Of a stretch of DNA of 64,000 bases, positions 1 to 64,000 are shown in pieces (the first letter of the stretch is position 1; every line of letters starts with the position of its first letter). This stretch comes from Anaerococcus marasmi (GTDB taxonomy: Bacteria; Bacillota; Clostridia; Tissierellales; Peptoniphilaceae). The position numbers were made by a program, and so were the translations under genes. The DNA is taken from positions 671,501 through 735,500 of the forward strand of contig NZ_OLMF01000004.1 in assembly GCF_900290195.1 (NCBI RefSeq), given 5' to 3'. The notes beneath the pieces were generated by a model. That model was given only the letters and a program-made list of their open reading frames with translations. It did not search any database and was not told the origin of the DNA.

Positions 1-750
<750 letters not shown>

Positions 751-1287
751 CTATTTACTTACCTTAACCATAGCTGGTCTAAGGACTCTGCCGTTTAGTT
801 TATATCCTTTTTGGAATGTTTCTATTATATGATTTTCTTCTACTTCGTCATTTTCCTCGGCAAGGACTGCTTGATGGATGTTGTGATCAAACTCGCAACC
901 ATCAGATTCAATTTCTTCTAGACCTTCGTTTTCTAGGACTTTCATAAGTTCCTTCCTAGTCATGATGACACCTTCAACAAAAACATCGTCTTCGTCAGCC
1001 TTTGCCAAAGCCCTATCGAGATTATCTATTACTGGTAGAAGTTTTTCTATAAGTGAGCTTTGGGCAAACTTCTTAAAGTCAGCCTTACTAGCTTCTTCTC
1101 TTTTCTTATAGTTTTCGAAATCGGCTAGAAGTCTTTGATATCTTTCTTGATATTCATTTACTTCATCTGTTTCAGAAGCTTTACCATCTTCTTCATCATC
1201 TACGATTTCAGCCTCTATATAGTCTTCTTCATCTATTTCTTTATCTTCTATATCTAAATTTTCATCTTTTTTCTCTTCATTTGCCAA
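751..1287 (-). CDS. grpE: GrpE nucleotide exchange factor
   Basis: This 178-residue protein is the nucleotide exchange factor for DnaK. The first 45 residues are very acidic and probably disordered. A long helix follows (about 45-110, with YQRLLADFENYKKR, the typical GrpE coiled coil), then the compact C-terminal beta domain ending in GRVLRPAMVKV. The start is a TTG at 1287 about 8 bases after AGGAAGG; the nearby ATG is out of frame. It lies between hrcA (15-base gap) and dnaK (9-base gap), so all three are probably translated from one message. Length is normal for Gram-positive GrpE. Confidence 0.96.
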   Translation of the reverse strand: MANEEKKDENLDIEDKEIDEEDYIEAEIVDDEEDGKASETDEVNEYQERYQRLLADFENYKKREEASKADFKKFAQSSLIEKLLPVIDNLDRALAKADEDDVFVEGVIMTRKELMKVLENEGLEEIESDGCEFDHNIHQAVLAEENDEVEENHIIETFQKGYKLNGRVLRPAMVKVSK

Positions 1288-1302
1288 GACATTTACCTTC
1301 CT

Positions 1303-2316
1303 TTACTCGTTTAATAAGTCAGAAATCATCTTGATACTCGCTATAACATCTCTGTAGTTAATCCTTGTAAGGCCTACAATTCCAATCTTTCCAACTGTGT
1401 TTTCGTCAACATTGAAAAACGATGTGATTATAGTGGTATCTTTCAGTAAGTCTATTGCGTTTTCTTCGCCAATAGTAATTACTAAACTATCATCTTCAAT
1501 ATCTGACCAAAGACTTCTTATATCATCTTTACTATCAAATAGTTTGATTAGATCTCTGGCCTTTGATAAATCATCAAATTCCTTAAAATTGAAGATATTA
1601 CCAATTCCTTCGATTTTGACATCTCTATCATTTCCATCTTTAGCGTTCCTATCAATCCTTGTTCCAATTATATCGACAAGATTTTTATAATTTCTAAGGA
1701 TTTTCTCCTCAAGCTCAACTAGCTTCTCGTTGATATCAGAAAGCTTAAGTCCAACTAGTTCGTGACTTAATATCAGATTAATATTTCTTAGGTCTTCATC
1801 ACTTATAGGAAAGTCTAAGATAATCTGATCATTTACCAAAGAACCATTATCAAAAACTGCTATTAGTAAGAGGAAGTTCTCACTTACTCTTATAAGTTCA
1901 ATGCTAACAATCTTTGAAATTTCTTTTTTGTAACTTACTGATACAGCTGTAAGATTAGTCATAGCTGCCAAAGTTTTGGTCGCAGTCTCAATGATGTCAC
2001 TTGCATTGTGGTATCTCTTATCTAGAATTTCTCTGATATTTTTGACATCGTAATTGTCACTAACACCCACAAGGCCATTTTCCAAAAGGTAGTCGACAAA
2101 TAGTCTATAACCCTTATCAGAAGGCAATCTGCCACTAGATGTATGAGCTTTCTTCAAGAATCCCTTTTTCTCTAGAGTACTCATATCATTTCTTATAGTA
2201 GCCGGCGATACATCAAATGAGTAATCATCAGCCAAAGACTTAGATCCCACTGGCTCTCCTTTAAAAATATATGAGTCTATGATAGAGAAAAGTATTTGCG
2301 TTCTTCTATCTTTCAA
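1303..2316 (-). CDS. hrcA: Heat-inducible transcription repressor HrcA
   Basis: This 337-residue protein matches HrcA along its length. There is an N-terminal winged helix (about 1-75; ILFSIIDSYIFKGEPVGSKSL and VSPATIRNDMSTLEKKGFL are the classic motifs), a GAF-like central domain and a C-terminal end with GKIGIVGLTRINYRDVIASI. HrcA represses class I heat-shock genes by binding CIRCE and needs GroEL for activity. It is first in the hrcA-grpE-dnaK operon and has a CIRCE element directly upstream, so it represses itself. The start is a TTG at 2316 after AGGAG; grpE also starts with TTG. An imperfect CIRCE half-site is described separately. Confidence 0.97.
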   Translation of the reverse strand: MKDRRTQILFSIIDSYIFKGEPVGSKSLADDYSFDVSPATIRNDMSTLEKKGFLKKAHTSSGRLPSDKGYRLFVDYLLENGLVGVSDNYDVKNIREILDKRYHNASDIIETATKTLAAMTNLTAVSVSYKKEISKIVSIELIRVSENFLLLIAVFDNGSLVNDQIILDFPISDEDLRNINLILSHELVGLKLSDINEKLVELEEKILRNYKNLVDIIGTRIDRNAKDGNDRDVKIEGIGNIFNFKEFDDLSKARDLIKLFDSKDDIRSLWSDIEDDSLVITIGEENAIDLLKDTTIITSFFNVDENTVGKIGIVGLTRINYRDVIASIKMISDLLNE

Positions 2317-2331
2317 AGCTTCTCACTCCTT

Positions 2332-2358
2332 TTAGCACTCTTTGCTTCCGACTGCTAA
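2332..2358 (-). promoter_or_regulatory. CIRCE operator for HrcA
   Basis: TTAGCACTC, nine bases, then GACTGCTAA. The consensus is TTAGCACTC-N9-GAGTGCTAA, so only one base of 18 differs (C for G at the third base of the right arm). It sits between the hrcA start and a sigma-70-like -10 box, covering the expected start of transcription, which is the usual place for HrcA repression. Confidence 0.93.
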
Positions 2359-2362
2359 TTAT

Positions 2363-2390
2363 AGTATACTTAGTCTAAAACCATTGTCAA
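2363..2390 (-). promoter_or_regulatory. Predicted sigma-A promoter of hrcA-grpE-dnaK
   Basis: On the minus strand TTGACA (2385-2390) is followed after 16 bases by TATACT (2363-2368). The CIRCE element starts 4 bases downstream of the -10 box, so a bound repressor would block initiation. Confidence 0.8.
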
Positions 2391-2589
2391 GTAAATAATA
2401 TTAAATTATAAATCTGCAACCTGATATGTATAAGTTCATTTGCTTTTATAATTATTATGAGGGGAACATTCTTAATTTCTCTAATAATAAGTTAAATTAA
2501 TGTAAAATATTAGTTTTAGATAAATTACCTATTCTAATAAGATGCCCATTTATGGTATACTTTAATCAAGAACATAAAGGGGATATATT

Positions 2590-3255
2590 ATGAATAAGAA
2601 AGTTTTAATTATAGAGGATGATAATGATATAAATGATCTAGTCTCAAGCTTTTTGACAAAAAATGGATTTGTTTGTAAAAAAGCATACTCTGGAACCGAA
2701 TCCCTAATATATCTTAAGGATGATTTTGACTTATTTATCCTAGACCTCATGCTACCTGGCATGGATGGAGAAAAAGTCATAGAAGAAATAAGAAAAGTGA
2801 CAAGCGCGCCTGTTTTGATTTTATCTTCAAAAGATTCTATGGATTCTAAACTTGCCCTGCTTAGAGGTGGCGCTGATGATTATATGACCAAACCATTCAA
2901 CCTCGAAGAATTAGTTGCCAGAGCAAATATTCTTACAAAAAGAATAGAAAAACAAAACAAGAACAATATTAGCTATAAATCTCTAAGTCTAGATCCTATT
3001 AATTACCAGGCCTTTATCGATGGCAATCTCCTTAACCTAACAAAAACTGAATTTAAAATCCTAGAGCTTTTAATATCAAACCCTAAACAAGTTTTCACCA
3101 AGGAAAACTTATACGAATATTGCCAAGGAGATTATTATCTTGCAAATGACAATTCTATCAATGTCCACATATCAAATCTTAGAAAGAAGGTAAAAAAATA
3201 TACCGACGAAGACTACATAGAAACTGTCTGGGGCATTGGATTTAAGCTCACTTGA
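2590..3255 (+). CDS. Two-component response regulator, OmpR family
   Basis: This 221-residue protein has a receiver domain (about 1-118) with the acidic pair EDDND near residue 10, the phosphorylated Asp in FILDLMLPG (about 53) and the switch Lys in MTKPF (about 102). A winged-helix DNA-binding domain follows (about 125-221; INVHISNLRKKVKKY and WGIGFKL). The partner kinase is very probably the gene at 5147, with the ABC transporter genes between them. A terminator follows directly (3263-3286), so the regulator can be expressed apart from the transporter. The layout resembles regulator/transporter modules that respond to antimicrobial peptides; the ligand is unknown. A TATACT -10 box lies at 2556-2561 but I see no good -35. 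Confidence 0.95.
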   Translation: MNKKVLIIEDDNDINDLVSSFLTKNGFVCKKAYSGTESLIYLKDDFDLFILDLMLPGMDGEKVIEEIRKVTSAPVLILSSKDSMDSKLALLRGGADDYMTKPFNLEELVARANILTKRIEKQNKNNISYKSLSLDPINYQAFIDGNLLNLTKTEFKILELLISNPKQVFTKENLYEYCQGDYYLANDNSINVHISNLRKKVKKYTDEDYIETVWGIGFKLT

Positions 3256-3262
3256 ACATATT

Positions 3263-3286
3263 CCCATCTTAATGATGGGTTTTTTA
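3263..3286 (+). terminator. Rho-independent terminator after the response regulator
   Basis: CCCATC, five-base loop, GATGGG, then six T. It separates the regulator gene from the ABC transporter genes, which have their own TATACT -10 box at 3341-3346 with a weak -35. Confidence 0.85.
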
Positions 3287-3375
3287 ATCTTTATGATTTC
3301 TTTAAACTTTATATAAGCTTTATTAATTTTTTCCTGATATTATACTTATAGATAAAACATATGAAAGGAGCTTTT

Positions 3376-4287
3376 ATGAATCCAATAATTCAAACAAATA
3401 ATTTAACAAAAACTTTCGGAGACCATAAGGCAGTTAATAACATAACACTTACAGTTAATCAAGGAGATATATATGGCCTCATCGGTAGAAACGGTGCTGG
3501 CAAAACCACCCTTATGAAGATCATTTCAAATTTGTCTACTCCCACTTCTGGGACCTATCAAATTTTCCCTGGGTCAGAGAGAACTAATAAGCTAAATAAT
3601 ACTAGAATTTCTGCCCTCATAGAAAATGTAGGTTCCTACCCAACTATGACAGCCTATGACAATATGCTACTTAAAGGCAAGTCAATGGGATTAACAGGAG
3701 ATAGATACATATATGAAACCTTGGACCTTTTGGGTCTTGGGAAAGTAGGTAAGAAAAAGGTCAAGGATTTTTCTCTAGGTATGAAACAAAGACTGGGAAT
3801 ATCCCTCGCCCTTGTTGGCAATCCTGATATTATGGTCCTAGATGAACCAATAAACGGTCTTGATCCACAGGGAATTATAGACATTAGAAAAATAATTGTA
3901 GACTTAAATAGGGAAAAAAATATAACTTTCCTAATTTCTTCTCATATTTTGGATGAACTTGCAAAAATTGCTACAAATTTTGCCATAATAGATAATGGTA
4001 CACTAATTGGAAATTTTTCGAAAAAAGATTTAGAAGAATCAACTAAAGATAGGATTGAACTTATCACAGATAACCCAAAAAAGACAATTCTTACCCTAGA
4101 TAAGGAAAATATAGGACCATACAAATTACTCGATGTAAATATGATTCATATATATGTAGATACTGAATTTACCAACCATATAATCTCTTGTCTTTATGAA
4201 GCAGGTATAAAAATCAATTATTTTAACGTCCACAACACATCTTTGGAAGAATACTATATCAAATTAATAGAAAATAAAGGAGTTTAA
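3376..4287 (+). CDS. ABC transporter ATP-binding protein (bacitracin/lantibiotic export type)
   Basis: The predicted protein has 303 residues. It has a Walker A motif (GRNGAGKTT, near residue 37), an LSG-type signature in the form FSLGMKQRLG (about 134-143), Walker B (IMVLDEPINGLDPQG) and the switch His (ISSHILDEL). The C-terminal 90 residues are the regulatory tail usual in DrrA/BcrA/NatA-like ATPases. The open frame extends to an ATG at 3361, but the AAAGGAG ribosome binding site at 3364-3370 lies inside that extension, so the start at 3376 is chosen. The permease gene starts 1 base after its stop. Together they probably export or shed a hydrophobic or peptide compound; substrate unknown. 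Confidence 0.94.
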   Translation: MNPIIQTNNLTKTFGDHKAVNNITLTVNQGDIYGLIGRNGAGKTTLMKIISNLSTPTSGTYQIFPGSERTNKLNNTRISALIENVGSYPTMTAYDNMLLKGKSMGLTGDRYIYETLDLLGLGKVGKKKVKDFSLGMKQRLGISLALVGNPDIMVLDEPINGLDPQGIIDIRKIIVDLNREKNITFLISSHILDELAKIATNFAIIDNGTLIGNFSKKDLEESTKDRIELITDNPKKTILTLDKENIGPYKLLDVNMIHIYVDTEFTNHIISCLYEAGIKINYFNVHNTSLEEYYIKLIENKGV

Positions 4288-4288
4288 T

Positions 4289-5134
4289 ATGTTAAATCTA
4301 ATGAAAATGGAATTTACTAGAATATTCAAAAGCAAATATGTCTTAGTTATATTTTTAGCTACTATACTTACATTTTTGATCACAGTTGGCCTTGTAGACT
4401 ATACAAGCAAAAATATTGATAACTTAGAGCAAAATATAAGCCAAACAAGTGATGAAAATACAAACGGAATCAAAGTTGATATTAATAAAAAACAGGCAGA
4501 AGAGTTGACAGATTCTGGTGAGGATTTTGTCATATCTTCTTTTTCACAATCAACCTACCTTATATTTCTAATAATCTTTGGAGCGCTTTTCTTTAGCAAT
4601 CCTTATGCTCACGGCTTTGTGAAAAACTTTTTAGGAATGGGCAAAAATAAGGGGACTTATAGTTTGGCTACATTTCTTGTCGCTTCCCTATTTGTCCTTG
4701 TAAGTTTTTCTTTGGCTGCTATGATTTTAACCATATCCGTTCCACATATTAATAATGGCATGCTAAAGATCACTGATTACGCTAGATTAATCAAGATCCT
4801 TTCCGTTGAGTTGGTATCACACATTTCATATCTCGCAGTAATTCTACTTTTAGCAACATTTACAAGGTCAACATCCAAAACCTTGATCGTTACCTTCTTA
4901 TACCCAACAATTTTCTTTAACTTTTTAAGAGGAATTGGAGATCAGTTTTTATCTATATTTGTAGACCTACCTGATGATTTTTCTGTTGCAAACTTTGTAA
5001 ATATTGGTAATATCATTTCCACAAACTTTTCAAGCTCAAATTCGGACCTAATTAGAGCTCTTGTTGTTGCTATAATTATAGGTGCCATAGCTTTGATCCT
5101 ATCTTATCTTATAATAAATAAAAAAGACATTTAG
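4289..5134 (+). CDS. ABC-2 type permease, partner of the upstream ATPase
   Basis: This 281-residue membrane protein has about six hydrophobic segments: one at 15-35, then a 50-residue polar extracytoplasmic loop (NIDNLEQ to SGEDFV), then segments near 88-105, 125-150, 170-195, 200-225 and 255-277. This is the plan of ABC-2 permeases of the BcrB/NatB type. No enzyme motif is seen. It is tightly spaced with the ATPase gene before it and 12 bases from the kinase gene after it, so the three are one operon. The substrate cannot be read from the sequence. Confidence 0.88.
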   Translation: MLNLMKMEFTRIFKSKYVLVIFLATILTFLITVGLVDYTSKNIDNLEQNISQTSDENTNGIKVDINKKQAEELTDSGEDFVISSFSQSTYLIFLIIFGALFFSNPYAHGFVKNFLGMGKNKGTYSLATFLVASLFVLVSFSLAAMILTISVPHINNGMLKITDYARLIKILSVELVSHISYLAVILLLATFTRSTSKTLIVTFLYPTIFFNFLRGIGDQFLSIFVDLPDDFSVANFVNIGNIISTNFSSSNSDLIRALVVAIIIGAIALILSYLIINKKDI

Positions 5135-5146
5135 AAAGGAAATATT

Positions 5147-6040
5147 ATGATTGCTAACCAGATTTTAACTTTGCTACTTATAAGCTCGCTTGCTGCTAAT
5201 TTTCTAATGATAAGAGAAATTTACAAAATAAACGACCAGGTAAAATTCCTCATAGAAAATAATTCTCAAATGAGAATAAGTACAAGTTTTTCTATAAGGC
5301 CTTTTGTGGTCTTTGCTGAGATTATCAATAATTTTCTGGATAGCTTTCATAATAAAGAAAAAATTTATATCAACAAAGAAAGATACTTGCAAAATACCAT
5401 TAGAGGACTTTCTCACGATATTAGGACTCCCCTAACTTCTCTTGACGGCTACTTGCAAGTTGTTAGGGATAACGTGGAAGATCCTAAAAATAAAAAATAC
5501 TTTGATATAATGAAAAATCGTATCGAAAGTCTAAATAGTATTCTTGACCAGCTTTTTACTTTTGTAAAGCTCCAGGAAGAAGAATACAAGCTCGAAATGG
5601 AAAAAATCGATATATCACGCCTTGCTCTAGAAACCTTATTTAACTATTACGAGGACTTTAAATACAGAAATTTAGATCCTAAGATTAATTTTGATAAGGA
5701 TAAAATTTTTATAAGGGCAAACACCGATGCTTTAGAAAGAATTTTTCAAAATATTTACAAAAATATTCTCGAACACGGTGATAATCCTCTTAGCCTAAGT
5801 CTTTCAGAAAATAATGGAAAAGCTCTATTTATAAGCAAAAATAGAATTAAAGGCGACCTTAAAATAAACAAAGACGATCTTTTTAAAGAATTTTATAAGG
5901 CAGATAATTCTAGACGAGGTTCTTCTACAGGTCTGGGTCTTGCTATTACAAAGGCTTTGGCCGAAAAATTAGGCGGTCAAATTACTGCTGACATAGAGGA
6001 TGACATTTTTATAATTAAAATAATTTTTGACACAATCTAA
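5147..6040 (+). CDS. Sensor histidine kinase with a single N-terminal membrane segment
   Basis: This 297-residue kinase has one predicted hydrophobic segment (about 5-22) and no extracytoplasmic sensor domain. The dimerisation and phosphoacceptor box is LSHDIRTPLTSLDGY (about 88-102). The N box is degenerate (IFQNIYKNILEHG), and the G box reads SSTGLGLAITKAL (about 262-274). It probably phosphorylates the regulator encoded at 2590. Kinases this small that lack a sensor domain often rely on their co-encoded ABC transporter for signal input, as in Bce-like modules; that role here is inferred from gene order. The gene ends at a strong bidirectional terminator. Confidence 0.93.
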   Translation: MIANQILTLLLISSLAANFLMIREIYKINDQVKFLIENNSQMRISTSFSIRPFVVFAEIINNFLDSFHNKEKIYINKERYLQNTIRGLSHDIRTPLTSLDGYLQVVRDNVEDPKNKKYFDIMKNRIESLNSILDQLFTFVKLQEEEYKLEMEKIDISRLALETLFNYYEDFKYRNLDPKINFDKDKIFIRANTDALERIFQNIYKNILEHGDNPLSLSLSENNGKALFISKNRIKGDLKINKDDLFKEFYKADNSRRGSSTGLGLAITKALAEKLGGQITADIEDDIFIIKIIFDTI

Positions 6041-6076
6041 AAAACTTCCTAGTTAGTTTCTTGGAAGTTTTTTAGA
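6036..6076. terminator. Bidirectional terminator between convergent genes
   Basis: A 14-base perfect inverted repeat (TCTAAAAAACTTCC at 6036-6049 and its complement at 6063-6076) with A-run and T-run sides. It serves the kinase gene on the plus strand and the dehydrogenase gene on the minus strand. Confidence 0.9.
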
Positions 6077-6124
6077 TTATATCAACCTATTTCAACAAAA
6101 GTGATTTTATCACTACTTTTTATT

Positions 6125-7078
6125 TTAATTGTATTTGTAGAAGCCTTGACCAGATTCAATTCCAATATGGCCTTTGTCAGCCATTTCTTTTAGCTTAATC
6201 ATTGCCTTACCAATTGGTGTAGAAGAGTCATTTGATGCTGGGTTGTTGCTTAAGATATTAATTACTGTTGTTAAACCAACTATATCTATTATCTCGAAAG
6301 GTCCTTTTGGAGAACCTGTACCGATTTTCCAGTCCATATCAATATCAACTGGGTCTGCTACGTCATTTCCGTAAAGAGTTAAGCCTGCATTTATTACTGG
6401 AACAAGGATTGAATTTAGGATGTAGCCAGGTTGTTCTTTTTTAATTACTGCTGGGTACATACCAATTGATCTTGCAAATTCAACTACTGCATCAAAAGCT
6501 TCATCAGAGGTCCTATCGTGTCTCATAACCTCAGCTAGATTTTGTCTATGGATATTATTTGCGAAGTGTAAGTGCAAGTATCTTTCTTCCCTTCCAGTAA
6601 AATCTTTAAGCATTGATGGCATGAAGGTTGAAGAGTTTGAAGCAAGTATTGCATCATCCTTTAAGATATCTTTAATCTTCTCATAAAAGTCTCTTTTCTC
6701 GTCAACTTTCTCTGCTATAGCCTCTATAACAAGATCACAATCAGCAAAGGCTTCTTCTAAGTCGACTGTGTATTTTAAATCTTTGTAGGCTTTTTCATTA
6801 TTTTTCTTTAACTCTTCAATTTTTTCTAAATTTATATCCTTAACATCATCAAAAAATGACCTAGGATAGTTTGGGAATTCTGCTCCGATGTATCTTGGTG
6901 CAAGTTCCAATTCTTTAGTATAAGTCTCATATACTTTGTTAATCCTTGGTTTAGCTCTTTCAATCGAACCTTCGCTTCTTCCCCATATAGTAACGTCAAA
7001 ACCGTGAAAGGCAGCGGCATAGGCAATTTGAGCTCCCAAAACTCCACCACCTGCAACAGTTATTTTTTTAATTTCCAT
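6125..7078 (-). CDS. 3-hydroxyacyl-CoA dehydrogenase family protein
   Basis: This 317-residue protein has an N-terminal NAD-binding Rossmann fold (VAGGGVLGAQIAYAAAFHGFDVTIWGR, GxGxxG type) and a C-terminal helical domain with the family's substrate/dimer region (PGYILNSILVPVINAGLTLY, then WKIGTGSPKGPFEIIDIVGL). The catalytic region reads HLHFANNIHRQNLAEV, where typical enzymes have GLHFFNP; the His is kept but NP is replaced by NN. The family reduces acetoacetyl-CoA or oxidises 3-hydroxyacyl-CoA with NAD(P). No other beta-oxidation or butyrate genes are next to it, so its exact substrate is uncertain. AAGGAG precedes the ATG at 7078. Confidence 0.9.
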   Translation of the reverse strand: MEIKKITVAGGGVLGAQIAYAAAFHGFDVTIWGRSEGSIERAKPRINKVYETYTKELELAPRYIGAEFPNYPRSFFDDVKDINLEKIEELKKNNEKAYKDLKYTVDLEEAFADCDLVIEAIAEKVDEKRDFYEKIKDILKDDAILASNSSTFMPSMLKDFTGREERYLHLHFANNIHRQNLAEVMRHDRTSDEAFDAVVEFARSIGMYPAVIKKEQPGYILNSILVPVINAGLTLYGNDVADPVDIDMDWKIGTGSPKGPFEIIDIVGLTTVINILSNNPASNDSSTPIGKAMIKLKEMADKGHIGIESGQGFYKYN

Positions 7079-7142
7079 AATATCATCTCCTTGTATGTTC
7101 TATAAGATATTTACCCACTTAGAAAAATATAATTCACTAAAG

Positions 7143-8261
7143 TTAAATAATTTCAAGATAAAATTCATTGGAAAGACTCATGCCTTTTTTAGTAAAATAG
7201 AAATTATCATCAAGCTTATAAAAGTCCTGACCCTTGAATTTTTCTATCACGTCCTTATACTTAACTAAGAAATCACAAGTAAATTTTTCCTTAAAGTCTA
7301 ATAGATTTATACCGGAACTTTCTCTAAGCTTAAATATAATATATTCCTTTTCTCTTTCATCCTTATCTATAAATTCTTCAAAAACGATAGGATACCTAGC
7401 TTCTCTAATAGCCTTGTCATATTTTACAAAATTTCTAGTGTTGTTATATCTCTTATTAGATAAAAATCCCGAAGCCCCTAGGCCAAAGGCTATATAGTCA
7501 TCTATATTCCAGTATTTCTTGTTATGAATTGATTCCTTACCTTCTCTTGCGAAATTGGATATCTCATATCTTTTAAGCCCCAATTTATCTAAGCTATCAA
7601 CAAGATATGAAAATATATCTACCTCGAGGTCATCTTCCATCAAGTCTAGCTTGCCCTTCTTATCTAAAGCATAAAATCTAGATCCCTTATCTAGGATTAA
7701 CGAATACCGAGAAATATGGTCTGGCGATAGTCTCTTTACCATTTCTAGGTCCTTTTTGACAGAAGCAAAATCTTGGCCTGGTAGATTCAGCATTAGGTCG
7801 AAGGATAGGTCAAAACCAAAACTTTTGATTAGCTTAATATCTCTTATAGCAATTTCTCTACTATGATTTCTCCCAATATTTCTTAACACCTTATCATCAA
7901 AAGACTGGACTCCCAGAGAAATCCTAGTCACACCCAAATCCTTGTAGGCTTGTAATTTATAAGAGTCTATGGAGTTTGGATTACATTCTAGGCTAAATTC
8001 TTTGATATCTGTATCAAATCTCCTAACTTCTCCCACGATTTTCTCTATGTAAGCAGGGTCAATATAAGATGGAGTCCCCCCTCCTATATAGATCGTATCG
8101 ATAGCAAGTTCCATATTTTCCTTGTAGAGGCGGATTTCTTTTATTAAATTGTCAATATAAGGATCAATCCAAGCCTCAAGCCCCTCAAATGCTGCAAAGT
8201 CACAATAATAACATTTTTTCTCGCAAAAGGGAATGTGGATGTAGCAACCAACTTTTTTCAT
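7143..8261 (-). CDS. hemW: HemW-like radical SAM heme chaperone
   Basis: This 372-residue protein starts with the radical SAM motif in CYIHIPFCEKKCYYCDF (cluster cysteines C13, C17, C20). IYIGGGTPSYI and SLGVQSFDDKVLRNIGRNHS follow, both typical of the HemN/HemW group, and the HemW C-terminal domain begins near residue 290. The HemN-specific N-terminal extension is absent, and the hemW position next to lepA and hrcA is the usual Firmicutes one, so heme trafficking rather than coproporphyrinogen oxidation is the likelier role. The start lies 7 bases after the stop of the GNAT gene with only a weak ribosome binding site, suggesting translational coupling. Confidence 0.93.
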   Translation of the reverse strand: MKKVGCYIHIPFCEKKCYYCDFAAFEGLEAWIDPYIDNLIKEIRLYKENMELAIDTIYIGGGTPSYIDPAYIEKIVGEVRRFDTDIKEFSLECNPNSIDSYKLQAYKDLGVTRISLGVQSFDDKVLRNIGRNHSREIAIRDIKLIKSFGFDLSFDLMLNLPGQDFASVKKDLEMVKRLSPDHISRYSLILDKGSRFYALDKKGKLDLMEDDLEVDIFSYLVDSLDKLGLKRYEISNFAREGKESIHNKKYWNIDDYIAFGLGASGFLSNKRYNNTRNFVKYDKAIREARYPIVFEEFIDKDEREKEYIIFKLRESSGINLLDFKEKFTCDFLVKYKDVIEKFKGQDFYKLDDNFYFTKKGMSLSNEFYLEII

Positions 8262-8268
8262 AAAAAAC

Positions 8269-9117
8269 CTAACTCAAATCACTTTCAACTACAATAATTT
8301 CACTATCTCTAAGACCCTTTAGCTTGATGTCGTCTCCTATTTCAATCCTTACAAGGTCTCCTCCTGGATATACCTTAGACTTATATTCGATTAGTCCAAT
8401 CCTTACAAAGACTAGGATATTTGAATAACTTGGTTTGATGAGGACTTCTTCTCCCATTTTTAAGTCTTTATGATAAATAATTTGCTTATCATATTTTTGG
8501 GTAGCTTTTCCATCTTCTATCGTGATGTTTTCTGATTCTTCTTTTGCTTTACTAGATAAATATTTTTCAAAATCTTCTTTACTAAGGATATATTCATGGG
8601 TTACTTCCATAGTTCCCATATTTGTTTTTGTAAGATGGGAAGAATAATACTTGTAATTTAATTTCTCATGAATCTTTTTAGATATAAAATTGCCTCTATA
8701 AAAACCTCCTACTAAGACGTCTAGACCGCATTCGTTAAACAAGTAGGAGATTAGAACCTCCACGGCTTCTGTCATTATTCCCTGCTTCTGGAAATTACTC
8801 GATAAGACAAAACCAAGCTGTGCTGCCTTCTTTTGAGATAAATCTTCAAAAAATTCTTCATCATACTTGTGGATTCCTATTGATCCTATGACCCTACCGT
8901 CTTTTTCAATAGCTAAGATATTCTTATCTTTAATAAAGGTATCTAGTATTTTCTCGCTTTCATCTTTTGACTTATGGTGAAACCAGCCAGCTGCTTCTCC
9001 AAGTCCTGGGGTTTTGGCATAATTATAGAAGTCGTCTAGGTCAGTTTTCTTAAAGGCTCTTAGTTTTATTCTTTCGCCTTCAAGTATAATTTTTTCTGTA
9101 TTAATGTCAATATTCAT
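8269..9117 (-). CDS. GNAT-family N-acetyltransferase with a cupin-like C-terminal domain
   Basis: Residues 1-175 form a RimJ/RimL-type acetyltransferase: IILEGERIKLRAFKKTDLDDFYNYA at the start, then the acetyl-CoA region QLGFVLSSNFQKQGIMTEAVEVLISYLF and the NFISKKIHEKLNY helix. Most relatives end near residue 180. Here about 100 further residues (from about 183) read like a cupin or sugar-binding-like beta fold (KMGEEVLIKPSYSNILVFVRIG, then YPGGDLVRIEIGDDIKLKGL). The next gene in the same direction codes for a stand-alone cupin, 32 bases upstream. The acceptor substrate is unknown. It is upstream of and probably cotranscribed with hemW. Confidence 0.85.
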   Translation of the reverse strand: MNIDINTEKIILEGERIKLRAFKKTDLDDFYNYAKTPGLGEAAGWFHHKSKDESEKILDTFIKDKNILAIEKDGRVIGSIGIHKYDEEFFEDLSQKKAAQLGFVLSSNFQKQGIMTEAVEVLISYLFNECGLDVLVGGFYRGNFISKKIHEKLNYKYYSSHLTKTNMGTMEVTHEYILSKEDFEKYLSSKAKEESENITIEDGKATQKYDKQIIYHKDLKMGEEVLIKPSYSNILVFVRIGLIEYKSKVYPGGDLVRIEIGDDIKLKGLRDSEIIVVESDLS

Positions 9118-9149
9118 AGTTTCTCCTATGTAAAAAGGCGACTTTCGTC

Positions 9150-9437
9150 TTAAATCGCCGCCTTTATAACTAATAAGTCACTATCTTCTATTGCCTTAAG
9201 GGAGTGGACTTCATTTGGATCCATTCTAATTATATCACCAGGAAGAATAATATCTTTTCCGTCTTCTCCTGTAAAATCAACTTTACCCCTATAAATCACA
9301 ACAATAACAGTCTTATCAGACTTATGACTTGGTATTTCTTCGCCAGATTTTATTTGTAAGTGGGTTACTTGTAATTTGTCTTCGTCTATTAAATGTTCAA
9401 ACTTTCCATCCAAAATATTAGCACTTAATTTTTTCAT
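9150..9437 (-). CDS. Small cupin-domain protein
   Basis: This 95-residue protein is a single cupin barrel. It has the two conserved stretches in weak form: IKSGEEIPSHKSDKTVIVVIYRGKVDF (motif 1, with one His) and LPGDIIRMDPNEVHSLKAIEDSDLLVIKA (motif 2, P-G-D...H). Only two of the usual metal-binding histidines are visible, so metal binding may be weak. It lies between the GNAT gene and the flavin-reductase-like gene (8-base gap), forming a compact trio. Function unknown. Confidence 0.85.
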   Translation of the reverse strand: MKKLSANILDGKFEHLIDEDKLQVTHLQIKSGEEIPSHKSDKTVIVVIYRGKVDFTGEDGKDIILPGDIIRMDPNEVHSLKAIEDSDLLVIKAAI

Positions 9438-9445
9438 AATATCTC

Positions 9446-10183
9446 CTATAAAAACTCATGGTTTCTAGCTGCCATAAACATGGTCTCTCTTTTCTTATCA
9501 TTTAAATCTATCATTATATCACTATCATCTACTCCGAGTTCTCTAAGAGTTACAATATTATCTAGGAGGAACTCATTGCTTCCTACGATATAAAAGATTG
9601 AATCCTTAATTTCCATATCCCTTAATGTCTCGAAGAAATTTGCCCTAGAGTCGACCCAAACTTGTCTAAATATCTTATCATCTATCTTAGAAATCTCAGA
9701 TTCAAATAGGTGCTTGTCCTTCCTTGCTACATTGATGCTTAAAAGTTCAGGAATCCCACTTGGATCCTTTTTGAATTTATTGATTAAAGGTCTCATGGTA
9801 GTAAGACCAATTCCCATAGATAAAAGGACTATAGGCCTATTTTCTCTTCTAAGCTTCATATGGCATCTGACCTTGAAAAATTCTAGATAATCTCCCACCT
9901 TCTTCTCTAGAAGAGCCTTCTTAAAGTCGGACTTTCTTATAGAAAACTTGGTCGTAAAATTAACTGTATCATCATCTGTGAGGGTGTTGATACTAAGGTG
10001 GTGGACGAGCTTCTTATTAACCTCTCCTCCTTCATTAAAACCAGGGATTGCTAGATGAAAGCTTGATCCTTCCTCCCAGTCAAGGCCCTCTGGCTTTTCT
10101 AGAGTATAGGTCTTTACATTCTTAAACTCATCTTTTATATCTAAAATCTTTACTTTATAAATCTTCTTATCTAAATTTTCCAT
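9446..10183 (-). CDS. Ferredoxin-reductase-like FAD/NAD(P)-binding protein
   Basis: This 245-residue protein has the ferredoxin-NADP reductase layout. There is an N-terminal FAD-binding beta barrel (about 1-115), where the usual RxYS motif appears as HHLSINT. A C-terminal NAD(P)-binding half follows, in which GxGxTP appears as SMGIGLTTMRPLI (about 123-135), and there is a late FYIVGSNEFL segment matching the usual GP-x-x-M/F region. No cysteine cluster for a 2Fe-2S centre is present, so it is only the reductase part. It is first in the trio with the cupin and GNAT genes. An electron acceptor cannot be named. Confidence 0.8.
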   Translation of the reverse strand: MENLDKKIYKVKILDIKDEFKNVKTYTLEKPEGLDWEEGSSFHLAIPGFNEGGEVNKKLVHHLSINTLTDDDTVNFTTKFSIRKSDFKKALLEKKVGDYLEFFKVRCHMKLRRENRPIVLLSMGIGLTTMRPLINKFKKDPSGIPELLSINVARKDKHLFESEISKIDDKIFRQVWVDSRANFFETLRDMEIKDSIFYIVGSNEFLLDNIVTLRELGVDDSDIMIDLNDKKRETMFMAARNHEFL

Positions 10184-10249
10184 AAATTCTCCTTAATGAT
10201 AATTACTATCAACATTATCACTATACCCAATTTTCTTAAGAATAATAAT

Positions 10250-10822
10250 TTATAGGATTTCTCCTACAAGATTTCTTAGAGCCGTGAGAACTTCTTTCTC
10301 AAAGAAAGGATTCTTCGCCATCCACCTATTATTTAGGGGACTTGGGTGAACTAGAGGAAAATATTTAGGGAGATAGTCCTCAAAGGATTTTACAGTTTCA
10401 GTGAGATTCTTCTTAAAATTATCCTTTAGGTAAAATTTTTGTGAGTAAGCTCCTATAAGAATCGTAAGTTCTATGTTTTTAAGATTTTCTAGTAGATAGG
10501 GATGGTATTCCTTCGCTATAAATCTTCTAGGAGCCTTATCTCCCGACTTGCCCTTACCTGGATAATAAAAATCCATAGGAATTATGGAAAATTCCGGTCC
10601 ATGGAGTCTATCTATATCAATTCCAAGCCAGTCTACCAGTCTTTCACCACTCTTATCATTGAACAATATCCCTGTCTCTTCGACCTTTTTTCCAGGGGCT
10701 TGACCTATTATTAAAATCTTGGAATCTTTATTTATTTGAAAAATTGGATCAATTCCTCTTTTGCTGTAGGATTTATTTCTTTCGTCCTTTTTTAACTTCT
10801 CTTTTATTTGATTTATATTCAT
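10250..10822 (-). CDS. Uracil-DNA glycosylase family protein (no iron-sulfur ligands)
   Basis: This 190-residue protein has the superfamily motif 1 region LIIGQAPGKKVEETGILFNDKSGERLVDWLG (about 33-64) and motif 2 HPSPLNNRWMAKNPFF near residue 158. These place it in the COG1573-like branch of the uracil-DNA glycosylase superfamily, which removes damaged bases from DNA. There is no cysteine in the protein, so it cannot carry the 4Fe-4S cluster of family 4 and 5 enzymes. The ATG at 10822 is preceded by AAGGAG with 5-base spacing; an upstream in-frame TTG is too close to that site. It sits downstream of a terminator disrupted by repeat element A. Confidence 0.85.
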   Translation of the reverse strand: MNINQIKEKLKKDERNKSYSKRGIDPIFQINKDSKILIIGQAPGKKVEETGILFNDKSGERLVDWLGIDIDRLHGPEFSIIPMDFYYPGKGKSGDKAPRRFIAKEYHPYLLENLKNIELTILIGAYSQKFYLKDNFKKNLTETVKSFEDYLPKYFPLVHPSPLNNRWMAKNPFFEKEVLTALRNLVGEIL

Positions 10823-10840
10823 CAAAACTCCTTAAAGAAA

Positions 10841-11120
10841 AAGCAACTCCTGGGATTGCTTAAACTGTAGACATAATAAAAATCACCCTTATTTCGACCG
10901 GGTAAACATCCATTGATTTGGATATTTACCCCTCTGACTAGTGCGGAAGCACGGAAAAGTTACGAAGTAACTAGTCAGAGTACGGAGTGAGCGGAGAAAT
11001 CTAATGAGATCTCTCCATGCGTTCGTTTCACTCTCTTAGTCGAGATAAGGGTAAATTAAATATAAAATAAATATCAATTAAGCTACTTTACTACCCTATG
11101 AGCAACCCTTGGGATTGCTT
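10841..11120. repeat. Repeat element A: about 240-bp palindromic insert between two copies of a terminator hairpin
   Basis: Two direct copies of a terminator-like hairpin (10841-10861 and 11101-11120; 18 of 20 bases equal, core TGGGATTGCTT) flank a 239-bp insert. The insert has outer inverted arms ACCCTTATTTCGAC (10885-10898) and GTCGAGATAAGGGT (11039-11052), and an inner hairpin at 10993-11016. A second copy (57683-57881, opposite orientation) has the same arms, inner hairpin and flanking AT-rich sequence but is flanked by a different duplicated hairpin. The A-rich left and T-rich right sides suggest the target was a bidirectional terminator downstream of lepA. No gene is seen in the 349-base gap. 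Confidence 0.85.
10901..10980. repeat. 80-bp double-hairpin insertion inside element A
   Basis: Compared with the copy at 57683-57881, element A has 80 extra bases. They consist of GGTAAACATCC/GGATATTTACC (10901-10911 and 10920-10930) followed by the perfect 11-base inverted repeat CTCTGACTAGT/ACTAGTCAGAG (10932-10942 and 10970-10980). This looks like a smaller palindromic unit nested in the larger one. Confidence 0.7.
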
Positions 11121-11174
11121 TATTTTTACTTATTTCTTGATAACTTAGTATTATTTCTAAATCTTATAAACTTT

Positions 11175-12983
11175 CTATTCATCGTCTAATTTTAGGACAG
11201 CGAGGAAGGCATCTTGTGGAACTTCTACGTTTCCTAACTGACGCATTCTCTTCTTACCTTCTTTTTGTTTTTCAAGAAGCTTTTTCTTTCTTGAAATATC
11301 GCCGCCGTAGCATTTAGCTATAACGTCTTTTCTTAGAGCTCTTACAGTCTCTCTTGCTATAACCTTGCCACCAACTGCAGCTTGGATTGGCACTGCAAAT
11401 TGTTGTCTTGGAATCTCTTGCTTAAGCTTTTCTACAATTCCACGTCCTCTGGTATATGCGCTATCTCTGTGAACTATTAATGATAGGGCATCTACGGTCT
11501 GATCGTTAATTAATATATCAAGCTTTACAAGGTCAGACTTATCATAGCCTATTAGCTCATAGTCTAGGGAAGCATATCCCTTTGATCTTGATTTAAGCGA
11601 ATCAAAGAAATTATATATTACTTCATTTAAAGGAATCTTATACTTAATTGAAACCCTATTTTCATCTATATAGGTCATATCGATTAGCTCGCCCCTTCTC
11701 GATTGGGCAAGATCCATTACTTGACCTATATATTCTTTAGGGGTGATTATCTCAGATCTTGTAATTGGCTCTTCTATATAGTCTATCTCTGTTGGATCAG
11801 GGAAATCATTAGGGTTTTGTAGCTCTAACATTTTATCAGATCCCTTAAGTTTGACATCATAGATTACTGATGGGGCAGTCGCTATGATATCTAGGTCGTA
11901 TTCTCTCTCTAACCTTTGGGTTATGATATCCATATGGAGTAGTCCCAAAAAACCTGCCCTAAGACCAACACCCAAGGCTTGTGAGTTTTCTTGTTCAAAG
12001 ACTAGGGCCGCGTCATTTACTTGAAGTTTTTCAAGTGAATCACGTAGCTTATCAAAGCTTTCTCCTTCTGCTGGATAAATTCCAGAATATACCATAGGAA
12101 GAACTTCCTTGTAGCCAGATAGGGGCTTATCTGTAGGATTGGCAATAGTAGTTATTGTATCACCGACTCTAGCATCCTTTACTTCCTTGATGCTTGCTTC
12201 GATAAAACCTACATCACCGCTTCTAAGCTCTTTGGTGGCTATTCTTTGCTTCATAGTGTAGCCCACGGTATTTACTTCGTATTTTTTACCTGTATTCATC
12301 ATGACAATCTCATCACCAGGTCTTACTACACCTTCAAAGACTCTTACATAACAAATTACTCCTACATAAGAATCATAGTAAGAATCGAAGATTAAGGCCT
12401 TAAGTGGCTTATCGTCATGATCTTCTGGGGCTGGGACATTGGCTACGATATCTTCTAGGACATCTTCTATATTTAGTCCCGTCTTTGCAGAAATTTGTGG
12501 TGCATTACTAGCATCTAGTCCAATCTCGTTTTCTATTTCATTTTTTACTTCGTTAGGTCTTGCTGATGGTAAGTCGATTTTGTTAAGCACAGGTAAAATC
12601 TCTAGGTCTTGCTCTAAGGCAAGATAAGTATTTGCAAGAGTCTGAGCCTCAACTCCCTGACTTGCATCAACAACAAGAATTGCTCCCTCACACGCCTTAA
12701 GTGATCTTGAAACTTCATAATTAAAGTCGACGTGTCCAGGAGTATCTATTAGGTTTAGCTCGTAAACCTTGCCATCCTTGGCCTTGTAGTGGATTTTTAT
12801 TGACTTTAATTTTATTGTTATTCCTCTCTCTTGCTCTAGTTCCATATCATCGAGCATTTGGTTAGACATCTCTCTTTGTGATAGATTTTCACTTTTTTCT
12901 ATTAGTCTATCTGCAAGAGTGCTCTTACCGTGGTCGATATGGGCAATAATCGAGAAATTTCTAATATTTTCTTTCTTCTTCAT
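11175..12983 (-). CDS. lepA: Elongation factor 4 (LepA), back-translocating GTPase
   Basis: This 602-residue protein is the usual length for LepA. The G domain begins at once ([21 protein letters not shown]1) and continues with [10 protein letters not shown] (G2), DTPGHVDF (G3) and NKIDLPSA (G4). EF-G-like domains II, III and V follow, then the LepA-specific C-terminal domain ending in [29 protein letters not shown], which is diagnostic. It acts on the ribosome at low temperature or ionic stress. It lies 8 bases downstream of lepB with the same direction, the common lepB-lepA arrangement, and ends before element A. Confidence 0.98.
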
Positions 12984-12991
12984 ATAGCTCC

Positions 12992-13573
12992 TTATTCTTC
13001 ATCTGGATATGGATTATGATCAATAAGACCTGCCCTGTTTATTGGATAAAATCTTACAAAGGCATGTCCTACAAGCCTATCTTTATAAATAGGTCCAAAG
13101 CTTCTAGAATCATTGCTTGCTCCAGGAATCCTATTATCCCCCATAACAAAATACTCATCAGCTCCCAAAGTCCATTCACTAATCTCAGTTGAAGGATCTG
13201 TTTCTGGTATGGATGTGTAGTTTTCGTCAAGTTCTACTCCATTGACAAAAACCTTGCCATCTTCAATCTTAATAGTATCTCCTTCTTCTCCTATAACTCT
13301 TTTGACATAGAGCCTATTAGGATGATCTGGAGCTTTAAGAATTACTATATCGCCTCTTTTAAAGTCTTTAAACCTACTTCCTATCTTATCTACTAGGAGA
13401 ATATCCCCATCGTGGAGGGTATTTAGCATAGATTTTCCTGAAACTTTAGTAGCATCCATTATAAACATCTTTATAAGTATAGTTATGATTAGGGCAATAG
13501 CTATGGTCTTCACCCAATCCCAAATTGCATAAAGTATGCTCTCGCTTTTAGATTTTTTATTATTTTCACTCAT
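12992..13573 (-). CDS. lepB: Signal peptidase I
   Basis: This 193-residue type I signal peptidase has one N-terminal membrane anchor (about 20-42) and an extracytoplasmic catalytic domain. The catalytic Ser lies in [14 protein letters not shown] (about residue 51). The general-base Lys lies in [12 protein letters not shown], and the conserved box [22 protein letters not shown] is present. It cleaves signal peptides of exported proteins at the outer face of the membrane. It is the Gram-positive short form. Its promoter faces away from rpsT, and lepA follows 8 bases after its stop. Confidence 0.96.
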
Positions 13574-13595
13574 ATTTACCTCTCATTTCTATTAA

Positions 13596-13624
13596 ATTAT
13601 ATACTAAATTTCTCTTTCTTCCAA
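13596..13624 (-). promoter_or_regulatory. Predicted promoter of lepB-lepA
   Basis: Minus strand TTGGAA (13619-13624), 17-base spacer, TATAAT (13596-13601). The ATG of lepB is about 25 bases downstream. Confidence 0.6.
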
Positions 13625-13650
13625 ATTATTGGACAATTTTAAAAAAATCC

Positions 13651-13679
13651 TTGTTTAATATCCTAATTTATGGTAAAAT
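13651..13679 (+). promoter_or_regulatory. Predicted promoter of rpsT
   Basis: TTGTTT (13651-13656), 17-base spacer, TAAAAT (13674-13679), about 40 bases before the rpsT start codon. It diverges from the lepB promoter. Confidence 0.65.
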
Positions 13680-13722
13680 GTATCAGTCGAACAAAAATGT
13701 TCGGGAAAGAGGTGAAAGTTAA

Positions 13723-13989
13723 ATGGCAAATATTAAATCTAGTAAAAAGAGAATCGACATCGCTAGAAGAAATACTCTAAGAAACAAATCTAGAAAAAGC
13801 GAAATCAAAACACTAATCAAAAAATTTGACGCAGCTATCGAAGAAAAAGACGTAGAAAAAGCTACTGCTATCTTCAAGAAAGCTGACAAAAGATTAAAAC
13901 AAGCTGAAGCTAAAAATGTAATACACAAAAACAAAGTTGCAAGAACAACATCAAGACTAGCTAAGGCTCTAAATCAAGTAAATGCATAA
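13723..13989 (+). CDS. rpsT: Ribosomal protein S20
   Basis: This 88-residue, very basic protein has the S20 signature at its start (MANIKSSKKRIDIARRNTLRN) and the helical bundle typical of the family through to VARTTSRLAKALN. It binds 16S rRNA early in assembly of the small subunit. AGAGGTGAAAG precedes the ATG. It is a single-gene transcript between divergent lepB and convergent holA, with its own promoter and a strong terminator. The synonymous codon use (AGA, AAA, CTA) is that of a highly expressed gene in this genome. Confidence 0.98.
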   Translation: MANIKSSKKRIDIARRNTLRNKSRKSEIKTLIKKFDAAIEEKDVEKATAIFKKADKRLKQAEAKNVIHKNKVARTTSRLAKALNQVNA

Positions 13990-13993
13990 TAAT

Positions 13994-14052
13994 AATGAGT
14001 GAATATCAGTATCGGATCCTCACATATGTCTACTGATAATCACTCATTTTTT
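13994..14052. terminator. Terminator between rpsT and holA
   Basis: AATGAGTGA (13994-14002) pairs with TCACTCATT (14040-14048), followed by a T-run; an inner TATCAGTA/TACTGATA pairing extends the stem. It ends rpsT and overlaps the end of holA on the other strand. Confidence 0.88.
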
Positions 14053-15064
14053 ATTTTATAATTTTTCCTATAAGAATCTTAAGTTCTAGATCCATATCAA
14101 AGGCCCCACTTTTCTGCCTAACTTCCATATCGAAGAGAGTATCGTGTAGGCTAAAAAGCTCTTCTAGGCTAAAATTTCTCGCAAAACCCTTGACTTTTCT
14201 TAGCTCAAAGGGAGAAATGCCCAAAGATTTTTGTATAAAAGAATCATTAAAGCCACGACTAGTTAAGCTTTTTATCCCTATGAGATTTCTCACCTGTCTT
14301 ATAATCATATGATAGATCATAAAGAGATCTTCGCCGGATTTTCTCATAGTCTCATAGACTTCAATCGACCTTCTCCCATCCTTACTTGACAGAGCATCGG
14401 TTAGGTTAAAAATATTAAGATTTAAAATCTCGTCAAGCTGATCCTTTACGTCCTCTGGTCTAACTATCTCATCTGCCGAGTTTGCGATAATCTTATCTAT
14501 GGTATTAGAAACGTCATATAATTTAATCTCGCTATCCTTATTTAAATAAGAAAATCTATTTATAATATCATCAATTAGGGATTTTTTGATCTTTTTGTTT
14601 GCTCTAGTAAACTTCTTTCCTATAAAAGATTTAAGTTCGTTTATATCTAATCTTTCTATTTTGACAACTGAATCTGTTTTCGCTAGCTTCTTATAAAATT
14701 TCCCCTTAAAAGGTGGATTGTCAGATATTATAAACATGCTAGCATATTCAGGAAAGTCATCCAAATCGTGGATTAAGTTATCTGTTATGTCCTTGTAGTT
14801 TTTGATCGCCCCTTTGGATAGGTCTATGTTTCTTAAAATAATGATCTTCTTATCTTCCATAACAGGCAGGGTCTCTATTGAGTTTTTGATAACTTCATAA
14901 TCCTCCCCTCCCTTTAAATCTATAAAGTTAAAGTCAGGGATGCTTACCTGATTTCTCGCCTCTTCTATAATTGAATCGGTGAGAAAGTCCTCCTCAGAGT
15001 CAAATAAATAGATCCCACTAATATCCTTATCTAGAAATTTTTTCATAAATTCCATGTAATTCAT
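14051..15064 (-). CDS. holA: DNA polymerase III delta subunit
   Basis: This 337-residue protein has the delta-subunit layout: an AAA+-like N-terminal part that lacks a Walker A motif (IYLFDSEEDFLTDSIIEEAR, then KKIIILRNIDLSKG and FIISDNPPF), and a helical C-terminal collar domain (LFMIYHMIIRQVRNLIGIKSL, then LGISPFELRKVKGFARNFS). Delta opens the sliding clamp during clamp loading. It overlaps comEC by four bases (ATGA) and is thus translated from the comEC message. comEC-holA-rpsT is a common Firmicutes neighbourhood. Confidence 0.94.
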   Translation of the reverse strand: MNYMEFMKKFLDKDISGIYLFDSEEDFLTDSIIEEARNQVSIPDFNFIDLKGGEDYEVIKNSIETLPVMEDKKIIILRNIDLSKGAIKNYKDITDNLIHDLDDFPEYASMFIISDNPPFKGKFYKKLAKTDSVVKIERLDINELKSFIGKKFTRANKKIKKSLIDDIINRFSYLNKDSEIKLYDVSNTIDKIIANSADEIVRPEDVKDQLDEILNLNIFNLTDALSSKDGRRSIEVYETMRKSGEDLFMIYHMIIRQVRNLIGIKSLTSRGFNDSFIQKSLGISPFELRKVKGFARNFSLEELFSLHDTLFDMEVRQKSGAFDMDLELKILIGKIIK

Positions 15065-17229
15065 CTAAAGTATCCTCCCTTAAGAAATCTCTCTATCTCA
15101 AAATCTCCATTAAATCTCATCTCGACCATTCCGTCTGTCTGACTATTATAAATCTTCCTGTCATATACATTATCCAAAACTTCCTTGTGGGGATGGCCGT
15201 AAATATTGTCTCTTCCGGCAGAAATTAGGACGATTTTAGGATTTATCCTCTCTACAAAGTCCCTACTAGTAGAAGTCTTTGATCCATGGTGGGATAGTTT
15301 TAATATATGAGCTGTATCTTTTATATTTCTTTCAAATTCACTCGGCAAATCTCCCAGGGTCATTATCCTAACTGACCTTATATCAAGGATCAGCCCCATA
15401 GAATTTGCATTTTCATCATATTTGTAGCCCTCATCTATTACTCTAATGTAGCCTGATTTAAGCTTAATCCTATCTCCCTTTTTTAGGATATGAGGCTTAT
15501 ATTTTCTAAGAGAATTCTCATTAAGCTTATTGGTGTAAATATTTTTAACCTGGAAATTATCCCAAACTAGGTCAAGATTTCCCATATGGTCCTTATCCTC
15601 ATGGGAGATAAATATCCCTTCAATCTCCCTAATTCCAAGCGACTTAAGGTAGGGAATGAAAATTTTCTCCCCTGAATCATAATTTTTATATTTGGGACCT
15701 CCTACATCTATCATATAGTAAGATCCCCCATCATTTAATAAAAAGGCGTCTCCTTGGCCGATATCTATCATCTGATAGCTAATCTCTCCCCTCTCTTTGC
15801 CAATAGAAAATATCATTACCATGATTGATAGGAGTATTATATTAGCATGAGCCTTGGCCCTGTTTTTTCCTAAATTTAACATTATTATGATAAGGATAAA
15901 TCCATAAAATGCAAGTAGGATGTGGGGCTTTCTAAAATCTAGGGCAAGGAATTTAATTTTATTTAAAAGTTCTGTCATATTTAATATGCTTTCTACAAGA
16001 AAGTTAAGACCAACAAATAATAGCTTAATTAAGCTCCCTAATATTGGATAGGCAAATATTATTATAAATATTATATACATAGATAGGCTAAAGACAGGTA
16101 GGATTAGAAAGTTTGCCAGAATGCTTACCAGGTTAAAGCTCCCATAATAATAAATCATAAAAGGAAGAAGAGCAAGCTGGATGGAGCTAGTAAAGGCGAG
16201 GCTTTCTCCTATGTAGGATTTGCTAAAGTGATTTTTAATCTTTGGATAGACCAAATAGACTGCAAAGCTTGCCGCAAAGGTCAAAATAAAACCAGCATTT
16301 AAAGCCCCAAAGGGATTTACAAGTAATATAGCTGATCCTATAAGTAATAGGGCCTTTACCTTATCCATAGGCTTATTATACAAAAAGGCTAGAAATCCAA
16401 TCACATTTAGGCCTATCACCCTAATTACTGAAAAGGGAAAGCCTATAAGGTATCCATAAATAGTGGCAAGTAAAAGTCCAAGACCATAGGCAAACCTATA
16501 GTTAAATCTTCCAAACAAAATAAGGATAAAGAAAAATAGCATATCCATATGTAGTCCACTTACAGCAAGGATGTGGCTTAGACCTAGGTCCCTTATCGAA
16601 TCATTTTCTATAAGATTTTCACCAAGGATAACAGAAACGACGAAGTCAGCTGATCTTTTACTTAGATTATTATCGAAAATCTTATGGATATAATTATAAA
16701 AGGAATTTCTCAATTTTAGAAGAAGACTTGTAGCCTTACTTCTTTCACCTATTCTTTCTATCTTAATTTCCTTAAAAATTCCCTTGCTAGCTAGATACTT
16801 CCTGTAGGAAAATAGATTGGGATTGGTGTTTGTAGAAGGAAGCTTAACTTTCCCATACCCTACAAAGGATTCTCCAATAGCCAAGTCTTCGTCCATAAAG
16901 GCAAGGACTTTACCCTTAGACTTCCCATTTTCCGCCCTCAAAAAGTACCTAAATCCATAATCTTCCTTCCTTTTTTCTAGGACTGTGAGATTAAACTTCC
17001 CCTCATCTCCAATATTCCCTATCTGACTTTTAAGTTTTATAGATGATAAGGAAAATAACAGAAATATCCCAATAGCCATATAGATCAAATTATTTTTCCT
17101 ATAGACTGATAGAAGGCTTATCAGAATACATCCTGTTAGTATATATAAAATATTCAAATTTTCATAATTAATAAATATCAAAAGGCCCAAAAGTAGGCCT
17201 AAGATAAATAAAAGAATCTTTTTTCGCAT
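15061..17229 (-). CDS. comEC: ComEC/Rec2 DNA uptake channel
   Basis: This 722-residue membrane protein has three parts. The N-terminal part has several membrane helices (to about 75) and an OB-like DUF4131 region. The central Competence domain (about 190-470) has many helices and the family motif LSHILAVSGLHMDML. The C-terminal metallo-beta-lactamase-like domain (from about 480) has IDIGQGDAFLLNDGG, the metal site SHEDKDHMGNL and LKLSHHGSKTS. ComEC moves single-stranded DNA across the membrane during transformation. No other late competence genes lie in the window. Its start is 51 bases from the divergent gene at 17281. Confidence 0.96.
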   Translation of the reverse strand: MRKKILLFILGLLLGLLIFINYENLNILYILTGCILISLLSVYRKNNLIYMAIGIFLLFSLSSIKLKSQIGNIGDEGKFNLTVLEKRKEDYGFRYFLRAENGKSKGKVLAFMDEDLAIGESFVGYGKVKLPSTNTNPNLFSYRKYLASKGIFKEIKIERIGERSKATSLLLKLRNSFYNYIHKIFDNNLSKRSADFVVSVILGENLIENDSIRDLGLSHILAVSGLHMDMLFFFILILFGRFNYRFAYGLGLLLATIYGYLIGFPFSVIRVIGLNVIGFLAFLYNKPMDKVKALLLIGSAILLVNPFGALNAGFILTFAASFAVYLVYPKIKNHFSKSYIGESLAFTSSIQLALLPFMIYYYGSFNLVSILANFLILPVFSLSMYIIFIIIFAYPILGSLIKLLFVGLNFLVESILNMTELLNKIKFLALDFRKPHILLAFYGFILIIIMLNLGKNRAKAHANIILLSIMVMIFSIGKERGEISYQMIDIGQGDAFLLNDGGSYYMIDVGGPKYKNYDSGEKIFIPYLKSLGIREIEGIFISHEDKDHMGNLDLVWDNFQVKNIYTNKLNENSLRKYKPHILKKGDRIKLKSGYIRVIDEGYKYDENANSMGLILDIRSVRIMTLGDLPSEFERNIKDTAHILKLSHHGSKTSTSRDFVERINPKIVLISAGRDNIYGHPHKEVLDNVYDRKIYNSQTDGMVEMRFNGDFEIERFLKGGYFR

Positions 17230-17244
17230 AATTGCCTCTTTTTT

Positions 17245-17264
17245 ATTATATCATATGATATAAT
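17245..17264. promoter_or_regulatory. Perfect 20-bp palindrome with back-to-back -10 boxes (comEC / AlaX-like gene)
   Basis: ATTATATCATATGATATAAT reads the same on both strands and contains TATAAT on each (17259-17264 plus, 17245-17250 minus). Both flanking genes start within 20 bases and both have GAGG ribosome binding sites, so the two messages would have very short leaders. No clear -35 boxes are seen; the palindrome might also be an operator. Confidence 0.5.
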
Positions 17265-17280
17265 ATTAGAGAGGTATATT

Positions 17281-17895
17281 ATGACTAAGATTTACGAAAA
17301 ATTTCCAGAAATAACAGATGTTAAAGCAAAAGTCCTATCCAAGAAATTTGTAAATAATAACACCTATCTGATCTTGGACAAGACCATCTTCATGCCCCAA
17401 AACGATACTCTCTTAGACGAGCCAGGCCATATAGGGGGACGCAAAGTTCTTTCAGTAGAAAAAAAGAGAGATAACATCATCCATTTAGTTGAAGGAAGGG
17501 AAAATAGGACCAACCTTCTCCTATCCCTAGATAAGGATGCCCGTTTTCACAATCTCTACTATTCGACTAGCTTCTCCTTATTTAAAATTTTCTTTTCTTC
17601 CTATTACAAGGCTGATAGGGTAAGCTTTAAGCTTTATGAAGATTATGGGGATATCATAATCACCAAGCCTTCGCGTGACTTCGACCCAAGTCTTATCGAA
17701 GAGCTTGTAAATTATGCCATAGACAAGGGCCTTAGTCTAAATCTCGATAAGGGAATTGTAGAACTTAAGTCCATAGGAAAGACTATAAATAATTTAATCT
17801 CTTTTGACAATACCTACAAGATCAAATCCTTTGAAATAGAAGAATGTTTAGTCGAAGAAAACAATACTGTAATAAGCTTTAAGGCAGGAAAATGA
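17281..17895 (+). CDS. AlaX-like alanyl-tRNA editing fold protein lacking the zinc ligands
   Basis: This 204-residue protein resembles the AlaX/AlaRS editing module. The N-terminal barrel segment KTIFMPQNDTLLDEPGHIG (about 34-52) and VLSVEKKRDNIIHLVEG align with the family's FYPE-GGQP-D-G-I and V-dv-G-I-H pattern. The following DARFHNLYYSTSFSLFKIFF (86-105) sits where active enzymes have R-x-HTAxHLL. The HxxxH zinc motif is replaced by S95xxxS99, and no later C-G-G-x-H motif is seen. It is therefore probably not an active deacylase. The assignment rests on pattern similarity only. It is divergent from comEC and ends at its own terminator. Confidence 0.6.
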   Translation: MTKIYEKFPEITDVKAKVLSKKFVNNNTYLILDKTIFMPQNDTLLDEPGHIGGRKVLSVEKKRDNIIHLVEGRENRTNLLLSLDKDARFHNLYYSTSFSLFKIFFSSYYKADRVSFKLYEDYGDIIITKPSRDFDPSLIEELVNYAIDKGLSLNLDKGIVELKSIGKTINNLISFDNTYKIKSFEIEECLVEENNTVISFKAGK

Positions 17896-17935
17896 TTAAT
17901 GCTTTCCCCAAAACTAAATAATTATAAGAAATTAG

Positions 17936-17956
17936 CCGCAGAAATGCGGTTTTTTA
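17936..17956 (+). terminator. Terminator after the AlaX-like gene
   Basis: CCGCA, loop GAAA, TGCGG followed by a run of T. The stem is short but the tetraloop and T-run are typical. Confidence 0.8.
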
Positions 17957-17969
17957 TATTAAAGTACTA

Positions 17970-17998
17970 TTGCGTAAATAGATTTTCTATGCTAAAAT
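17970..17998 (+). promoter_or_regulatory. Predicted promoter of the leader ORF and ABC exporter operon
   Basis: TTGCGT (17970-17975), 17-base spacer, TAAAAT (17993-17998), about 12 bases before the AAGAAAGGAG ribosome binding site of the leader ORF. Confidence 0.6.
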
Positions 17999-18028
17999 AA
18001 AATTATCATTAAGAAAGGAGAAAGAAAA

Positions 18029-18067
18029 ATGAACAAAAAAGTAAGAATGGATGTAAAAATTAACTAA
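18029..18067 (+). CDS. 12-codon leader peptide upstream of the ABC exporter genes
   Basis: A very short ORF (MNKKVRMDVKIN) follows a strong ribosome binding site (AAGAAAGGAG, 8-base spacing) right after the predicted promoter. It ends 56 bases before the first exporter gene. The spacer can form two exclusive hairpins, one of which hides the exporter ribosome binding site. This is the layout of translational attenuators that control drug-resistance and exporter genes, but no known stalling motif is recognised. That it is translated is inferred from the ribosome binding site. Confidence 0.55.
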   Translation: MNKKVRMDVKIN

Positions 18068-18072
18068 CTATA

Positions 18073-18119
18073 GTAAGTATCAGGATACTCCTTGATCCTT
18101 ACGATTAATAAACAAGGAG
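18073..18119 (+). promoter_or_regulatory. Mutually exclusive hairpins controlling the exporter ribosome binding site
   Basis: Hairpin 1 (18073-18102): GTAAG-t-ATCAGGA, loop TAC, TCC-t-TGAT-c-CTTAC. Hairpin 2: CTCCTTG (18088-18094) pairs perfectly with CAAGGAG (18113-18119), the ribosome binding site of the ABC gene at 18124. The CTCCTTG strand is needed for both, so they cannot form together. Hairpin 1 leaves the site free; hairpin 2 hides it. A ribosome on the end of the leader ORF would cover the left arm of hairpin 1. Confidence 0.55.
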
Positions 18120-18123
18120 AAAT

Positions 18124-19863
18124 ATGACAGAATTTAAATTTTTAATGAGAAAGATGGCCAAACTTGAGCCACTTATGTTTTTACTAATCGCACTTTACGG
18201 TCTATTTGTGGGGATCAAGCCCTTCTTATGGATTATTTCACCTGCCTTTATATTGAAAAATTACTCTACTAATCCAGAGATTTTCCCATTTTTCTTTATA
18301 GGCTTATTTTTTATATCATCTTTAATCAGCTTCTTCGATTCATTTATCATGGGCAACTACCGCATGAGGATGAACCACGTCCGCTATAAGCTAATGAATA
18401 TGATCACAGAGTACTCACTCTATCTACCTTATGCAAAGAAAAAAGAAAAATCCGAATCAGAAAAAATAAGTGATGCCATGAAGGCTGTAGAATCGCCTTG
18501 GCTTGGAGCTGGTGGCATTATGATGGATTTGCCAAATATTTTTTCTATGTTTATCTCTATAGGTGGATTTTTGTGGATATTTACATCTATGGATCTATGG
18601 GTTTTGGCTACAACAATAATATTGACTGGCATTTCATGGACTCTTCTAAACGAAGTTCCTAAAAGCTATGACAAATATTGGGAAGACATGAGTCCTAATT
18701 GGAATAAATTTACAAAGCTTAATAACGAAATGAAATCTCCCCTATCAAAACAAGATATTTTGATTTTTGACACAGTTAAAATTTTCAAATCCTATTATGG
18801 CAAAACTGACAAGGATAGGATAAATCGCCTAGGAGATGTTAATACAAAAACTCTAAGATTTTTCACCCTAGCTAATTTTGTTAGCCTTATAAGGGATGGC
18901 CTTATAATCTATTGGCTGATGACAGGCCTTATTGGAGGTAGAATTTCTATAGCAAATTTCTATGTTTACTTTACAGCAATATTTGCCTTTATTAGCTTTA
19001 ACCATCAAACAATGTGGGTCTTCTCTGATATTAGAAGGAACTTTACTGTCTTTAAGCCATTTTTTAAGATAAGAGAAATCTATAAGAAAGATAAAAAACA
19101 GATTTATCCAGAAGAGATGGAAATTACTCTTGATAATGTATCTTTTAAATATCCGAAGACAGATACATATGTATTAGAAAATCTTAATCTAAGCATAAAA
19201 GACTCTGAAACAATCGCTCTTGTAGGTGAAAATGGTGCCGGTAAGTCAACTCTAGCTCTACTTCTTGCAGGTCTGTACGAACCTACAGAAGGTAGGATTT
19301 TAATAAATGGAGAAGATATTAAGAAATCCCATATAGACTATAAAAAGCTAATTTCAGCTGTCTTTCAAGATTCAAATCTTTTGCCATTTTCCTTTAAGGA
19401 AAATATTCTAATGTCAACTAAAAATGAAGATCTAGATGATATTTACAAGATGACCCACTTAGATGAAATCATAAACACCTATGAGAAAAAGGATGATCAA
19501 ACTCTTCTTAGAATTTTAGACAATGATGGGGTCGACTTATCAGGTGGCCAAAAGCAAAGACTATTTTTAGCCCGTGCTATAGCAAAATCTAAGGCAAAAC
19601 TTCTTATTCTAGATGAACCAACAGCCCAACTTGACGCTCTTAACGAAAGAGAACTTTATATGCTATATGATGATCTGACAAAAGATAAGTCATCGATTTT
19701 TATCTCCCACAGGCTTGCTTCTACCAAGTTTTGTGACAGGATTATTTATCTTAGGGATGGCAAGATTATAGCGAATGGGACTCATGATGAATTAATGAAG
19801 ACATGCGAAGATTACAAAGACCTCTACAATCTCCAAGCAAAAAATTACAAGGAGGTCCTATGA
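18124..19863 (+). CDS. ABC exporter half-transporter 1 (membrane plus ATPase domain)
   Basis: This 579-residue protein has an N-terminal membrane domain with five to six helices (about 20-310) and a C-terminal ATPase domain (about 335-579). Walker A is LVGENGAGKSTLALLLAG, the signature is DLSGGQKQRLFLARA, Walker B is LLILDEPTAQLD and the switch His is ISHRLAST. All catalytic motifs are intact. The next gene codes for a second half-transporter that starts inside its stop codon (ATGA), so the two probably form a heterodimer exporting a drug, peptide or lipid. Expression is probably controlled by the leader ORF and hairpins just upstream. Confidence 0.95.
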   Translation: MTEFKFLMRKMAKLEPLMFLLIALYGLFVGIKPFLWIISPAFILKNYSTNPEIFPFFFIGLFFISSLISFFDSFIMGNYRMRMNHVRYKLMNMITEYSLYLPYAKKKEKSESEKISDAMKAVESPWLGAGGIMMDLPNIFSMFISIGGFLWIFTSMDLWVLATTIILTGISWTLLNEVPKSYDKYWEDMSPNWNKFTKLNNEMKSPLSKQDILIFDTVKIFKSYYGKTDKDRINRLGDVNTKTLRFFTLANFVSLIRDGLIIYWLMTGLIGGRISIANFYVYFTAIFAFISFNHQTMWVFSDIRRNFTVFKPFFKIREIYKKDKKQIYPEEMEITLDNVSFKYPKTDTYVLENLNLSIKDSETIALVGENGAGKSTLALLLAGLYEPTEGRILINGEDIKKSHIDYKKLISAVFQDSNLLPFSFKENILMSTKNEDLDDIYKMTHLDEIINTYEKKDDQTLLRILDNDGVDLSGGQKQRLFLARAIAKSKAKLLILDEPTAQLDALNERELYMLYDDLTKDKSSIFISHRLASTKFCDRIIYLRDGKIIANGTHDELMKTCEDYKDLYNLQAKNYKEVL

Positions 19864-21620
19864 AAAATATAAGAAAACTTTTTAAAGAAATAGACAAAGT
19901 CCATCCAGCTTTTACCCTTAGGGTAATTATCACAAATCTAATCCTTGGATTATTACCCCTTATTAATATTTTTGCCCCAAAACTAATAATCGATGAGCTT
20001 ATGGGACAAAAAAGAATTTCCTACTGCCTAGGTCTTGGTGCCTTGGTTTTGATTCTAGGTTTTATCAAGGAAATTACTTATAGGTGGTTAAATAATTATT
20101 TAACCCTAACCTTTGAGGATATGTCAGATAAGCTAACCTTCAAAATTGCGCAAAAATCCCTAAGGCTTCCCATAGAAAAATCTGACTCCAAGGATATTCA
20201 GGACATGATGGAACAAGCCCACTATGCGGTTTGGGAAATGTACACCCTCTATGACATAATAGTTTTGGTAATATCAGCAGTAATTACAGGTATCTTATCT
20301 TTGGGAATCCTTGTAAGACTAAATCCTGCAATTCTTATCTTATTGCTTTTATTAATTTTGATTAATAAAAAATTAGTAAAACTGATAAAAGAAAACGAAC
20401 TGAAATACCAGGAAAATAACATTTCTGACCTTAGGTCTTATAGATTTTTTTCTAATTTTGCCTCTGACTTAAGATATTTTAAGGATATAGAAATCTTCGA
20501 TGGCCAAGATTTGGTCCTTGAAAAAGCGGATTATTACCAACAAGAAATGATAGTATCATCAACCGAATACTTCAACAAAAACGGAATCTACACAGGAATC
20601 ATGAATGTAAGTGCCAATGGCTCAATAATCCTTACTTTAATTTATCTGACCTATAAATTAATAGATAAGACAATTAGTCTTGCAAATTTCACTATGTATT
20701 TTAACTCCCTAATCCAGGTAATAAATGCAACTAACCTTATCCAGCAAAATTATGCTAAGGTAATTTCAGTAAATGCTCAACTAGAAGTGTTTTTTAACTT
20801 CCTTGAAATGGAAGAAGGTCTCCTCGATAAGGGCCATATCGACCATATCGATACAAGTGAAGTTAGGATAAGATTTGACAATGTATCCTTTAAGTACCCA
20901 GCAAGTAAAGACTATGTCCTAAAGTATGCTAGTTTTGAGATAAAAAATGGTGAGACAGTCGCCCTTGTAGGCAAAAACGGTGCCGGCAAATCGACTATTG
21001 TAAAGCTCTTATGCAAGTTCTACGAACCTAGTGAGGGAAATATTTACCTAAATGATATAAATATCAAAGACATTAATACAAAAGAATACTACAAAATCCT
21101 ATCCCCTACCTTCCAGGACTTTAGGCTCTTTCCTTTTAGGATAAGCGAAAATATTACAGGAAAGCTAAAAGATGAGATAGAAGATAAGGATTACGAGAAG
21201 ATGGATAGGTCTTTTGACCTACTTAAGCTAGAGCCTTGGATTGATAAATTAGTAGACAAAGAAGACACCTTCCTAACCTACCTATTCTCCGACGAGTCTG
21301 TTGAGCCTTCAGGAGGAATCGGCCAAAAACTAGCCCTTGCCCGTTCCATGTATCATGAGGGTAAGTTTTTCATAATGGATGAGCCTACAAGTGCCCTAGA
21401 TCCACGAAGCGAGGAGGAAATCTTTGAAAACATGCTAAAAATTTCCAAGGGACAGACTTCTCTTTTCATCTCCCACAGACTTTCATCAACCAAATATGCA
21501 GATAAGATTATAGTCTGTGATAAGGGATGCATTAGCGAAGAAGGAAGTCATGAAGATCTTATGAGAAAAGATGGTTTGTACAAGGAAATGTTTACCAGCC
21601 AAGCAGACTTATATCTATAG
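19860..21620 (+). CDS. ABC exporter half-transporter 2
   Basis: This 586-residue protein has the same plan: membrane domain (about 20-310) and ATPase domain with Walker A (LVGKNGAGKSTIVKLLC), Walker B (FFIMDEPTSALDP) and switch His (ISHRLSST). Its signature is altered: PSGGIGQKLALARS instead of LSGGQ, so one of the two composite ATP sites is changed, as in many heterodimeric exporters. The chosen ATG follows AAGGAGG and overlaps the previous stop; a longer open frame from 19803 would include that ribosome binding site. A terminator-like nested palindrome follows. Confidence 0.95.
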   Translation: MKNIRKLFKEIDKVHPAFTLRVIITNLILGLLPLINIFAPKLIIDELMGQKRISYCLGLGALVLILGFIKEITYRWLNNYLTLTFEDMSDKLTFKIAQKSLRLPIEKSDSKDIQDMMEQAHYAVWEMYTLYDIIVLVISAVITGILSLGILVRLNPAILILLLLLILINKKLVKLIKENELKYQENNISDLRSYRFFSNFASDLRYFKDIEIFDGQDLVLEKADYYQQEMIVSSTEYFNKNGIYTGIMNVSANGSIILTLIYLTYKLIDKTISLANFTMYFNSLIQVINATNLIQQNYAKVISVNAQLEVFFNFLEMEEGLLDKGHIDHIDTSEVRIRFDNVSFKYPASKDYVLKYASFEIKNGETVALVGKNGAGKSTIVKLLCKFYEPSEGNIYLNDINIKDINTKEYYKILSPTFQDFRLFPFRISENITGKLKDEIEDKDYEKMDRSFDLLKLEPWIDKLVDKEDTFLTYLFSDESVEPSGGIGQKLALARSMYHEGKFFIMDEPTSALDPRSEEEIFENMLKISKGQTSLFISHRLSSTKYADKIIVCDKGCISEEGSHEDLMRKDGLYKEMFTSQADLYL

Positions 21621-21716
21621 AAAAAAGCTTATGCAAAATCAATGAACTGGCCTTCTCTAGTTAGGTGCAAGACTTAACTAGAGAAGGAAGTTTATAACTT
21701 GCATAAGCTTTTCTTT
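21621..21716. terminator. Nested double palindrome between convergent genes
   Basis: Outer arms AAAAGCTTATGCAA (21623-21636) and TTGCATAAGCTTTT (21699-21712) are perfectly complementary with A- and T-rich ends, as in a bidirectional terminator. Inside lies a second perfect 13-base stem, CCTTCTCTAGTTA (21651-21663) with TAACTAGAGAAGG (21675-21687). The loop of an ordinary terminator would be a few bases; this one is 62 bases and itself folds. Confidence 0.75.
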
Positions 21717-21718
21717 AA

Positions 21719-22066
21719 TTAAAATGACATATTCTTATAATATATTAAAAATCCAATAAACACAGCCCCTCCTATGAGGTGGATTAAGAGAGCTAGGCGG
21801 GATTTTTTCTTGAAAGCTTCGAGATTTTCCTTATCCCTCTTTCCTAAATTTTGTATAGGATATTTCTTCCTTCCTATAAGATAGGCTAGGAGAAAGGCAT
21901 TGCCATTATTGCCTGATATATTTAAAACTCCAAGTAGCTTAGGATGCTTAAGTCCTCTTGCCCTCGCATCAATTTTAGTCATTTGATAGATATTATATTG
22001 TAGGATAAGACCACCAAGTACAGTTACAGCTCCACTTATAATTATAATTATTAATTGTAAATTCAT
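21719..22066 (-). CDS. Small membrane protein, unknown function
   Basis: This 115-residue protein has an N-terminal hydrophobic segment (about 5-25) and a C-terminal one (about 90-110). The basic middle (KIDARARGLKHPKLLGVLNISGNNGNAFLLAYLIGRKKYPI) is probably cytoplasmic. I do not recognise a family. It starts 9 bases after the stop of the XRE regulator gene, so the two are one operon, and small membrane proteins next to this kind of regulator are often its target or partner. Confidence 0.75.
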   Translation of the reverse strand: MNLQLIIIIISGAVTVLGGLILQYNIYQMTKIDARARGLKHPKLLGVLNISGNNGNAFLLAYLIGRKKYPIQNLGKRDKENLEAFKKKSRLALLIHLIGGAVFIGFLIYYKNMSF

Positions 22067-22075
22067 AAAATCCTC

Positions 22076-22480
22076 CTAGAATCTTTTTATAATCTCTGAA
22101 TAGATTAGCCCTGTTAAAATTATGGAAAGTACAAATATAGCTACCATGTTTAATCTTTCTGGCATAAATTCTGTAAATAAGGCGATGATTATCATAGTAA
22201 TTAAGGCGAGTATTATTATTCCTATAAGTTTCTTATTTGATTTTACTAAGTCAGTTGACTCTTCCAAGTGTTTCATAAAATTATCGCTTCCTTTCAAAAG
22301 TTCGTCCAAAGAAATCTCATATAGATCGGATAGGGCAATTACATTTCCTATATCAGGATAGGTCTTGTTGTTTTCCCAGTTGGAAATGGATTGCCTAGAT
22401 ACGAAAATCTTCTCTGCGACTTCTTCTTGGGTCATATTTTTCTTAAGTCTCGCTTCCTTCAACTTATCTCCTATCAACAT
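22076..22480 (-). CDS. XRE-family regulator with C-terminal membrane segments
   Basis: Residues 1-65 are a Cro/C1-type helix-turn-helix: LKEARLKKNMTQEEVAEKIFVSRQSISNWENNKTYPDIGNVIALSDLYEISLDELL is the classic pattern (recognition helix VSRQSISNWE). After a linker, two hydrophobic segments (about 84-102 and 112-130) follow, so the regulator is probably membrane-bound. Such proteins are common in Firmicutes and usually control nearby genes for small membrane proteins or transporters. An AGGAGG-like site precedes the ATG at 22480. Confidence 0.9.
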   Translation of the reverse strand: MLIGDKLKEARLKKNMTQEEVAEKIFVSRQSISNWENNKTYPDIGNVIALSDLYEISLDELLKGSDNFMKHLEESTDLVKSNKKLIGIIILALITMIIIALFTEFMPERLNMVAIFVLSIILTGLIYSEIIKRF

Positions 22481-22648
22481 TTCTACCTCCTAAGTCTATA
22501 TTAAAAAAATATTTTATTTAGTCTATCTATATCACTTTACACCCAAGATTTTTCATGTAAAAATGCTTTTACGTCCTTTGATTTTCATGGACTTCACAAA
22601 AATTTGACCAAATTTACCAAATATATGATAATTAAATAAGGAGGAATT

Positions 22649-22969
22649 ATGGAAGGAATAATAATTGGTGTAGTAACATTTTTTCTTATAGGAATTTTTC
22701 ATCCGCTTGTGATTAAAGGCGAATATTATTTTGGCAAAAAGATTAATAAATATTTTGCACTTTTCGGCCTTATTTTTGTAGGAATTTCTATATATGTTAA
22801 TTCACTTATACCTAGCATTTTTGCAGGTGTAATCGCTTGCTGTTGTTTTTGGTCTATAGGTGAAGTTAATGAACAAGAAAAAAGAGTTTTAAAAGGTTGG
22901 TTTAAGGAAAATCCCAAGAGAAAAGAATACTACGATAATTTAAGAAAAAATAAAAATTTTGACAAATAA
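22649..22969 (+). CDS. DUF4491-like small membrane protein
   Basis: This 106-residue protein has three hydrophobic segments (about 3-22, 33-52, 55-72). It carries the pattern I associate with DUF4491: GVVTFFLIGIFHPLVIKGEYYFGKK at the start and CFWSIGEVNEQEKRVLKGWFKENPKR in the second half. Function of the family is unknown. AAGGAGG precedes the ATG with 6-base spacing. It is transcribed away from the XRE regulator; between them an inverted repeat GTAAAA/TTTTAC lies at 22557-22572. Confidence 0.8.
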   Translation: MEGIIIGVVTFFLIGIFHPLVIKGEYYFGKKINKYFALFGLIFVGISIYVNSLIPSIFAGVIACCCFWSIGEVNEQEKRVLKGWFKENPKRKEYYDNLRKNKNFDK

Positions 22970-23068
22970 AAATAAACTTTATAAAAATAATTAACAATGT
23001 TCATTAAGGATTCATTCATGGATATTTCACGAAAATCAATCCTAAAGAGTAAAAATATTTAGTATTTA

Positions 23069-23211
23069 GAGGAAGGACTTAAGACTCTGAGTATTTGGAA
23101 GCTTGCTAATACCTTGGGGTGGCAATAGAGACATTCTTCAATTACTTTTCCTCAAAAGATGACCTCTCTTTAGAAAGGGTCTGGGAAGATATCTTCCGCA
23201 TATATAATTAA
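23069..23211 (+). pseudogene. Remnant of an XRE-type regulator, frameshifted
   Basis: The reading EGLKTLSIWKLANTLG continues, after a one-base shift at the GGGG run near 23117, as VAIETFFNYFSSKDDLSLERVWEDIF and stops at 23211. This resembles the second half of a helix-turn-helix domain (x-LSIWKLANTLGVxIExFF). The first half is missing or scrambled, and stop codons interrupt the frame upstream. The insertion of an IS3-type fragment directly next to it probably accompanied its decay. Confidence 0.5.
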
Positions 23212-23368
23212 AATAATAAGTCCAATGATTTTCTAATCTATTTATCCAATTTCTCAAAGTTTCATCTGGAATATCATATTTCTTAGCGACATTTCGATAA
23301 CCACCAGATTCACCTGATTAGTGTTCTAGTGCTAATTTTATTTTAAATTCTTTTGTGTATTTTGGCAT
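23212..23368 (-). pseudogene. Remnant of an IS3-family OrfA (transposase helix-turn-helix subunit)
   Basis: On the minus strand from 23368 the frame reads MPKYTKEFKIKLALEH, stop, then SGESGGYRNVAKKYDIPDETLRNWINR. This is the N-terminal helix-turn-helix of OrfA from IS3/IS150-type elements, with a stop at codon 17 and the downstream part lost after about 50 codons. No OrfB is present. The left-end repeat survives at 23392-23411. Confidence 0.8.
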
Positions 23369-23391
23369 AAAAACCCCTCCATCCGTATTTT

Positions 23392-23411
23392 GGATTTTGG
23401 GGTTCAGGTCA
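23392..23411 (-). mobile_element. Surviving left end of the IS3-type remnant
   Basis: On the minus strand TGACCTGAACCCCAAAATCC lies 24 bases before the OrfA start and has the TGxxCTG-ACCCC look of IS150-group ends. Its first three bases are the TGA stop codon of the SdpI-like gene, so the insertion defined that protein's end. The opposite end is not found. Confidence 0.55.
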
Positions 23412-23747
23412 TTTTTTGTGGGCTTCTTTTAATTTATTTTCTAATAATATCCCACTAGTTATATATAATAAAACTTCTACAATTAAAATTATTATTATTC
23501 TTACAGTTGTTATTTCGAGATATTTTTGGACCAGAAATCCTACAAGGAGAAACACAGCCCCAAGGATAAAGCAAAGTTTACTCATCTTATCATTAGCATA
23601 ATACCAATTAGCCTTATTTTTCATAGAAAGAGCTGACCTATAACCGTATTTGTCATTAATCTTCTTATCCTTTACTCTTTCGCAAACAAAGCCTGTTATA
23701 ATCAAAAAGGCTGGCACAAAGTAAAGCAATAAATTTTTGTAAAACAT
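23409..23747 (-). CDS. SdpI-family membrane protein, C-terminus set by an IS insertion
   Basis: This 112-residue protein has hydrophobic segments at about 5-22, 60-76 and 83-100. The central signature GYRSALSMKNKANWYYANDKMSKL matches the SdpI pattern (GYRT-x-S-M-K-N-x-x-W-x-x-A-N). SdpI proteins give immunity to a secreted killing factor in Bacillus; here only the fold is claimed. The stop codon lies in the end repeat of a decayed IS3-type element, so a few native C-terminal residues may have been lost. It starts 8 bases after the stop of the TVP38-like gene. Confidence 0.75.
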   Translation of the reverse strand: MFYKNLLLYFVPAFLIITGFVCERVKDKKINDKYGYRSALSMKNKANWYYANDKMSKLCFILGAVFLLVGFLVQKYLEITTVRIIIILIVEVLLYITSGILLENKLKEAHKK

Positions 23748-23755
23748 AAGGCCTC

Positions 23756-24349
23756 CTATAAGTATCTTTCAAATATAAAGTCAAGTCCCATCGCCCAAGC
23801 CATGGAGTAGAGAAATATGGATGGACCCTTGAAGAGAAATATTACACTTGCGAATTTCTTAAAGCTCATATCTGTAAGTCCTGACAAGTAACAAAGGAAA
23901 TCGTCAGGAGCTACCGGAAATAAAATCGCAAGGGCAAAGAACTTCTCATAGGACTTGTCGTTAATCTTGTGATGGTATTTCTCAAAAGTGTCCTTACCGA
24001 AAATCCTTATCACAATTGACTTGCCGAAATTTCTAGAGATAAAAAACACTAGAATTGATCCAATACAGATAGAAATGTAATTATAGATAAAACCCCAAAA
24101 GGCTCCGAATATAATCACGCCAAATACAGTAGTAAGTCCGCCTGGGATTATTGGAAGGACAACCTGAACCACTTGGATAATCATAAAGAAAAGAGGGGCT
24201 AGCTTACCCTTAGATAGGATATAAGTCCTAAAGCTATCTATAGAATTAAATAGTCCTGCCCTATAGCCTAAATATCCCAAGATTGTAAATATTACAAGCA
24301 TAAGGACTGATATTATGTTGAAAATATTTTTCTTTATTATAGCTTTCAT
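23756..24349 (-). CDS. TVP38/TMEM64 (DedA-like) membrane protein
   Basis: This 197-residue protein has about five hydrophobic segments (about 10-28, 48-68, 75-105, 135-160, 165-190). The SNARE-associated/VTT domain pattern is clear: VVLPIIPGGLTTVFGVIIFGAFWGFIYNYISICIGSILVFFISRNFGK, then LAILFPVAPDDFLCYLSGLTDMSFKKF. The family handles membrane lipids; the exact role is unknown. It is the first gene of a two-gene operon with the SdpI-like protein. Confidence 0.88.
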   Translation of the reverse strand: MKAIIKKNIFNIISVLMLVIFTILGYLGYRAGLFNSIDSFRTYILSKGKLAPLFFMIIQVVQVVLPIIPGGLTTVFGVIIFGAFWGFIYNYISICIGSILVFFISRNFGKSIVIRIFGKDTFEKYHHKINDKSYEKFFALAILFPVAPDDFLCYLSGLTDMSFKKFASVIFLFKGPSIFLYSMAWAMGLDFIFERYL

Positions 24350-24492
24350 AAATCCCTCTTTGTATGATGTTTGTAATACAATATTACACCTTTATTTCTT
24401 CCTTGTCAAATCTATTATATGAAATTAAGCAATATTTTTCAAGATTTAACATTGTTAATCTAAGTCTTACTTATATTAAATTTTATGTAAAT

Positions 24493-24520
24493 AAAAAGGC
24501 CTCAAAGCCTTTATTTTTTT
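24493..24520. terminator. Terminator downstream of the flavodoxin-like gene
   Basis: AAAGGC and GCCTTT around a 6-base loop with an A-run on one side and a T-run on the other. It serves the minus-strand gene at 24563-25156. Confidence 0.75.
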
Positions 24521-24562
24521 CGTAAAATCAATTATCAATTTACTTTGAGGTCTATTTTCTTC

Positions 24563-25156
24563 TTACTTACCAGCTACTTCTATCAGTCTCTTAGTTTGAT
24601 GAACTACTGCTGGCATTACATCATTAGTAGTTGTAGAGTCTTGTTTTTGTGGATCTTGGCTCGCGCTTACTCCGTAAGGATTTCCTCCTTGCAGATAGAT
24701 AGAATCATCTGTATATCCTGTTGGAACAATTATTGCTCCCCAATGCATAGCACTTGTATAAATTGCTCTTATAGTTTGCTCTTGGCCCCCATTTGCGTTT
24801 TGTGCAGATGAGAAGGCAGTAACGTATTTATTAACTAGTTTTCCTTCTGCCCATACTCCGCCTAGACTATCTATAAAGGCCTTCATTTGATAGGATACAT
24901 TACCAAATCTTGTTGGTGTGGAAAATATTATTGCATCTGCCCATACTAAGTCCTCTGCTGTGGCTTCTTCAATATCTGCTGTCTCCTTTAGAAGCTTATC
25001 CCAAGCAGATCCTTCTATTACATCTGATGTATCGAGGCTTTCGTGGACTTTTCTAAGCCTTACCTCAGCCCCAGCTTCTCTCGCAGTTTCATAAGCCTTC
25101 TTGGCCATGGAATAATTAACCCCTGTTTGTGAATAGTAAATTATCGCAAGTTTCAT
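24563..25156 (-). CDS. WrbA-like NAD(P)H:quinone oxidoreductase (flavodoxin fold)
   Basis: This 197-residue protein has the FMN phosphate-binding loop YYSQTGVNYSMAKKAYETA, the segment IIFSTPTRFGNVSYQMKAFIDSLGGVWAEGKLVNKYVTAFSSAQNANGGQEQTI and the WGAIIVPTGYTD region. These are shared by WrbA and related quinone reductases. It reduces quinones by two electrons using FMN and protects against redox stress. It is transcribed alone. The start is supported by AAAGGAAT before the ATG at 25156. Confidence 0.9.
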   Translation of the reverse strand: MKLAIIYYSQTGVNYSMAKKAYETAREAGAEVRLRKVHESLDTSDVIEGSAWDKLLKETADIEEATAEDLVWADAIIFSTPTRFGNVSYQMKAFIDSLGGVWAEGKLVNKYVTAFSSAQNANGGQEQTIRAIYTSAMHWGAIIVPTGYTDDSIYLQGGNPYGVSASQDPQKQDSTTTNDVMPAVVHQTKRLIEVAGK

Positions 25157-25301
25157 TATATATTCCTTTCTTTAATTATATCTAGTTAGTTATAATTTCG
25201 TCTTTATATATATAACCAATATCATTATTTCCAAACATTAAATATCTTTTTCAAAAAGCTTTATCACTTACAAAATTTATGGGATAAAAAATTAAAAAAA
25301 G

Positions 25302-25332
25302 AAAAACCCAAAAGTTAGACCTTTGAGTTTTC
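25302..25332 (-). terminator. Terminator after leuS
   Basis: On the minus strand AAAACTCAAA pairs, with a wobble, to TTTTGGGTTTTT, followed by more T. It lies 25 bases after the leuS stop codon. Confidence 0.65.
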
Positions 25333-25356
25333 CTTTAAACTATCTAAGATATCAGC

Positions 25357-27759
25357 TTAGACAACTATATTTAAGATTTTACCAGGAACGTAAATTATTT
25401 TTCTAATTTCTTTTCCTTCGATATATGAGTTAATATTATTATCTTCTTGGGCGCTCTTTATTGCATCTTCCTTGCTTGCATCCTTATCCATGATGACCTT
25501 GCCCCTAACTTTACCGTTGATTTGTACTGGCATTTCGAATGAATCGAAGCTTAATTTGTCCTCATCATAGCTTGGCCATGAAGTTTGGTTAAGCTCTCCC
25601 TCATAAGCCATAATCTCCCACAATTCTTCAGTCATGTGTGGAGCTACTGGGTTTAGAAGGGTTATATATGTTTTAAAGTCCTTCTTGGTAATTTTACCTA
25701 GAGATTTCATCTCATTTAGGAGGGTCATAAGTTGGGCGATTGCAGTATTAAACTTGAGGTTTTCGTAATCTTCACTTACCTTCTTTATAGTTTGGTTGAT
25801 CACAACTTCAAGGTCTTTGCTGTACTTATCGCCTTCTACTACAAGATCTGTTAGGTTAAATACTCTTTCTAGATATTTTCTACAGCCTCTTACTCCCTCA
25901 TCTGACCAGATTGCCATTGATGAGAAATCTCCCATAAACATCTCATAGCATCTTAAGGTATCAGCCCCGTAATCTCTTATAATATCATCTGGGTTTATTA
26001 CATTTCCACGAGACTTGCTCATCTTTTGGTGGTCGCTTCCTAGGATCATTCCATGGCTAGTTCTTTTCTTGTAAGGTTCTTTTGTTGGAACTACTCCTAT
26101 ATCATAGAGGAATTTGTGCCAGAATCTTGAGTAAAGTAAGTGAAGAGTGGTATGCTCCATTCCACCATTGTACCAATCAACTGGAGAATAGTAGTCTAGG
26201 GCTTCTTTACTTGCAATGGCTTCCTTGTTAGCTGGATCCATATATCTTAGATAATACCAGCTTGATCCTGCCCATTGAGGCATGGTGTCTGTTTCTCTTT
26301 TGGCAGGTTTTCCACAGATTGGACAAGTAGTGTTTACAAACTCTTCTATCTCTGATAGTGGAGACTCTCCTGTAGCCGTAGGCTCATAGGAAGGAACGTC
26401 AGGAAGCTTTACTGGAAGCTCTTCTTCAGGAACTGGAACCCAACCGTGCTCTTCGCAGTAGATCATAGGTATTGGTTCACCCCAATATCTTTGACGAGAA
26501 AATACCCAGTCTCTTAGCTTAAAGTTGGTCTTTGCCTTACCAAGTCCCTTTTCTTCTACATATTCGATTGCTTTTTTCTTAGCATTACTTGCTGATAGGC
26601 CGTTTAGGAAGTCTGAATTGATTGCCTCTCCCTTATTGATATCAGTAGTAGGAAGCTCTTCTCCCGTATCATAAACCGGAATAATTGGCATATCAAACTT
26701 CTTAGCAAATTCAAAATCACGGCTGTCGTGAGCAGGAACTGCCATTATTGCTCCTGTACCATAGGTCATTAGGACATAATCTGATACCCAAATTGGAATT
26801 TCCTTATCGTTTAGTGGGTTGATTGCAGAGATTCCATCAATCATTACACCAGTCTTATCCTTATTAAGCTCACTTCTTTCGAAGTCAGATTTCTTTTTAG
26901 CTTCTTCTTGGTAGGCTTCTATTTCAGAGAAGTTTTTGATTCTTTCTTTGTATTTGTCGAGGATTGGATGCTCTGGGCTTACTACCATGTAGGATACACC
27001 AAAAATAGTGTCAGGTCTTGTTGTATATACTGTTAGCTTTTCGTCTAGGTCTTTTATCTTAAAATCTACATCACAACCATGGCTCCTACCTATCCAATTG
27101 ATTTGGCTGGCCTTAATTCTTTCTTCAAAGTCAACTTCTTCTAGATCATCTATCAATCTGTCTGCATATTCCGTTATTTTTAGCATCCATTGATTTTTCA
27201 TCTTGTGGACTACTTCTGTGCCGCATCTTTCACACTTACCATCTACTACTTCTTCGTTGGCAAGTCCTACTTGACAAGATGGACACCAGTTTACTGACAT
27301 TTCATTCTTGTAGGCTAGTCCACGCTTATACATTTGAATGAAGATCCATTGGCTCCACTTATAATAATCAGGATCAGTTGTATTTACTTCCCTATCCCAA
27401 TCAAAGGAAAATCCTATTGATTTCATTTGCTCTTTGAAGTGGGCAATGTTATCTTCTGTGACCTTAGCTGGGTGGATTTTGTTTTTGATAGCGTAGTTTT
27501 CTGTTGGAAGACCAAAAGCATCCCATCCCATTGGATACATTACATTTTCTCCCTCAAGTCTCCTCTTACGAGCTACGACATCAAGGGCGGTATATGGACG
27601 AGGGTGTCCTACGTGTAGGCCTTGTCCTGATGGGTAAGGAAACTCTACCAAAGGATAGAATTTCTTCTTATTATTATCTATCTCAGACTTAAAAGTCTTC
27701 TCATCATCCCATTTCTTTTGCCATTTTTTCTCTATGGCATTTGGATTATATTCAACCAT
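25357..27759 (-). CDS. leuS: Leucyl-tRNA synthetase
   Basis: This 800-residue class I synthetase charges tRNA-Leu. The HIGH motif is in [21 protein letters not shown] (about 38-58) and KMSKS in [19 protein letters not shown] zinc-ribbon-like cysteine set ([23 protein letters not shown]) and the CP1 editing domain with TTRPDTIFG and [18 protein letters not shown] are present. The C-terminal domain ends with [10 protein letters not shown]. Length is typical for bacteria. It lies 8 bases downstream of asnS in the same direction, and no T-box leader is seen in front of it, so it depends on the upstream transcript. Confidence 0.98.
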
Positions 27760-27767
27760 TACTCCCC

Positions 27768-29156
27768 CTAGTTCTTATCAGCGAAGGCACGTACATATCT
27801 TGGATAAGCTAGTACGTCTCTGATATTTTTCATTCCTGTAACATACATTACAGCTCTCTCAAATCCTAGTCCGAAGCCTGAGTGAACTACTGTACCGAAT
27901 CTTCTTAGATCTAGGTAGTTTTCGTACTCTTCTGGATTTAGGCCATTTTCTTCCATTGATTTGTATAATTCGTCGTATCTTTCTTCCCTTTGTGAACCAC
28001 CTATTAGCTCACCTACTCCAGGAACTAGCATATCGAAGGCTGCAACAGTCTTGCCATCGTCATTTCTTTTCATATAGAAGGCCTTGATGTTTTTTGGATA
28101 GTCTGTTACAAATACAGGTCCCCCTACGATTTTTTCAGAAAGATATCTCTCGTGTTCAGTTTGTAGGTCGATTCCCCATTCTACTGGGAATTCGAATTTC
28201 TCACCAGATTCTTGTAAAAGTTCGATTGCCTTTGTATAAGTTACTCTAGCAAATTCTGCATCTCTTAATTTCTCTAGTCTTTCAATTAGTCCCTTGTCAA
28301 TCCAGGTATTGAAGAAATTCATCTCATCTGGAGCGTTCTCTAGTAGGTAATTGATAGAATACTTGATCATATCTTCTGCCACATCCATGGCTAGATTATA
28401 ATCTGTAAAGGCCATTTCAGGCTCTAGCATCCAAAACTCTGCGGCATGTCTTGGAGTGTTTGACTCTTCTGCCCTAAAAGTTGGACCGAAGGTATAGACA
28501 TCTCCAAAGGCTAGGGCGTAATCTTCTGCCTCAAGCTGACCTGATACTGTTAGATAGCTCTTCTTGCTAAAGAAGTCCTTACTATAGTCGACACTTCCGT
28601 CTTCATTTCTAGGAGCGTCATCTGGGTCTATTGTTGTTATATTAAACATCTCTCCTGCTCCTTCTGCGTCAGAAGAAGTTACTATTGGAGGGTTCACATA
28701 TAGGAAGCCTCTTTCTTGGAAGAACTTGTGGAGAGAGTAAGCAAGGATTGATCTTACCCTGAAAACAGCCCTATAGGTGTTTGTTCTAGCCCTAAGATGA
28801 GGGATAGTTCTCATAAATTCTAGTGTTTGTCTTTGCTTTTGGATAGGGAATTTTTCAGAAGATTCTCCTAATACATTTACAACTTTCGCTTGGATTTCGT
28901 AAGGATTTTTGCTATTACCTGTTTTTACCAAAACTCCCTTAACTTCAAGTGATGTTGATAAGTATTGCTTGTCGAGTTCATCGTAATTTTCTATATCACT
29001 TCCTACAACTACTTGTAAGTTCTTGAAGGTTGTTCCATCATTTAGCTCGATAAAACCAACATTTTTACCAAATCTTTGGTTTCTCATCCAACCATATACA
29101 CAAACTTCCCTATCAACATATTTATCTACTTCATTTAATATATCTCTAATCTTCAT
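27768..29156 (-). CDS. asnS: Asparaginyl-tRNA synthetase
   Basis: This 462-residue class IIb synthetase has an N-terminal OB fold ([25 protein letters not shown]) and the class II motifs: [21 protein letters not shown] (motif 1 region), [28 protein letters not shown] (motif 2) and [27 protein letters not shown] (motif 3). The end of motif 3 and the inserted helices mark it as AsnRS rather than AspRS. It overlaps rarA by 11 bases, so the genes are coupled. Confidence 0.97.
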
Positions 29157-30465
29157 TTATCCCTCTCTTTATTTTCTCAAGTCTTTCTATCATTTCTTTT
29201 TCATATCCAACTTTCTTCGCCTCATAGAATTTCTCTTCTATGAACTCATCTGGAAGATAGTCTTGCTCTACATAGCCTCCGTAAGCGTGAGGATAGAGGT
29301 ATTCGTCCTTTACCAAATTCTTTGATCCCTTGTAGTGGGTATCTTTAAGCTTATTTGGTACTTCTTTATCCTTATTATTCTTAACAAAATCAATCGCATT
29401 ATCTATTGCAAGGTATGTAGAATTACTCTTTGGTGCAGCCGCAAGATATGTGACCACTTGGCCAAGGATTATCCTAGCCTCTGGCATTCCTACCGTATCT
29501 ATAGCCTTAAAACAATTGACCGCCATAACCAGGGCATTTGGATCGGCATTAGATATGTCTTCTGATGCAAATATAATCATCCTTCTTGCTATAAACTTGA
29601 TATCTTCTCCTGATTCAAGCATCTTGGCAAGATAAAAGAGTGCTGCATCTATATCTGAACCTCTCATGGATTTGATAAAGGCACTGGTTGTGTCATAATG
29701 TCTATCTCCATTTTTGTCGTATACGGCAATTTTTTTCTGGGTAGAATTTTCAATAGTAGACTTTCCTATAACTATTCTACCATCAATCTCATCTTCTGAA
29801 AATATAGCAATCTCTAAAGCATTAAGTAAGGCCCTAGAATCTCCATTGGAGTATTTTATTAGAGTCTGTCTCGCTTCATCTTCTATTATAATATCCTTAG
29901 TCTTTAGGATCTCATCTTTCTTAAGAGCAGAATCGATCAAGCTTGATAGGTCTTCATCACTTAAGCTTTTTAGCTCGAAGACATACATCCTAGATATCAA
30001 GGCCTTATTTACCTCGAAGTAAGGATTTTCTGTAGTCGCTCCAATAAGAATAAGGGTTGAATCCTCTACGAAAGGTAAAAGATAATCCTGTTGGCTTTTG
30101 TTAAATCTGTGAATCTCGTCAATAAAAAGGATAGTTTTCTTATTCTCGAAAGATAAATTATCCTTGGCTATCTGTACTTTTTTCTTAAGGTCAGATATTC
30201 CACTTGCCACAGCAGAGATCTCTTCGAAGGCCATATTAGTCTTTTTGGAGATGATCTTAGCAAGGCTAGTCTTACCCACTCCAGGTGGCCCATAGAAAAT
30301 CATCGAATATATCCTATCCGCCTTGATCATCCTATTAATAATCTTTCCATCTCCTATAAGATGGTCTTGACCTAGGTAATCACTTAAGTCCTTGGGCCTT
30401 AACCTATCAGCTAGAGGAGCACTTTTTTCTAATTGATTAATCCTATTAAGTTCAAATAAATCCAT
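29146..30465 (-). CDS. rarA: Replication-associated recombination ATPase RarA
   Basis: This 439-residue AAA+ protein has Walker A (GPPGVGKTSLAK), Walker B (TILFIDEIHRFNKSQQD), sensor 1 (ILIGATTENPYFEVN) and the long C-terminal MgsA tetramerisation region with YPHAYGGYVEQDYLPDEF, which is diagnostic of RarA/MgsA/WRNIP1. It acts at stalled replication forks. AGGAGGAG precedes the ATG. A palindromic repeat lies just 20 bases upstream and separates the gene from nrdR, so its expression may depend on sequences in that repeat or on read-through. Confidence 0.97.
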   Translation of the reverse strand: MDLFELNRINQLEKSAPLADRLRPKDLSDYLGQDHLIGDGKIINRMIKADRIYSMIFYGPPGVGKTSLAKIISKKTNMAFEEISAVASGISDLKKKVQIAKDNLSFENKKTILFIDEIHRFNKSQQDYLLPFVEDSTLILIGATTENPYFEVNKALISRMYVFELKSLSDEDLSSLIDSALKKDEILKTKDIIIEDEARQTLIKYSNGDSRALLNALEIAIFSEDEIDGRIVIGKSTIENSTQKKIAVYDKNGDRHYDTTSAFIKSMRGSDIDAALFYLAKMLESGEDIKFIARRMIIFASEDISNADPNALVMAVNCFKAIDTVGMPEARIILGQVVTYLAAAPKSNSTYLAIDNAIDFVKNNKDKEVPNKLKDTHYKGSKNLVKDEYLYPHAYGGYVEQDYLPDEFIEEKFYEAKKVGYEKEMIERLEKIKRGINED

Positions 30466-30484
30466 TATCTCCTCCTAAAGAAAA

Positions 30485-30658
30485 GGAGCTGTTGCAAAAT
30501 TATGAATAACAATCGTTCCATCGTTAGAAGGTTCTCTTAGGAAATTTACCTCCTCTAGCCGGTAAGCTAATTATAGCCCGCCGGCTAATTGAGGCAAAAT
30601 TTCCGTGGAGGTTCTTCTAACGATAACGGAACGATTTATTCATTCTGCAACAGACCCC
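30485..30658. repeat. Palindromic miniature element, copy 1
   Basis: The 174-bp unit folds on itself almost completely. The ends read CTGTTGCA and TGCAACAG. The arms continue through GAATAA, AATCGTTCC/GGAAC, CGTTAGAAG and CCTC, and meet at a GCCGG-rich centre. A second copy lies at 50520-50670 in the opposite orientation. The end sequence RCTGTTGCA resembles IS6-family inverted repeats, so a non-autonomous derivative is possible, though no target duplication is seen. It covers the last five codons and stop of nrdR. Confidence 0.85.
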
Positions 30659-31107
30659 TTATCTTTTAAACTTTTTATTTCTTCATAAAAGGAATCAACA
30701 TCCTTAAATTCTCTATAAACCGATGCAAACCTCACGTAGGCAACTGGATCTAGCTCTTTTAGCTCAGCCATAACCAGCTCTCCTATATAGGTTGAACTTA
30801 TTTCTTTGTTTCCCGTATGATTTATTCTAGTTTCTACATTCCTAGCAACTTTTTCAATATCATCCATAGTCACCGGTCTTTTTTGGCAACTTTTTACAAT
30901 TCCTGCTATCAATTTCGTTGGGTCATAGGCTTCTCTTGTTTCGTCCTTTTTTATGACCATGATAGTAGAATCTTCATATCTTTCGTAAGTTGAAAACCTA
31001 CGATCACAATCTTCGCACAAGCGTCTTCGTCTTATAGCCCTATCGTCTTCTGTTGATCTTGAATCCAAAACCCTGGTATTGGTTGAATCGCAGTAGGGAC
31101 ATCTCAT
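30640..31107 (-). CDS. nrdR: Transcriptional repressor NrdR, C-terminus encoded by a repeat
   Basis: This 155-residue protein has the N-terminal zinc ribbon (MRCPYCDSTNTRVLDSR, then CEDCDRRFSTYERYE) and the ATP-cone domain (IMVIKKDETREAYDPTKLIAGIVKSCQKRPV). NrdR senses ATP/dATP and represses ribonucleotide reductase genes. Its last codons (GSVAE and the TGA stop) are read from the terminal repeat of the palindromic element at 30485-30658, so the native tail has been replaced. The conserved domains end well before, so function is probably kept. It starts 1 base after the ftsZ stop. Confidence 0.95.
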   Translation of the reverse strand: MRCPYCDSTNTRVLDSRSTEDDRAIRRRRLCEDCDRRFSTYERYEDSTIMVIKKDETREAYDPTKLIAGIVKSCQKRPVTMDDIEKVARNVETRINHTGNKEISSTYIGELVMAELKELDPVAYVRFASVYREFKDVDSFYEEIKSLKDKGSVAE

Positions 31108-31108
31108 C

Positions 31109-32197
31109 TTATTTTAGAAAATCTGGCAAGTCGAAGTCATCAAATGGGTTTGATGATTTTTTCTTAGCGCTTGGTCTTTGAGGAGCTTTAAGCTCTTCTC
31201 TATTTCTTGAAGCTTGTTGTACGCTTCTTCTTGCTGGTGTTGGATTATCAAAACCTGTTGCGATAACAGTAATCTTGATATCATCTCCCAGAGATTCATC
31301 ACTACCAACTCCGAATATGATATTAGCATCAGAGTCGATATTTTCTCTAATAAGCTCTGCTGCTTCATTAGCTTCCATTAGACCAACTTCAGCTGCAGTT
31401 ACGTTAAGTAATACTGCGTTTGCTCCTTCGATGCTTGTCTCAAGCAGTGGTGAGTTAACAGCAGCCTTAGCAGCTTCAACAGCCCTATTTTCACCATTAG
31501 CTCTACCGATACCCATGTGGGCAATTCCTTGATCAGACATGATTGACTCAACGTCAGCGAAGTCAAGGTTTATTACGTTAGGTACAGCGATTAGCTCTGA
31601 AATACCACTTACTGCATCCATAAGTACTTGATCTGCCATCTTGAAGGCATCTACCATTGATGTTCTCTTTTCTACGATTTGTAGGAGTCTATCATTTGGA
31701 ATTGTGATTAAGGTATCTACATTTTCCTTTAATCTTTCGATTCCACCTTCAGCTTGGTTTTGTCTTTTTCTACCTTCGAAAGTAAATGGCTTAGTTACAA
31801 CACCAACTGTCAAGATTTCCATCTCTTTAGCAACTTTCGCAACTACTGGAGCAGCACCTGTACCTGTTCCACCGCCCATTCCAGCAGTAATAAAGATCAT
31901 GTCTGCGCCTTTGATAGCTTCTGATATTTCGTTTTTAGACTCTTCTGCAGCCTTTTCTCCAACTTCAGGATTAGCTCCAGCTCCAAGGCCTCTTGTTAGT
32001 TTCTCACCAATTTGAAGTCTAATATCTGCGTTTGATTCTTGTAGTGTTTGAAGATCTGTGTTTAGTGCCAAAAATTCTACACCAGATAATCCGCTTTCTC
32101 TCATCCTGCTGATTGCGTTGTTTCCACCGCCACCAACTCCGATGACTTTAATCTTTGCTAAAGAGCTGTTGTCCATTTCCATGTTAATGTTTGCCAT
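31109..32197 (-). CDS. ftsZ: Cell division protein FtsZ
   Basis: This 362-residue tubulin homologue has the GTP-binding signature [18 protein letters not shown], the N-terminal [17 protein letters not shown] and the synergy-loop region [12 protein letters not shown] short linker and the C-terminal peptide ([13 protein letters not shown]), which binds FtsA or SepF partners, end it. An upstream in-frame ATG at 32209 is possible, but GGGGGAAAG directly before the ATG at 32197 favours the shorter form. It is the last division gene of the cluster; ftsA is absent, so another membrane tether (for example SepF, not in the window) is expected. Confidence 0.98.
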
Positions 32198-32234
32198 ACT
32201 TTCCCCCATTTTATTCTAATAGATAAATCTTATA

Positions 32235-33044
32235 TTAAGAACCTTCGTTTATTTCAACTACTGGGTTTTTTCCATTACTTAAATCTATGGAAGAAACATC
32301 TAGGTCCTTACTTTCTACATCCTTTAGGATTGATTCTAGTAATCTAATCTTGTATGAACTTTCTTTCAAATCACCAAAATCAACTCTCATATCTTTTATT
32401 ATTATACCAATATGCCTATTGTTTTCAAAATTTAATTCATTAATCAAATCTACGAAGGAAGAAGAGTTTATTTCATTGATAAAATTTAATAAATCCTCAT
32501 CATCTGTAAATTCTTCTCTAATATCTTCCTTGTAGTCAGAAATCTTAATACTTATTAGAGAATTTTTGGTATTAGCTGGTATTTTTTCGCTATCCATCAC
32601 CTTTCCTTGATTGGATATATAGGTTATTTTTTCCTTATCTTCTATGAAAAATCTCGGATAGGTCTCTTTGACTTTGATATTGATTACCTTAGGAAAAACC
32701 TTCTTTATTTCAGCTTCTTCAATCGTGTCTTCTTCCATAAGTTTTTTTTCGTTCTTTTTTACATTGTAAGTCAATATATTTTTGCCGATTGGATTTTGTA
32801 CGCTTGAAATAATATCTGTATCCTTAAGCCTTTCATTTCCTGTAACATATACCTGTGAAATTTTCATGTAAGGGTGCCTTAGGGCATTTACTATGAATAT
32901 CGAAAGGAATAATATAATAAGAAAAATCACGAATCTTTTAGTAAAAGTCTTAGGCTTTTTCTTACTTACGACTCTCCTTGTCCTATTTTTATTGCTAGCT
33001 TCAGGCATCTGACTTTTCTTTCTAGCTTTTCTTTTATCTTTCAT
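32235..33044 (-). CDS. ftsQ: Cell division protein FtsQ/DivIB
   Basis: This 269-residue protein has a basic cytoplasmic N-terminus (about 1-38), one membrane segment (about 39-57) and an extracytoplasmic POTRA domain (ISQVYVTGNERLKDTDIISSV...GKNILTYNV) followed by the beta domain. It is a scaffold of the divisome between FtsL and the septal synthases. It overlaps murG by 11 bases. Position between murG and ftsZ is the standard one. Confidence 0.92.
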   Translation of the reverse strand: MKDKRKARKKSQMPEASNKNRTRRVVSKKKPKTFTKRFVIFLIILFLSIFIVNALRHPYMKISQVYVTGNERLKDTDIISSVQNPIGKNILTYNVKKNEKKLMEEDTIEEAEIKKVFPKVINIKVKETYPRFFIEDKEKITYISNQGKVMDSEKIPANTKNSLISIKISDYKEDIREEFTDDEDLLNFINEINSSSFVDLINELNFENNRHIGIIIKDMRVDFGDLKESSYKIRLLESILKDVESKDLDVSSIDLSNGKNPVVEINEGS

Positions 33045-34125
33045 CTTTGATCAACCCTTCAATTATATGAAAAATCTTATCTCCTGCCTCATCATCAGAA
33101 AGAGCCTTGGCGTTATCGCCCATTTTCTTAAGCTTATCCTTATCCCTAATTATTTCTTTAATTTTTCTATCTAAAACAGCTCCATCTAGGTCTTTTTCTA
33201 AAATCATTATAGATGCGCCGTTATCAACATAGGTTTGTGCATTAAACTGCTGGTGGTTTTCTGTAGTATAAGACTTAGGTATAAGTATTGAAGCTTTTCC
33301 TACAGCAGAGATTTCAGAAAGACTCATAGCTCCAGATGAAGCTATAACAAGATCACTTACTGCATAGAAAAGATCTATATTATCTATATAGGAAAATACC
33401 TTAAGATATTCGCTTTTCTCTACCTCTGCCATGAAATCATCGTAGTTTTTCTTTCCAGTTTGGTGGAGTAGATAGTAGGAACCGTCGAGATTTTTGGATA
33501 ATTCCTTAACTGCCTCGTTCATATAATAAGATCCATTTGACCCTCCAAAGGAAAATACAACTGGTCTGTCTTTCTTGATTCCTAAATCTTTAAGGTCTTT
33601 GTCAGTAAAGTCAGACTTAAAGCTAGTCCTTACAGGGTTACCTGTTACTAGGATCCTTTCCTTGTGCTTAAAGTGCTTTTCTGCTTCCTTGTAGGATATT
33701 AGGACCTTGTCTACCTTGTTTGATAAAAACTTTGATGCCATGCCTGGGTAGGAGTTTGACTCGTGGACTAAAGAGGGAATTCCCTTCTTACTTGCCTGAT
33801 ATAGGATAGGAGCACAAACATATCCTCCCGTTCCTATTACAAGGTCTGGCTTATATTCCTTTATTATTTTCTTAGCCTTCTTGAAACCTTCAAAGTTTCT
33901 AAGAAGGGATTTGAATAGTTTTTTGTTTATCCTTCTAGGAATCCCCATGCCAGGAAGGTCTATAAATTTATAGCCATATTTTTGGGCAACAGTCTCTTCT
34001 GGGCCATTTTTTATGCCGACATAGATTATTTCCACATCAGGAATTTCTTTTTGAAGTTTTTCTCCTATGGCTATGGCTGGATAAATATGTCCACCCGTTC
34101 CTCCGCCTGAAATTATTACTTTCAT
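33034..34125 (-). CDS. murG: MurG (lipid II synthase, GlcNAc transferase)
   Basis: This 363-residue glycosyltransferase starts with the glycine-rich loop VIISGGGTGGHIYPAIAIG. It contains the family stretches GTGGYVCAPILYQASKKGIPSLVHESNSYPGMASKFL, FSFGGSNGSYYMN and VIASSGAMSLSEISAVGKASILIPKSY for UDP-GlcNAc binding. It adds GlcNAc to lipid I on the inner membrane face. It sits 4 bases after murD and overlaps ftsQ. Length and motifs are normal. Confidence 0.97.
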   Translation of the reverse strand: MKVIISGGGTGGHIYPAIAIGEKLQKEIPDVEIIYVGIKNGPEETVAQKYGYKFIDLPGMGIPRRINKKLFKSLLRNFEGFKKAKKIIKEYKPDLVIGTGGYVCAPILYQASKKGIPSLVHESNSYPGMASKFLSNKVDKVLISYKEAEKHFKHKERILVTGNPVRTSFKSDFTDKDLKDLGIKKDRPVVFSFGGSNGSYYMNEAVKELSKNLDGSYYLLHQTGKKNYDDFMAEVEKSEYLKVFSYIDNIDLFYAVSDLVIASSGAMSLSEISAVGKASILIPKSYTTENHQQFNAQTYVDNGASIMILEKDLDGAVLDRKIKEIIRDKDKLKKMGDNAKALSDDEAGDKIFHIIEGLIKDER

Positions 34126-34129
34126 CTAA

Positions 34130-35449
34130 TCATCCTTTGTATTTCTCTATCTTTTCTTTAAAGTCCCTGCCTCTTTCTTCAAAATTCTTGTACATACCCC
34201 AAGAGGCACTTGCAGGTGATAAGAGGAAGATATCCCCTTCTTCTAAATTATCGAAGGAAATCTTTACTGCTTCTTCCATATCCTTGGCCTTCTTGTAATT
34301 TACTTTGTAGGCTTCGCAAAGACTCGCCAATTTATCTGTAGTTTGTCCAATGATAACCATAAGCTTACCATATTTTTTGAATTCTTTGACATAAGGACTG
34401 TAGTCGATATTTTTATCGTAGCCTCCTGCAATTATTACCATTGGCTTGTCGAAACTTTGAATAGCCTTGACTGAGCTATCTACATTAGTTCCCTTGGAGT
34501 CATTGTAGACCTTAACTCCCCTTATATCTGCCACAAACTCCAGCCTATGCTCTATTGATTTAAAGCTTTTAGAAGCTTTTATGATATCTTCTATAGAAAC
34601 CCCATATATAAAGCAAGCAAGAATAGCAGCCATCAAGTTTTCGTAATTGTGTCTGCCTATTATTGAAAGATCATCTACATCCATTAATTTAATATTTTTT
34701 CCTTGATCTTTAAAGAATATAGATGATCCTTTAAGATAGCATCCTCGATCAACTTCTTCTTTTGAAGAAAACTCATAGACTTTTGCCAAAAAGTCATCCT
34801 TATGGGCTTGTAATATAGGATCGTCGTGATTAATCACTAGAAAATCACCTGAGTCTTGTCTTATACTAATATTAAGTTTTGAATTAATATAATCATCAAA
34901 AGATCCATGCCAATCGATATGATCTTCAGTAATGTTTGTAATACAGGCTATATGAGGTTTGTAAGTAGATACATCGTGAAGTTGGAAGCTTGATAGCTCA
35001 CAAGAGAAAACCACACTTGGATTCTCGTACATTTGCCACAAGATTCCCTCACCAATATTTCCTACAGAAATAGCCTTTCTGCCAGATTCATTAAGTATAT
35101 GGCTAATCATAGATGTAGTCGATGTCTTGCCATTGGTCCCAGTTGTAGCTATGATTTTAGCTTCAGGAAAGAGTCTAAAGGATAGTTCAATATCAGATAT
35201 TATCTCGTATTTTTCCCCTAGTTTCTTTACCACTTCATCCCTTGGGGGAATACCTGGGCTTTTTATTACAAATTCAAAATCAAAATTACAAATTTCACTA
35301 TCAGAAATAGGGCTATAGTTATAGCCCTTAAGTTCCTTAACTTCTTTTTTATTTTTATCAAAGGTATAGACATCATAGCCCATCTTATCCAGGGTCTTTG
35401 CTGCTGATATACCTGTTAGTCCCAAACCGTATACTAAAACTTTCTTCAT
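34130..35449 (-). CDS. murD: MurD (UDP-N-acetylmuramoylalanine--D-glutamate ligase)
   Basis: This 439-residue Mur ligase has the ATP-binding loop ATTGTNGKTSTTSMI, the central NITEDHIDWHGSFDDYINSKLNI segment and the C-terminal domain with NDSKGTNVDSSVKAI and PASASWGMYKNFEERGRDF, which identify MurD. It adds D-Glu to the cell-wall precursor in the cytoplasm. The ATG at 35449 forms an ATGA overlap with the mraY stop, so it is preferred over a start 27 bases further upstream. Confidence 0.97.
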   Translation of the reverse strand: MKKVLVYGLGLTGISAAKTLDKMGYDVYTFDKNKKEVKELKGYNYSPISDSEICNFDFEFVIKSPGIPPRDEVVKKLGEKYEIISDIELSFRLFPEAKIIATTGTNGKTSTTSMISHILNESGRKAISVGNIGEGILWQMYENPSVVFSCELSSFQLHDVSTYKPHIACITNITEDHIDWHGSFDDYINSKLNISIRQDSGDFLVINHDDPILQAHKDDFLAKVYEFSSKEEVDRGCYLKGSSIFFKDQGKNIKLMDVDDLSIIGRHNYENLMAAILACFIYGVSIEDIIKASKSFKSIEHRLEFVADIRGVKVYNDSKGTNVDSSVKAIQSFDKPMVIIAGGYDKNIDYSPYVKEFKKYGKLMVIIGQTTDKLASLCEAYKVNYKKAKDMEEAVKISFDNLEEGDIFLLSPASASWGMYKNFEERGRDFKEKIEKYKG

Positions 35450-36399
35450 ACTAATGCCGCCAATGTTATCATACAAAATATTACAGATACTACTGCAAAT
35501 GCTACTACTATTTTTTGTTCCTTATAGCCTTTTAGTTCAAAGTGATGGTGAATAGGAGTCATTAGAAAGACTCTCTTCTTGTTTCTATGTCTGTAGCTTG
35601 TAACTTGGATTATTACAGATAGAGTTTCCAAGACATAAATTCCACCAAAGATTATTAGATACAAAGGTATTTTTAAATTTATTGCCATGGCAACTATTGC
35701 TCCACCGATTGCCATAGATCCCGTATCTCCCATAAATACTGCCGCAGGATTTGAATTGAATATCAAAAATCCTAAGAGGCTTCCAAGCATTATATAAGAA
35801 AATATTTCATTATCTGTTCCCTTTCCTATTATGGCAAGTGTTATAAATACTGGAAGAGATACTGTGGCGAGCAAGCCGTCTAGGCCGTCTGTAAGATTTG
35901 TAGCATTAGTTGTACCTACTATTATGAAAATCATAATAGGAATACCAATTACTCCAAGTCTTATACTTGTGTTTGTAAAAGGTATCAACAAAGATCCTAT
36001 CGAATCCTTATCATTTATATAAGCTAGAACTGAAATTATAAGGGCAAGTCCAAATTGTAGGATTATCTTTCCTCTTGGACTTAGTCCTTCGGATTGTTTT
36101 AGGATAAGTTTCCTAAAGTCATCTATAAAACCAATTGCTCCAAAGCCTATAGTCGATAAAATCACTATCCAAACTTCAAGCCTATCAAGCGGCAAGAATA
36201 TAAGAGATAAAATTAGGGCTGCTATAATAAAGATTATTCCTCCCATAGTTGGAGTACCAGCCTTCTTGAGATGACTCTTTGGTCCAACCTCTCTTATATT
36301 TTGTCCAATCTTTTTTCTTTTTAGAATTGGTAAGATCACAAGGCCTAGGCCTATGCTTAACAATATACTAATAACTATCAACAAAAAATTATTCATCAT
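35446..36399 (-). CDS. mraY: MraY (phospho-MurNAc-pentapeptide transferase)
   Basis: This 317-residue membrane protein has about ten hydrophobic helices and the family motifs KKAGTPTMGG, FGAIGFIDDFRKL, NATNLTDGLDGLLA and AVFMGDTGSMAIGG, plus the late VFLMTPIHHHFELKG. It makes lipid I from UDP-MurNAc-pentapeptide and undecaprenyl phosphate. The start overlaps the stop of the ftsL-like gene (TAATG). All catalytic aspartates in the listed motifs are present. Confidence 0.97.
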   Translation of the reverse strand: MMNNFLLIVISILLSIGLGLVILPILKRKKIGQNIREVGPKSHLKKAGTPTMGGIIFIIAALILSLIFLPLDRLEVWIVILSTIGFGAIGFIDDFRKLILKQSEGLSPRGKIILQFGLALIISVLAYINDKDSIGSLLIPFTNTSIRLGVIGIPIMIFIIVGTTNATNLTDGLDGLLATVSLPVFITLAIIGKGTDNEIFSYIMLGSLLGFLIFNSNPAAVFMGDTGSMAIGGAIVAMAINLKIPLYLIIFGGIYVLETLSVIIQVTSYRHRNKKRVFLMTPIHHHFELKGYKEQKIVVAFAVVSVIFCMITLAALV

Positions 36400-36794
36400 T
36401 AATTCCTATCTACATTTAATTTGACAGTATTATCATCATCCTTATAAACCATGCCCAATTCTTCTAGGGCGTATCTTTGGATTAAATTAAGGTCAATTGC
36501 TTCTTCTAGCCTAGTATTTAACCTATCCCTTTGAAGCTCGTAGGAGACGATATCTGCCTGTAATGTATTATACTCATATCTTTTTGCATTCAAGTTATTT
36601 CTTTTAACTAGAGCTGTTACAAGAAGACTAACTACAACAAGGAAGGTAAATACAGATAGGACCCCTTTCATTCTCCTATCTCTTTTCTTAAGATTTTGAA
36701 TCTGTTTGATTTTCTTATTTCTTCTGTTATCCTTAACCTTAAGTCGTTTTCTTTTCTTGTTGTTGTTTTTGCTAATAGCTATTCTTTCTTCCAT
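36399..36794 (-). CDS. ftsL: FtsL-like divisome protein
   Basis: This 131-residue protein has a Lys/Arg/Asn-rich cytoplasmic start (about 1-45), one membrane segment (VLSVFTFLVVVSLLVTALV, about 45-63) and a short extracytoplasmic coiled coil (YEYNTLQADIVSYELQRDRLNTRLEEA). This is the usual build of FtsL, and the position between rsmH and mraY is right. Sequence identity in this family is low, so the name rests on layout and place. A PBP gene (ftsI/spoVD) would normally follow and is missing. Confidence 0.82.
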   Translation of the reverse strand: MEERIAISKNNNKKRKRLKVKDNRRNKKIKQIQNLKKRDRRMKGVLSVFTFLVVVSLLVTALVKRNNLNAKRYEYNTLQADIVSYELQRDRLNTRLEEAIDLNLIQRYALEELGMVYKDDDNTVKLNVDRN

Positions 36795-36796
36795 GT

Positions 36797-37726
36797 CTAT
36801 ATCCTTTGTCCAACTCTAAGCTTGGCAGGCTTTGATCGAGAATTATCCCTTAGCTCAGCTTTAGTAGCCGTCAGTGGTTTTCTCGTTATAATCTTAATTT
36901 TGGCCCTATGATCACATACACATACTGGAAATTCTGGAGGGCAGATACAATCTCTTGCCAAATCCTTGAACTTGTTCTTTACAATCCTATCTTCTAGGGA
37001 GTGGAAGGTGATTATTGCAATCCTTCCGTCTTTTTTTAAGTGATCAACGACTTTTTCTATAGTGTTTTCCAAAACTTCTAGTTCTCTATTTACTTCTATT
37101 CTTAGGGCTTGGAATACTCTTTTTTCAGGATGAGCATCTTGACTTTTTATAGATTTGCTTACAATTTCTCGAAGTTTAAAAGTCGTATCGATTCTTTCTT
37201 CTTCACGTAGACTTACTATATTTCTAGCGATAGCCCTTGCGAATCTCTCCTCACCATATTCGAAAAATATACGCTCTAGCTCATCCTGAGAGTATTCATT
37301 GACAATAACTTCCGCTGTTAACTCATTATCCTGGTTCATCCTCATATCCAAAGGACCATCCTTCATATATGAAAATCCCCTATCCGCATTGTCAATTTGA
37401 TATGAACTTACGCCAATATCCATCAAAGCCCCATCTATCAAATCAAGGCCAAGGTCTTCTAGGGCTTTCTCGAAGTTTTCGAAGTTACTATTTACGAAGC
37501 TAACATTAGAAAAGTCCCTTAAGTTTTCCTTGGCAGCTTCAATGGCTTCTTTATCCTGATCGATTGCTATAAGCCTTCCCTTATCAGAAAGTCTTTCTAG
37601 GATCATCTTGGAATGACCTCCCTTTCCCAGGGTTAAGTCTAGGTAAATTCCATCTGGATTAATATTTAGATTTTCTATAGTCTCTTTTGCGAGAACTGGT
37701 ATGTGTTCAAATTTCATATTATTCAT
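36797..37726 (-). CDS. rsmH: RsmH, 16S rRNA m4C1402 methyltransferase
   Basis: This 309-residue protein has the SAM-binding loop DLTLGKGGHSKMILERL, the DIGVSSYQIDNADRGFSY segment and the C-terminal VNRELEVLE...AIITFHSLEDRIVK motif, all diagnostic of RsmH (MraW). It methylates C1402 in the small-subunit decoding site. It overlaps mraZ by 8 bases and stands 3 bases before the ftsL-like gene, in the normal order. Confidence 0.97.
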   Translation of the reverse strand: MNNMKFEHIPVLAKETIENLNINPDGIYLDLTLGKGGHSKMILERLSDKGRLIAIDQDKEAIEAAKENLRDFSNVSFVNSNFENFEKALEDLGLDLIDGALMDIGVSSYQIDNADRGFSYMKDGPLDMRMNQDNELTAEVIVNEYSQDELERIFFEYGEERFARAIARNIVSLREEERIDTTFKLREIVSKSIKSQDAHPEKRVFQALRIEVNRELEVLENTIEKVVDHLKKDGRIAIITFHSLEDRIVKNKFKDLARDCICPPEFPVCVCDHRAKIKIITRKPLTATKAELRDNSRSKPAKLRVGQRI

Positions 37727-38132
37727 CCATTATATCGGATAGATTCACCTCTACTTCGTCAATATAAGCCTCCCAATTGGCCCTATCCCAAAGCTCAATT
37801 GTGCTATTATTTCCAATTATCATTGCTTCTTCTTTGATCTCGCTATAGTCTCTCAGGTTCTTGTTAAGAAGGACTCTACCTTGTTTGTCAAGGCTTGCCT
37901 TTACGGTGGATGAGAAAAATAGTCTCTTGATAGCGCGGTTTTTCTTATTTTGCACTTCCAAGCCATCAAGTCTTTCGGATTGCTTGACAAATTCTTCCTC
38001 AGTGTAGATTACTAGGGACTTCTCTGGACCCTTGGTTATGTAGAAGTTCTCAGATAAATCATCTCTAAACTCACTCGGTATCATTATTCTATTTTTAGAA
38101 TCTAACTTGTGAGTAAATTCACCTAAAAACAT
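37719..38132 (-). CDS. mraZ: MraZ transcriptional regulator of the division cluster
   Basis: This 137-residue protein has the two SpoVT/AbrB-like repeats of MraZ: FLGEFTHKLDSKNRIMIPSEFRDDL and VKASLDKQGRVLLNKNLRDYS, each with the D-x-K-x-R core. MraZ binds short repeats in front of its own gene and tunes the cluster. Family starts read M(F/L)xGEF, so the ATG at 38132 is chosen over an in-frame upstream start; three GTGG boxes lie directly before it. Confidence 0.95.
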   Translation of the reverse strand: MFLGEFTHKLDSKNRIMIPSEFRDDLSENFYITKGPEKSLVIYTEEEFVKQSERLDGLEVQNKKNRAIKRLFFSSTVKASLDKQGRVLLNKNLRDYSEIKEEAMIIGNNSTIELWDRANWEAYIDEVEVNLSDIMDE

Positions 38133-38138
38133 TTCCCA

Positions 38139-38162
38139 CCACTTTCTACCACTATATTCCAC
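38139..38162 (-). promoter_or_regulatory. Candidate MraZ boxes: three GTGG repeats with 10-base period
   Basis: On the minus strand GTGG occurs at 38159-38162, 38149-38152 and 38139-38142, exactly one helical turn apart, ending 6 bases before the mraZ start. Known MraZ sites are several short G-rich repeats (TGGG- or GTGG-type) about 10 bases apart, in front of mraZ. Confidence 0.65.
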
Positions 38163-38171
38163 TTCACTATC

Positions 38172-38200
38172 ATTTTATACTAAAAGCACTTTATTTGCAA
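38172..38200 (-). promoter_or_regulatory. Predicted promoter of the mraZ division cluster
   Basis: Minus strand TTGCAA (38195-38200), 17-base spacer, TAAAAT (38172-38177). Transcription would start just upstream of the GTGG boxes. The IS110 element lies beyond the -35 box, so the promoter is intact. Confidence 0.6.
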
Positions 38201-38220
38201 CAAAACCTGCTAACAAAAGT

Positions 38221-38257
38221 CAAGGAGAAAAGCAAATTAATTTTGTATTTCTCCTTG
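38221..38257. terminator. Perfect 10-base hairpin upstream of the mraZ promoter
   Basis: CAAGGAGAAA (38221-38230) and TTTCTCCTTG (38248-38257) with a 17-base loop. On the minus strand it is followed by ACTTTTG, so it may end transcripts coming from the IS110 side; the T-run is weak. Confidence 0.5.
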
Positions 38258-38335
38258 TTAATTAGAGTTTAAATTTGAGCATACCAAATAAACCGGTTAC
38301 TATCGGCTTGTTTTTTTACTATTGCATTCTTAATT

Positions 38336-39559
38336 CTAGGCTACTTTTAACAACTTCTTTTCTTGTTTTGATGCCATAACTTTTGCATAGTATATTCTTA
38401 AGAATTTATTTAATCCTGCAAATTTACATACTTTTTTCGCTTTTCCATCGTTTTCTTTTTTTACCATATACAGATATATTTCATTTTCAGGATCTTTTGC
38501 ACTCATCATACATTTCATAGCTTGGTAACCTACTTTTCTTAGTATTGCATTGCCTCTTTTTGTTATTTTTCTCTGGTCTGCTTTAAAATTCCCTGATTCA
38601 TATGGTGGTGAATCTATTCCTACAAAAGATATTAAACTTTTTTTATTTTTGAATTTTGATAAGTCTCCAAACTCTGCTGTGATTTGTACTGCTAATTTAT
38701 CTGATATTCCTGAGAATTTTTTTGCTTCTTGATATTCTTCTAGGGGCTCGGCAATTTCTATCATTTGTGATAAAATAGTATGTAGAATTTGATTTATATG
38801 TTTTATCAATTCTATTCCTTCTTGTATGCTAGTCTTTATATATGAGCTATTAGAAGGTTGAGTTGAGATACTTTCCTCTGCGAGCTTGTATATGGATTTA
38901 GCTTTATCAGCATTAGGATGGTATCTCTTTTCTTTTGCCCAGTTTTTAAAATCTTCTATGAATTTTTCTTCTGTTTTTTCTAATACTAGGTTTTTATGCC
39001 ACCATCTTTCTAAGAAGTCTAATAGTTTATCTTTTGAAAAGTCTCCTGACGCGTGTGGAATTAATTTCTTTATTCCTGGAAATGTTTGACTTATTGTTTG
39101 GTCTATGAAGTTCATTTGATTTATTCTTAAGTCCATATAGTGCTGATAGGATCTGTTTAATTCTTTTAGGACTCTGAAATTTTCTGAATCTATTTTGTAT
39201 TCTTGTAATTCTTTCCAGTACATCAAGCCATATTCTGCTATTTGTATGGCATCTATATTATCATTTTTTGCTTTTCTAAAGTTAAGTACTCGACAAAACT
39301 GTTTCATTTTCAAAGGGTTTACCACAGTTACAAAGTATCCTTTGTCTTTTAATTCATAGAGGATTGGAAGATGGTATTTACCTGTTGCTTCCATGATTAT
39401 TTTTACTTCTTCGTTTAATGAATCTAGTTTCTTTAAAAATTCTTCTACTTTTGTTTTCTTAAGATGGACATCAAAAGGCTTCCAAATGATTTTGCTACCT
39501 TGTTCTAGTGCACAGACTGTAAACTTCTCTTTTGCTATATCTATTCCTATAGATATCAT
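38336..39559 (-). CDS. IS110-family transposase (DEDD plus Ser recombinase)
   Basis: This 407-residue protein has the RuvC-like DEDD domain (D7 in GIDIAKEKF, E57 in IIMEATGKYH, D100 and D103 in KNDNIDAIQIAE). It also has the C-terminal Transposase_20 domain with the nucleophile Ser (S322 in PYESGNFKADQRKITKRGNAILRKV). IS110 enzymes recombine DNA guided by a bridge RNA from the non-coding end of the element. The coding region is full length with no stops, so the element may be active. A long non-coding segment lies upstream (39560-39790), the IS110-type side for the guide. It sits between the lgt terminator and the mraZ promoter. Confidence 0.95.
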   Translation of the reverse strand: MISIGIDIAKEKFTVCALEQGSKIIWKPFDVHLKKTKVEEFLKKLDSLNEEVKIIMEATGKYHLPILYELKDKGYFVTVVNPLKMKQFCRVLNFRKAKNDNIDAIQIAEYGLMYWKELQEYKIDSENFRVLKELNRSYQHYMDLRINQMNFIDQTISQTFPGIKKLIPHASGDFSKDKLLDFLERWWHKNLVLEKTEEKFIEDFKNWAKEKRYHPNADKAKSIYKLAEESISTQPSNSSYIKTSIQEGIELIKHINQILHTILSQMIEIAEPLEEYQEAKKFSGISDKLAVQITAEFGDLSKFKNKKSLISFVGIDSPPYESGNFKADQRKITKRGNAILRKVGYQAMKCMMSAKDPENEIYLYMVKKENDGKAKKVCKFAGLNKFLRIYYAKVMASKQEKKLLKVA

Positions 39560-39790
39560 TTTATTACCCTCTTTCTTTTAATTTGTAGTTCCTACCTGCA
39601 CCATTACACTCATTTTAGCTCGTGACACGGACTTTTTGCCCAACCTGCTTAACCGAATATGAATAATGAAGAGATAGATGACAGTTTTATTGGCGGATGT
39701 TTAAACCCTAAAAGACGGTCGTCATACTACATCTTCATTATACAAAAATAGTGCAAGATAGAAATTAATTTCTTTCTTACACTATTTATG
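39560..39790 (-). mobile_element. Non-coding left end of the IS110 element
   Basis: About 230 bases between the transposase start and the lgt terminator contain no ORF. They hold a bridge-RNA-like stem (39664-39740), a TATAAT on the minus strand near 39738-39743, and a 38-base near-palindrome at 39749-39786 (ATAGTG...CACTAT). IS110 elements make no inverted ends, so the exact outer boundaries cannot be set from this sequence alone. Confidence 0.55.
39562..39742 (-). ncRNA. Candidate bridge RNA of the IS110 element
   Basis: On the minus strand TAATGAAGA (39732-39740) pairs with TCTTCATTA (39664-39672). An internal loop of 6 and 5 bases follows, then a second stem ATGAC/GTCAT encloses a 38-base loop. 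A stem broken by an internal loop, just upstream of the transposase, is the layout of IS110-type bridge RNAs, where internal loops pair with target and donor DNA. The RNA ends and a second guide loop are not resolved. Confidence 0.45.
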
Positions 39791-39795
39791 GTACT

Positions 39796-39818
39796 AAAAA
39801 GTCGGCCCTAAGCCGACT
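39796..39818 (-). terminator. Terminator after lgt
   Basis: AGTCGGC/GCCGACT stem (39800-39806, 39812-39818) with a five-base T-run on the minus strand. It ends the hflX-YigZ-yebC-lgt direction of transcription. Confidence 0.88.
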
Positions 39819-39873
39819 CTAAAATTATCTGATTTTTATATTTTATCTATAAAGCTTAAGCTTGTAAGATCTA

Positions 39874-40674
39874 TCACTTAAACTTTATAATCTTCTCTTT
39901 TTTCTCTTTACTTTTATTTTCCCTAAAATAAGGTGGGAGATGATTTTTATTTGCCCAAATATATAGGACTATTCCTAGAAGAACATAGATTATACTCATA
40001 AGCTGTGCTGTTCTTAAAGATCCTATATAAAGGGAATCTGTCCTAAGACCTTCTACAAAATATCTCAAGATCCCATATAGGGTGAAATAAATTGCAGACT
40101 GCTTACCCTTATCTGGATTTTTCTTCCTGTAATTTATTAGGAGAATAAATATTAAAACATCTCCGATAGATTCATATAGGAAGGTTGGATGAACCTTGAC
40201 TCCATCTATGATAATCCCCCAAGGAAGGTCTGTCGGCCCCCCATGGGCTTCGGAGTTTGCAAAATTGCCCCATCTACCTATACCTTGAGCAAGGACAAGA
40301 GAAGGTACTAGTACATCCATAAGATCTAGGAGAGGGATCTTTTTGTATCTTGCATATATTATAAGGGCTATACTTCCAAAGAGGATTCCCCCATGGATTG
40401 CAAGACCTCCCGCCCTAAAGTTTAGGATCTGTGAAGGGTTACTTCCATAATAGTCCCACTCGAAGATAACATACCAAAACCTTGCTCCGATTATTCCGAT
40501 TGGTAGGATAACAAAAAGCAAATCATAGATAAAGTCTTCATCAAAACCTCGCCTTACGAACTCACTTTTTGCAAATTGTGCCGCGATAAATATTCCCGTT
40601 ATGATTATTATTGCATACCAATAGATTTCTATACCGAATATTCTAAAGGCAACAGGATCTATATTAAATTCCAT
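39874..40674 (-). CDS. lgt: Prolipoprotein diacylglyceryl transferase
   Basis: This 266-residue membrane protein has seven hydrophobic segments and the family motifs: ARFWYVIFEWDYY near 61, FRAGGLAIHGGILFG (the essential His region), QGIGRWGNFANSEAHGG (signature) and LYGILRYFVEGLRTDSL. It transfers diacylglycerol to the Cys of lipoprotein precursors, the first step of lipoprotein maturation. It lies 2 bases after yebC. Basic C-terminal tail (NKSKEKKEKIIKFK). Confidence 0.96.
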   Translation of the reverse strand: MEFNIDPVAFRIFGIEIYWYAIIIITGIFIAAQFAKSEFVRRGFDEDFIYDLLFVILPIGIIGARFWYVIFEWDYYGSNPSQILNFRAGGLAIHGGILFGSIALIIYARYKKIPLLDLMDVLVPSLVLAQGIGRWGNFANSEAHGGPTDLPWGIIIDGVKVHPTFLYESIGDVLIFILLINYRKKNPDKGKQSAIYFTLYGILRYFVEGLRTDSLYIGSLRTAQLMSIIYVLLGIVLYIWANKNHLPPYFRENKSKEKKEKIIKFK

Positions 40675-40676
40675 CT

Positions 40677-41408
40677 TTATTCCTCGCTAGAATCATCCCA
40701 GTTTGAGTATACTTCTTGGACATCGTCGTTATCTTCCAGAGTATCTATTAGCTTATTAAGCTTATCCACATGTTCTTCTTCTACGCTAATCATGTTATCT
40801 GCAAGATAAGATATATCTGCACTTTCTATTTTATAGCCTAATTCTTTTAGTTTATCATTGGCATCGTTAAAGCTATTAACGTCTGTGATAGCCTCGAAGT
40901 ATTCTCCCATTTCCTTGACATCTTCGCAGCCTGTTTCTAGGGCATCCATCATGAATTCATCGAAGTCTTTTCCTTCTTTTCCTACTATGATATCGCCCTT
41001 TCTTTGGAACATGAACATAACGGATCCATCAGTTCCAAGATTTCCACCGTTTTTGTCAAAGGCATGTCTTACATCAGGAGCTGTTCTATTTTTATTATCT
41101 GTTAGGCAGTCTACTATTACAGCAACTCCACCTGGTCCGTATCCTTCATAGATTACTCTTTCGAAATTATCTGAAGCATCATCTCCTGCTGCTTTCTTGA
41201 TAGCTCTATCTATGTTATCATTTGGCATGTTATCTGCCTTAGCTTTATCTATAGCAGTTTTAAGAGCAGGGTTATATTCTGGGTTTACTCCACCCTCTTT
41301 GGCTGCAACTGTTATATTTCTAGCGTGTTTTGTAAAGATTTTGCCCTTTTTGGCATCTTCACTTCCCTTTTTATTTTTAATCTTGCTCCATTTATTATGT
41401 CCTGACAT
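40677..41408 (-). CDS. yebC: YebC/TACO1-family translation/transcription factor
   Basis: This 243-residue protein begins MSGHNKWSKIKNKKGSEDAKKG and contains ERVIYEGYGPGGVAVIVDCLTDNKNRT, both signatures of the YebC family. The family has been linked to ribosome rescue at proline runs and to regulation. Tight spacing with lgt (2 bases) and with the YigZ-family gene (8 bases) indicates one operon. Length is typical. Confidence 0.96.
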   Translation of the reverse strand: MSGHNKWSKIKNKKGSEDAKKGKIFTKHARNITVAAKEGGVNPEYNPALKTAIDKAKADNMPNDNIDRAIKKAAGDDASDNFERVIYEGYGPGGVAVIVDCLTDNKNRTAPDVRHAFDKNGGNLGTDGSVMFMFQRKGDIIVGKEGKDFDEFMMDALETGCEDVKEMGEYFEAITDVNSFNDANDKLKELGYKIESADISYLADNMISVEEEHVDKLNKLIDTLEDNDDVQEVYSNWDDSSEE

Positions 41409-41416
41409 ATTTCCTC

Positions 41417-42055
41417 CTATTTTCCTTCAAATAACATCAAAGTATCTTTGACTTCTATTTTGATATTGGCGCTTGTTATATTGATAAGGTCATTTTCTAT
41501 TTTGGGGTAATCTTCGCTTCTAATATGAAGCCTAATCTTAACCAAATCGGTAAAGTCCTTATCTATGACCTTAAGCTTATTTTCTGCTAGGTAGTTTTCA
41601 ATTATACCAAGCACCGTATACGAATGAATTAATTCTACTTCAAAATACTCTCTCTTACAAACTATATTATCCGATACAGTATCTGTAACTCCCCTGGTAT
41701 AGGCCCTAACAAGTCCTCTTTTTCCTAATAGCTTGCCACCGAAATATCTGGTAACGACAACGCAAATATTTCTGACCTCTTCTTTTTCAAGAACAGATAG
41801 CATAGGAAGGCCCGCAGACCCTTGGGGTTCGCCATCATCTGAGTATCTTTTAATCTCAGGGATTTCATTTATGATATAGGCCGAGCAGTTGTGATTTGCT
41901 TGCTTGTTTTTATCCTTTATCTCTTCGATAAAAGCTATAGCTTCTTTCTCACTTTCTACATACTTGGCGCTTGTTATAAATCTCGACTTTTCCTCTTCGA
42001 ACTCGCTAGTCTTAAATCCCTTTATGGTCCTATACTTTTTTAATATATCTGTCAT
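41417..42055 (-). CDS. YigZ/IMPACT family protein
   Basis: This 212-residue protein has the UPF0029 domain (FEEEKSRFITSAKYVESEKEAIAFIEEIKDKNKQANHNCSAYII, then YSDDGEPQGSAGLPMLSVLEKEEVRNICVVVTRYFGGKLLGKRGLVRAYTRGV) and a C-terminal DUF1949-like domain. Its role is not firmly known; related proteins influence translation and stress responses. It overlaps the end of hflX by 26 bases, showing strong coupling. Confidence 0.92.
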   Translation of the reverse strand: MTDILKKYRTIKGFKTSEFEEEKSRFITSAKYVESEKEAIAFIEEIKDKNKQANHNCSAYIINEIPEIKRYSDDGEPQGSAGLPMLSVLEKEEVRNICVVVTRYFGGKLLGKRGLVRAYTRGVTDTVSDNIVCKREYFEVELIHSYTVLGIIENYLAENKLKVIDKDFTDLVKIRLHIRSEDYPKIENDLINITSANIKIEVKDTLMLFEGK

Positions 42056-43268
42056 ATTTCGAATAGTCCTCTTTGCTTATTTCTAGTTTCAATATGCTAG
42101 AAGTTGGATCATAGTCTCTTTCTATGATATCATAATTCGTCATGATATAATCTAAAACCTTGCCATCTTCAAATGGAATTGCCATTTCTACAAGCTCATA
42201 GTCTTTTTTGATGATTGAGACGATTTTCTCCTTAAGTCTTATAAGATCTTCTTCTTTGTGAGCAGATATTTGGATTTTTTCACTATCTCTTTTGTATAGA
42301 CTTACACCTAACTGATCGTCTACCTTATCCATTTTATTAAAAACGTAAAGAACTTCCTTATTTCCTATATCAATTCCTTCGAGAGACTTTTCGATTGTCT
42401 CTATCTGATGGTCAATGTTATGACTTGAATCGATTACTATAAGGAGCATATCGGCAAATCTAACCTCGTCTAAGGTTGTTAGGAAGGAGTCATTTAGCTC
42501 CTTGGAGAGATTGTCGATAAAACCTACAGTATCTGTCAAGGTAACCTTGGTGTTCGAAAAATCTAGCCTCCTAGTAGATGTATCAAGCGTTGCAAAAAGA
42601 AGATCGTCCGAATATACATACTTTTCCTCACCGAAAAGCTTTATCATTCCATTTAGGATAGTAGACTTGCCAGCGTTGGTGTAACCAACTAAGGATATAT
42701 TGTGGACATCCCTTCTGCCCTGCCTATTGATTCTTTTGGTCTTATCCAAATCCTTAAGGGCTTTTTCCAAAGACTTGATATCTCTTACAATAGCACGCCT
42801 ATCTGTCTCAAGCATGGTCTCACCAGGTCCTCTTGTACCAATTCCTCCTGCCTGCCTTGATAGGTAAGAAAACCATTTGTTGATTCTAGGCAATTGATAT
42901 TTTAGCTGAGCAAGCTTAATCTTAAGCCTTGCTTCCTTGGTATTTGCACGCATAGCAAAAATATCTAGGATAAGAGTTGTCCAGTCCACTACGTGAAGCT
43001 TCATCTCTTCTTCTAGATTGTAAAGCTGACTAGCTGATAATTCTACATCAAATATTACCGTATCTATGTCATTTTTTTGGGCAAGATCCATAATCTCTTC
43101 GACTTTTCCCTTGCCTATATAATATCTGGGATTGACCTTGCTTATGTTTTGGGATACGTAAGCTTCAGTCTTTCCTCCTGCAGTATTAATCAAAGACTCT
43201 AATTCATAAATCTTGTTATCGAGATCGTCGTCTTTATCTACTGCATTAACTTGTATAACTCTTTGCAT
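42030..43268 (-). CDS. hflX: HflX ribosome-splitting GTPase
   Basis: This 412-residue GTPase has the HflX N-terminal domain (DTVIFDVELSASQLYNLEEEM), the glycine-rich linker (RQAGGIGTRGPGETMLETDRR) and the G domain (GYTNAGKST, DTVGFIDNL, NKMDKVD). HflX splits stalled or hibernating ribosomes. On the minus strand a TATAAT lies at 43289-43294, 20 bases from the ATG, with a weak -35 (TTTTAT) 17 bases upstream. It leads a four-gene operon (hflX, YigZ-family gene, yebC, lgt) and diverges from the PBP gene. Confidence 0.95.
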   Translation of the reverse strand: MQRVIQVNAVDKDDDLDNKIYELESLINTAGGKTEAYVSQNISKVNPRYYIGKGKVEEIMDLAQKNDIDTVIFDVELSASQLYNLEEEMKLHVVDWTTLILDIFAMRANTKEARLKIKLAQLKYQLPRINKWFSYLSRQAGGIGTRGPGETMLETDRRAIVRDIKSLEKALKDLDKTKRINRQGRRDVHNISLVGYTNAGKSTILNGMIKLFGEEKYVYSDDLLFATLDTSTRRLDFSNTKVTLTDTVGFIDNLSKELNDSFLTTLDEVRFADMLLIVIDSSHNIDHQIETIEKSLEGIDIGNKEVLYVFNKMDKVDDQLGVSLYKRDSEKIQISAHKEEDLIRLKEKIVSIIKKDYELVEMAIPFEDGKVLDYIMTNYDIIERDYDPTSSILKLEISKEDYSKYDRYIKKV

Positions 43269-43396
43269 AAATTTCCTTTCTAAAAATGATTATACGACTA
43301 ATCGCTTGATTATAAAAGTTAATAAGTGTGGAAGTATTTAGTTAAAAATGATAAAATGATAGTATCTAGAATATTAAAAATAATCATGGAGGCATT

Positions 43397-46351
43397 ATGC
43401 ATAAAAAACTTGCCGCTCTTGTTGGAAAAATAATACTAGTTGTAATATTATTTGTAGCTGGCCTTGGAGTTATTTTTGCTGGCATGACTGGTGGAGCAAT
43501 ACTAGAAGTAATGAAGACTGCTCCCAAAATTGACGCTAACAGCATAAAATACGAAATGAGCCAAAACTCAACAATAGTGGATGAAAACGGAAACGAAGTC
43601 GATTCGATTGCTACAAGCGAATACAGACAGATAGTAGATTATAAAGACATACCTAAGAATTTAAAAAATGCATTTGTCGCAGTTGAAGATGAAAGATTTT
43701 ATAAACACAATGGTATAGATCCCCTATCAATCATAGGTTCTGCTGTTGAGAATATGAAGGCAGGATCAATCGTAAGGGGTGGATCTACTATAACCCAGCA
43801 GCTTGCAAGAAACACCTATCTCTCTAATGATCAGACTTATGAAAGAAAGATAAGGGAGATTTATCTTGCTCTTGAAATCGAAAAATATCTCGACAAAGAT
43901 GAAATCCTAGGAGCCTATCTAAATAGGGTCTTTATGGGACAAAATTCTTACGGAGTTCAAGCTGCAGCTAAGACTTACTTCAATGAGGACGTATCCGAGC
44001 TTAATCTTGCCCAATGCGCATCTCTTGCTGGAATTGTCCAATCTCCTTCAGAAAACTCACTCTATAAGTCAATTAAGACTAGTGAAGTGACTGACCAAAG
44101 AGTCCTAGGTGAATTTAGCATAGAAGGAAATAAATACTCAGCTGTATATAATGAAGCTCCTTACAAAAGAGAAGAATATGTATTAGACAAAATGCTAGAA
44201 AATGGCTATATCGACGAGACTCAATACAAAGAAGCCAAAGAATTTGACGTAGCAAGCACAGTAGAACCAGCAGAAAGGTCCAACACAGAAATCGCTAGCT
44301 ACTTTAACTCTCTTCTAGAACGTCAAGTAGTTAATAAACTCATGGACGTCCTAAATATTTCTGAAAACCAAGCCTGGGATAAGCTCTATTATGGAGGACT
44401 TAAGATCACAACGACCCTAGATAAGGACTTACAAGGAAAACTTGAAGATATATATGCTGACTTTTCAGAATATCTCATAGGTAATAGCCAAGGCCTAGGC
44501 TACGCTCCCCTACTTGATTTATCCTATGATAACTGGGGAAATATCGTTAACTCTAGCGGTGGCTTACTCTATTACAAGAAAGCAAATCTCCTAGATGAAA
44601 ACAACGACCTCTTCCTAAATTCAGATGAGGCCTGGTATGACGATGCTGGAGACTTAATCCTTTCAACAAGCAAGGCTTACCTTGACCAAACCAAGCTTAT
44701 CTTTAAAGATTTCTATTCCTTGGATGAGACAAATTCCAACCTTAGAACTCATAGGACAGGTCGTATAGAATTTGAGTCCAACGAAGATATCTATACAGAT
44801 GAGAATGATAATATAGTTATTAGCAAGAAATATCTAGATAATAACCCAAATCTTTTTACAGCCTATGACGATGGATCTATTAGCCTTAACAAGGACTATT
44901 ACGATATAGACCTAAACGGTGTAATCCAACCTCAATCATCATCTGTAATAATCGATCAGAAGACCGGCCATATCAAAGCCTTGATGGGAGGGCGTGACCA
45001 GGAAGGAATCAATATCTTAGATAGAGCATCAAGTGTTCCAAGACAACCTGGTTCATCAATCAAGCCTATAGCAACTTATACAGCTGCCCTAGATAATGGC
45101 TTTAACCTTGCAACTGGTGTAGACGATGTTCCATTCGAGATGACCGAAAATGGCGAAGCTTGGCCTGTCAATGTATATGGCTACTACATGGGCTACACTC
45201 CTATAAGAGAAGCTATCAAGATGAGTATAAATACAATAGCTGTATCTACCCTTAATAAGGTAGGAATCGATACAAGTCTTGAATATCTAAGAAACTTTGG
45301 CCTAATCAAAGACAACGGCAAAGATTATTTCGTAACCAAAGATGAAAATCCTGATACAAATGACGAAAACCTAGCAGCCCTAGGAGTCGGTGCTATGAGT
45401 CACGGACTCACTACACTCGATATGACCGCTGCCTACGCAGCCCTTGCCAATAAGGGTGAGTACAATGAACCTCTTACCTTCTCAAAGATAACCGACTCCC
45501 AAGGAGAAGTAATCTTCGATGAAGAAAATCTAGTTAAACACACAGTAACAAGTCCAGAAACAGCCTATCAAGTAACTTCTGCTCTAGAAAGTGCAGGCGA
45601 ATACTATGGAAATATCCACCTAAACGGAACAGATTACGCAACCAAGACCGGAACAACTGATGATAAGACAGACTTCTGGTGCGTAGGATATACTCCTTAC
45701 TACACGGTTGGAGTTTGGATGGGAGCTGATAATCAAAACATCCACTTAAACAGCAACAGTGTAGATAGGGCAGCTCTAATGTGGAATGTTATAAATACAG
45801 AAATACTCGCTGACAGCGAACCTGTTAGTTTTGAAGAACCAGATGGTATAAGACACATGGAAGTAGACACCATAAGTGGTAAGCTTCCTACAGATGCTTC
45901 AAGGGCAGATCCACGTGGTACTGTCAAGGAAGAAATCTTTGGTCCAGAAAACTATCCAAAAGAAGAAGACGACATGCACAAATGGGCTTATATAGATTCA
46001 AGAAACAATCTATTGGCAAGTGATGTCACACCAAAGTTCTTTACTCAAACTAGATCATTAATAGCTGAAAAAAACGAATATGATCCTAACAAGTTCAATG
46101 GCATTATTCCAAGAGACTGGGATTACAGGATGCCAACAGTCTACTCAACCTTAGTCTATACACCACCAAAAGTGGAAAATTATAGGGATAAGGACAAAGA
46201 CAAGGATAAAAATGATAAGGATAAGAACACCAAAGATGAAAACGAAAAAGAAAACGAAAATAAGGAAGAAAATAAAAATTCCACAACAGAGACACTTGAT
46301 AATCTGTTGAATAAAGAACCTACAGAAAATGATTCTGGATTAGGCAACTAA
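43397..46351 (+). CDS. Class A penicillin-binding protein (bifunctional glycosyltransferase/transpeptidase)
   Basis: This 984-residue protein has one membrane anchor (about 8-32), a GT51 glycosyltransferase domain (VAVEDERFYKHNGIDPLSIIGS and GGSTITQQLARN) and a transpeptidase domain with SxxK in PGSSIKPIATY, SxN in SINTIAVSTL and KTG in TKTGTTDDKTDFW. It polymerises and cross-links peptidoglycan outside the membrane. An insertion of about 130 residues separates the two domains. The last 60 residues are a Lys/Asp/Glu/Asn-rich low-complexity tail (DKDKDKNDKDKNTKDEN). It has its own terminator. PBP1A-like; no other PBP lies in the window. Confidence 0.96.
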   Translation: MHKKLAALVGKIILVVILFVAGLGVIFAGMTGGAILEVMKTAPKIDANSIKYEMSQNSTIVDENGNEVDSIATSEYRQIVDYKDIPKNLKNAFVAVEDERFYKHNGIDPLSIIGSAVENMKAGSIVRGGSTITQQLARNTYLSNDQTYERKIREIYLALEIEKYLDKDEILGAYLNRVFMGQNSYGVQAAAKTYFNEDVSELNLAQCASLAGIVQSPSENSLYKSIKTSEVTDQRVLGEFSIEGNKYSAVYNEAPYKREEYVLDKMLENGYIDETQYKEAKEFDVASTVEPAERSNTEIASYFNSLLERQVVNKLMDVLNISENQAWDKLYYGGLKITTTLDKDLQGKLEDIYADFSEYLIGNSQGLGYAPLLDLSYDNWGNIVNSSGGLLYYKKANLLDENNDLFLNSDEAWYDDAGDLILSTSKAYLDQTKLIFKDFYSLDETNSNLRTHRTGRIEFESNEDIYTDENDNIVISKKYLDNNPNLFTAYDDGSISLNKDYYDIDLNGVIQPQSSSVIIDQKTGHIKALMGGRDQEGINILDRASSVPRQPGSSIKPIATYTAALDNGFNLATGVDDVPFEMTENGEAWPVNVYGYYMGYTPIREAIKMSINTIAVSTLNKVGIDTSLEYLRNFGLIKDNGKDYFVTKDENPDTNDENLAALGVGAMSHGLTTLDMTAAYAALANKGEYNEPLTFSKITDSQGEVIFDEENLVKHTVTSPETAYQVTSALESAGEYYGNIHLNGTDYATKTGTTDDKTDFWCVGYTPYYTVGVWMGADNQNIHLNSNSVDRAALMWNVINTEILADSEPVSFEEPDGIRHMEVDTISGKLPTDASRADPRGTVKEEIFGPENYPKEEDDMHKWAYIDSRNNLLASDVTPKFFTQTRSLIAEKNEYDPNKFNGIIPRDWDYRMPTVYSTLVYTPPKVENYRDKDKDKDKNDKDKNTKDENEKENENKEENKNSTTETLDNLLNKEPTENDSGLGN

Positions 46352-46376
46352 AAAATCCCCCATGAGGGGATTTTTT
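46350..46376 (+). terminator. Terminator after the PBP gene
   Basis: AAAAATCCCC, loop, GGGGATTTTTT directly at the stop codon. Confidence 0.9.
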
Positions 46377-46453
46377 GTAATATTATTTTAAGTTATCTAC
46401 ATTTTATAAATTTAATCCCTAGTGAAAAATTATATAAAAGTAAATTTCTCAAC

Positions 46454-46488
46454 AAAAAAACTTCCCAAGCTAAGCTGGGAAGCTTTTT
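46454..46488 (-). terminator. Terminator after the GlsB-like gene
   Basis: CTTCCCA/TGGGAAG stem with seven T on the minus strand and an A-run on the other side. Confidence 0.85.
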
Positions 46489-46503
46489 ATTGTTTTAATT
46501 CGA

Positions 46504-46767
46504 TTATTTCTTTGCCCCAGTAATCTTATCGTAAGCAAATAATAGGATTACTGCACCGATTACTGCGTATACGATCTGCATTACAAGTCCTGGGTTTGCT
46601 GAGTTAAATAATGTACTAAATATCCAGTTACCAACTCCACCACCGATTACTCCGACGATGATATTTGCACCAGTTCCCATTTGAGCATCTTTACCCATAA
46701 TTTTGCTTGCAATCCAACCTGCAATTGCTCCGATAATAATTGAAGCTATTATTCCATAATTACCCAT
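46504..46767 (-). CDS. GlsB/YeaQ/YmgE family membrane protein
   Basis: This 87-residue protein has three hydrophobic segments and the family's glycine-rich pattern: GAIAGWIASKIMGKDAQMG, NIIVGVIGGGVGNWIFS and YAVIGAVILLFAYDKI. Members are small stress-associated envelope proteins of unknown mechanism, in Gram-positives often near Asp23-type proteins (none seen here). The ATG at 46767 follows GAAAGGAGAAATT; an upstream in-frame TTG overlaps that site and is rejected. Confidence 0.92.
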   Translation of the reverse strand: MGNYGIIASIIIGAIAGWIASKIMGKDAQMGTGANIIVGVIGGGVGNWIFSTLFNSANPGLVMQIVYAVIGAVILLFAYDKITGAKK

Positions 46768-46936
46768 AATTTCTCCTTTCAAAAGTACGATGTACTTATA
46801 ATTTGATTAGCAACATCATTTGCTACTAATATATTTATATCCTTATTTTTATATTTTAAACATTTTTTTATATACAAGGTACAATGTATGAAAAGGTAAT
46901 TCTTATGTTATAATAGTTAATGGAGAGGAAAAAAGA

Positions 46937-47650
46937 ATGAACGAAATAAATATTTTAATAGTAGAAGATGAAAAAACTATATCCGATATAGTTAAAAATT
47001 ATTTGATAAAAGATGGCTACCAAGTCTTTCAGGCCTTCGATGGAGTAAAGGCGCTAGAGATTTTTAATGAGGAAGAGATCGATCTTGTGATACTTGATCT
47101 CATGCTTCCAATGCTTTCTGGAGAGGAAGTCCTTAAGGATATTAGAAATAGATCCCAGGTTCCTGTTATAATTACCTCTGCCAAGGTTGAGGAATTCGAT
47201 AGGATCCAAGGACTTAGGCTAGGGGCAGATGATTATGTAACCAAACCTTTTTCTAACAAGGAACTTGTAGAAAGAGTTAAGGCTGTTCTTAGAAGGATCG
47301 AAAAATACAATATCCCTAGGGCAGATATTATCAAGACAAATGACGGAAGACTTCTAATGGATCTTAAATACAATAGATTCTTAAAAGATGGCAAGGAAAT
47401 TTCCCTCACTAAGAACGAATTTTCTATTGTAAAGACCCTATTTTCAAGTCCAAACAAGATTTTTACAAGAGATGAGATAATAGAGCTTACCTTTGGTCTA
47501 GATTATGACGCCTACGACAGGGCAATAGATACTCATATCAAAAATATTAGACAAAAAATCGAGGACAATCCCAAAAAGCCTCAATACATCAAGACGATCT
47601 ATGGTATGGGCTACAAATCCGGTGGCGTAGATGACCTCGTTAAGGAATAA
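46937..47650 (+). CDS. Response regulator, OmpR family (second system)
   Basis: This 237-residue protein has a receiver domain (acidic EDEKT near residue 12, phospho-Asp in VILDLMLPM about 56, switch Lys in VTKPFSN about 105) and a winged-helix domain with IDTHIKNIRQKIEDNPKKPQYIKTIYGMGYK. The kinase gene overlaps its end by 20 bases, so this is a true pair. A TATAAT lies at 46909-46914 just upstream. Signal unknown; the third gene of the operon codes for an extracytoplasmic protein. Confidence 0.95.
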   Translation: MNEINILIVEDEKTISDIVKNYLIKDGYQVFQAFDGVKALEIFNEEEIDLVILDLMLPMLSGEEVLKDIRNRSQVPVIITSAKVEEFDRIQGLRLGADDYVTKPFSNKELVERVKAVLRRIEKYNIPRADIIKTNDGRLLMDLKYNRFLKDGKEISLTKNEFSIVKTLFSSPNKIFTRDEIIELTFGLDYDAYDRAIDTHIKNIRQKIEDNPKKPQYIKTIYGMGYKSGGVDDLVKE

Positions 47651-48956
47651 GTTAATCAAAAATTTCATAGCAGGAGTTCTTTCTTGTATATTGATTTATT
47701 CAATTCTTATAACCCTACTTGTAACCCTAAAATACTCGGACCTTTTAAAAATCGTAGATGATAAAAAGCCGAATCTAATAAGTGAATGGTTTATAAGACT
47801 TAATAATGACGAAAACATTTCATCTGAAGGTATGTGGGCTTATCTTGATGATTTAAGTAAGCAACAAAATGTCAATATCAAGTATTATGATGCGGATGGC
47901 AATCTTATTAAATACATCCATTCCCTTAAGGATGATGACCCTGATCATTTCAAGAGCAAATCCTACAATGTCTTTAATGCCGATAAGAAACAAGAAGCAG
48001 GAAAGATTCTAGTAGAGTATTCTGTTGACTATACTACTGTCAATAGGCTCCAAGACGATTTTAGGCAGGCAGTAATATATGCTATAACAAGCTCGCTTAT
48101 AATAGGCTTTGTCATAGCTATAATACTATCAACCAATATCTCAAAACCTATTGTAGAGATGAATGACTTTACTGTGAAGATCAAAGAGGGAATCTATGAA
48201 AGCCTTGCCGATAAAGAAAGTGATATTAGTGAAATTTCAAATCTGCAAAATAATATCAACTTCCTATCCGAATCTCTAAAAAAGCAAGAAGATATAAGGA
48301 TGCGCTATGCCCAAGACATATCCCACGAGCTAAGAACTCCCCTAACCAATCTTAAGCTGTATATAGAAGCCTTAGATGATGGGGTGATGGAATTTGATGA
48401 GACTACCGTCCAAAGCTTAAATGGAGAGATTAACAGACTACAGGTCCTTATAGATGGCCTCAAGGACTCCTTTAATGAAAGTGTGGAGATGGGTAAGCTA
48501 AACCTTGAAGAAGTTAATATATCTGAAATGCTTGATGGAATAGCAAATGGTTTTATGGCAAATTTCATCAATAGAAATATCAGCCTTAGCAAAGATATAA
48601 AGCCGGAAGTTTACCTAGTAACAGATAGAAATAAGCTTCTCCAAGTCATCCAAAATATCCTATCTAATGCCATAAAAGCCATAGACAGAGATGGAAACAT
48701 TGAAATTAAGCTTAGTGAATTCAACAAAAAAGTATTTATAGAGATTTCTGATGATGGAGTTGGGATTGATAGCGATAAGCTAGATATGATATTTGAAAGA
48801 TTCTTTAGGATAGATGATTCAAGAAACACCAAGACTAATGGAGTAGGCTTGGGGCTTGCTATTAGCAAAAACTTCGTTGAAGCCTTGAATGGGAAAATTG
48901 ACGTCAAAAGTAAGATTAACGAAGGTTCGAGTTTTATCCTAACTTTCAACAAATAA
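47631..48956 (+). CDS. Sensor histidine kinase, partner of the preceding regulator
   Basis: This 441-residue kinase has two membrane segments (about 10-33 and 150-170) around a 115-residue extracytoplasmic domain. HAMP-like and coiled regions follow (about 170-220), then the phosphoacceptor box (DISHELRTPLTNLKLYIEAL) and the ATPase domain with N box (IQNILSNAIKAIDRDG), G1 (EISDDGVGIDSDKL) and G2 (NGVGLGLAISKNF). The start overlaps the regulator gene; GGTGG lies 5 bases before it. The next gene follows 12 bases later. Confidence 0.94.
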   Translation: MTSLRNKLIKNFIAGVLSCILIYSILITLLVTLKYSDLLKIVDDKKPNLISEWFIRLNNDENISSEGMWAYLDDLSKQQNVNIKYYDADGNLIKYIHSLKDDDPDHFKSKSYNVFNADKKQEAGKILVEYSVDYTTVNRLQDDFRQAVIYAITSSLIIGFVIAIILSTNISKPIVEMNDFTVKIKEGIYESLADKESDISEISNLQNNINFLSESLKKQEDIRMRYAQDISHELRTPLTNLKLYIEALDDGVMEFDETTVQSLNGEINRLQVLIDGLKDSFNESVEMGKLNLEEVNISEMLDGIANGFMANFINRNISLSKDIKPEVYLVTDRNKLLQVIQNILSNAIKAIDRDGNIEIKLSEFNKKVFIEISDDGVGIDSDKLDMIFERFFRIDDSRNTKTNGVGLGLAISKNFVEALNGKIDVKSKINEGSSFILTFNK

Positions 48957-48968
48957 GTGCGGTGAATT

Positions 48969-50330
48969 ATGAGAAAAAATAAGAAAAGATCTGATAGGCT
49001 AAGGAGAAAAAGCGAAATCAGAATAGTAAAAAGTAGCAAAAAAGACAGACCAAGAAGGCCTCTTACAAGAAAACAAAGACTTCGCAAAAAGAAGATTATT
49101 AGAAGAAGAAGGATACTACTTCTTATCCTCCTTATCCTGATTTTTTCCCTAGGAAGTCTTATCTATAAGAGATTTACCTCCTACAAGTCCCCAGGCTATC
49201 CTAGCTTTAGGGACGAGGTTTTAGAGGGACTTACAGAAAATATCTTCGTAGCTAATACCGATGGCAGAAGTCTTACTAGTGCGGAAAAAATAGCTGATTT
49301 TGATAAACTCTATGAGTCTATAATAAGAAACTACCCTGTAAGTAAGGATAATAAAGATTATTTTGACAGGTTCGCAAAGGCCCATGATAGTTTAAGAAAA
49401 AGAGCGGGAAACTCAAAGACTGACCAAGAATACTTCGATATTATTAGTGAAAGCCTATCTATCCTAGAAGATCCAAAAACTTTCATCCTTGATAAGGACA
49501 CTTATAACAATCTATTTGGCTACCACAAAAACAGCAAGGATACAAATATAGCCAAAGTCCTTGGCAATGACCAAGCTGTCGATAGATATAAGAGGATGAT
49601 TAATAAGGAAAATATCAACAAGGATATGATTATCGATAGTCCTAAGGCCTCGACTTTAATTGTTAGGCTTCCTGACTTTAATTCCAAAAATGTTGACTCT
49701 GATCTTGATTTAATTGCTGATAAACTTCAAAAAGGCTCAGTAGAATCAATCGTCTTTGACTTATCTAATAATACATCCATAGACTCAGCCTATGTAAATG
49801 AGTTTGTAACTTACTTTTTGGATAAGGACTATGAGGAAAAAGATATTTTCTTCTATAGGGGGAACCTATTTGAAGAAAAGCTATCTGATATGAAAGCAAA
49901 TGATCAAAGTCCCTATACAACTGGCAAGGTAAAGAATCTTGCTATTAAGTACAACAAGGAAGTAAGTAAATTTGACCTAGATGATTATACCTACTACGAT
50001 CAGATTGAGCTTAAACTTAAGAAAAAGGATGATTTCAAGAAAAGAAAAATCTTCGTCCTAACTAACGAAAATACTGCAAATCAAGCTATAAGATTTGCAT
50101 CGATTCTTAAGGATAATGGAGCATACACAATAAAAAACGCCTTAAGTTCAGATAATACTCCTAAGGATAGAATAGATTACCTATCCCCTGACCTCTTGCT
50201 TCTAGATCATGCTGGACTAATCCTTGCCATAAATACTGAAATTAGAGCAAGTGAAGATAAGATATTAGAATATGATCAAAGGATAAATAGTGAAAATCCA
50301 GATAAGGCAATGATGGAAATAGTAAAATAA
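48969..50330 (+). CDS. Membrane-anchored protein with a degenerate S41-protease-like fold
   Basis: This 453-residue protein has a very basic cytoplasmic start (about 1-50, Arg/Lys-rich), one membrane segment (about 51-66) and a large outer domain. The part from about 95 to 180 resembles the helical N-domain of tail-specific proteases. VESIVFDLSNNTSIDSAYVNEFVTYFL and IFVLTNENTANQAIRFASILKDNGAYTI (about 359-386) match the S41 core, where active enzymes have FDLRxNxGG and NxxTASASE. The catalytic Ser and the later GKG Lys are missing. It is the third gene of the two-component operon and might be a sensor partner or binding protein. The match is by eye. Confidence 0.6.
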   Translation: MRKNKKRSDRLRRKSEIRIVKSSKKDRPRRPLTRKQRLRKKKIIRRRRILLLILLILIFSLGSLIYKRFTSYKSPGYPSFRDEVLEGLTENIFVANTDGRSLTSAEKIADFDKLYESIIRNYPVSKDNKDYFDRFAKAHDSLRKRAGNSKTDQEYFDIISESLSILEDPKTFILDKDTYNNLFGYHKNSKDTNIAKVLGNDQAVDRYKRMINKENINKDMIIDSPKASTLIVRLPDFNSKNVDSDLDLIADKLQKGSVESIVFDLSNNTSIDSAYVNEFVTYFLDKDYEEKDIFFYRGNLFEEKLSDMKANDQSPYTTGKVKNLAIKYNKEVSKFDLDDYTYYDQIELKLKKKDDFKKRKIFVLTNENTANQAIRFASILKDNGAYTIKNALSSDNTPKDRIDYLSPDLLLLDHAGLILAINTEIRASEDKILEYDQRINSENPDKAMMEIVK

Positions 50331-50332
50331 AT

Positions 50333-50386
50333 AAAATCCCTTAGAGATTCTCGATTAAAAAGAGATGTAATCTAAGGGATTTTTTC
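50333..50386 (+). terminator. Terminator of the second two-component operon
   Basis: AAATCCCTTAGA (50334-50345) and TCTAAGGGATTTTTT (50371-50385). Long stem, strong T-run. Confidence 0.9.
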
Positions 50387-50519
50387 TGGGAATTTTCCAC
50401 AAAATAAAATTTAATGTTCCATTTTGCTAATTATTTTAATTATGAGATAAATTTCACACTAGCTTGTGAAGAAATATTTTTTATTAGAAAAGATCTTATA
50501 ATTTTATCCATAGAAAAAA

Positions 50520-50670
50520 GGGCTGTTGCAGAATGAATAAATCGTACCAATATCATTAGAAGAACCTCCACGGAAATTTTGCCTCCATCAGCCGGCAGGC
50601 ATAACTAAAAATTTCCTAAGAGAACCTTCTAACGATGGTACGATGATTATTCATAGTTTTGCAACAGTCC
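50520..50670. repeat. Palindromic miniature element, copy 2
   Basis: The 151-bp unit is in inverse orientation to the one at 30485-30658. The left arm CTGTTGCAGAATGAATAAATCGTACC matches the right arm of copy 1 except for GTACC in place of GTTCC, and the opposite arm carries GGTAC in place of GGAAC, so pairing is kept. The right end reads GCAACAG. On the minus strand the hairpin is followed by CCCTTTTTTC, so it could act as terminator for the gene ending at 50682. Confidence 0.85.
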
Positions 50671-50681
50671 TTAAGAATTTA

Positions 50682-51764
50682 TTATTTTCTAACGAATTCT
50701 TTTGATTTTCTCTCACCAAGTCTACCAGCGTAAGCCGATACTACTAGGGCAAGTACAAGTCCTACAAATACAAGTACTGATCCAACTGATGCCTTGTTAG
50801 AAGCATCTTCTGCTCCTTCTTTGGCGCTTTCTACAGTTTCGTCAACCTTATCACTTGCTTCATTTGAAAGTCTTGTGATTTCTTCACTTGCATTGTTAAT
50901 TGTCTTTTCAGCTTCTGTTGAAGCATCTTGCAAGCCGTTGTAGATATTTTCTGAAACTTCACTAGCTTCTTCTTCTGTAAGGTCTGTGTTTTTAGAAACT
51001 GCATTATCAATTGCTTCCTTATCAGCAGAATCTGCTATAGTTTTTGCTCTTTCAGATAATGAATCTGTTAGATCTTTTATAATTTGATCCTTGTTTTCTG
51101 GGTTTACTGCTAAATCCTTAACTGCAGCTGTGATTTCATCTCTAGATTCTTGAAGTTGTCCTTCTAGATAATCTGGTTGAAGTTCAGCAACTTCTGTATC
51201 TGCTAGATATTTTTCTAGATTTCCTTGAAGTTCTTCTGTATCAACGTCTGAAATATTAGCTCCTGCTTTCTCAAGTGCTTTGCTTGCTGCATCTCCTGCA
51301 AAATTTGAAACAGATCCTACAACTTTACCTGCTGCATTTCCTGCAGTTCCAGCAACAGAACCTATTACATTTCCTGCCATTCCGAGTGCTGAGGCTACTG
51401 CGTTAAATACTAGTGTTATTAGTAGTAGGATAGTTACTGCCCAAGTTACAATTCCGTGAAGAAGACCAGTTGATCTTGCAGAATATCCTGCGACATATCC
51501 TCCTGCACAGAATGAAATGATTAAGGTAATGATTGTCCAAATACCTGTACCAATTCCAATTCCTGCCATTGGGTCAGCGCTTGTTGGTGCAAATAAACCA
51601 AATCCTAGTGCTGCTGTTAGTAAGCTTAGAACAGCAAATACTGCTGCTGCACTTACAGCACCTGCTATAATTGAGCCCCAAGATAAGTTTTTACCAGCTT
51701 GGATAGGACTTGTTTCTTGTTCATAAACAGCCCTATTAACTCTTCTGTTATTCTTTTCTGTCAT
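50682..51764 (-). CDS. Membrane protein with an acidic coiled-coil-like insert
   Basis: This 360-residue protein has three hydrophobic segments in the first 125 residues (NLSWGSIIAGAVSAAAVFAVLSLLTAALGFGLF, GTGIWTIITLIISFCAGGYVAGYSA, LLHGIVTWAVTILLLITLVFNAVASAL). A Gly/Ala-rich stretch and a long Ala/Glu/Asp-rich helical region (about 170-325) follow, then a last hydrophobic segment (about 328-347) with a basic end. The first half resembles PhnA-like or YrzE-like membrane proteins with GGYVAG motifs. The middle resembles amphipathic stress proteins. Function unknown. It ends 12 bases from the palindromic element. Confidence 0.75.
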   Translation of the reverse strand: MTEKNNRRVNRAVYEQETSPIQAGKNLSWGSIIAGAVSAAAVFAVLSLLTAALGFGLFAPTSADPMAGIGIGTGIWTIITLIISFCAGGYVAGYSARSTGLLHGIVTWAVTILLLITLVFNAVASALGMAGNVIGSVAGTAGNAAGKVVGSVSNFAGDAASKALEKAGANISDVDTEELQGNLEKYLADTEVAELQPDYLEGQLQESRDEITAAVKDLAVNPENKDQIIKDLTDSLSERAKTIADSADKEAIDNAVSKNTDLTEEEASEVSENIYNGLQDASTEAEKTINNASEEITRLSNEASDKVDETVESAKEGAEDASNKASVGSVLVFVGLVLALVVSAYAGRLGERKSKEFVRK

Positions 51765-51854
51765 TTTTCCTCCTTATGATGTCAAATCATTTTCAATATT
51801 AAATACATAAGCATTTTCTATGCTTGCTGTATTATTATACCCAATTTTATCAAT

Positions 51855-52778
51855 TTACCTACATTTTTTGTAAACTTCTTGTTCTCTAAGAATTTCAGAG
51901 ATCATATCTCTTCCCTTTTGCATTTTCTTTATATTTTTGATATCAAGTATTATAACATCATTTTTGATCAAATCATTTTTACTCTTATCTGTTAGATAAG
52001 AAGAGTTTATGATAAGAATTGGCCTTAGTCTAGTATCCATGTCAGAAATTTTTCCAATCATTTCTTTGATGAAATCCTCTTTTAAGTTTTTTTCATAATC
52101 ATAATTTTTGATTTCTATTGCAAATCGCTTATCCTTCTTCTTGGCATAAAGATCAAACCTATGGCTTCTTTCAAATTCTTCCTGGAAGGGCTCGACCCTG
52201 TAGCCAGATTTCCTAAAGGCCTTAGCAATGAATTCTTCCGTAGTAAAGTCTAGATTAATCTTTCTTAAAGCCTTCAAAAGATTGGTCGGATTTATCTTAA
52301 AGACTGCCCTATATTCGGTTATCTCTCCGAATCTTTTAATATCAAATCCAATGACAAGGTCATTTATCACATTGAAATTGCCGTGAGCTATGGCATTTCT
52401 TATATGACGTAAGAGGGCCATGGTCTTTGTTTCACTAGAATCAGCTAGGGTCATTATAAGCTTTTGCTCATCTACCCCAACCTTACCCTCGAATTTTTTC
52501 GCTAATTTTTCACTAATCTCCTCGGTAAAAAGCACATCTCTATCTTCTAATTTCATAGAAGCCATTATGTCTTTGAAGATATAATCGTCATATTCTGGGT
52601 TTAGGAGAAGCTCGTTTTCCTTGGCCTGCTCTGAAGTAATATTTGGCACATACCACAAGAGCATCTTTATGGCTTCATCTAAATCTGGACTTAGCTTTAT
52701 AGGAATTTCCTTATGTCTTATAGAAAAATCCATAAGTTTGCCAGTCTTATTTATTTCAAACTTATCTGTAATTTCCAT
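51855..52778 (-). CDS. Predicted two-nuclease protein: RX4H (HEPN-like) region plus PD-(D/E)XK domain
   Basis: This 307-residue protein has two parts. The helical N-terminal part (1-170) contains MALLRHIRNAIAHGNF (120-135) with the R127-X4-H132 pattern of HEPN-type RNases. The C-terminal part (about 178-290) is restriction-endonuclease-like: EEFIAKAFRKSGYRVEPF, then D209 in HRFDLYAKK and E222-I-K224 in FAIEIKNY, followed by LIINSSYLT, as in Mrr/PD-(D/E)XK folds. It follows the helicase gene by 49 bases in the same direction, with AAAGGTT before the ATG. It is probably the effector of the operon. Catalysis is inferred from motifs only. Confidence 0.72.
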   Translation of the reverse strand: MEITDKFEINKTGKLMDFSIRHKEIPIKLSPDLDEAIKMLLWYVPNITSEQAKENELLLNPEYDDYIFKDIMASMKLEDRDVLFTEEISEKLAKKFEGKVGVDEQKLIMTLADSSETKTMALLRHIRNAIAHGNFNVINDLVIGFDIKRFGEITEYRAVFKINPTNLLKALRKINLDFTTEEFIAKAFRKSGYRVEPFQEEFERSHRFDLYAKKKDKRFAIEIKNYDYEKNLKEDFIKEMIGKISDMDTRLRPILIINSSYLTDKSKNDLIKNDVIILDIKNIKKMQKGRDMISEILREQEVYKKCR

Positions 52779-52827
52779 CTTACAACCTTTCTTTTAGTAT
52801 CTACTAATATCTTACCCAAATACATAT

Positions 52828-54918
52828 TTATTTTTCTATCTTCAAATAATTATAGGATCCATCTAGGTCAAGTAAATTCCTTAAGATGTACCTTATCTTA
52901 AGATCTTCACTCACAAGGTCAATGTACTTATTTCCTAAAAGATAGGCACAGACAATTTTTGGATTATTTTGAAGATATGATATGATTTCACTTTCTAAAA
53001 CTGGATTTTTCCTAATTTCATTAAGCCTTTTTCTTATATTTTTCCCTCTTATGGTAGATGAGTAATCTGTTAGCTTGTAATTAGAAAGAGTAGATCTTAT
53101 ATTTAGCATAAGATTAATTGTCCTATTAATCCTTGTCCCACGAAAGGTCCTAAGGCCTTCTCCATCCTTATCGTTAATTAAATAGAAGCCTTCGGCATCT
53201 GGATTGGTCTTCAAGCTATCGATTACTCCATTGATTTTTTCGTTAAAGGAATATTTTGCTCTTTTCTCTATAATTTCTTCCATTTTTCTTCTAATCTCAT
53301 CAGATGTCTCTTTGTTAGTAGATGAGCTAAAGTCGGGCGCCTTGCCCTCTTCTGCCTTACTTACTATGATTTTTTTAGCCTTTAGATTAATAGATTCAAC
53401 CTGCCAAATGGATCCAGCCAGATAGAGCCCGTCTCCCTTCTTTAAGTCTATAGATTTTTCTATCTCTCCAATCTTCCCCTTTTCACTAAATACATGAAAA
53501 TTATCCTTCCTTATAAATTGATTGTAGAAAGATCCCATCTTGAGGAGCTTTTCGCATTCTCTTCCTCCTATATATTCATTTTCCAGTTTTTCTATATAAC
53601 CTTCCTCTACCATATGGGCAGTAATTTCCATAAATTCCTCATGGTTTATATCAAAGTCTAACTTCTTATACAGACTCACATAATCGTCGACACTTAATCC
53701 ATTTTTTTCTAATAGAGTAGATAGGATTTGATGGGCAAATACATCATAAGGGCTCTTTATAGGATCAATTTTATCAAGTCTTCCTTCCTTAAATAGGATA
53801 ATTGTCGCAAGCGACTGGACTAAGTCCCAAGGATTTGTAGCAATCTGATGGAGAATAGACTTCCCAGTTTTTCTGCCAGACCTTCCCAGCCTTTGGGCGA
53901 GAGATAGGACAGAATTTGTAGACCCATACTGACAAATCGAATAGACACTACCTATATCGATACCTAGCTCAAGGGTTGATGTCGCACAGATTATGAAATT
54001 TTCCCCATGTCTATTTTTAGCAAAGTTTTCTATTTCCTTTCTTCTTTGTTTGCTAACAGAAGAATGGTGGGAGAAGATTTGAGTCTTTATTTTATCTTCC
54101 CTAGCTTTCTTCTTAAGCTTTACGGCAAGCTCTTCGACAAGTTTTCTAGCGTTTGGAAAAGCAAGCATCGATCCTTCACTTGCAAAAGATAAAATTTGCC
54201 CAATCGTCTTATCGCTTATATGATCTTCCTCATTATAAGAAATCGTAGCCTCTAGCTCGTTTTTGGATGAGTCTACTATTAATTTAGTAGCCCTCTTATT
54301 TTTAAAAAAATTCTTACAAATATCGTAATTTAGATTTCCTACTGTTGCAGATAGGCCAATAAATCTCGGATTTTTATCAGTATAGGAAAGTATTCTCGTA
54401 AGAAGACTCTTAAGCTGGACACCCCTATTTCCAGTAAGAAAACTGTGGATTTCGTCGACTATTATATAATCTAATCCCCTAAATAATTTCTTAGCCGCAT
54501 GTCCCTTGTTTACAAAAATTGCCTCGAGAGATTCTGGAGTCATAAGACAAATTCCAGAAGGATTTTCCAATAATTTTTCTTTTTTCGTCTGATTGGCCTC
54601 ACCATGCCAGCTAGTAACATTAATACCAATATCATCACACATGGCGAGGACTCTCTCAAACTGATCGTTAATCAAGGCTATAAGTGGAGATATATAAAGA
54701 ATCCTAAGCCCCTTATCGAAGTCATTTGCTTCTGATATGGCAGGTAGAAAGGCTGCCTCAGTCTTGCCAGCTGCAGTTTTTGCTATGAGGACTAGATTGT
54801 CACAACTTTTCACGAAGTTTTCGATAGAAGCTTTCTGAATCTTGGTTAGACTTGGCCGCTTGTTTTTGTAGACGAACTCCCTCATAGGCCTTGATAATAG
54901 TGAATATGGATCTGTCAT
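52828..54918 (-). CDS. Lhr/BrxHI-type DEAD/DEAH-box helicase
   Basis: This 696-residue superfamily 2 helicase has Q-like TKIQKASIENFV, Walker A AKTAAGKTEAA (46-56), Walker B IIVDEIHSFL, motif III LSATVGN, and C-terminal RecA domain motifs IFSHHSSVSKQRR, ATSTLELGIDIGSV and QRLGRSGRK. This Lhr-like pattern is shared by BrxHI of BREX type 2 clusters. The C-terminal 250 residues are beta-rich and conserved in this group only loosely. Its start overlaps the ATPase gene by 4 bases (ATGA), so the two proteins are made together. All ATPase motifs look intact. Confidence 0.92.
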   Translation of the reverse strand: MTDPYSLLSRPMREFVYKNKRPSLTKIQKASIENFVKSCDNLVLIAKTAAGKTEAAFLPAISEANDFDKGLRILYISPLIALINDQFERVLAMCDDIGINVTSWHGEANQTKKEKLLENPSGICLMTPESLEAIFVNKGHAAKKLFRGLDYIIVDEIHSFLTGNRGVQLKSLLTRILSYTDKNPRFIGLSATVGNLNYDICKNFFKNKRATKLIVDSSKNELEATISYNEEDHISDKTIGQILSFASEGSMLAFPNARKLVEELAVKLKKKAREDKIKTQIFSHHSSVSKQRRKEIENFAKNRHGENFIICATSTLELGIDIGSVYSICQYGSTNSVLSLAQRLGRSGRKTGKSILHQIATNPWDLVQSLATIILFKEGRLDKIDPIKSPYDVFAHQILSTLLEKNGLSVDDYVSLYKKLDFDINHEEFMEITAHMVEEGYIEKLENEYIGGRECEKLLKMGSFYNQFIRKDNFHVFSEKGKIGEIEKSIDLKKGDGLYLAGSIWQVESINLKAKKIIVSKAEEGKAPDFSSSTNKETSDEIRRKMEEIIEKRAKYSFNEKINGVIDSLKTNPDAEGFYLINDKDGEGLRTFRGTRINRTINLMLNIRSTLSNYKLTDYSSTIRGKNIRKRLNEIRKNPVLESEIISYLQNNPKIVCAYLLGNKYIDLVSEDLKIRYILRNLLDLDGSYNYLKIEK

Positions 54919-56240
54919 AGGATAAAGATATCGTCGTCGTGATCATCAGGATCTTTTTCGACAGGACTTGTTAGACCCTGAAATTTACTTTCCAAGATTT
55001 GCTCTATACTTACTTCCGGATTCTGTCTTTTAAGATCTAGGATTTCAAGGAAGTCCTTGATTACAGCCCTAGGGGTAAGAAACTCCTTGGCTCCTGGTCT
55101 ATTGAGCTGTCCTTCCATGTATTTTATAATAGTTTCCTTATCCATGTGTATTTCTTCCCCGTAATTGATATTATAAATATTAAGGAGATTTTCAAGGAGG
55201 GTGAAAATTTCTTCTTCTGTTAGGGGTTTAAGTAAGAGAGCGGTCTTTTTAGTATTTATAAGGTCTGAGTCCTTATCGTAAAGCTCTCCAAGTCTTCCAG
55301 CAAGGGCCCCGTAGGAGCTCATTCCTCTAGACTCATCAAAGACTGTAGCCCTTGTAGCACCAAAGTTTATAAAAAGATTCTTGGCCCTTCCACTTTTGGT
55401 CTCGTTATAAATATTTAATATTCTCTCATAATTTCTCTGTCGAGTTACGGATTGGGCAAGCTTATAGAGATTGACCGCTTCATCAAAGTTAATCACAAAG
55501 CCAGAAAATCCAATTGAGCTAAAAAGCTCAGAAAGGTTTTTGATAGCTTCGAAGTAATTGTCGTCATTGATAATCTCTCCTATACCAAGCTCTCTTTTCG
55601 CCTCTGTCTTTGTTGAAATATCTCCCCTTAACCAACGAATGGCCTTAGTTTTAAGGTCTCTGTCATTACTAACAAGGCCTTCGTAATATTTTACAATAGC
55701 CTGACCCATCTCATAGGAAAGACCTACTGAGTCAAAATCTTCTATTGAGTCTAAGATTTTATCTTCTACAGCCTTCCTATATTCTCCCCTGATTAAATCT
55801 TTCATTTCCCATAGGTTTTCCTGGGATAGTTCAGTGAATATTTTCATTATCCACTCTTCAACAATCTCTCCTAGGACATTGCCAGTCCTTTTGGTTTTGG
55901 TCTTGATATTATCAGCAATTTCCCTGTAAAGGGCCTGGGCCTTCTTATCTGTTGCATAAAACCTCCTCTGTGGAGCGAGATCTATGGTAGATGTGACGAA
56001 GTTTTTGGATAAGGCAAGTTGCTCTATTGTGGCGAGCATAAAGGACTTACCTGAACCGAAGTCGCCTACCCACAATCTAAAATCACTTCCTCCCCTACTT
56101 ACTTCGTCTAATACTTCAATTATCTCTTCTACTTCAGAAAGCCTTCCTACAAGGAGGTGTTCTATCCCTATATTTGGCACAACACCTGCTTCTAGGGATT
56201 TGATTATCACTTGTGCTTGCTTCGGATTAATCTTTGCCAT
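54915..56240 (-). CDS. BrxD/DUF2791-type P-loop ATPase
   Basis: This 441-residue protein has an early GIEHLLVGRLSEVEEIIEVLDEVSRGGSDFRLWVGDFGSGKSFML region with Walker A at 59-66, a Walker B-like segment (FVINFDEAVNLYKLAQSV, about 245-262) and FINFGATRATVFDESRGMSSYGALAGRL. This is the pattern of the BREX ATP-binding family (BrxD, DUF2791). BrxD works with the Lhr-like helicase BrxHI in type 2 BREX. Here the helicase follows with a 4-base overlap and the upstream gene overlaps by 14 bases. No BREX methylase or PglZ is nearby. The acidic tail (EKDPDDHDDDIF) is unusual. Confidence 0.88.
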   Translation of the reverse strand: MAKINPKQAQVIIKSLEAGVVPNIGIEHLLVGRLSEVEEIIEVLDEVSRGGSDFRLWVGDFGSGKSFMLATIEQLALSKNFVTSTIDLAPQRRFYATDKKAQALYREIADNIKTKTKRTGNVLGEIVEEWIMKIFTELSQENLWEMKDLIRGEYRKAVEDKILDSIEDFDSVGLSYEMGQAIVKYYEGLVSNDRDLKTKAIRWLRGDISTKTEAKRELGIGEIINDDNYFEAIKNLSELFSSIGFSGFVINFDEAVNLYKLAQSVTRQRNYERILNIYNETKSGRAKNLFINFGATRATVFDESRGMSSYGALAGRLGELYDKDSDLINTKKTALLLKPLTEEEIFTLLENLLNIYNINYGEEIHMDKETIIKYMEGQLNRPGAKEFLTPRAVIKDFLEILDLKRQNPEVSIEQILESKFQGLTSPVEKDPDDHDDDIFIL

Positions 56241-57609
56241 CTATAATCTCCTTAATCATTTCTAGATAGAAAGAATCTATAATTATCTTTCCATCTTCAT
56301 TTACCAAAGTCTGATCGTCTATATAATCAAACAATTCATCATTTATATCTCCTATAAAAGAATTGAGGATTTTCCCCTCTTCTAGGGCGATTTCACTAGC
56401 CACATCTTCTCTAACCGATCCATTTTTAAGGATCAATTTAAGAAAGTTCCTGCTAGCCTCGCTTATAGAAATGTCCTCATCTTCTTTGTCGTCTTTGTTA
56501 TATTCATTTATGTTTACATGATCTCTAAGAGCTTCTTCCTTATGGCTACTATCTTCTATATCTTTTTTGCTATCAGCCAAAAAGTCTTCGACTATGCTTA
56601 CTGTTTCATGAAGATCCTTCCTTGATGAAGAAAGCTTGGCCCCATCGATTTGAATCCTCTTTTTAGGCTTCTTATCGAGTCTTAGAATTTCATCTATAAG
56701 CTCAATTGACATATCCCTCGTCTCTATAAGTTTAATAAATTGGTCATAATTTTCTTCATGAATAATCTCTAAGACCTTATTTTTATCTTTATTTAAAATT
56801 TTTCCGTCATTAAATAAATAATAAAAGCCCAGGGCCTTGGTCGGAGGAAAATCTGAATTGCTTAAATTTCTAGAAAGCTTTTCCATATCGACGAGGTCCT
56901 TATGGCCTTCAACGAAGCTTATTTGCTTACTTATATCAGCTTCTAGAATATAAGAGGTCCAATCTTTTAATTTGTTTGGATTTGCTAGAAGATAGTTTTC
57001 AAAAATTTCTTCTTTTCTTAAGACATCAATGTCTCTATAGTAAGAATCCAACTCTTTTAAGAAAAAGTCCAACAAGTTTCTAGAATCATTTTTTTCTAAG
57101 ACTTCTACTTGTTTACTAGAATCTATTTTAGCAAAAATCCAAAAGTATTCCCTAAACTTTTTCTCTGTTACTAGAAGGAGGGCTTCAAGGATAGATTCCG
57201 AAAGGGTGTAGGGACTTGTGTATTTTCTAATTTTTTCTGTATCTTGGCTTTTTTCATCTAGGGCCTTTTTAAGAATAGTCAAATAGGCTTCTACGACTAA
57301 GTCTCTGGAATCTTTATTAGACCATACTTGATTGAACCTTCGATTAACTTGACCTATCAGTTTCATATCTTCTCTCTTATAGGAAAGCTTATCTAAAAGA
57401 CCCTTATATTCTGACCAAAAGCCCAAATAATTATCTGAGTCCTTATATGAAACATTTCTAGGACTTTCTTTCTTTTTATCTTCAATATGAAAATTAAATT
57501 CTACCTTGCCTAGTTTTCTCTTATAAGTTTTTTTCCTATCCTTCTTATCAATTGTCGATAGGTCTTTAAGCAAACCATCAATCAAATCCACTACGTCATC
57601 AATCTTCAT
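56227..57609 (-). CDS. TerB-C-like protein, first gene of the ATPase-helicase operon
   Basis: This 460-residue, highly charged protein is mostly helical. The first 60 residues are Lys/Asp-rich. The middle shows repeated acidic helices without motif. The last 80 residues (SEASRNFLKLILKNGSVREDVASEIALEEGKILNSFIGDINDELFDYIDDQTLVNEDGKIII) resemble the TerB-C domain, which ends many TerB-linked proteins in stress and defence loci. The N-terminal TerB domain itself is not recognised. It overlaps the BrxD-type ATPase gene by 14 bases. It may be an adaptor or sensor; that is inference. Confidence 0.6.
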   Translation of the reverse strand: MKIDDVVDLIDGLLKDLSTIDKKDRKKTYKRKLGKVEFNFHIEDKKKESPRNVSYKDSDNYLGFWSEYKGLLDKLSYKREDMKLIGQVNRRFNQVWSNKDSRDLVVEAYLTILKKALDEKSQDTEKIRKYTSPYTLSESILEALLLVTEKKFREYFWIFAKIDSSKQVEVLEKNDSRNLLDFFLKELDSYYRDIDVLRKEEIFENYLLANPNKLKDWTSYILEADISKQISFVEGHKDLVDMEKLSRNLSNSDFPPTKALGFYYLFNDGKILNKDKNKVLEIIHEENYDQFIKLIETRDMSIELIDEILRLDKKPKKRIQIDGAKLSSSRKDLHETVSIVEDFLADSKKDIEDSSHKEEALRDHVNINEYNKDDKEDEDISISEASRNFLKLILKNGSVREDVASEIALEEGKILNSFIGDINDELFDYIDDQTLVNEDGKIIIDSFYLEMIKEIIDGKD

Positions 57610-57682
57610 AAGCCCTCCTTCAAAATCCTCTTCTTACCATTATACTTCTTTGTAAGATTTATCTTTTATATAAGGACACAAA

Positions 57683-57881
57683 AAAGCTGGCAAAGCCAGC
57701 TCAGAAGATAGACAAAGAAGATTTAGCTTAGATTTATTCTATAGTTAAGTTACCTTTATCTCGACTAAGAGAGTGAAACGAACGCATGGAGAGATCTCAT
57801 TAGATTTCTCCACTCACTCCGTTCGGTCGAAATAAGGGTCAATTTGATTTTGACTACAGTCTAAAGCTGGCAAAGCCAGCT
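57683..57881. repeat. Repeat element B: 161-bp palindromic insert between two identical terminator hairpins
   Basis: AAAGCTGGCAAAGCCAGCT occurs at 57683-57701 and again at 57863-57881, each a hairpin (AGCTGGC/GCCAGCT). Between them lies a 161-bp insert that matches, in reverse, the insert of element A (10862-11100) except for the 80-bp double hairpin there: same arms (GTCGAAATAAGGGT and ATCTCGAC), same inner hairpin. On the minus strand the full T-run follows only the hairpin at 57683-57701. The 299-base gap 57610-57908 contains nothing else recognised. Confidence 0.87.
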
Positions 57882-57908
57882 AATCAAGATAATATTTAAA
57901 AGCAAATC

Positions 57909-58769
57909 TTACTTGTCCATACTTTTCGATAGGATTTTCTCCATTGATAGGTCAACTGAGGACCTATACATATTTCCAAACTTATGAAGGTGGACCATAA
58001 GGAGGTAAAGTCTATAAAACTCAAGCCTTATAGCCCTTTCAGGATCTTTTTTAATATCTTGTAGATAAGTCCTGTAGAAATCATCATCAAAGCCAGAAAA
58101 CACTGTACTTACTCCGATATCAAACTCCCAATCTCCATATAGGGGAGCTGGATCGAAAAGATAAGGATCTCCATCAACAGAAAACATGGCATTGCCGGGC
58201 CACAAATCTCCATGAAGGAGGACGGGCGCACTTTCTCGTCTTCTAAGATAAGTATCTATCACTTCTCTGATCTTTTCGTAAGTAGCTAAATCTTCCCTAG
58301 ACCAAATTCCTCCTTCTACTAGCTTATCTTTGAGCTTATCTAATCTTTCTTCTAGGAAAACTTCCCTCCAGTTATCCTTAAAGGCATTGGAAAAGGAAAT
58401 AGAAGACCCACGATAGGCAAATTCAAAGCCGAACTTGCCATTAGGGCTTTCGATTTTATGAACTTTTTTAAGTTCTCTAGCAAGGTCTTTCTGATCTTGC
58501 CATCTACCTTCTTCTATATAATCTAAAATGAGATAAGCTCCCTCTTTACTTACTCCACTATCCAAAACCCTAGGGGCATTTACTCCGTTTTTTTCAAAAA
58601 GCTTAAGACCTTTTATTTCTGCCTGGAAGAAATTATTGTCTCCTCCCCTTTGGATTAGAAGAAAACGTGGCCCCTTGTCTGTGTATACCTTAAAGGCCTC
58701 GTTCACATCTCCTCCCCTGACACTTCTTATATCATAAGCTCCATCTATATTTATATCTAAATCTATCAC
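57909..58769 (-). CDS. Fructosamine kinase / APH-fold family protein
   Basis: This 286-residue protein has the fructosamine-3-kinase pattern: FLLIQRGGDNNFFQAEIKGLKLFEKNGVNAPRVL, then LILDYIEEG, the catalytic loop VLLHGDLWPGNAMFSVDG and YLFDPAPLYGDWEFDIGVSTVF. It should phosphorylate a sugar amine or similar small molecule (deglycation repair in characterised members). The GTG at 58769 follows AGAGGTGAT; the longer open frame reaches back through the terminator of the marR gene and is rejected. It is last before repeat element B. Confidence 0.9.
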   Translation of the reverse strand: MIDLDINIDGAYDIRSVRGGDVNEAFKVYTDKGPRFLLIQRGGDNNFFQAEIKGLKLFEKNGVNAPRVLDSGVSKEGAYLILDYIEEGRWQDQKDLARELKKVHKIESPNGKFGFEFAYRGSSISFSNAFKDNWREVFLEERLDKLKDKLVEGGIWSREDLATYEKIREVIDTYLRRRESAPVLLHGDLWPGNAMFSVDGDPYLFDPAPLYGDWEFDIGVSTVFSGFDDDFYRTYLQDIKKDPERAIRLEFYRLYLLMVHLHKFGNMYRSSVDLSMEKILSKSMDK

Positions 58770-58796
58770 ATTATCACCTCTTATAACTTTTACCCA

Positions 58797-58828
58797 AAAT
58801 AAAAAGCCATACCAGCATCGCTGATATG
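58797..58828 (-). terminator. Terminator after the MarR-family gene
   Basis: CATATCAGC, loop, GCTGGTATG on the minus strand (58808-58828, one wobble), followed by a T-rich run. It lies between the marR and fructosamine-kinase genes. Confidence 0.8.
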
Positions 58829-58834
58829 ACGTTT

Positions 58835-59290
58835 TCATTCAAATGATTTGATCTTACGTTCTTGCCAATCTAGAGTATATTCAACCAATTGATCTAGGAC
58901 TTTTGTATAGATTTCTATATCCCTATCGGAAATCTTATTTGTGGCTTCTTTGACGAATTCTTTCGTGACCTGAGATATTTCAGAAAACTTGTCTTCGCCC
59001 TTGTTTGTAAGACTGATTGTCTTTCTTCTCATGTCTTCCTTGTCTGGCTTACGCACTATCAATCCATCTCTTTCCATTCTTTCTAATAGGCCTGTCATAG
59101 TTGATTCTCTAATATTCATCTTTTTGGCCAAATCTTTTTGATTGGTTGAACCGTCTAAATCTATGTAGTACAAAGCAATACATTGACTTCTAGTAAGTCC
59201 ATATTTTAAAACAACATTATTAAAAGCATCGTTCATAGACTTAGCAGCTATTGCTGTTGCAACTGGCAAATATTCTTCAAATCTCGCCAT
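58835..59290 (-). CDS. MarR-family transcriptional regulator
   Basis: This 151-residue winged-helix protein has the MarR pattern: YGLTRSQCIALYYIDLDGSTNQKDLAKKMNIRESTMTGLLERMERDGLIVRKPDKEDMRRKTISLTNKGEDKF, with the recognition helix near 67-80 and the wing DMRRK. It should bind as a dimer to a palindromic operator and respond to a small ligand. The ATG at 59290 after GAAAGGAGAG is chosen over an open-frame start at 59314. A palindrome overlapping its predicted transcription start suggests autoregulation. Neighbouring targets are not obvious. Confidence 0.93.
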   Translation of the reverse strand: MARFEEYLPVATAIAAKSMNDAFNNVVLKYGLTRSQCIALYYIDLDGSTNQKDLAKKMNIRESTMTGLLERMERDGLIVRKPDKEDMRRKTISLTNKGEDKFSEISQVTKEFVKEATNKISDRDIEIYTKVLDQLVEYTLDWQERKIKSFE

Positions 59291-59338
59291 AATATCTCTC
59301 CTTTCAGATACCAAATTCCTTTGACATCCTTCAAATTA

Positions 59339-59355
59339 GGGCTATATAAGCCCTG
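59339..59355. promoter_or_regulatory. Palindrome at the predicted marR transcription start
   Basis: AGGGCT-ATATA-AGCCCT is a perfect 17-bp inverted repeat. It starts 8 bases downstream of the TATAAT box of the marR promoter, so a bound dimer would block transcription. MarR sites are usually inverted repeats of this size. Confidence 0.5.
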
Positions 59356-59362
59356 TTTTTCA

Positions 59363-59391
59363 TTATATCTATGAATAAGGCTTCTGTAAAG
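59363..59391 (-). promoter_or_regulatory. Predicted promoter of the MarR-family gene
   Basis: Minus strand TTTACA (59386-59391), 17-base spacer, TATAAT (59363-59368). Confidence 0.7.
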
Positions 59392-59416
59392 TTTGCTTAG
59401 GATAGAAAATAAATGC

Positions 59417-59447
59417 AAAAAGCCTAAATATATTCATCTAGGCTTTT
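59417..59447 (-). terminator. Terminator of the potABCD-capA operon
   Basis: AAAAGCCTA and TAGGCTTTT on opposite sides of a 12-base loop, with T-run on the minus strand, 20 bases after the capA stop. Confidence 0.85.
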
Positions 59448-59466
59448 CTTCGTAAAGTTAATCGCT

Positions 59467-60726
59467 CTACTCTTCTATTTCTCTATATAGGGTGTCAAGA
59501 TTCATCTCATTTCCTAGTCTAATTAATTCTTGGCTTCCGTAATCTAGAGTTTTCATCATATCTTCGTCTTCGAGATACCTTGTAGCAACATAGGTCTTAT
59601 CCAAATACCCATATTCGTCATAGGACCTATCTACTATTGTCGTATGGGACTTAAAGGATGTAATCCTCGCCTTATCTCCTGGTTTTTTTTCTATATTGCA
59701 CTCGACAAGGAGACCTTGTTCTACCCTATAATCTTCCTCGAAGGCCTCTGCCTTTTGGTTTGAGAGAAGATTTCCTAGGGAGTAGTAGATCAAGCCAATT
59801 TTTCCATCCTTAGTCTCATAGACTTCCTTAGGCTGGATTACGTGAGGGTGGTTTCCTATGACGAGGTCTGCTCCCCAGTCAACCATATCATGGGCTAATT
59901 CTATTTGATCTTCTCTTGGATATGAAGAGTACTCCTCACCCCAATGAGGATATACTACGATAAGGTCTACTTTTTTCTTCTTAAGTTTTTCTATATCAGT
60001 CTTTACTTGTTTAGGAGAAAGGGTGTTTACCATATTATATTTTTCTTTAGTATCTAGGAGGTAGTCGTTGCCATTTAGGATTTCTGTATAGGAAAGAATT
60101 CCTATCCTTATACCATTTACTTCCTTAATTACATAAGGTCTGTAGGAAGACTCACTTGTTCCAACATAGTCTAGGTCATGTTTTTTGATAGCTTCAATTG
60201 TACTAGTTACTCCATCTACACCCGTGTCTAGACAGTGGTTATTTGCTGTTGTGACAAGATCTACTCCAGCATTTTTCATAGCCTTATAGATATTCTCATT
60301 GGAATTAAAGCTAGGGTAGCCAGATACTTCGTACTCATCATTTACACTGAATTCATTATTTAACATAAAGAAGTCAAAGTCTTCGGCAAAATCCTTGATA
60401 TCCTCAAAGGATCTAGAATAGTCATGAACGCCTCCGCCGTAGTTTAGGGCGTAGTCATTTATTGGCATGTGAGGGATTATGTCTCCACCAAATAGGAGGC
60501 TTGCAGTCTTTGTTTCTTCCCTTTCCTCTTCCTTTTTCTTTTTGTTCTTTTCAATATAGGCATCTATTTCTGGATACCTATTATTCCTTACATCATCCTT
60601 CTTGACTCTTCTTTCAAAGTCCTTCTTGTTTAGGGCTTCTCCCTTTGAGCTTTCTGCCATATTACAAGCTACAAGACTTGTTATTATAAGAAAGACTAAG
60701 GAAAATATTCTTAATTTCTTTTTCAT
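59467..60726 (-). CDS. CapA-family lipoprotein (metallophosphatase-like)
   Basis: This 419-residue protein has a lipoprotein signal (hydrophobic 5-20, lipobox LVAC with C21) and a CapA domain: ASLLFGGDIIPHMPINDYAL, FFMLNNEFSV, VTTANNHCLDTGVDG, IVYPHWGEEYSSYP and IGNHPHVIQP, which carry the metal-binding D, N, H residues of calcineurin-like enzymes. CapA proteins are linked to poly-gamma-glutamate synthesis, but no capB/capC is nearby. It follows potD by 4 bases, so it is in the polyamine-transporter operon. Its link to polyamines is unexplained. Confidence 0.9.
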   Translation of the reverse strand: MKKKLRIFSLVFLIITSLVACNMAESSKGEALNKKDFERRVKKDDVRNNRYPEIDAYIEKNKKKKEEEREETKTASLLFGGDIIPHMPINDYALNYGGGVHDYSRSFEDIKDFAEDFDFFMLNNEFSVNDEYEVSGYPSFNSNENIYKAMKNAGVDLVTTANNHCLDTGVDGVTSTIEAIKKHDLDYVGTSESSYRPYVIKEVNGIRIGILSYTEILNGNDYLLDTKEKYNMVNTLSPKQVKTDIEKLKKKKVDLIVVYPHWGEEYSSYPREDQIELAHDMVDWGADLVIGNHPHVIQPKEVYETKDGKIGLIYYSLGNLLSNQKAEAFEEDYRVEQGLLVECNIEKKPGDKARITSFKSHTTIVDRSYDEYGYLDKTYVATRYLEDEDMMKTLDYGSQELIRLGNEMNLDTLYREIEE

Positions 60727-60730
60727 ATTA

Positions 60731-61810
60731 TCACTTTGCCTTTGGCGAAATCTTGAGGTCTAGGAAAAGATCATTATACAAAATAGTACTTTCCTTATCT
60801 AGGGCCTTGAAAACTTCTAGTTTATTTATAATTTCATCATCTGGATAAAGGGTCTTGTCATATCGAGCCTCAGGATCTATTAAATCCATCGCCTTCTTGT
60901 TTGGAGTCGCATACCAAATATAATCTGCATTTTGGGCAGCATTTTCTGGCTCTAACATGAAGTTGATAAAGGCATAGGCTGCTTTTTTGTTTTTACTAGT
61001 TTTAGGTATAACCATGGTATCAAACCAGATATTAGATCCCTCCTTTGGTATGGCATAAGCTAGATTCTCGTTAGATTCTATGGCACTTGAGGCATCTCCT
61101 GAAAATGTTATGCCGACATTGGCTTCTTCTAAAGCCATATACATCCTTATCTCATCGGCAAGGATGGCCTTTACATTTCCCATAAAGCCTATTAGCTCAT
61201 CTCTTACCTCTATTAGCTTATCTGGATCTTCTGTATTTAAGCTTAAGTTATTTGCGAGAAGTCCTATTCCCATTGTTTCACGAGCTCCATCGAAGCTTAG
61301 GATTTCTCCCTTAAACTTAGGATCCCACAAGTTTTTCCATGAATCAAAGTCACTGGCCTGGTATTTTTTAGTATTATATAAAATACCAAATGTTCCCCAC
61401 AGATAAGGAATCGAATATTCATTTCCGGGATCATATTCCCTATCCAGAAATCTCTCGTCAATATTAGAAAGTCCTTCTATCTTCGAATGGTCGAGCTTTT
61501 CTAGAAGTCCCTGGTCTCTCATCATCTCTACTGCGTATTCGCTAGGGATACATATATCAAAGTCGGTTGATTTTTGTTTAATCTTTGTAATCATAGCCTC
61601 ATTTGAATCGAAGGTTTCCATAACTACATTAAAACCAGTCTCTTCCTCAAACTTATCCAAAAGCTCAGGATCAATATAATCTCCCCAATTATATAAGTAA
61701 AAGGTATTTGCTTCAGCTGTCTTTTTCCCTCCAACAAGTATGGACTTAAGACCTAAAAGGAGGAAAATTCCCACGATACAAGCTAGGAAAAATTTATATA
61801 CCTTATTCAT
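60731..61810 (-). CDS. potD: Spermidine/putrescine-binding protein PotD
   Basis: This 359-residue extracytoplasmic protein has an N-terminal membrane segment (about 7-27) but no convincing lipobox after it. The binding domain begins NTFYLYNWGDYIDPELLDKFEEETGFNVV, the PotD/PotF signature, and continues with IPYLWGTFGILYNTKKY and AYAFINFMLEPENAAQNADYIWYATPNKKA. It captures polyamines and delivers them to PotBC. It overlaps potC by 8 bases. Confidence 0.96.
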   Translation of the reverse strand: MNKVYKFFLACIVGIFLLLGLKSILVGGKKTAEANTFYLYNWGDYIDPELLDKFEEETGFNVVMETFDSNEAMITKIKQKSTDFDICIPSEYAVEMMRDQGLLEKLDHSKIEGLSNIDERFLDREYDPGNEYSIPYLWGTFGILYNTKKYQASDFDSWKNLWDPKFKGEILSFDGARETMGIGLLANNLSLNTEDPDKLIEVRDELIGFMGNVKAILADEIRMYMALEEANVGITFSGDASSAIESNENLAYAIPKEGSNIWFDTMVIPKTSKNKKAAYAFINFMLEPENAAQNADYIWYATPNKKAMDLIDPEARYDKTLYPDDEIINKLEVFKALDKESTILYNDLFLDLKISPKAK

Positions 61811-62612
61811 CTAACTTCCTCCTTTCCATTATATTCATCTCCCTTTGGCTGATAAAATAATAAATCACTACCAAAAAGAGAGATGCTAGAAACATCAAGG
61901 TCGATAGGGCGTTTATCTCAAGAGAAATCCCCGTCCTAACCCTAGAGTAAATCTCAACAGAAAGTGTTGTAAATCCAGATCCTGTCACGAAAAAGGTAAC
62001 TGCAAAGTCATCCAAGGAGTAGGTCAAGGCCATGAAAAATCCTGTGAGTACCCCGCTTGTAATATTTGGCAGGATGATTTTGTTAAGGATAGTTATATCA
62101 CTTGCCCCCAAATCTTCTGCCGCAAGAATCATCGAAGGATTTAGACTATAAAGTCTTGGTAAAACCATAAGGACCACAATGGGAATCGAGAAGGCTATAT
62201 GAGAGAGTAAAACCGTCATAAAGCCCATTGGTATCTTTATAAGAAAGGTAAAGAGAACCAAAAAGCTTGCTCCCATCATTACATCAGGCATAACCATAAG
62301 GACCGAGTTTAAGTTTAGGACCCTTTTTCTAATCCTTTCATTTCTTAGATAATAGATTGCTATGGCTCCACAAGTGCCAATAATAGTAGCTATAAGGCTT
62401 GACAAAAGCCCCAAGACTATGGTATTTATTACAATCGTCCAAAGCCTAGTATCCTGGAAGACCTCCTTATAATGATCTAGGGAAAATCCCACGAAGGTAT
62501 TCATATTAGTCCCACTATTGAAGGAATAAAATATTAGATAGGCTATGGGTAGGTATAAGAGGATAAAGATAAATATTAAGTATAAATCTGAAATTTTAAA
62601 TTTTTTCTTCAT
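61803..62612 (-). CDS. potC: Spermidine/putrescine ABC permease PotC
   Basis: This 269-residue permease has six hydrophobic helices and the cytoplasmic EAA loop (LAAEDLGASDITILNKIILPNITSGVLTGF). The stretch YSLDDFAVTFFVTGSGFTTLSVEIYSRVR is typical of PotC. It overlaps potB by 1 base and potD by 8 bases. Confidence 0.95.
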   Translation of the reverse strand: MKKKFKISDLYLIFIFILLYLPIAYLIFYSFNSGTNMNTFVGFSLDHYKEVFQDTRLWTIVINTIVLGLLSSLIATIIGTCGAIAIYYLRNERIRKRVLNLNSVLMVMPDVMMGASFLVLFTFLIKIPMGFMTVLLSHIAFSIPIVVLMVLPRLYSLNPSMILAAEDLGASDITILNKIILPNITSGVLTGFFMALTYSLDDFAVTFFVTGSGFTTLSVEIYSRVRTGISLEINALSTLMFLASLFLVVIYYFISQREMNIMERRKLDE

Positions 62613-63409
62613 TAATTTTTATCCTTTCTAGCATTTAGGCCACTCATTACCACAAACATAAGTAGGATTAAGACAAGACCTATAGTTGCTCCCATGCCCC
62701 AGTTTTGTGTAACCAGATAATGCTCCTCAACCGCAGTTCCCAAAGTTATAATCTTATTTCCTCCTATGATTCTTGTAATTAGAAAGAGTGATAAGGAGGG
62801 GATAAATACGGCCTGACTCCCTGCTATTACTCCATCCATAGAAAGGGGAAGGATAATTTTTCTAAAAGTCTGCCACTTACTCGCTCCTAGATCCTCGCTT
62901 GCTATTAGGTACTCATTTGGTATAGAATCAAGGGCCCTAAAGATTGGAAGAATCATAAAGGGAAGCTCCACGTAAGATGCTACCAAGACGAAGGCAGGAT
63001 TTGTAAACAAAAGCCCTTCGCTTACTAGAGAAAATACCTGGGCAATTGGTCCATGCTTGCTCAAAAGTCCGATAAAGGCATAGGCCTTTAGCAATAGATT
63101 AATCCAAGTAGGTAGTGTTACCAAAAGGAGGAAGAACTCCTTGTTTCTTGAATTAGTCAGAAAATATGCAAAGGGATAGGCCAAAATCAGGGTCGTTATA
63201 GTTATCAAAAAGGCCGTCAAGAATGAATTTAGGGTCATCTTGATATAATTTGCTGAGCTAAAGTAAGAAATATAATTGTCAAAGGTAAAGTTGCCATATA
63301 TATCAAAAAATGATTGATACAAAAGCATGGCTATGGGAGCAATAATAAAAAGTACAATCCACAAATAATATACACTAGATAGGGCCCTGTATTTTTTATT
63401 CATCATCAT
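62612..63409 (-). CDS. potB: Spermidine/putrescine ABC permease PotB
   Basis: This 265-residue permease has six hydrophobic helices, the EAA loop ([30 protein letters not shown]) and the PotB-type end region ([44 protein letters not shown]). It overlaps potA by 14 bases and potC by 1 base. Confidence 0.95.
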
Positions 63410-64000
63410 CTCCTATAGAATATTTCTCTATCCTCTTATCGAAATCGTCTTCAGATTCGTTAAATCTCATTACATGAATATCGCTAGGATCTATAGAAAT
63501 GCCCACAACATCACCTTCTTCAAAGCTCTGGGTGGTGTGAATCTTCCATCTGAAATTATCTTCATCAAAACAAATTAGCTCATTAAAGACTCCCCTGAAC
63601 AAGACATTGTCCACACTCACCTTGATATCAGCTTGCCCCTCCTTTGAGACATTGATATCCTCAGGCCTTATAACTACTTCAACCTTCTCTCCCTTAGGAA
63701 TTCCTGCATCCTCACAGGCAAAGTCCTTGTTGGAAAACTCTACTAGATAGTCATCTTTCATCACGGCACTTAGGATATTGCTCTCTCCGATAAATTCTGC
63801 AACATACCTATTAATTGGCTCATCGTAGATATCTGTAGGCGTTCCTGATTGGACAATCTCGCCCTTATCCATTACGAAAATCTCATCAGATAGGGCAAGG
63901 GCTTCTTCCTGATCGTGGGTTACAAAGACAAAGGTAATACCAAGCTCCCACTGGATATTTGAAAGAAGGACCTGCATGGACTTTCTTAGCTTCATATCAA
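63396..64000 (-). CDS. potA: Spermidine/putrescine ABC ATPase PotA, C-terminal part; gene cut by window end
   Basis: The visible 201 residues begin in the region after Walker B ([20 protein letters not shown]). They contain the switch His region ([31 protein letters not shown]), the [17 protein letters not shown] linker and a C-terminal TOBE domain. Walker A, the signature and Walker B lie outside the window; the Met at 63995 is internal, not the start. It powers PotBCD. Confidence 0.95.

Follow-up and report, generated by a model that had tools for sequence, protein, structure and literature searches.

Four adjacent minus-strand genes in Anaerococcus marasmi very probably comprise a three-gene Shango operon and a neighbouring genus core gene

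Gene content of the locus

The window analysed here, a stretch of 64,000 nucleotides of Anaerococcus marasmi DNA, contains four consecutive genes that raise the question of whether they constitute one new defence system or a known system placed next to an unrelated gene. The initial annotation described four minus-strand genes, the first three overlapping by 14 and 4 bases and the fourth following after 49 bases, and the coordinates of the open reading frames confirm this layout, the overlaps being those of sngA with sngB and of sngB with sngC, and the gap separating sngC from the fourth gene, here termed HEPN-Mrr. The genes of the locus and its flanks are as follows.

57909..58838, minus strand: gene for fructosamine kinase, flanking the Shango site of the window on its upstream side
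56227..57609, minus strand: sngA, SngA-like protein of 460 aa with a TerB-C domain at 312-452 (Pfam, PADLOC, alignment of 11)
54915..56240, minus strand: sngB, BrxC/BrxD-family AAA+ ATPase (Pfam, PADLOC)
52828..54918, minus strand: sngC, SF2 helicase of the Lhr/BrxHI kind (Pfam, PADLOC)
51855..52778, minus strand: HEPN-Mrr gene, a genus core gene and a neighbour of Shango, not a component (genome survey)
50682..51764, minus strand: gene for a membrane protein, next to HEPN-Mrr on its downstream side, with a match in 30 of the 31 genomes of the genus

The block is very probably a three-gene Shango operon at one chromosomal place in Anaerococcus, directly before a core gene that lies outside the system. 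Shango has already been described, and the HEPN-Mrr gene is an older resident and an unrelated neighbour.

Identification of sngA-sngB-sngC as Shango

Profile searches of each protein, which the initial annotation had proposed, placed TerB_C, BrxC_BrxD and Mrr_cat above their cut-offs, with Pfam HEPN sub-threshold in the window protein. The Pfam scan covered nine open reading frames in and around the block, and matched SngA to TerB_C (41.5 bits, cut-off 26.3), SngB to BrxC_BrxD (406.9 bits, cut-off 22.2) and SngC to DEAD (112.7 bits) and Helicase_C (53.9 bits), the WH_Lhr match of SngC (24.8 bits) falling below its cut-off of 27. With the PADLOC models of Shango, strong matches were obtained for SngB (2.6e-142, 473 bits) and SngC (1.2e-163, 544.6 bits) and a weak one for SngA (3.5e-16, 58 bits, model positions 183-527 of 528). 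The order sngA-sngB-sngC on one strand is found in the window and in all 18 other genus loci; this order and the family matches are established observations. The block thus has the three genes of Shango in the Shango order, encoding a TerB-family domain, an AAA+ ATPase and an SF2 helicase. Shango is a published three-gene anti-phage system which in Pseudomonas reduced the plating of several phages, modestly, and left others unaffected (PMC10250203). The window copy is a predicted anti-phage system.

Homologous ATPase and helicase genes of the BrxD/BrxHI type also stand in tandem in type 2 BREX, and both proteins match the BrxD and BrxHI models, as would be expected if the block were what is left of a BREX cluster once PglX, PglZ and the remaining genes had been lost. 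However, the scores clearly favour Shango for both SngB (473 bits against 149.6 for BrxD) and SngC (544.6 against 377.6 for BrxHI), and SngB scores 147.6 bits against the NCBIfam BrxD entry NF033438, below its cut-off of 350. None of the other BREX genes (PglX, PglZ, PglW, BrxC/PglY) was detected among the nine reading frames scanned in and around the block, a TerB-C gene stands in front of the pair, and the same ordered trio recurs throughout the genus loci. A BREX remnant is therefore rejected on the model scores, and we regard it as extremely unlikely. The initial annotation had seen here a compact defence system with a nuclease effector; the defence-type operon resembling BrxD/BrxHI, yet distinct from BREX, stands and is Shango, and an effector role of the nuclease is not supported.

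The window copy differs from described Shango in its divergent SngA, which carries TerB_C with no Pfam match to TerB_N, a domain present in all three SngA proteins examined from remote members of the phylum (L132, L137, L138). Compared with the longer Anaerococcus SngA proteins it is missing a block of ~110 residues (alignment of 11), and SngA is short in all five genomes of the clade that includes the window, at 453-473 aa versus 556-583 aa in the other 14. The predicted structure of SngA (pLDDT 69.8, from 6 sequences) had no PDB match by Foldseek at E <= 0.001.

No mechanism of Shango was found in the portion of the open-access literature surveyed. By analogy with BREX, in which BrxD may load or activate BrxHI (PMC12839542), we infer that SngB, as an ATPase of the BrxD kind, might load or gate the BrxHI/Lhr-like helicase SngC on invading DNA. 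The TerB-C domain of SngA would hold the complex together or relay a signal, and the outcome would be a block of phage DNA replication or expression.

Distribution of Shango and the HEPN-Mrr gene

Among the 31 genomes judged to be Anaerococcus, SngB was identified in 19 and is missing from 12, and HEPN-Mrr is present in all 31. The initial annotation had counted the fourth gene as part of the system; since none of the related genomes examined lacks HEPN-Mrr, whether or not it carries Shango, a four-gene system is not supported. In each of the 19 Shango-bearing genomes the operon sits at most 10 kb upstream of HEPN-Mrr and shares its strand, and HEPN-Mrr directly follows sngC in only five of them, all of one clade. 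In all 12 Shango-less genomes HEPN-Mrr is adjoined by the same S41-HK-RR genes. The common place of Shango and the existence of relatives with the fourth gene and without Shango are likewise observed directly. In two genomes without SngB (G022 and G026), 61 bases separate the kinase gene from HEPN-Mrr, at the position that Shango occupies in the window. The kinase flank is found in 15 of the 19 Shango genomes and in 3 of the 12 others, so that only those three give a true two-flank comparison of the site. The HEPN-Mrr tree splits 9/22, with all 19 Shango genomes on the same side and three Shango-negative genomes adjoining the clade of the window.

A neighbourhood survey for repeated adjacency of the fourth gene, also suggested initially, largely went against its membership, adjacency being confined to the five genus genomes and seen in none of 20 phylum stretches and none of the seven other SngB-bearing genomes of the family. 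The HEPN-Mrr profile had no match in any of those 20 Shango stretches elsewhere in the phylum, two of which stop short of the downstream side. Among family genomes outside Anaerococcus, HEPN-Mrr was matched in 36 and SngB in 7 with zero overlap, which is weak evidence when taken alone, as an overlap of just 2.5 would be expected by chance. With HEPN-Mrr present in 12 genus genomes that lack SngB and unmatched in the seven other family genomes that carry it, the fourth gene does not travel with the other three.

The common place, together with an apparently long residence in the group of 22 genomes, could also point to a housekeeping operon of DNA repair rather than of defence. Such an operon is highly unlikely in view of the absence of SngB from 12 genus genomes and its distribution at large, with matches in 26 of 130 family genomes and, across the phylum, in 50 of 398, several of these being weak or partial. 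A fixed place in all related genomes had been named at the outset as a sign against defence; a place is indeed shared by all Shango genomes, but Shango itself is missing from 12 of the 31. Moreover, 688 plasmid records encode related ATPases, none of which reaches 60% identity, and the anti-phage activity of Shango is in print (PMC10250203).

Shango, as favoured above, might still have recruited HEPN-Mrr within the clade of the window as a fourth component and effector, the helicase-ATPase pair sensing foreign DNA and triggering the HEPN RNase. In all five genomes of this clade HEPN-Mrr directly adjoins sngC, at a distance of 3 bases in one of them (L030), the same five carry the short SngA, and the dN/dS of HEPN-Mrr is low (0.04-0.07) against two relatives. 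One clade represents a single event, however, and its support in the HEPN-Mrr tree is moderate (89/90). Besides the genomes with HEPN-Mrr and without SngB, it also counts against recruitment that the window, L028 and L029 retain an upstream element found in Shango-less genomes (see below), and that in L031 (G021) an in-frame stop removes the last ~35 residues of HEPN-Mrr. Recruitment is thus unlikely, and we hold in equally low regard the accompanying history, in which an old chromosomal HEPN-Mrr RNase would have been captured by Shango after the loss of intervening genes, with SngA shedding ~110 residues. If true, the capture would be a case of a defence system caught gaining a fourth component.

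The three-gene reading does away with a supposed new system that is a false one, and records Shango at a common Anaerococcus place with a divergent SngA. It also illustrates how adjacency in a single genome misleads, as a core gene lying just past a variable site resembles a part of any occupant.

The HEPN-Mrr protein

The presence of HEPN-Mrr in every genus genome examined draws attention to the gene in its own right. Its product contains an R-N-x3-H motif (R127, N128, H132), which we take to be the HEPN active-site signature and which, also readable as R-x4-H, is invariant in 31 of 31 orthologues. The window protein reaches 29.6 bits for Mrr_cat (cut-off 21), as in Mrr-type restriction endonucleases, and 16.6 bits for Pfam HEPN (cut-off 26.6). 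At E <= 0.05 the same HEPN family is matched by 26 of 30 aligned orthologues, with 3.2e-5 as the best value, and Mrr_cat by six of the 30. Both RX4H and D...ExK, as noticed initially, are present in the window protein, but the latter is intact in just 3 of 31 orthologues, the window protein included, the remainder having ExR (15), E...DxK (9), ExL/I (3) or KxK (1), which weakens the idea of a nuclease effector.

The fourth gene thus encodes a probable HEPN ribonuclease with an Mrr-fold domain, whose usual catalytic residues appear to be gone in most relatives and which may bind nucleic acid. The gene differs from those of known HEPN and Mrr enzymes in joining both in one protein and in belonging to the chromosomal core of the genus, and there is no single named entry for this unit in Pfam, PADLOC or NCBIfam. 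At the sensitivity used, HEPN-Mrr was unmatched in viral contigs (pattern-based scan), phage records and plasmid records (tblastn, E 1e-5), and the idea of phage or plasmid cargo was rejected. The predicted structure (mean pLDDT 46.4, 3 sequences) is too poor for use on the fold, and the one match to solved structures by sequence (E 0.041) is chance-like. We judge an RNase acting alone likelier than a Shango effector, and it may serve in stress response or as a single-gene defence.

Transcription signals and flanking repeats

The inheritance of HEPN-Mrr follows its own locus, and the gene may have its own promoter. The candidate elements and the repeats around the block are the following.

52808..52819, minus strand: TTGGGTAAGATA, an element that precedes the HEPN-Mrr gene and is a candidate for a separate promoter of that gene
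57684..57702, minus strand: hairpin resembling a terminator, located between sngA and the gene for fructosamine kinase (pattern match only)
50515..50675, no strand assigned: palindromic dispersed repeat, MITE-like, 42 genome matches
57675..57890, no strand assigned: second dispersed repeat family, 44 genome matches

The motif TGGGTA was identified upstream of HEPN-Mrr in 10 of the 12 Shango-less genus genomes, and in 13 of 32 ORF rows for HEPN-Mrr versus 7 of 497 rows of other genes, the HEPN-Mrr, membrane protein and kinase genes being left out of the comparison rows. Within the clade of the window the upstream element is kept in three of five genomes and is not found in L030 and L031. The genome encodes a sigma factor of the SigB/F/G type (246.1 bits, cut-off 234.35), and TGGGTA might be a SigB site; no GTTT-spaced match was detected, either within the window or in a stretch of 7.5 kb at the sigma gene. 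The region showed no excess of promoter-like sites (29, against 28.9 in shuffles). Read-through from sngC into HEPN-Mrr is possible, as no terminator-like site was found in the 49-base gap and the gap in L030 is reduced to 3 bases.

The palindromic repeats on both sides had been taken for the bounds of a movable cassette. As both are families scattered over the genome, the cassette was rejected. The palindrome at 50518-50672 is folded as DNA far beyond chance (z -9.3).

Identity of the block

ORF calling in the window placed four minus-strand genes exactly where the initial annotation had put them, encoding proteins of 460, 441, 696 and 307 amino acids in order of transcription, with overlaps of 14 bases between the first and second ORFs and 4 bases between the second and third, and a gap of 49 bases before the fourth:

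56227-57609, minus strand, sngA
54915-56240, minus strand, sngB
52828-54918, minus strand, sngC
51855-52778, minus strand, HEPN-Mrr gene

In the same order, the proteins matched the Pfam families TerB_C; BrxC_BrxD; DEAD and Helicase_C; and Mrr_cat, and a WH_Lhr match of the third protein fell slightly below the cut-off. PADLOC identified the first three as SngA (57.9 bits), SngB (473 bits) and SngC (544.6 bits) of the Shango system. The likeness to BrxD and BrxHI drawn in the initial annotation was sound, as both models matched, but they came second (BrxD at 149.6 bits vs 473 for SngB, BrxHI at 377.6 bits vs 544.6 for SngC), and the system already has a name. The window SngB was far below the cut-off of the NCBIfam BrxD model. 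In PMC10250203, Shango is a three-gene system of TerB, helicase and ATPase with a modest, 10 to 100-fold activity against many but not all Pseudomonas phages, and an earlier finding in E. coli is cited there; PMC12278908 groups SngC with BrxHI, DruE and DpdJ.

The block is a known three-gene defence system adjoining a core gene that had been wrongly counted in. Genome-wide defence catalogues may already hold Shango of Anaerococcus; the part of the block worth a look is the HEPN-Mrr gene.

Distribution and neighbours within Anaerococcus

Among the 31 Anaerococcus genomes, SngB was identified in 19, HEPN-Mrr in all 31 and the adjoining membrane protein gene in 30. Neighbourhoods were compared (ORFs of at least 70 aa) in stretches from 18 other Shango genomes and 12 Shango-less genomes. 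In 19/19 Shango genomes the operon and HEPN-Mrr share a strand, with the operon no more than 10 kb upstream, and HEPN-Mrr directly follows sngC in five (the window, G004, G006, G005 and G021), which form one group in the midpoint-rooted HEPN-Mrr tree with support of 89/90, below the 95/80 mark. The other 14 have at least two genes in between; among nine proteins scanned from this interval and from the corresponding region of the Shango-less genome G010, Pfam matches comprised transglutaminase-like, macro-domain, FtsX-type permease and pirin proteins.

In all 12 Shango-less genomes HEPN-Mrr has genes for an S41 protein, a histidine kinase and a response regulator nearby, separated from it by the membrane protein gene in 11. 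The other flank varies more: the fructosamine kinase gene is found in 15/19 Shango genomes vs 3/12 others, so that only three Shango-less genomes show both flanks. In G022 and G026, 61 bases separate the kinase gene from HEPN-Mrr at the place that Shango occupies in the window, and in G010 a pirin gene lies there; the remaining nine have different genes upstream of HEPN-Mrr.

A split of the HEPN-Mrr tree with support of 100/100 separates 9 genomes from 22, and all 19 Shango genomes are among the 22; the three Shango-less members of that side, G010, G022 and G026, are placed beside the window's clade (97/92). A single gain and a single loss of Shango would suffice to explain this distribution. 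The more two genomes differ in HEPN-Mrr, the more they tend to differ in SngB, SngC and SngA (Spearman correlation of pairwise distances 0.66, 0.73 and 0.73, respectively, over pairs that are not independent), which long residence would be expected to produce. The kinase gene, like Shango, occurs solely in this group of 22 genomes (18/22 vs 0/9 other genus genomes), so the two may have a common history.

The initial annotation had also proposed that palindromic repeats flanking the block mark a movable cassette. Both families are dispersed through the genome, with 42 matches for the repeat at 50515-50675 and 44 for that at 57675-57890 (many partial, and palindromes self-match on both strands, leaving fewer places than matches), and they mark no cassette. 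The former is MITE-like, about 155 bases long, with z -9.3 as folded DNA, and has full-length copies elsewhere in the genome at identities up to 96%.

Distribution outside the genus

Of 249 genomes in the order, 67 matched the HEPN-Mrr profile: all 31 Anaerococcus genomes plus 36 more, which belong to a single family. A stop codon occurs within the matched stretch in 13 of these 36, and in the three checked (loci L153, L159 and L168) the ORF is still 301-304 aa. SngB was matched in 26 of 130 family genomes, 19 of them Anaerococcus and 7 from elsewhere in the family. None of these 7 is among the 36 with HEPN-Mrr, which taken alone is weak because 2.5 shared genomes would be expected by chance among 99, the inclusion of each genome in both searches being inferred from group sizes. 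SngA, SngB and SngC had no match in stretches from 20 of the 36 (one, L162, is cut off by a contig edge, with no HEPN-Mrr ORF called). Conversely, a close HEPN-Mrr profile had no match within about 7 kb of 20 Shango loci of the phylum, the best-scoring of 50 genomes matching SngB among 398 sampled, in two of which (L140 and L147) the sequence stops short of the downstream side. Across these 398 the HEPN-Mrr profile matched three genomes, of which two belong to the same family and the third gave a weak, partial match. The proposal of a four-gene system with the fourth gene as its effector is not borne out by these distributions.

Candidate control element of HEPN-Mrr

An exact TTGGGTAwrATA element occurs at two places in the whole window:

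52808-52819, before HEPN-Mrr
51833-51844, before the membrane protein gene (50682-51764, minus strand)

With one mismatch allowed the window count was 3 against a chance mean of 2.4, no excess. Among ORF rows of the genus, TGGGTA from 120 bases before to 30 after the start is enriched at HEPN-Mrr (13/32), membrane protein (7/25) and kinase (3/18) genes, together 23/75 vs 7/497 for other genes; six genomes were covered by two stretches, and a few rows may count twice. Of the nine genomes in the deep Shango-less group, eight have it before HEPN-Mrr. So do two of the three Shango-less genomes beside the window's clade (G022 and G026; it is missing in G010) and three of the five in that clade (the window, G004 and G006; missing in G005 and G021). 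Therefore, in three genomes HEPN-Mrr, right behind sngC, keeps the upstream element of Shango-less genomes. In most other genomes the preceding gene ends too near to leave room for it. The element is a candidate for separate control of HEPN-Mrr, which is suggestive only, because promoter scans did no better than shuffles (29 sites vs 28.9).

The genome encodes a SigB/F/G-type sigma factor above the curated cut-off, preceded by two small genes that by eye resemble rsbV and rsbW, and a TGGGTA stress regulon is possible. A GTTT-spaced match to the element was absent from the window and from 7.5 kb at the sigma gene.

The HEPN-Mrr protein

Residues 127-132 of the window protein read R-N-A-I-A-H, the HEPN pattern, and R127, N128 and H132 are invariant in all 31 genus copies. 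The Pfam HEPN match of the window protein is below the cut-off; at E <= 0.05, HEPN was matched by 26 and Mrr_cat by 6 of 30 aligned orthologues. The PD-(D/E)XK set is intact in only three genus copies (the window, G005 and G021, the last ending early), and is altered to ExR in 15, E...DxK in 9, ExL or ExI in 3 and KxK in 1. In comparisons of the window with its two closest relatives, dN/dS was 0.04-0.07 for HEPN-Mrr, 0.08-0.09 for SngB, 0.13 for SngC and 0.18-0.22 for SngA, rough values at dS of 0.5 to 1.3 (against locus L030, dS was not computable for these genes). Structure prediction gave no usable fold. We read the protein as a putative HEPN RNase under strong constraint, its Mrr fold turned to binding. 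The fusion is not named as a unit in Pfam, PADLOC or NCBIfam. A second, distant copy (32-33% identity) occurs at another genomic place in G002, G016 and G019.

Possible action of Shango and variation of SngA

No published mechanism of Shango was found in the open-access literature searched. In BREX, BrxD may load or activate BrxHI, as suggested in PMC12839542. SngB and SngC resemble this pair of ATPase and helicase, and by analogy we infer that SngB may load SngC onto target DNA, with SngA acting as scaffold or sensor.

SngA is 453-473 aa long in the window's clade vs 556-583 aa in the other 14 genus genomes, and in an alignment of 11 SngA about 110 contiguous residues are absent from the short form. 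Pfam TerB_N was found in all three distant SngA tested (L132, L137 and L138) and in none of five genus SngA (the window, L030, L031, L032 and L033), nor in L046 and L047. Two SngA are very long (1431 aa in L137 and 1230 aa in L138), with about 900 and 640 residues, respectively, N-terminal to TerB_N, none of which has a Pfam match at E <= 0.01. The SngA of L046, from a genome of the same order (10374-12494, minus strand), carries an N-terminal TM2 membrane domain, which suggests a membrane-bound Shango variant.
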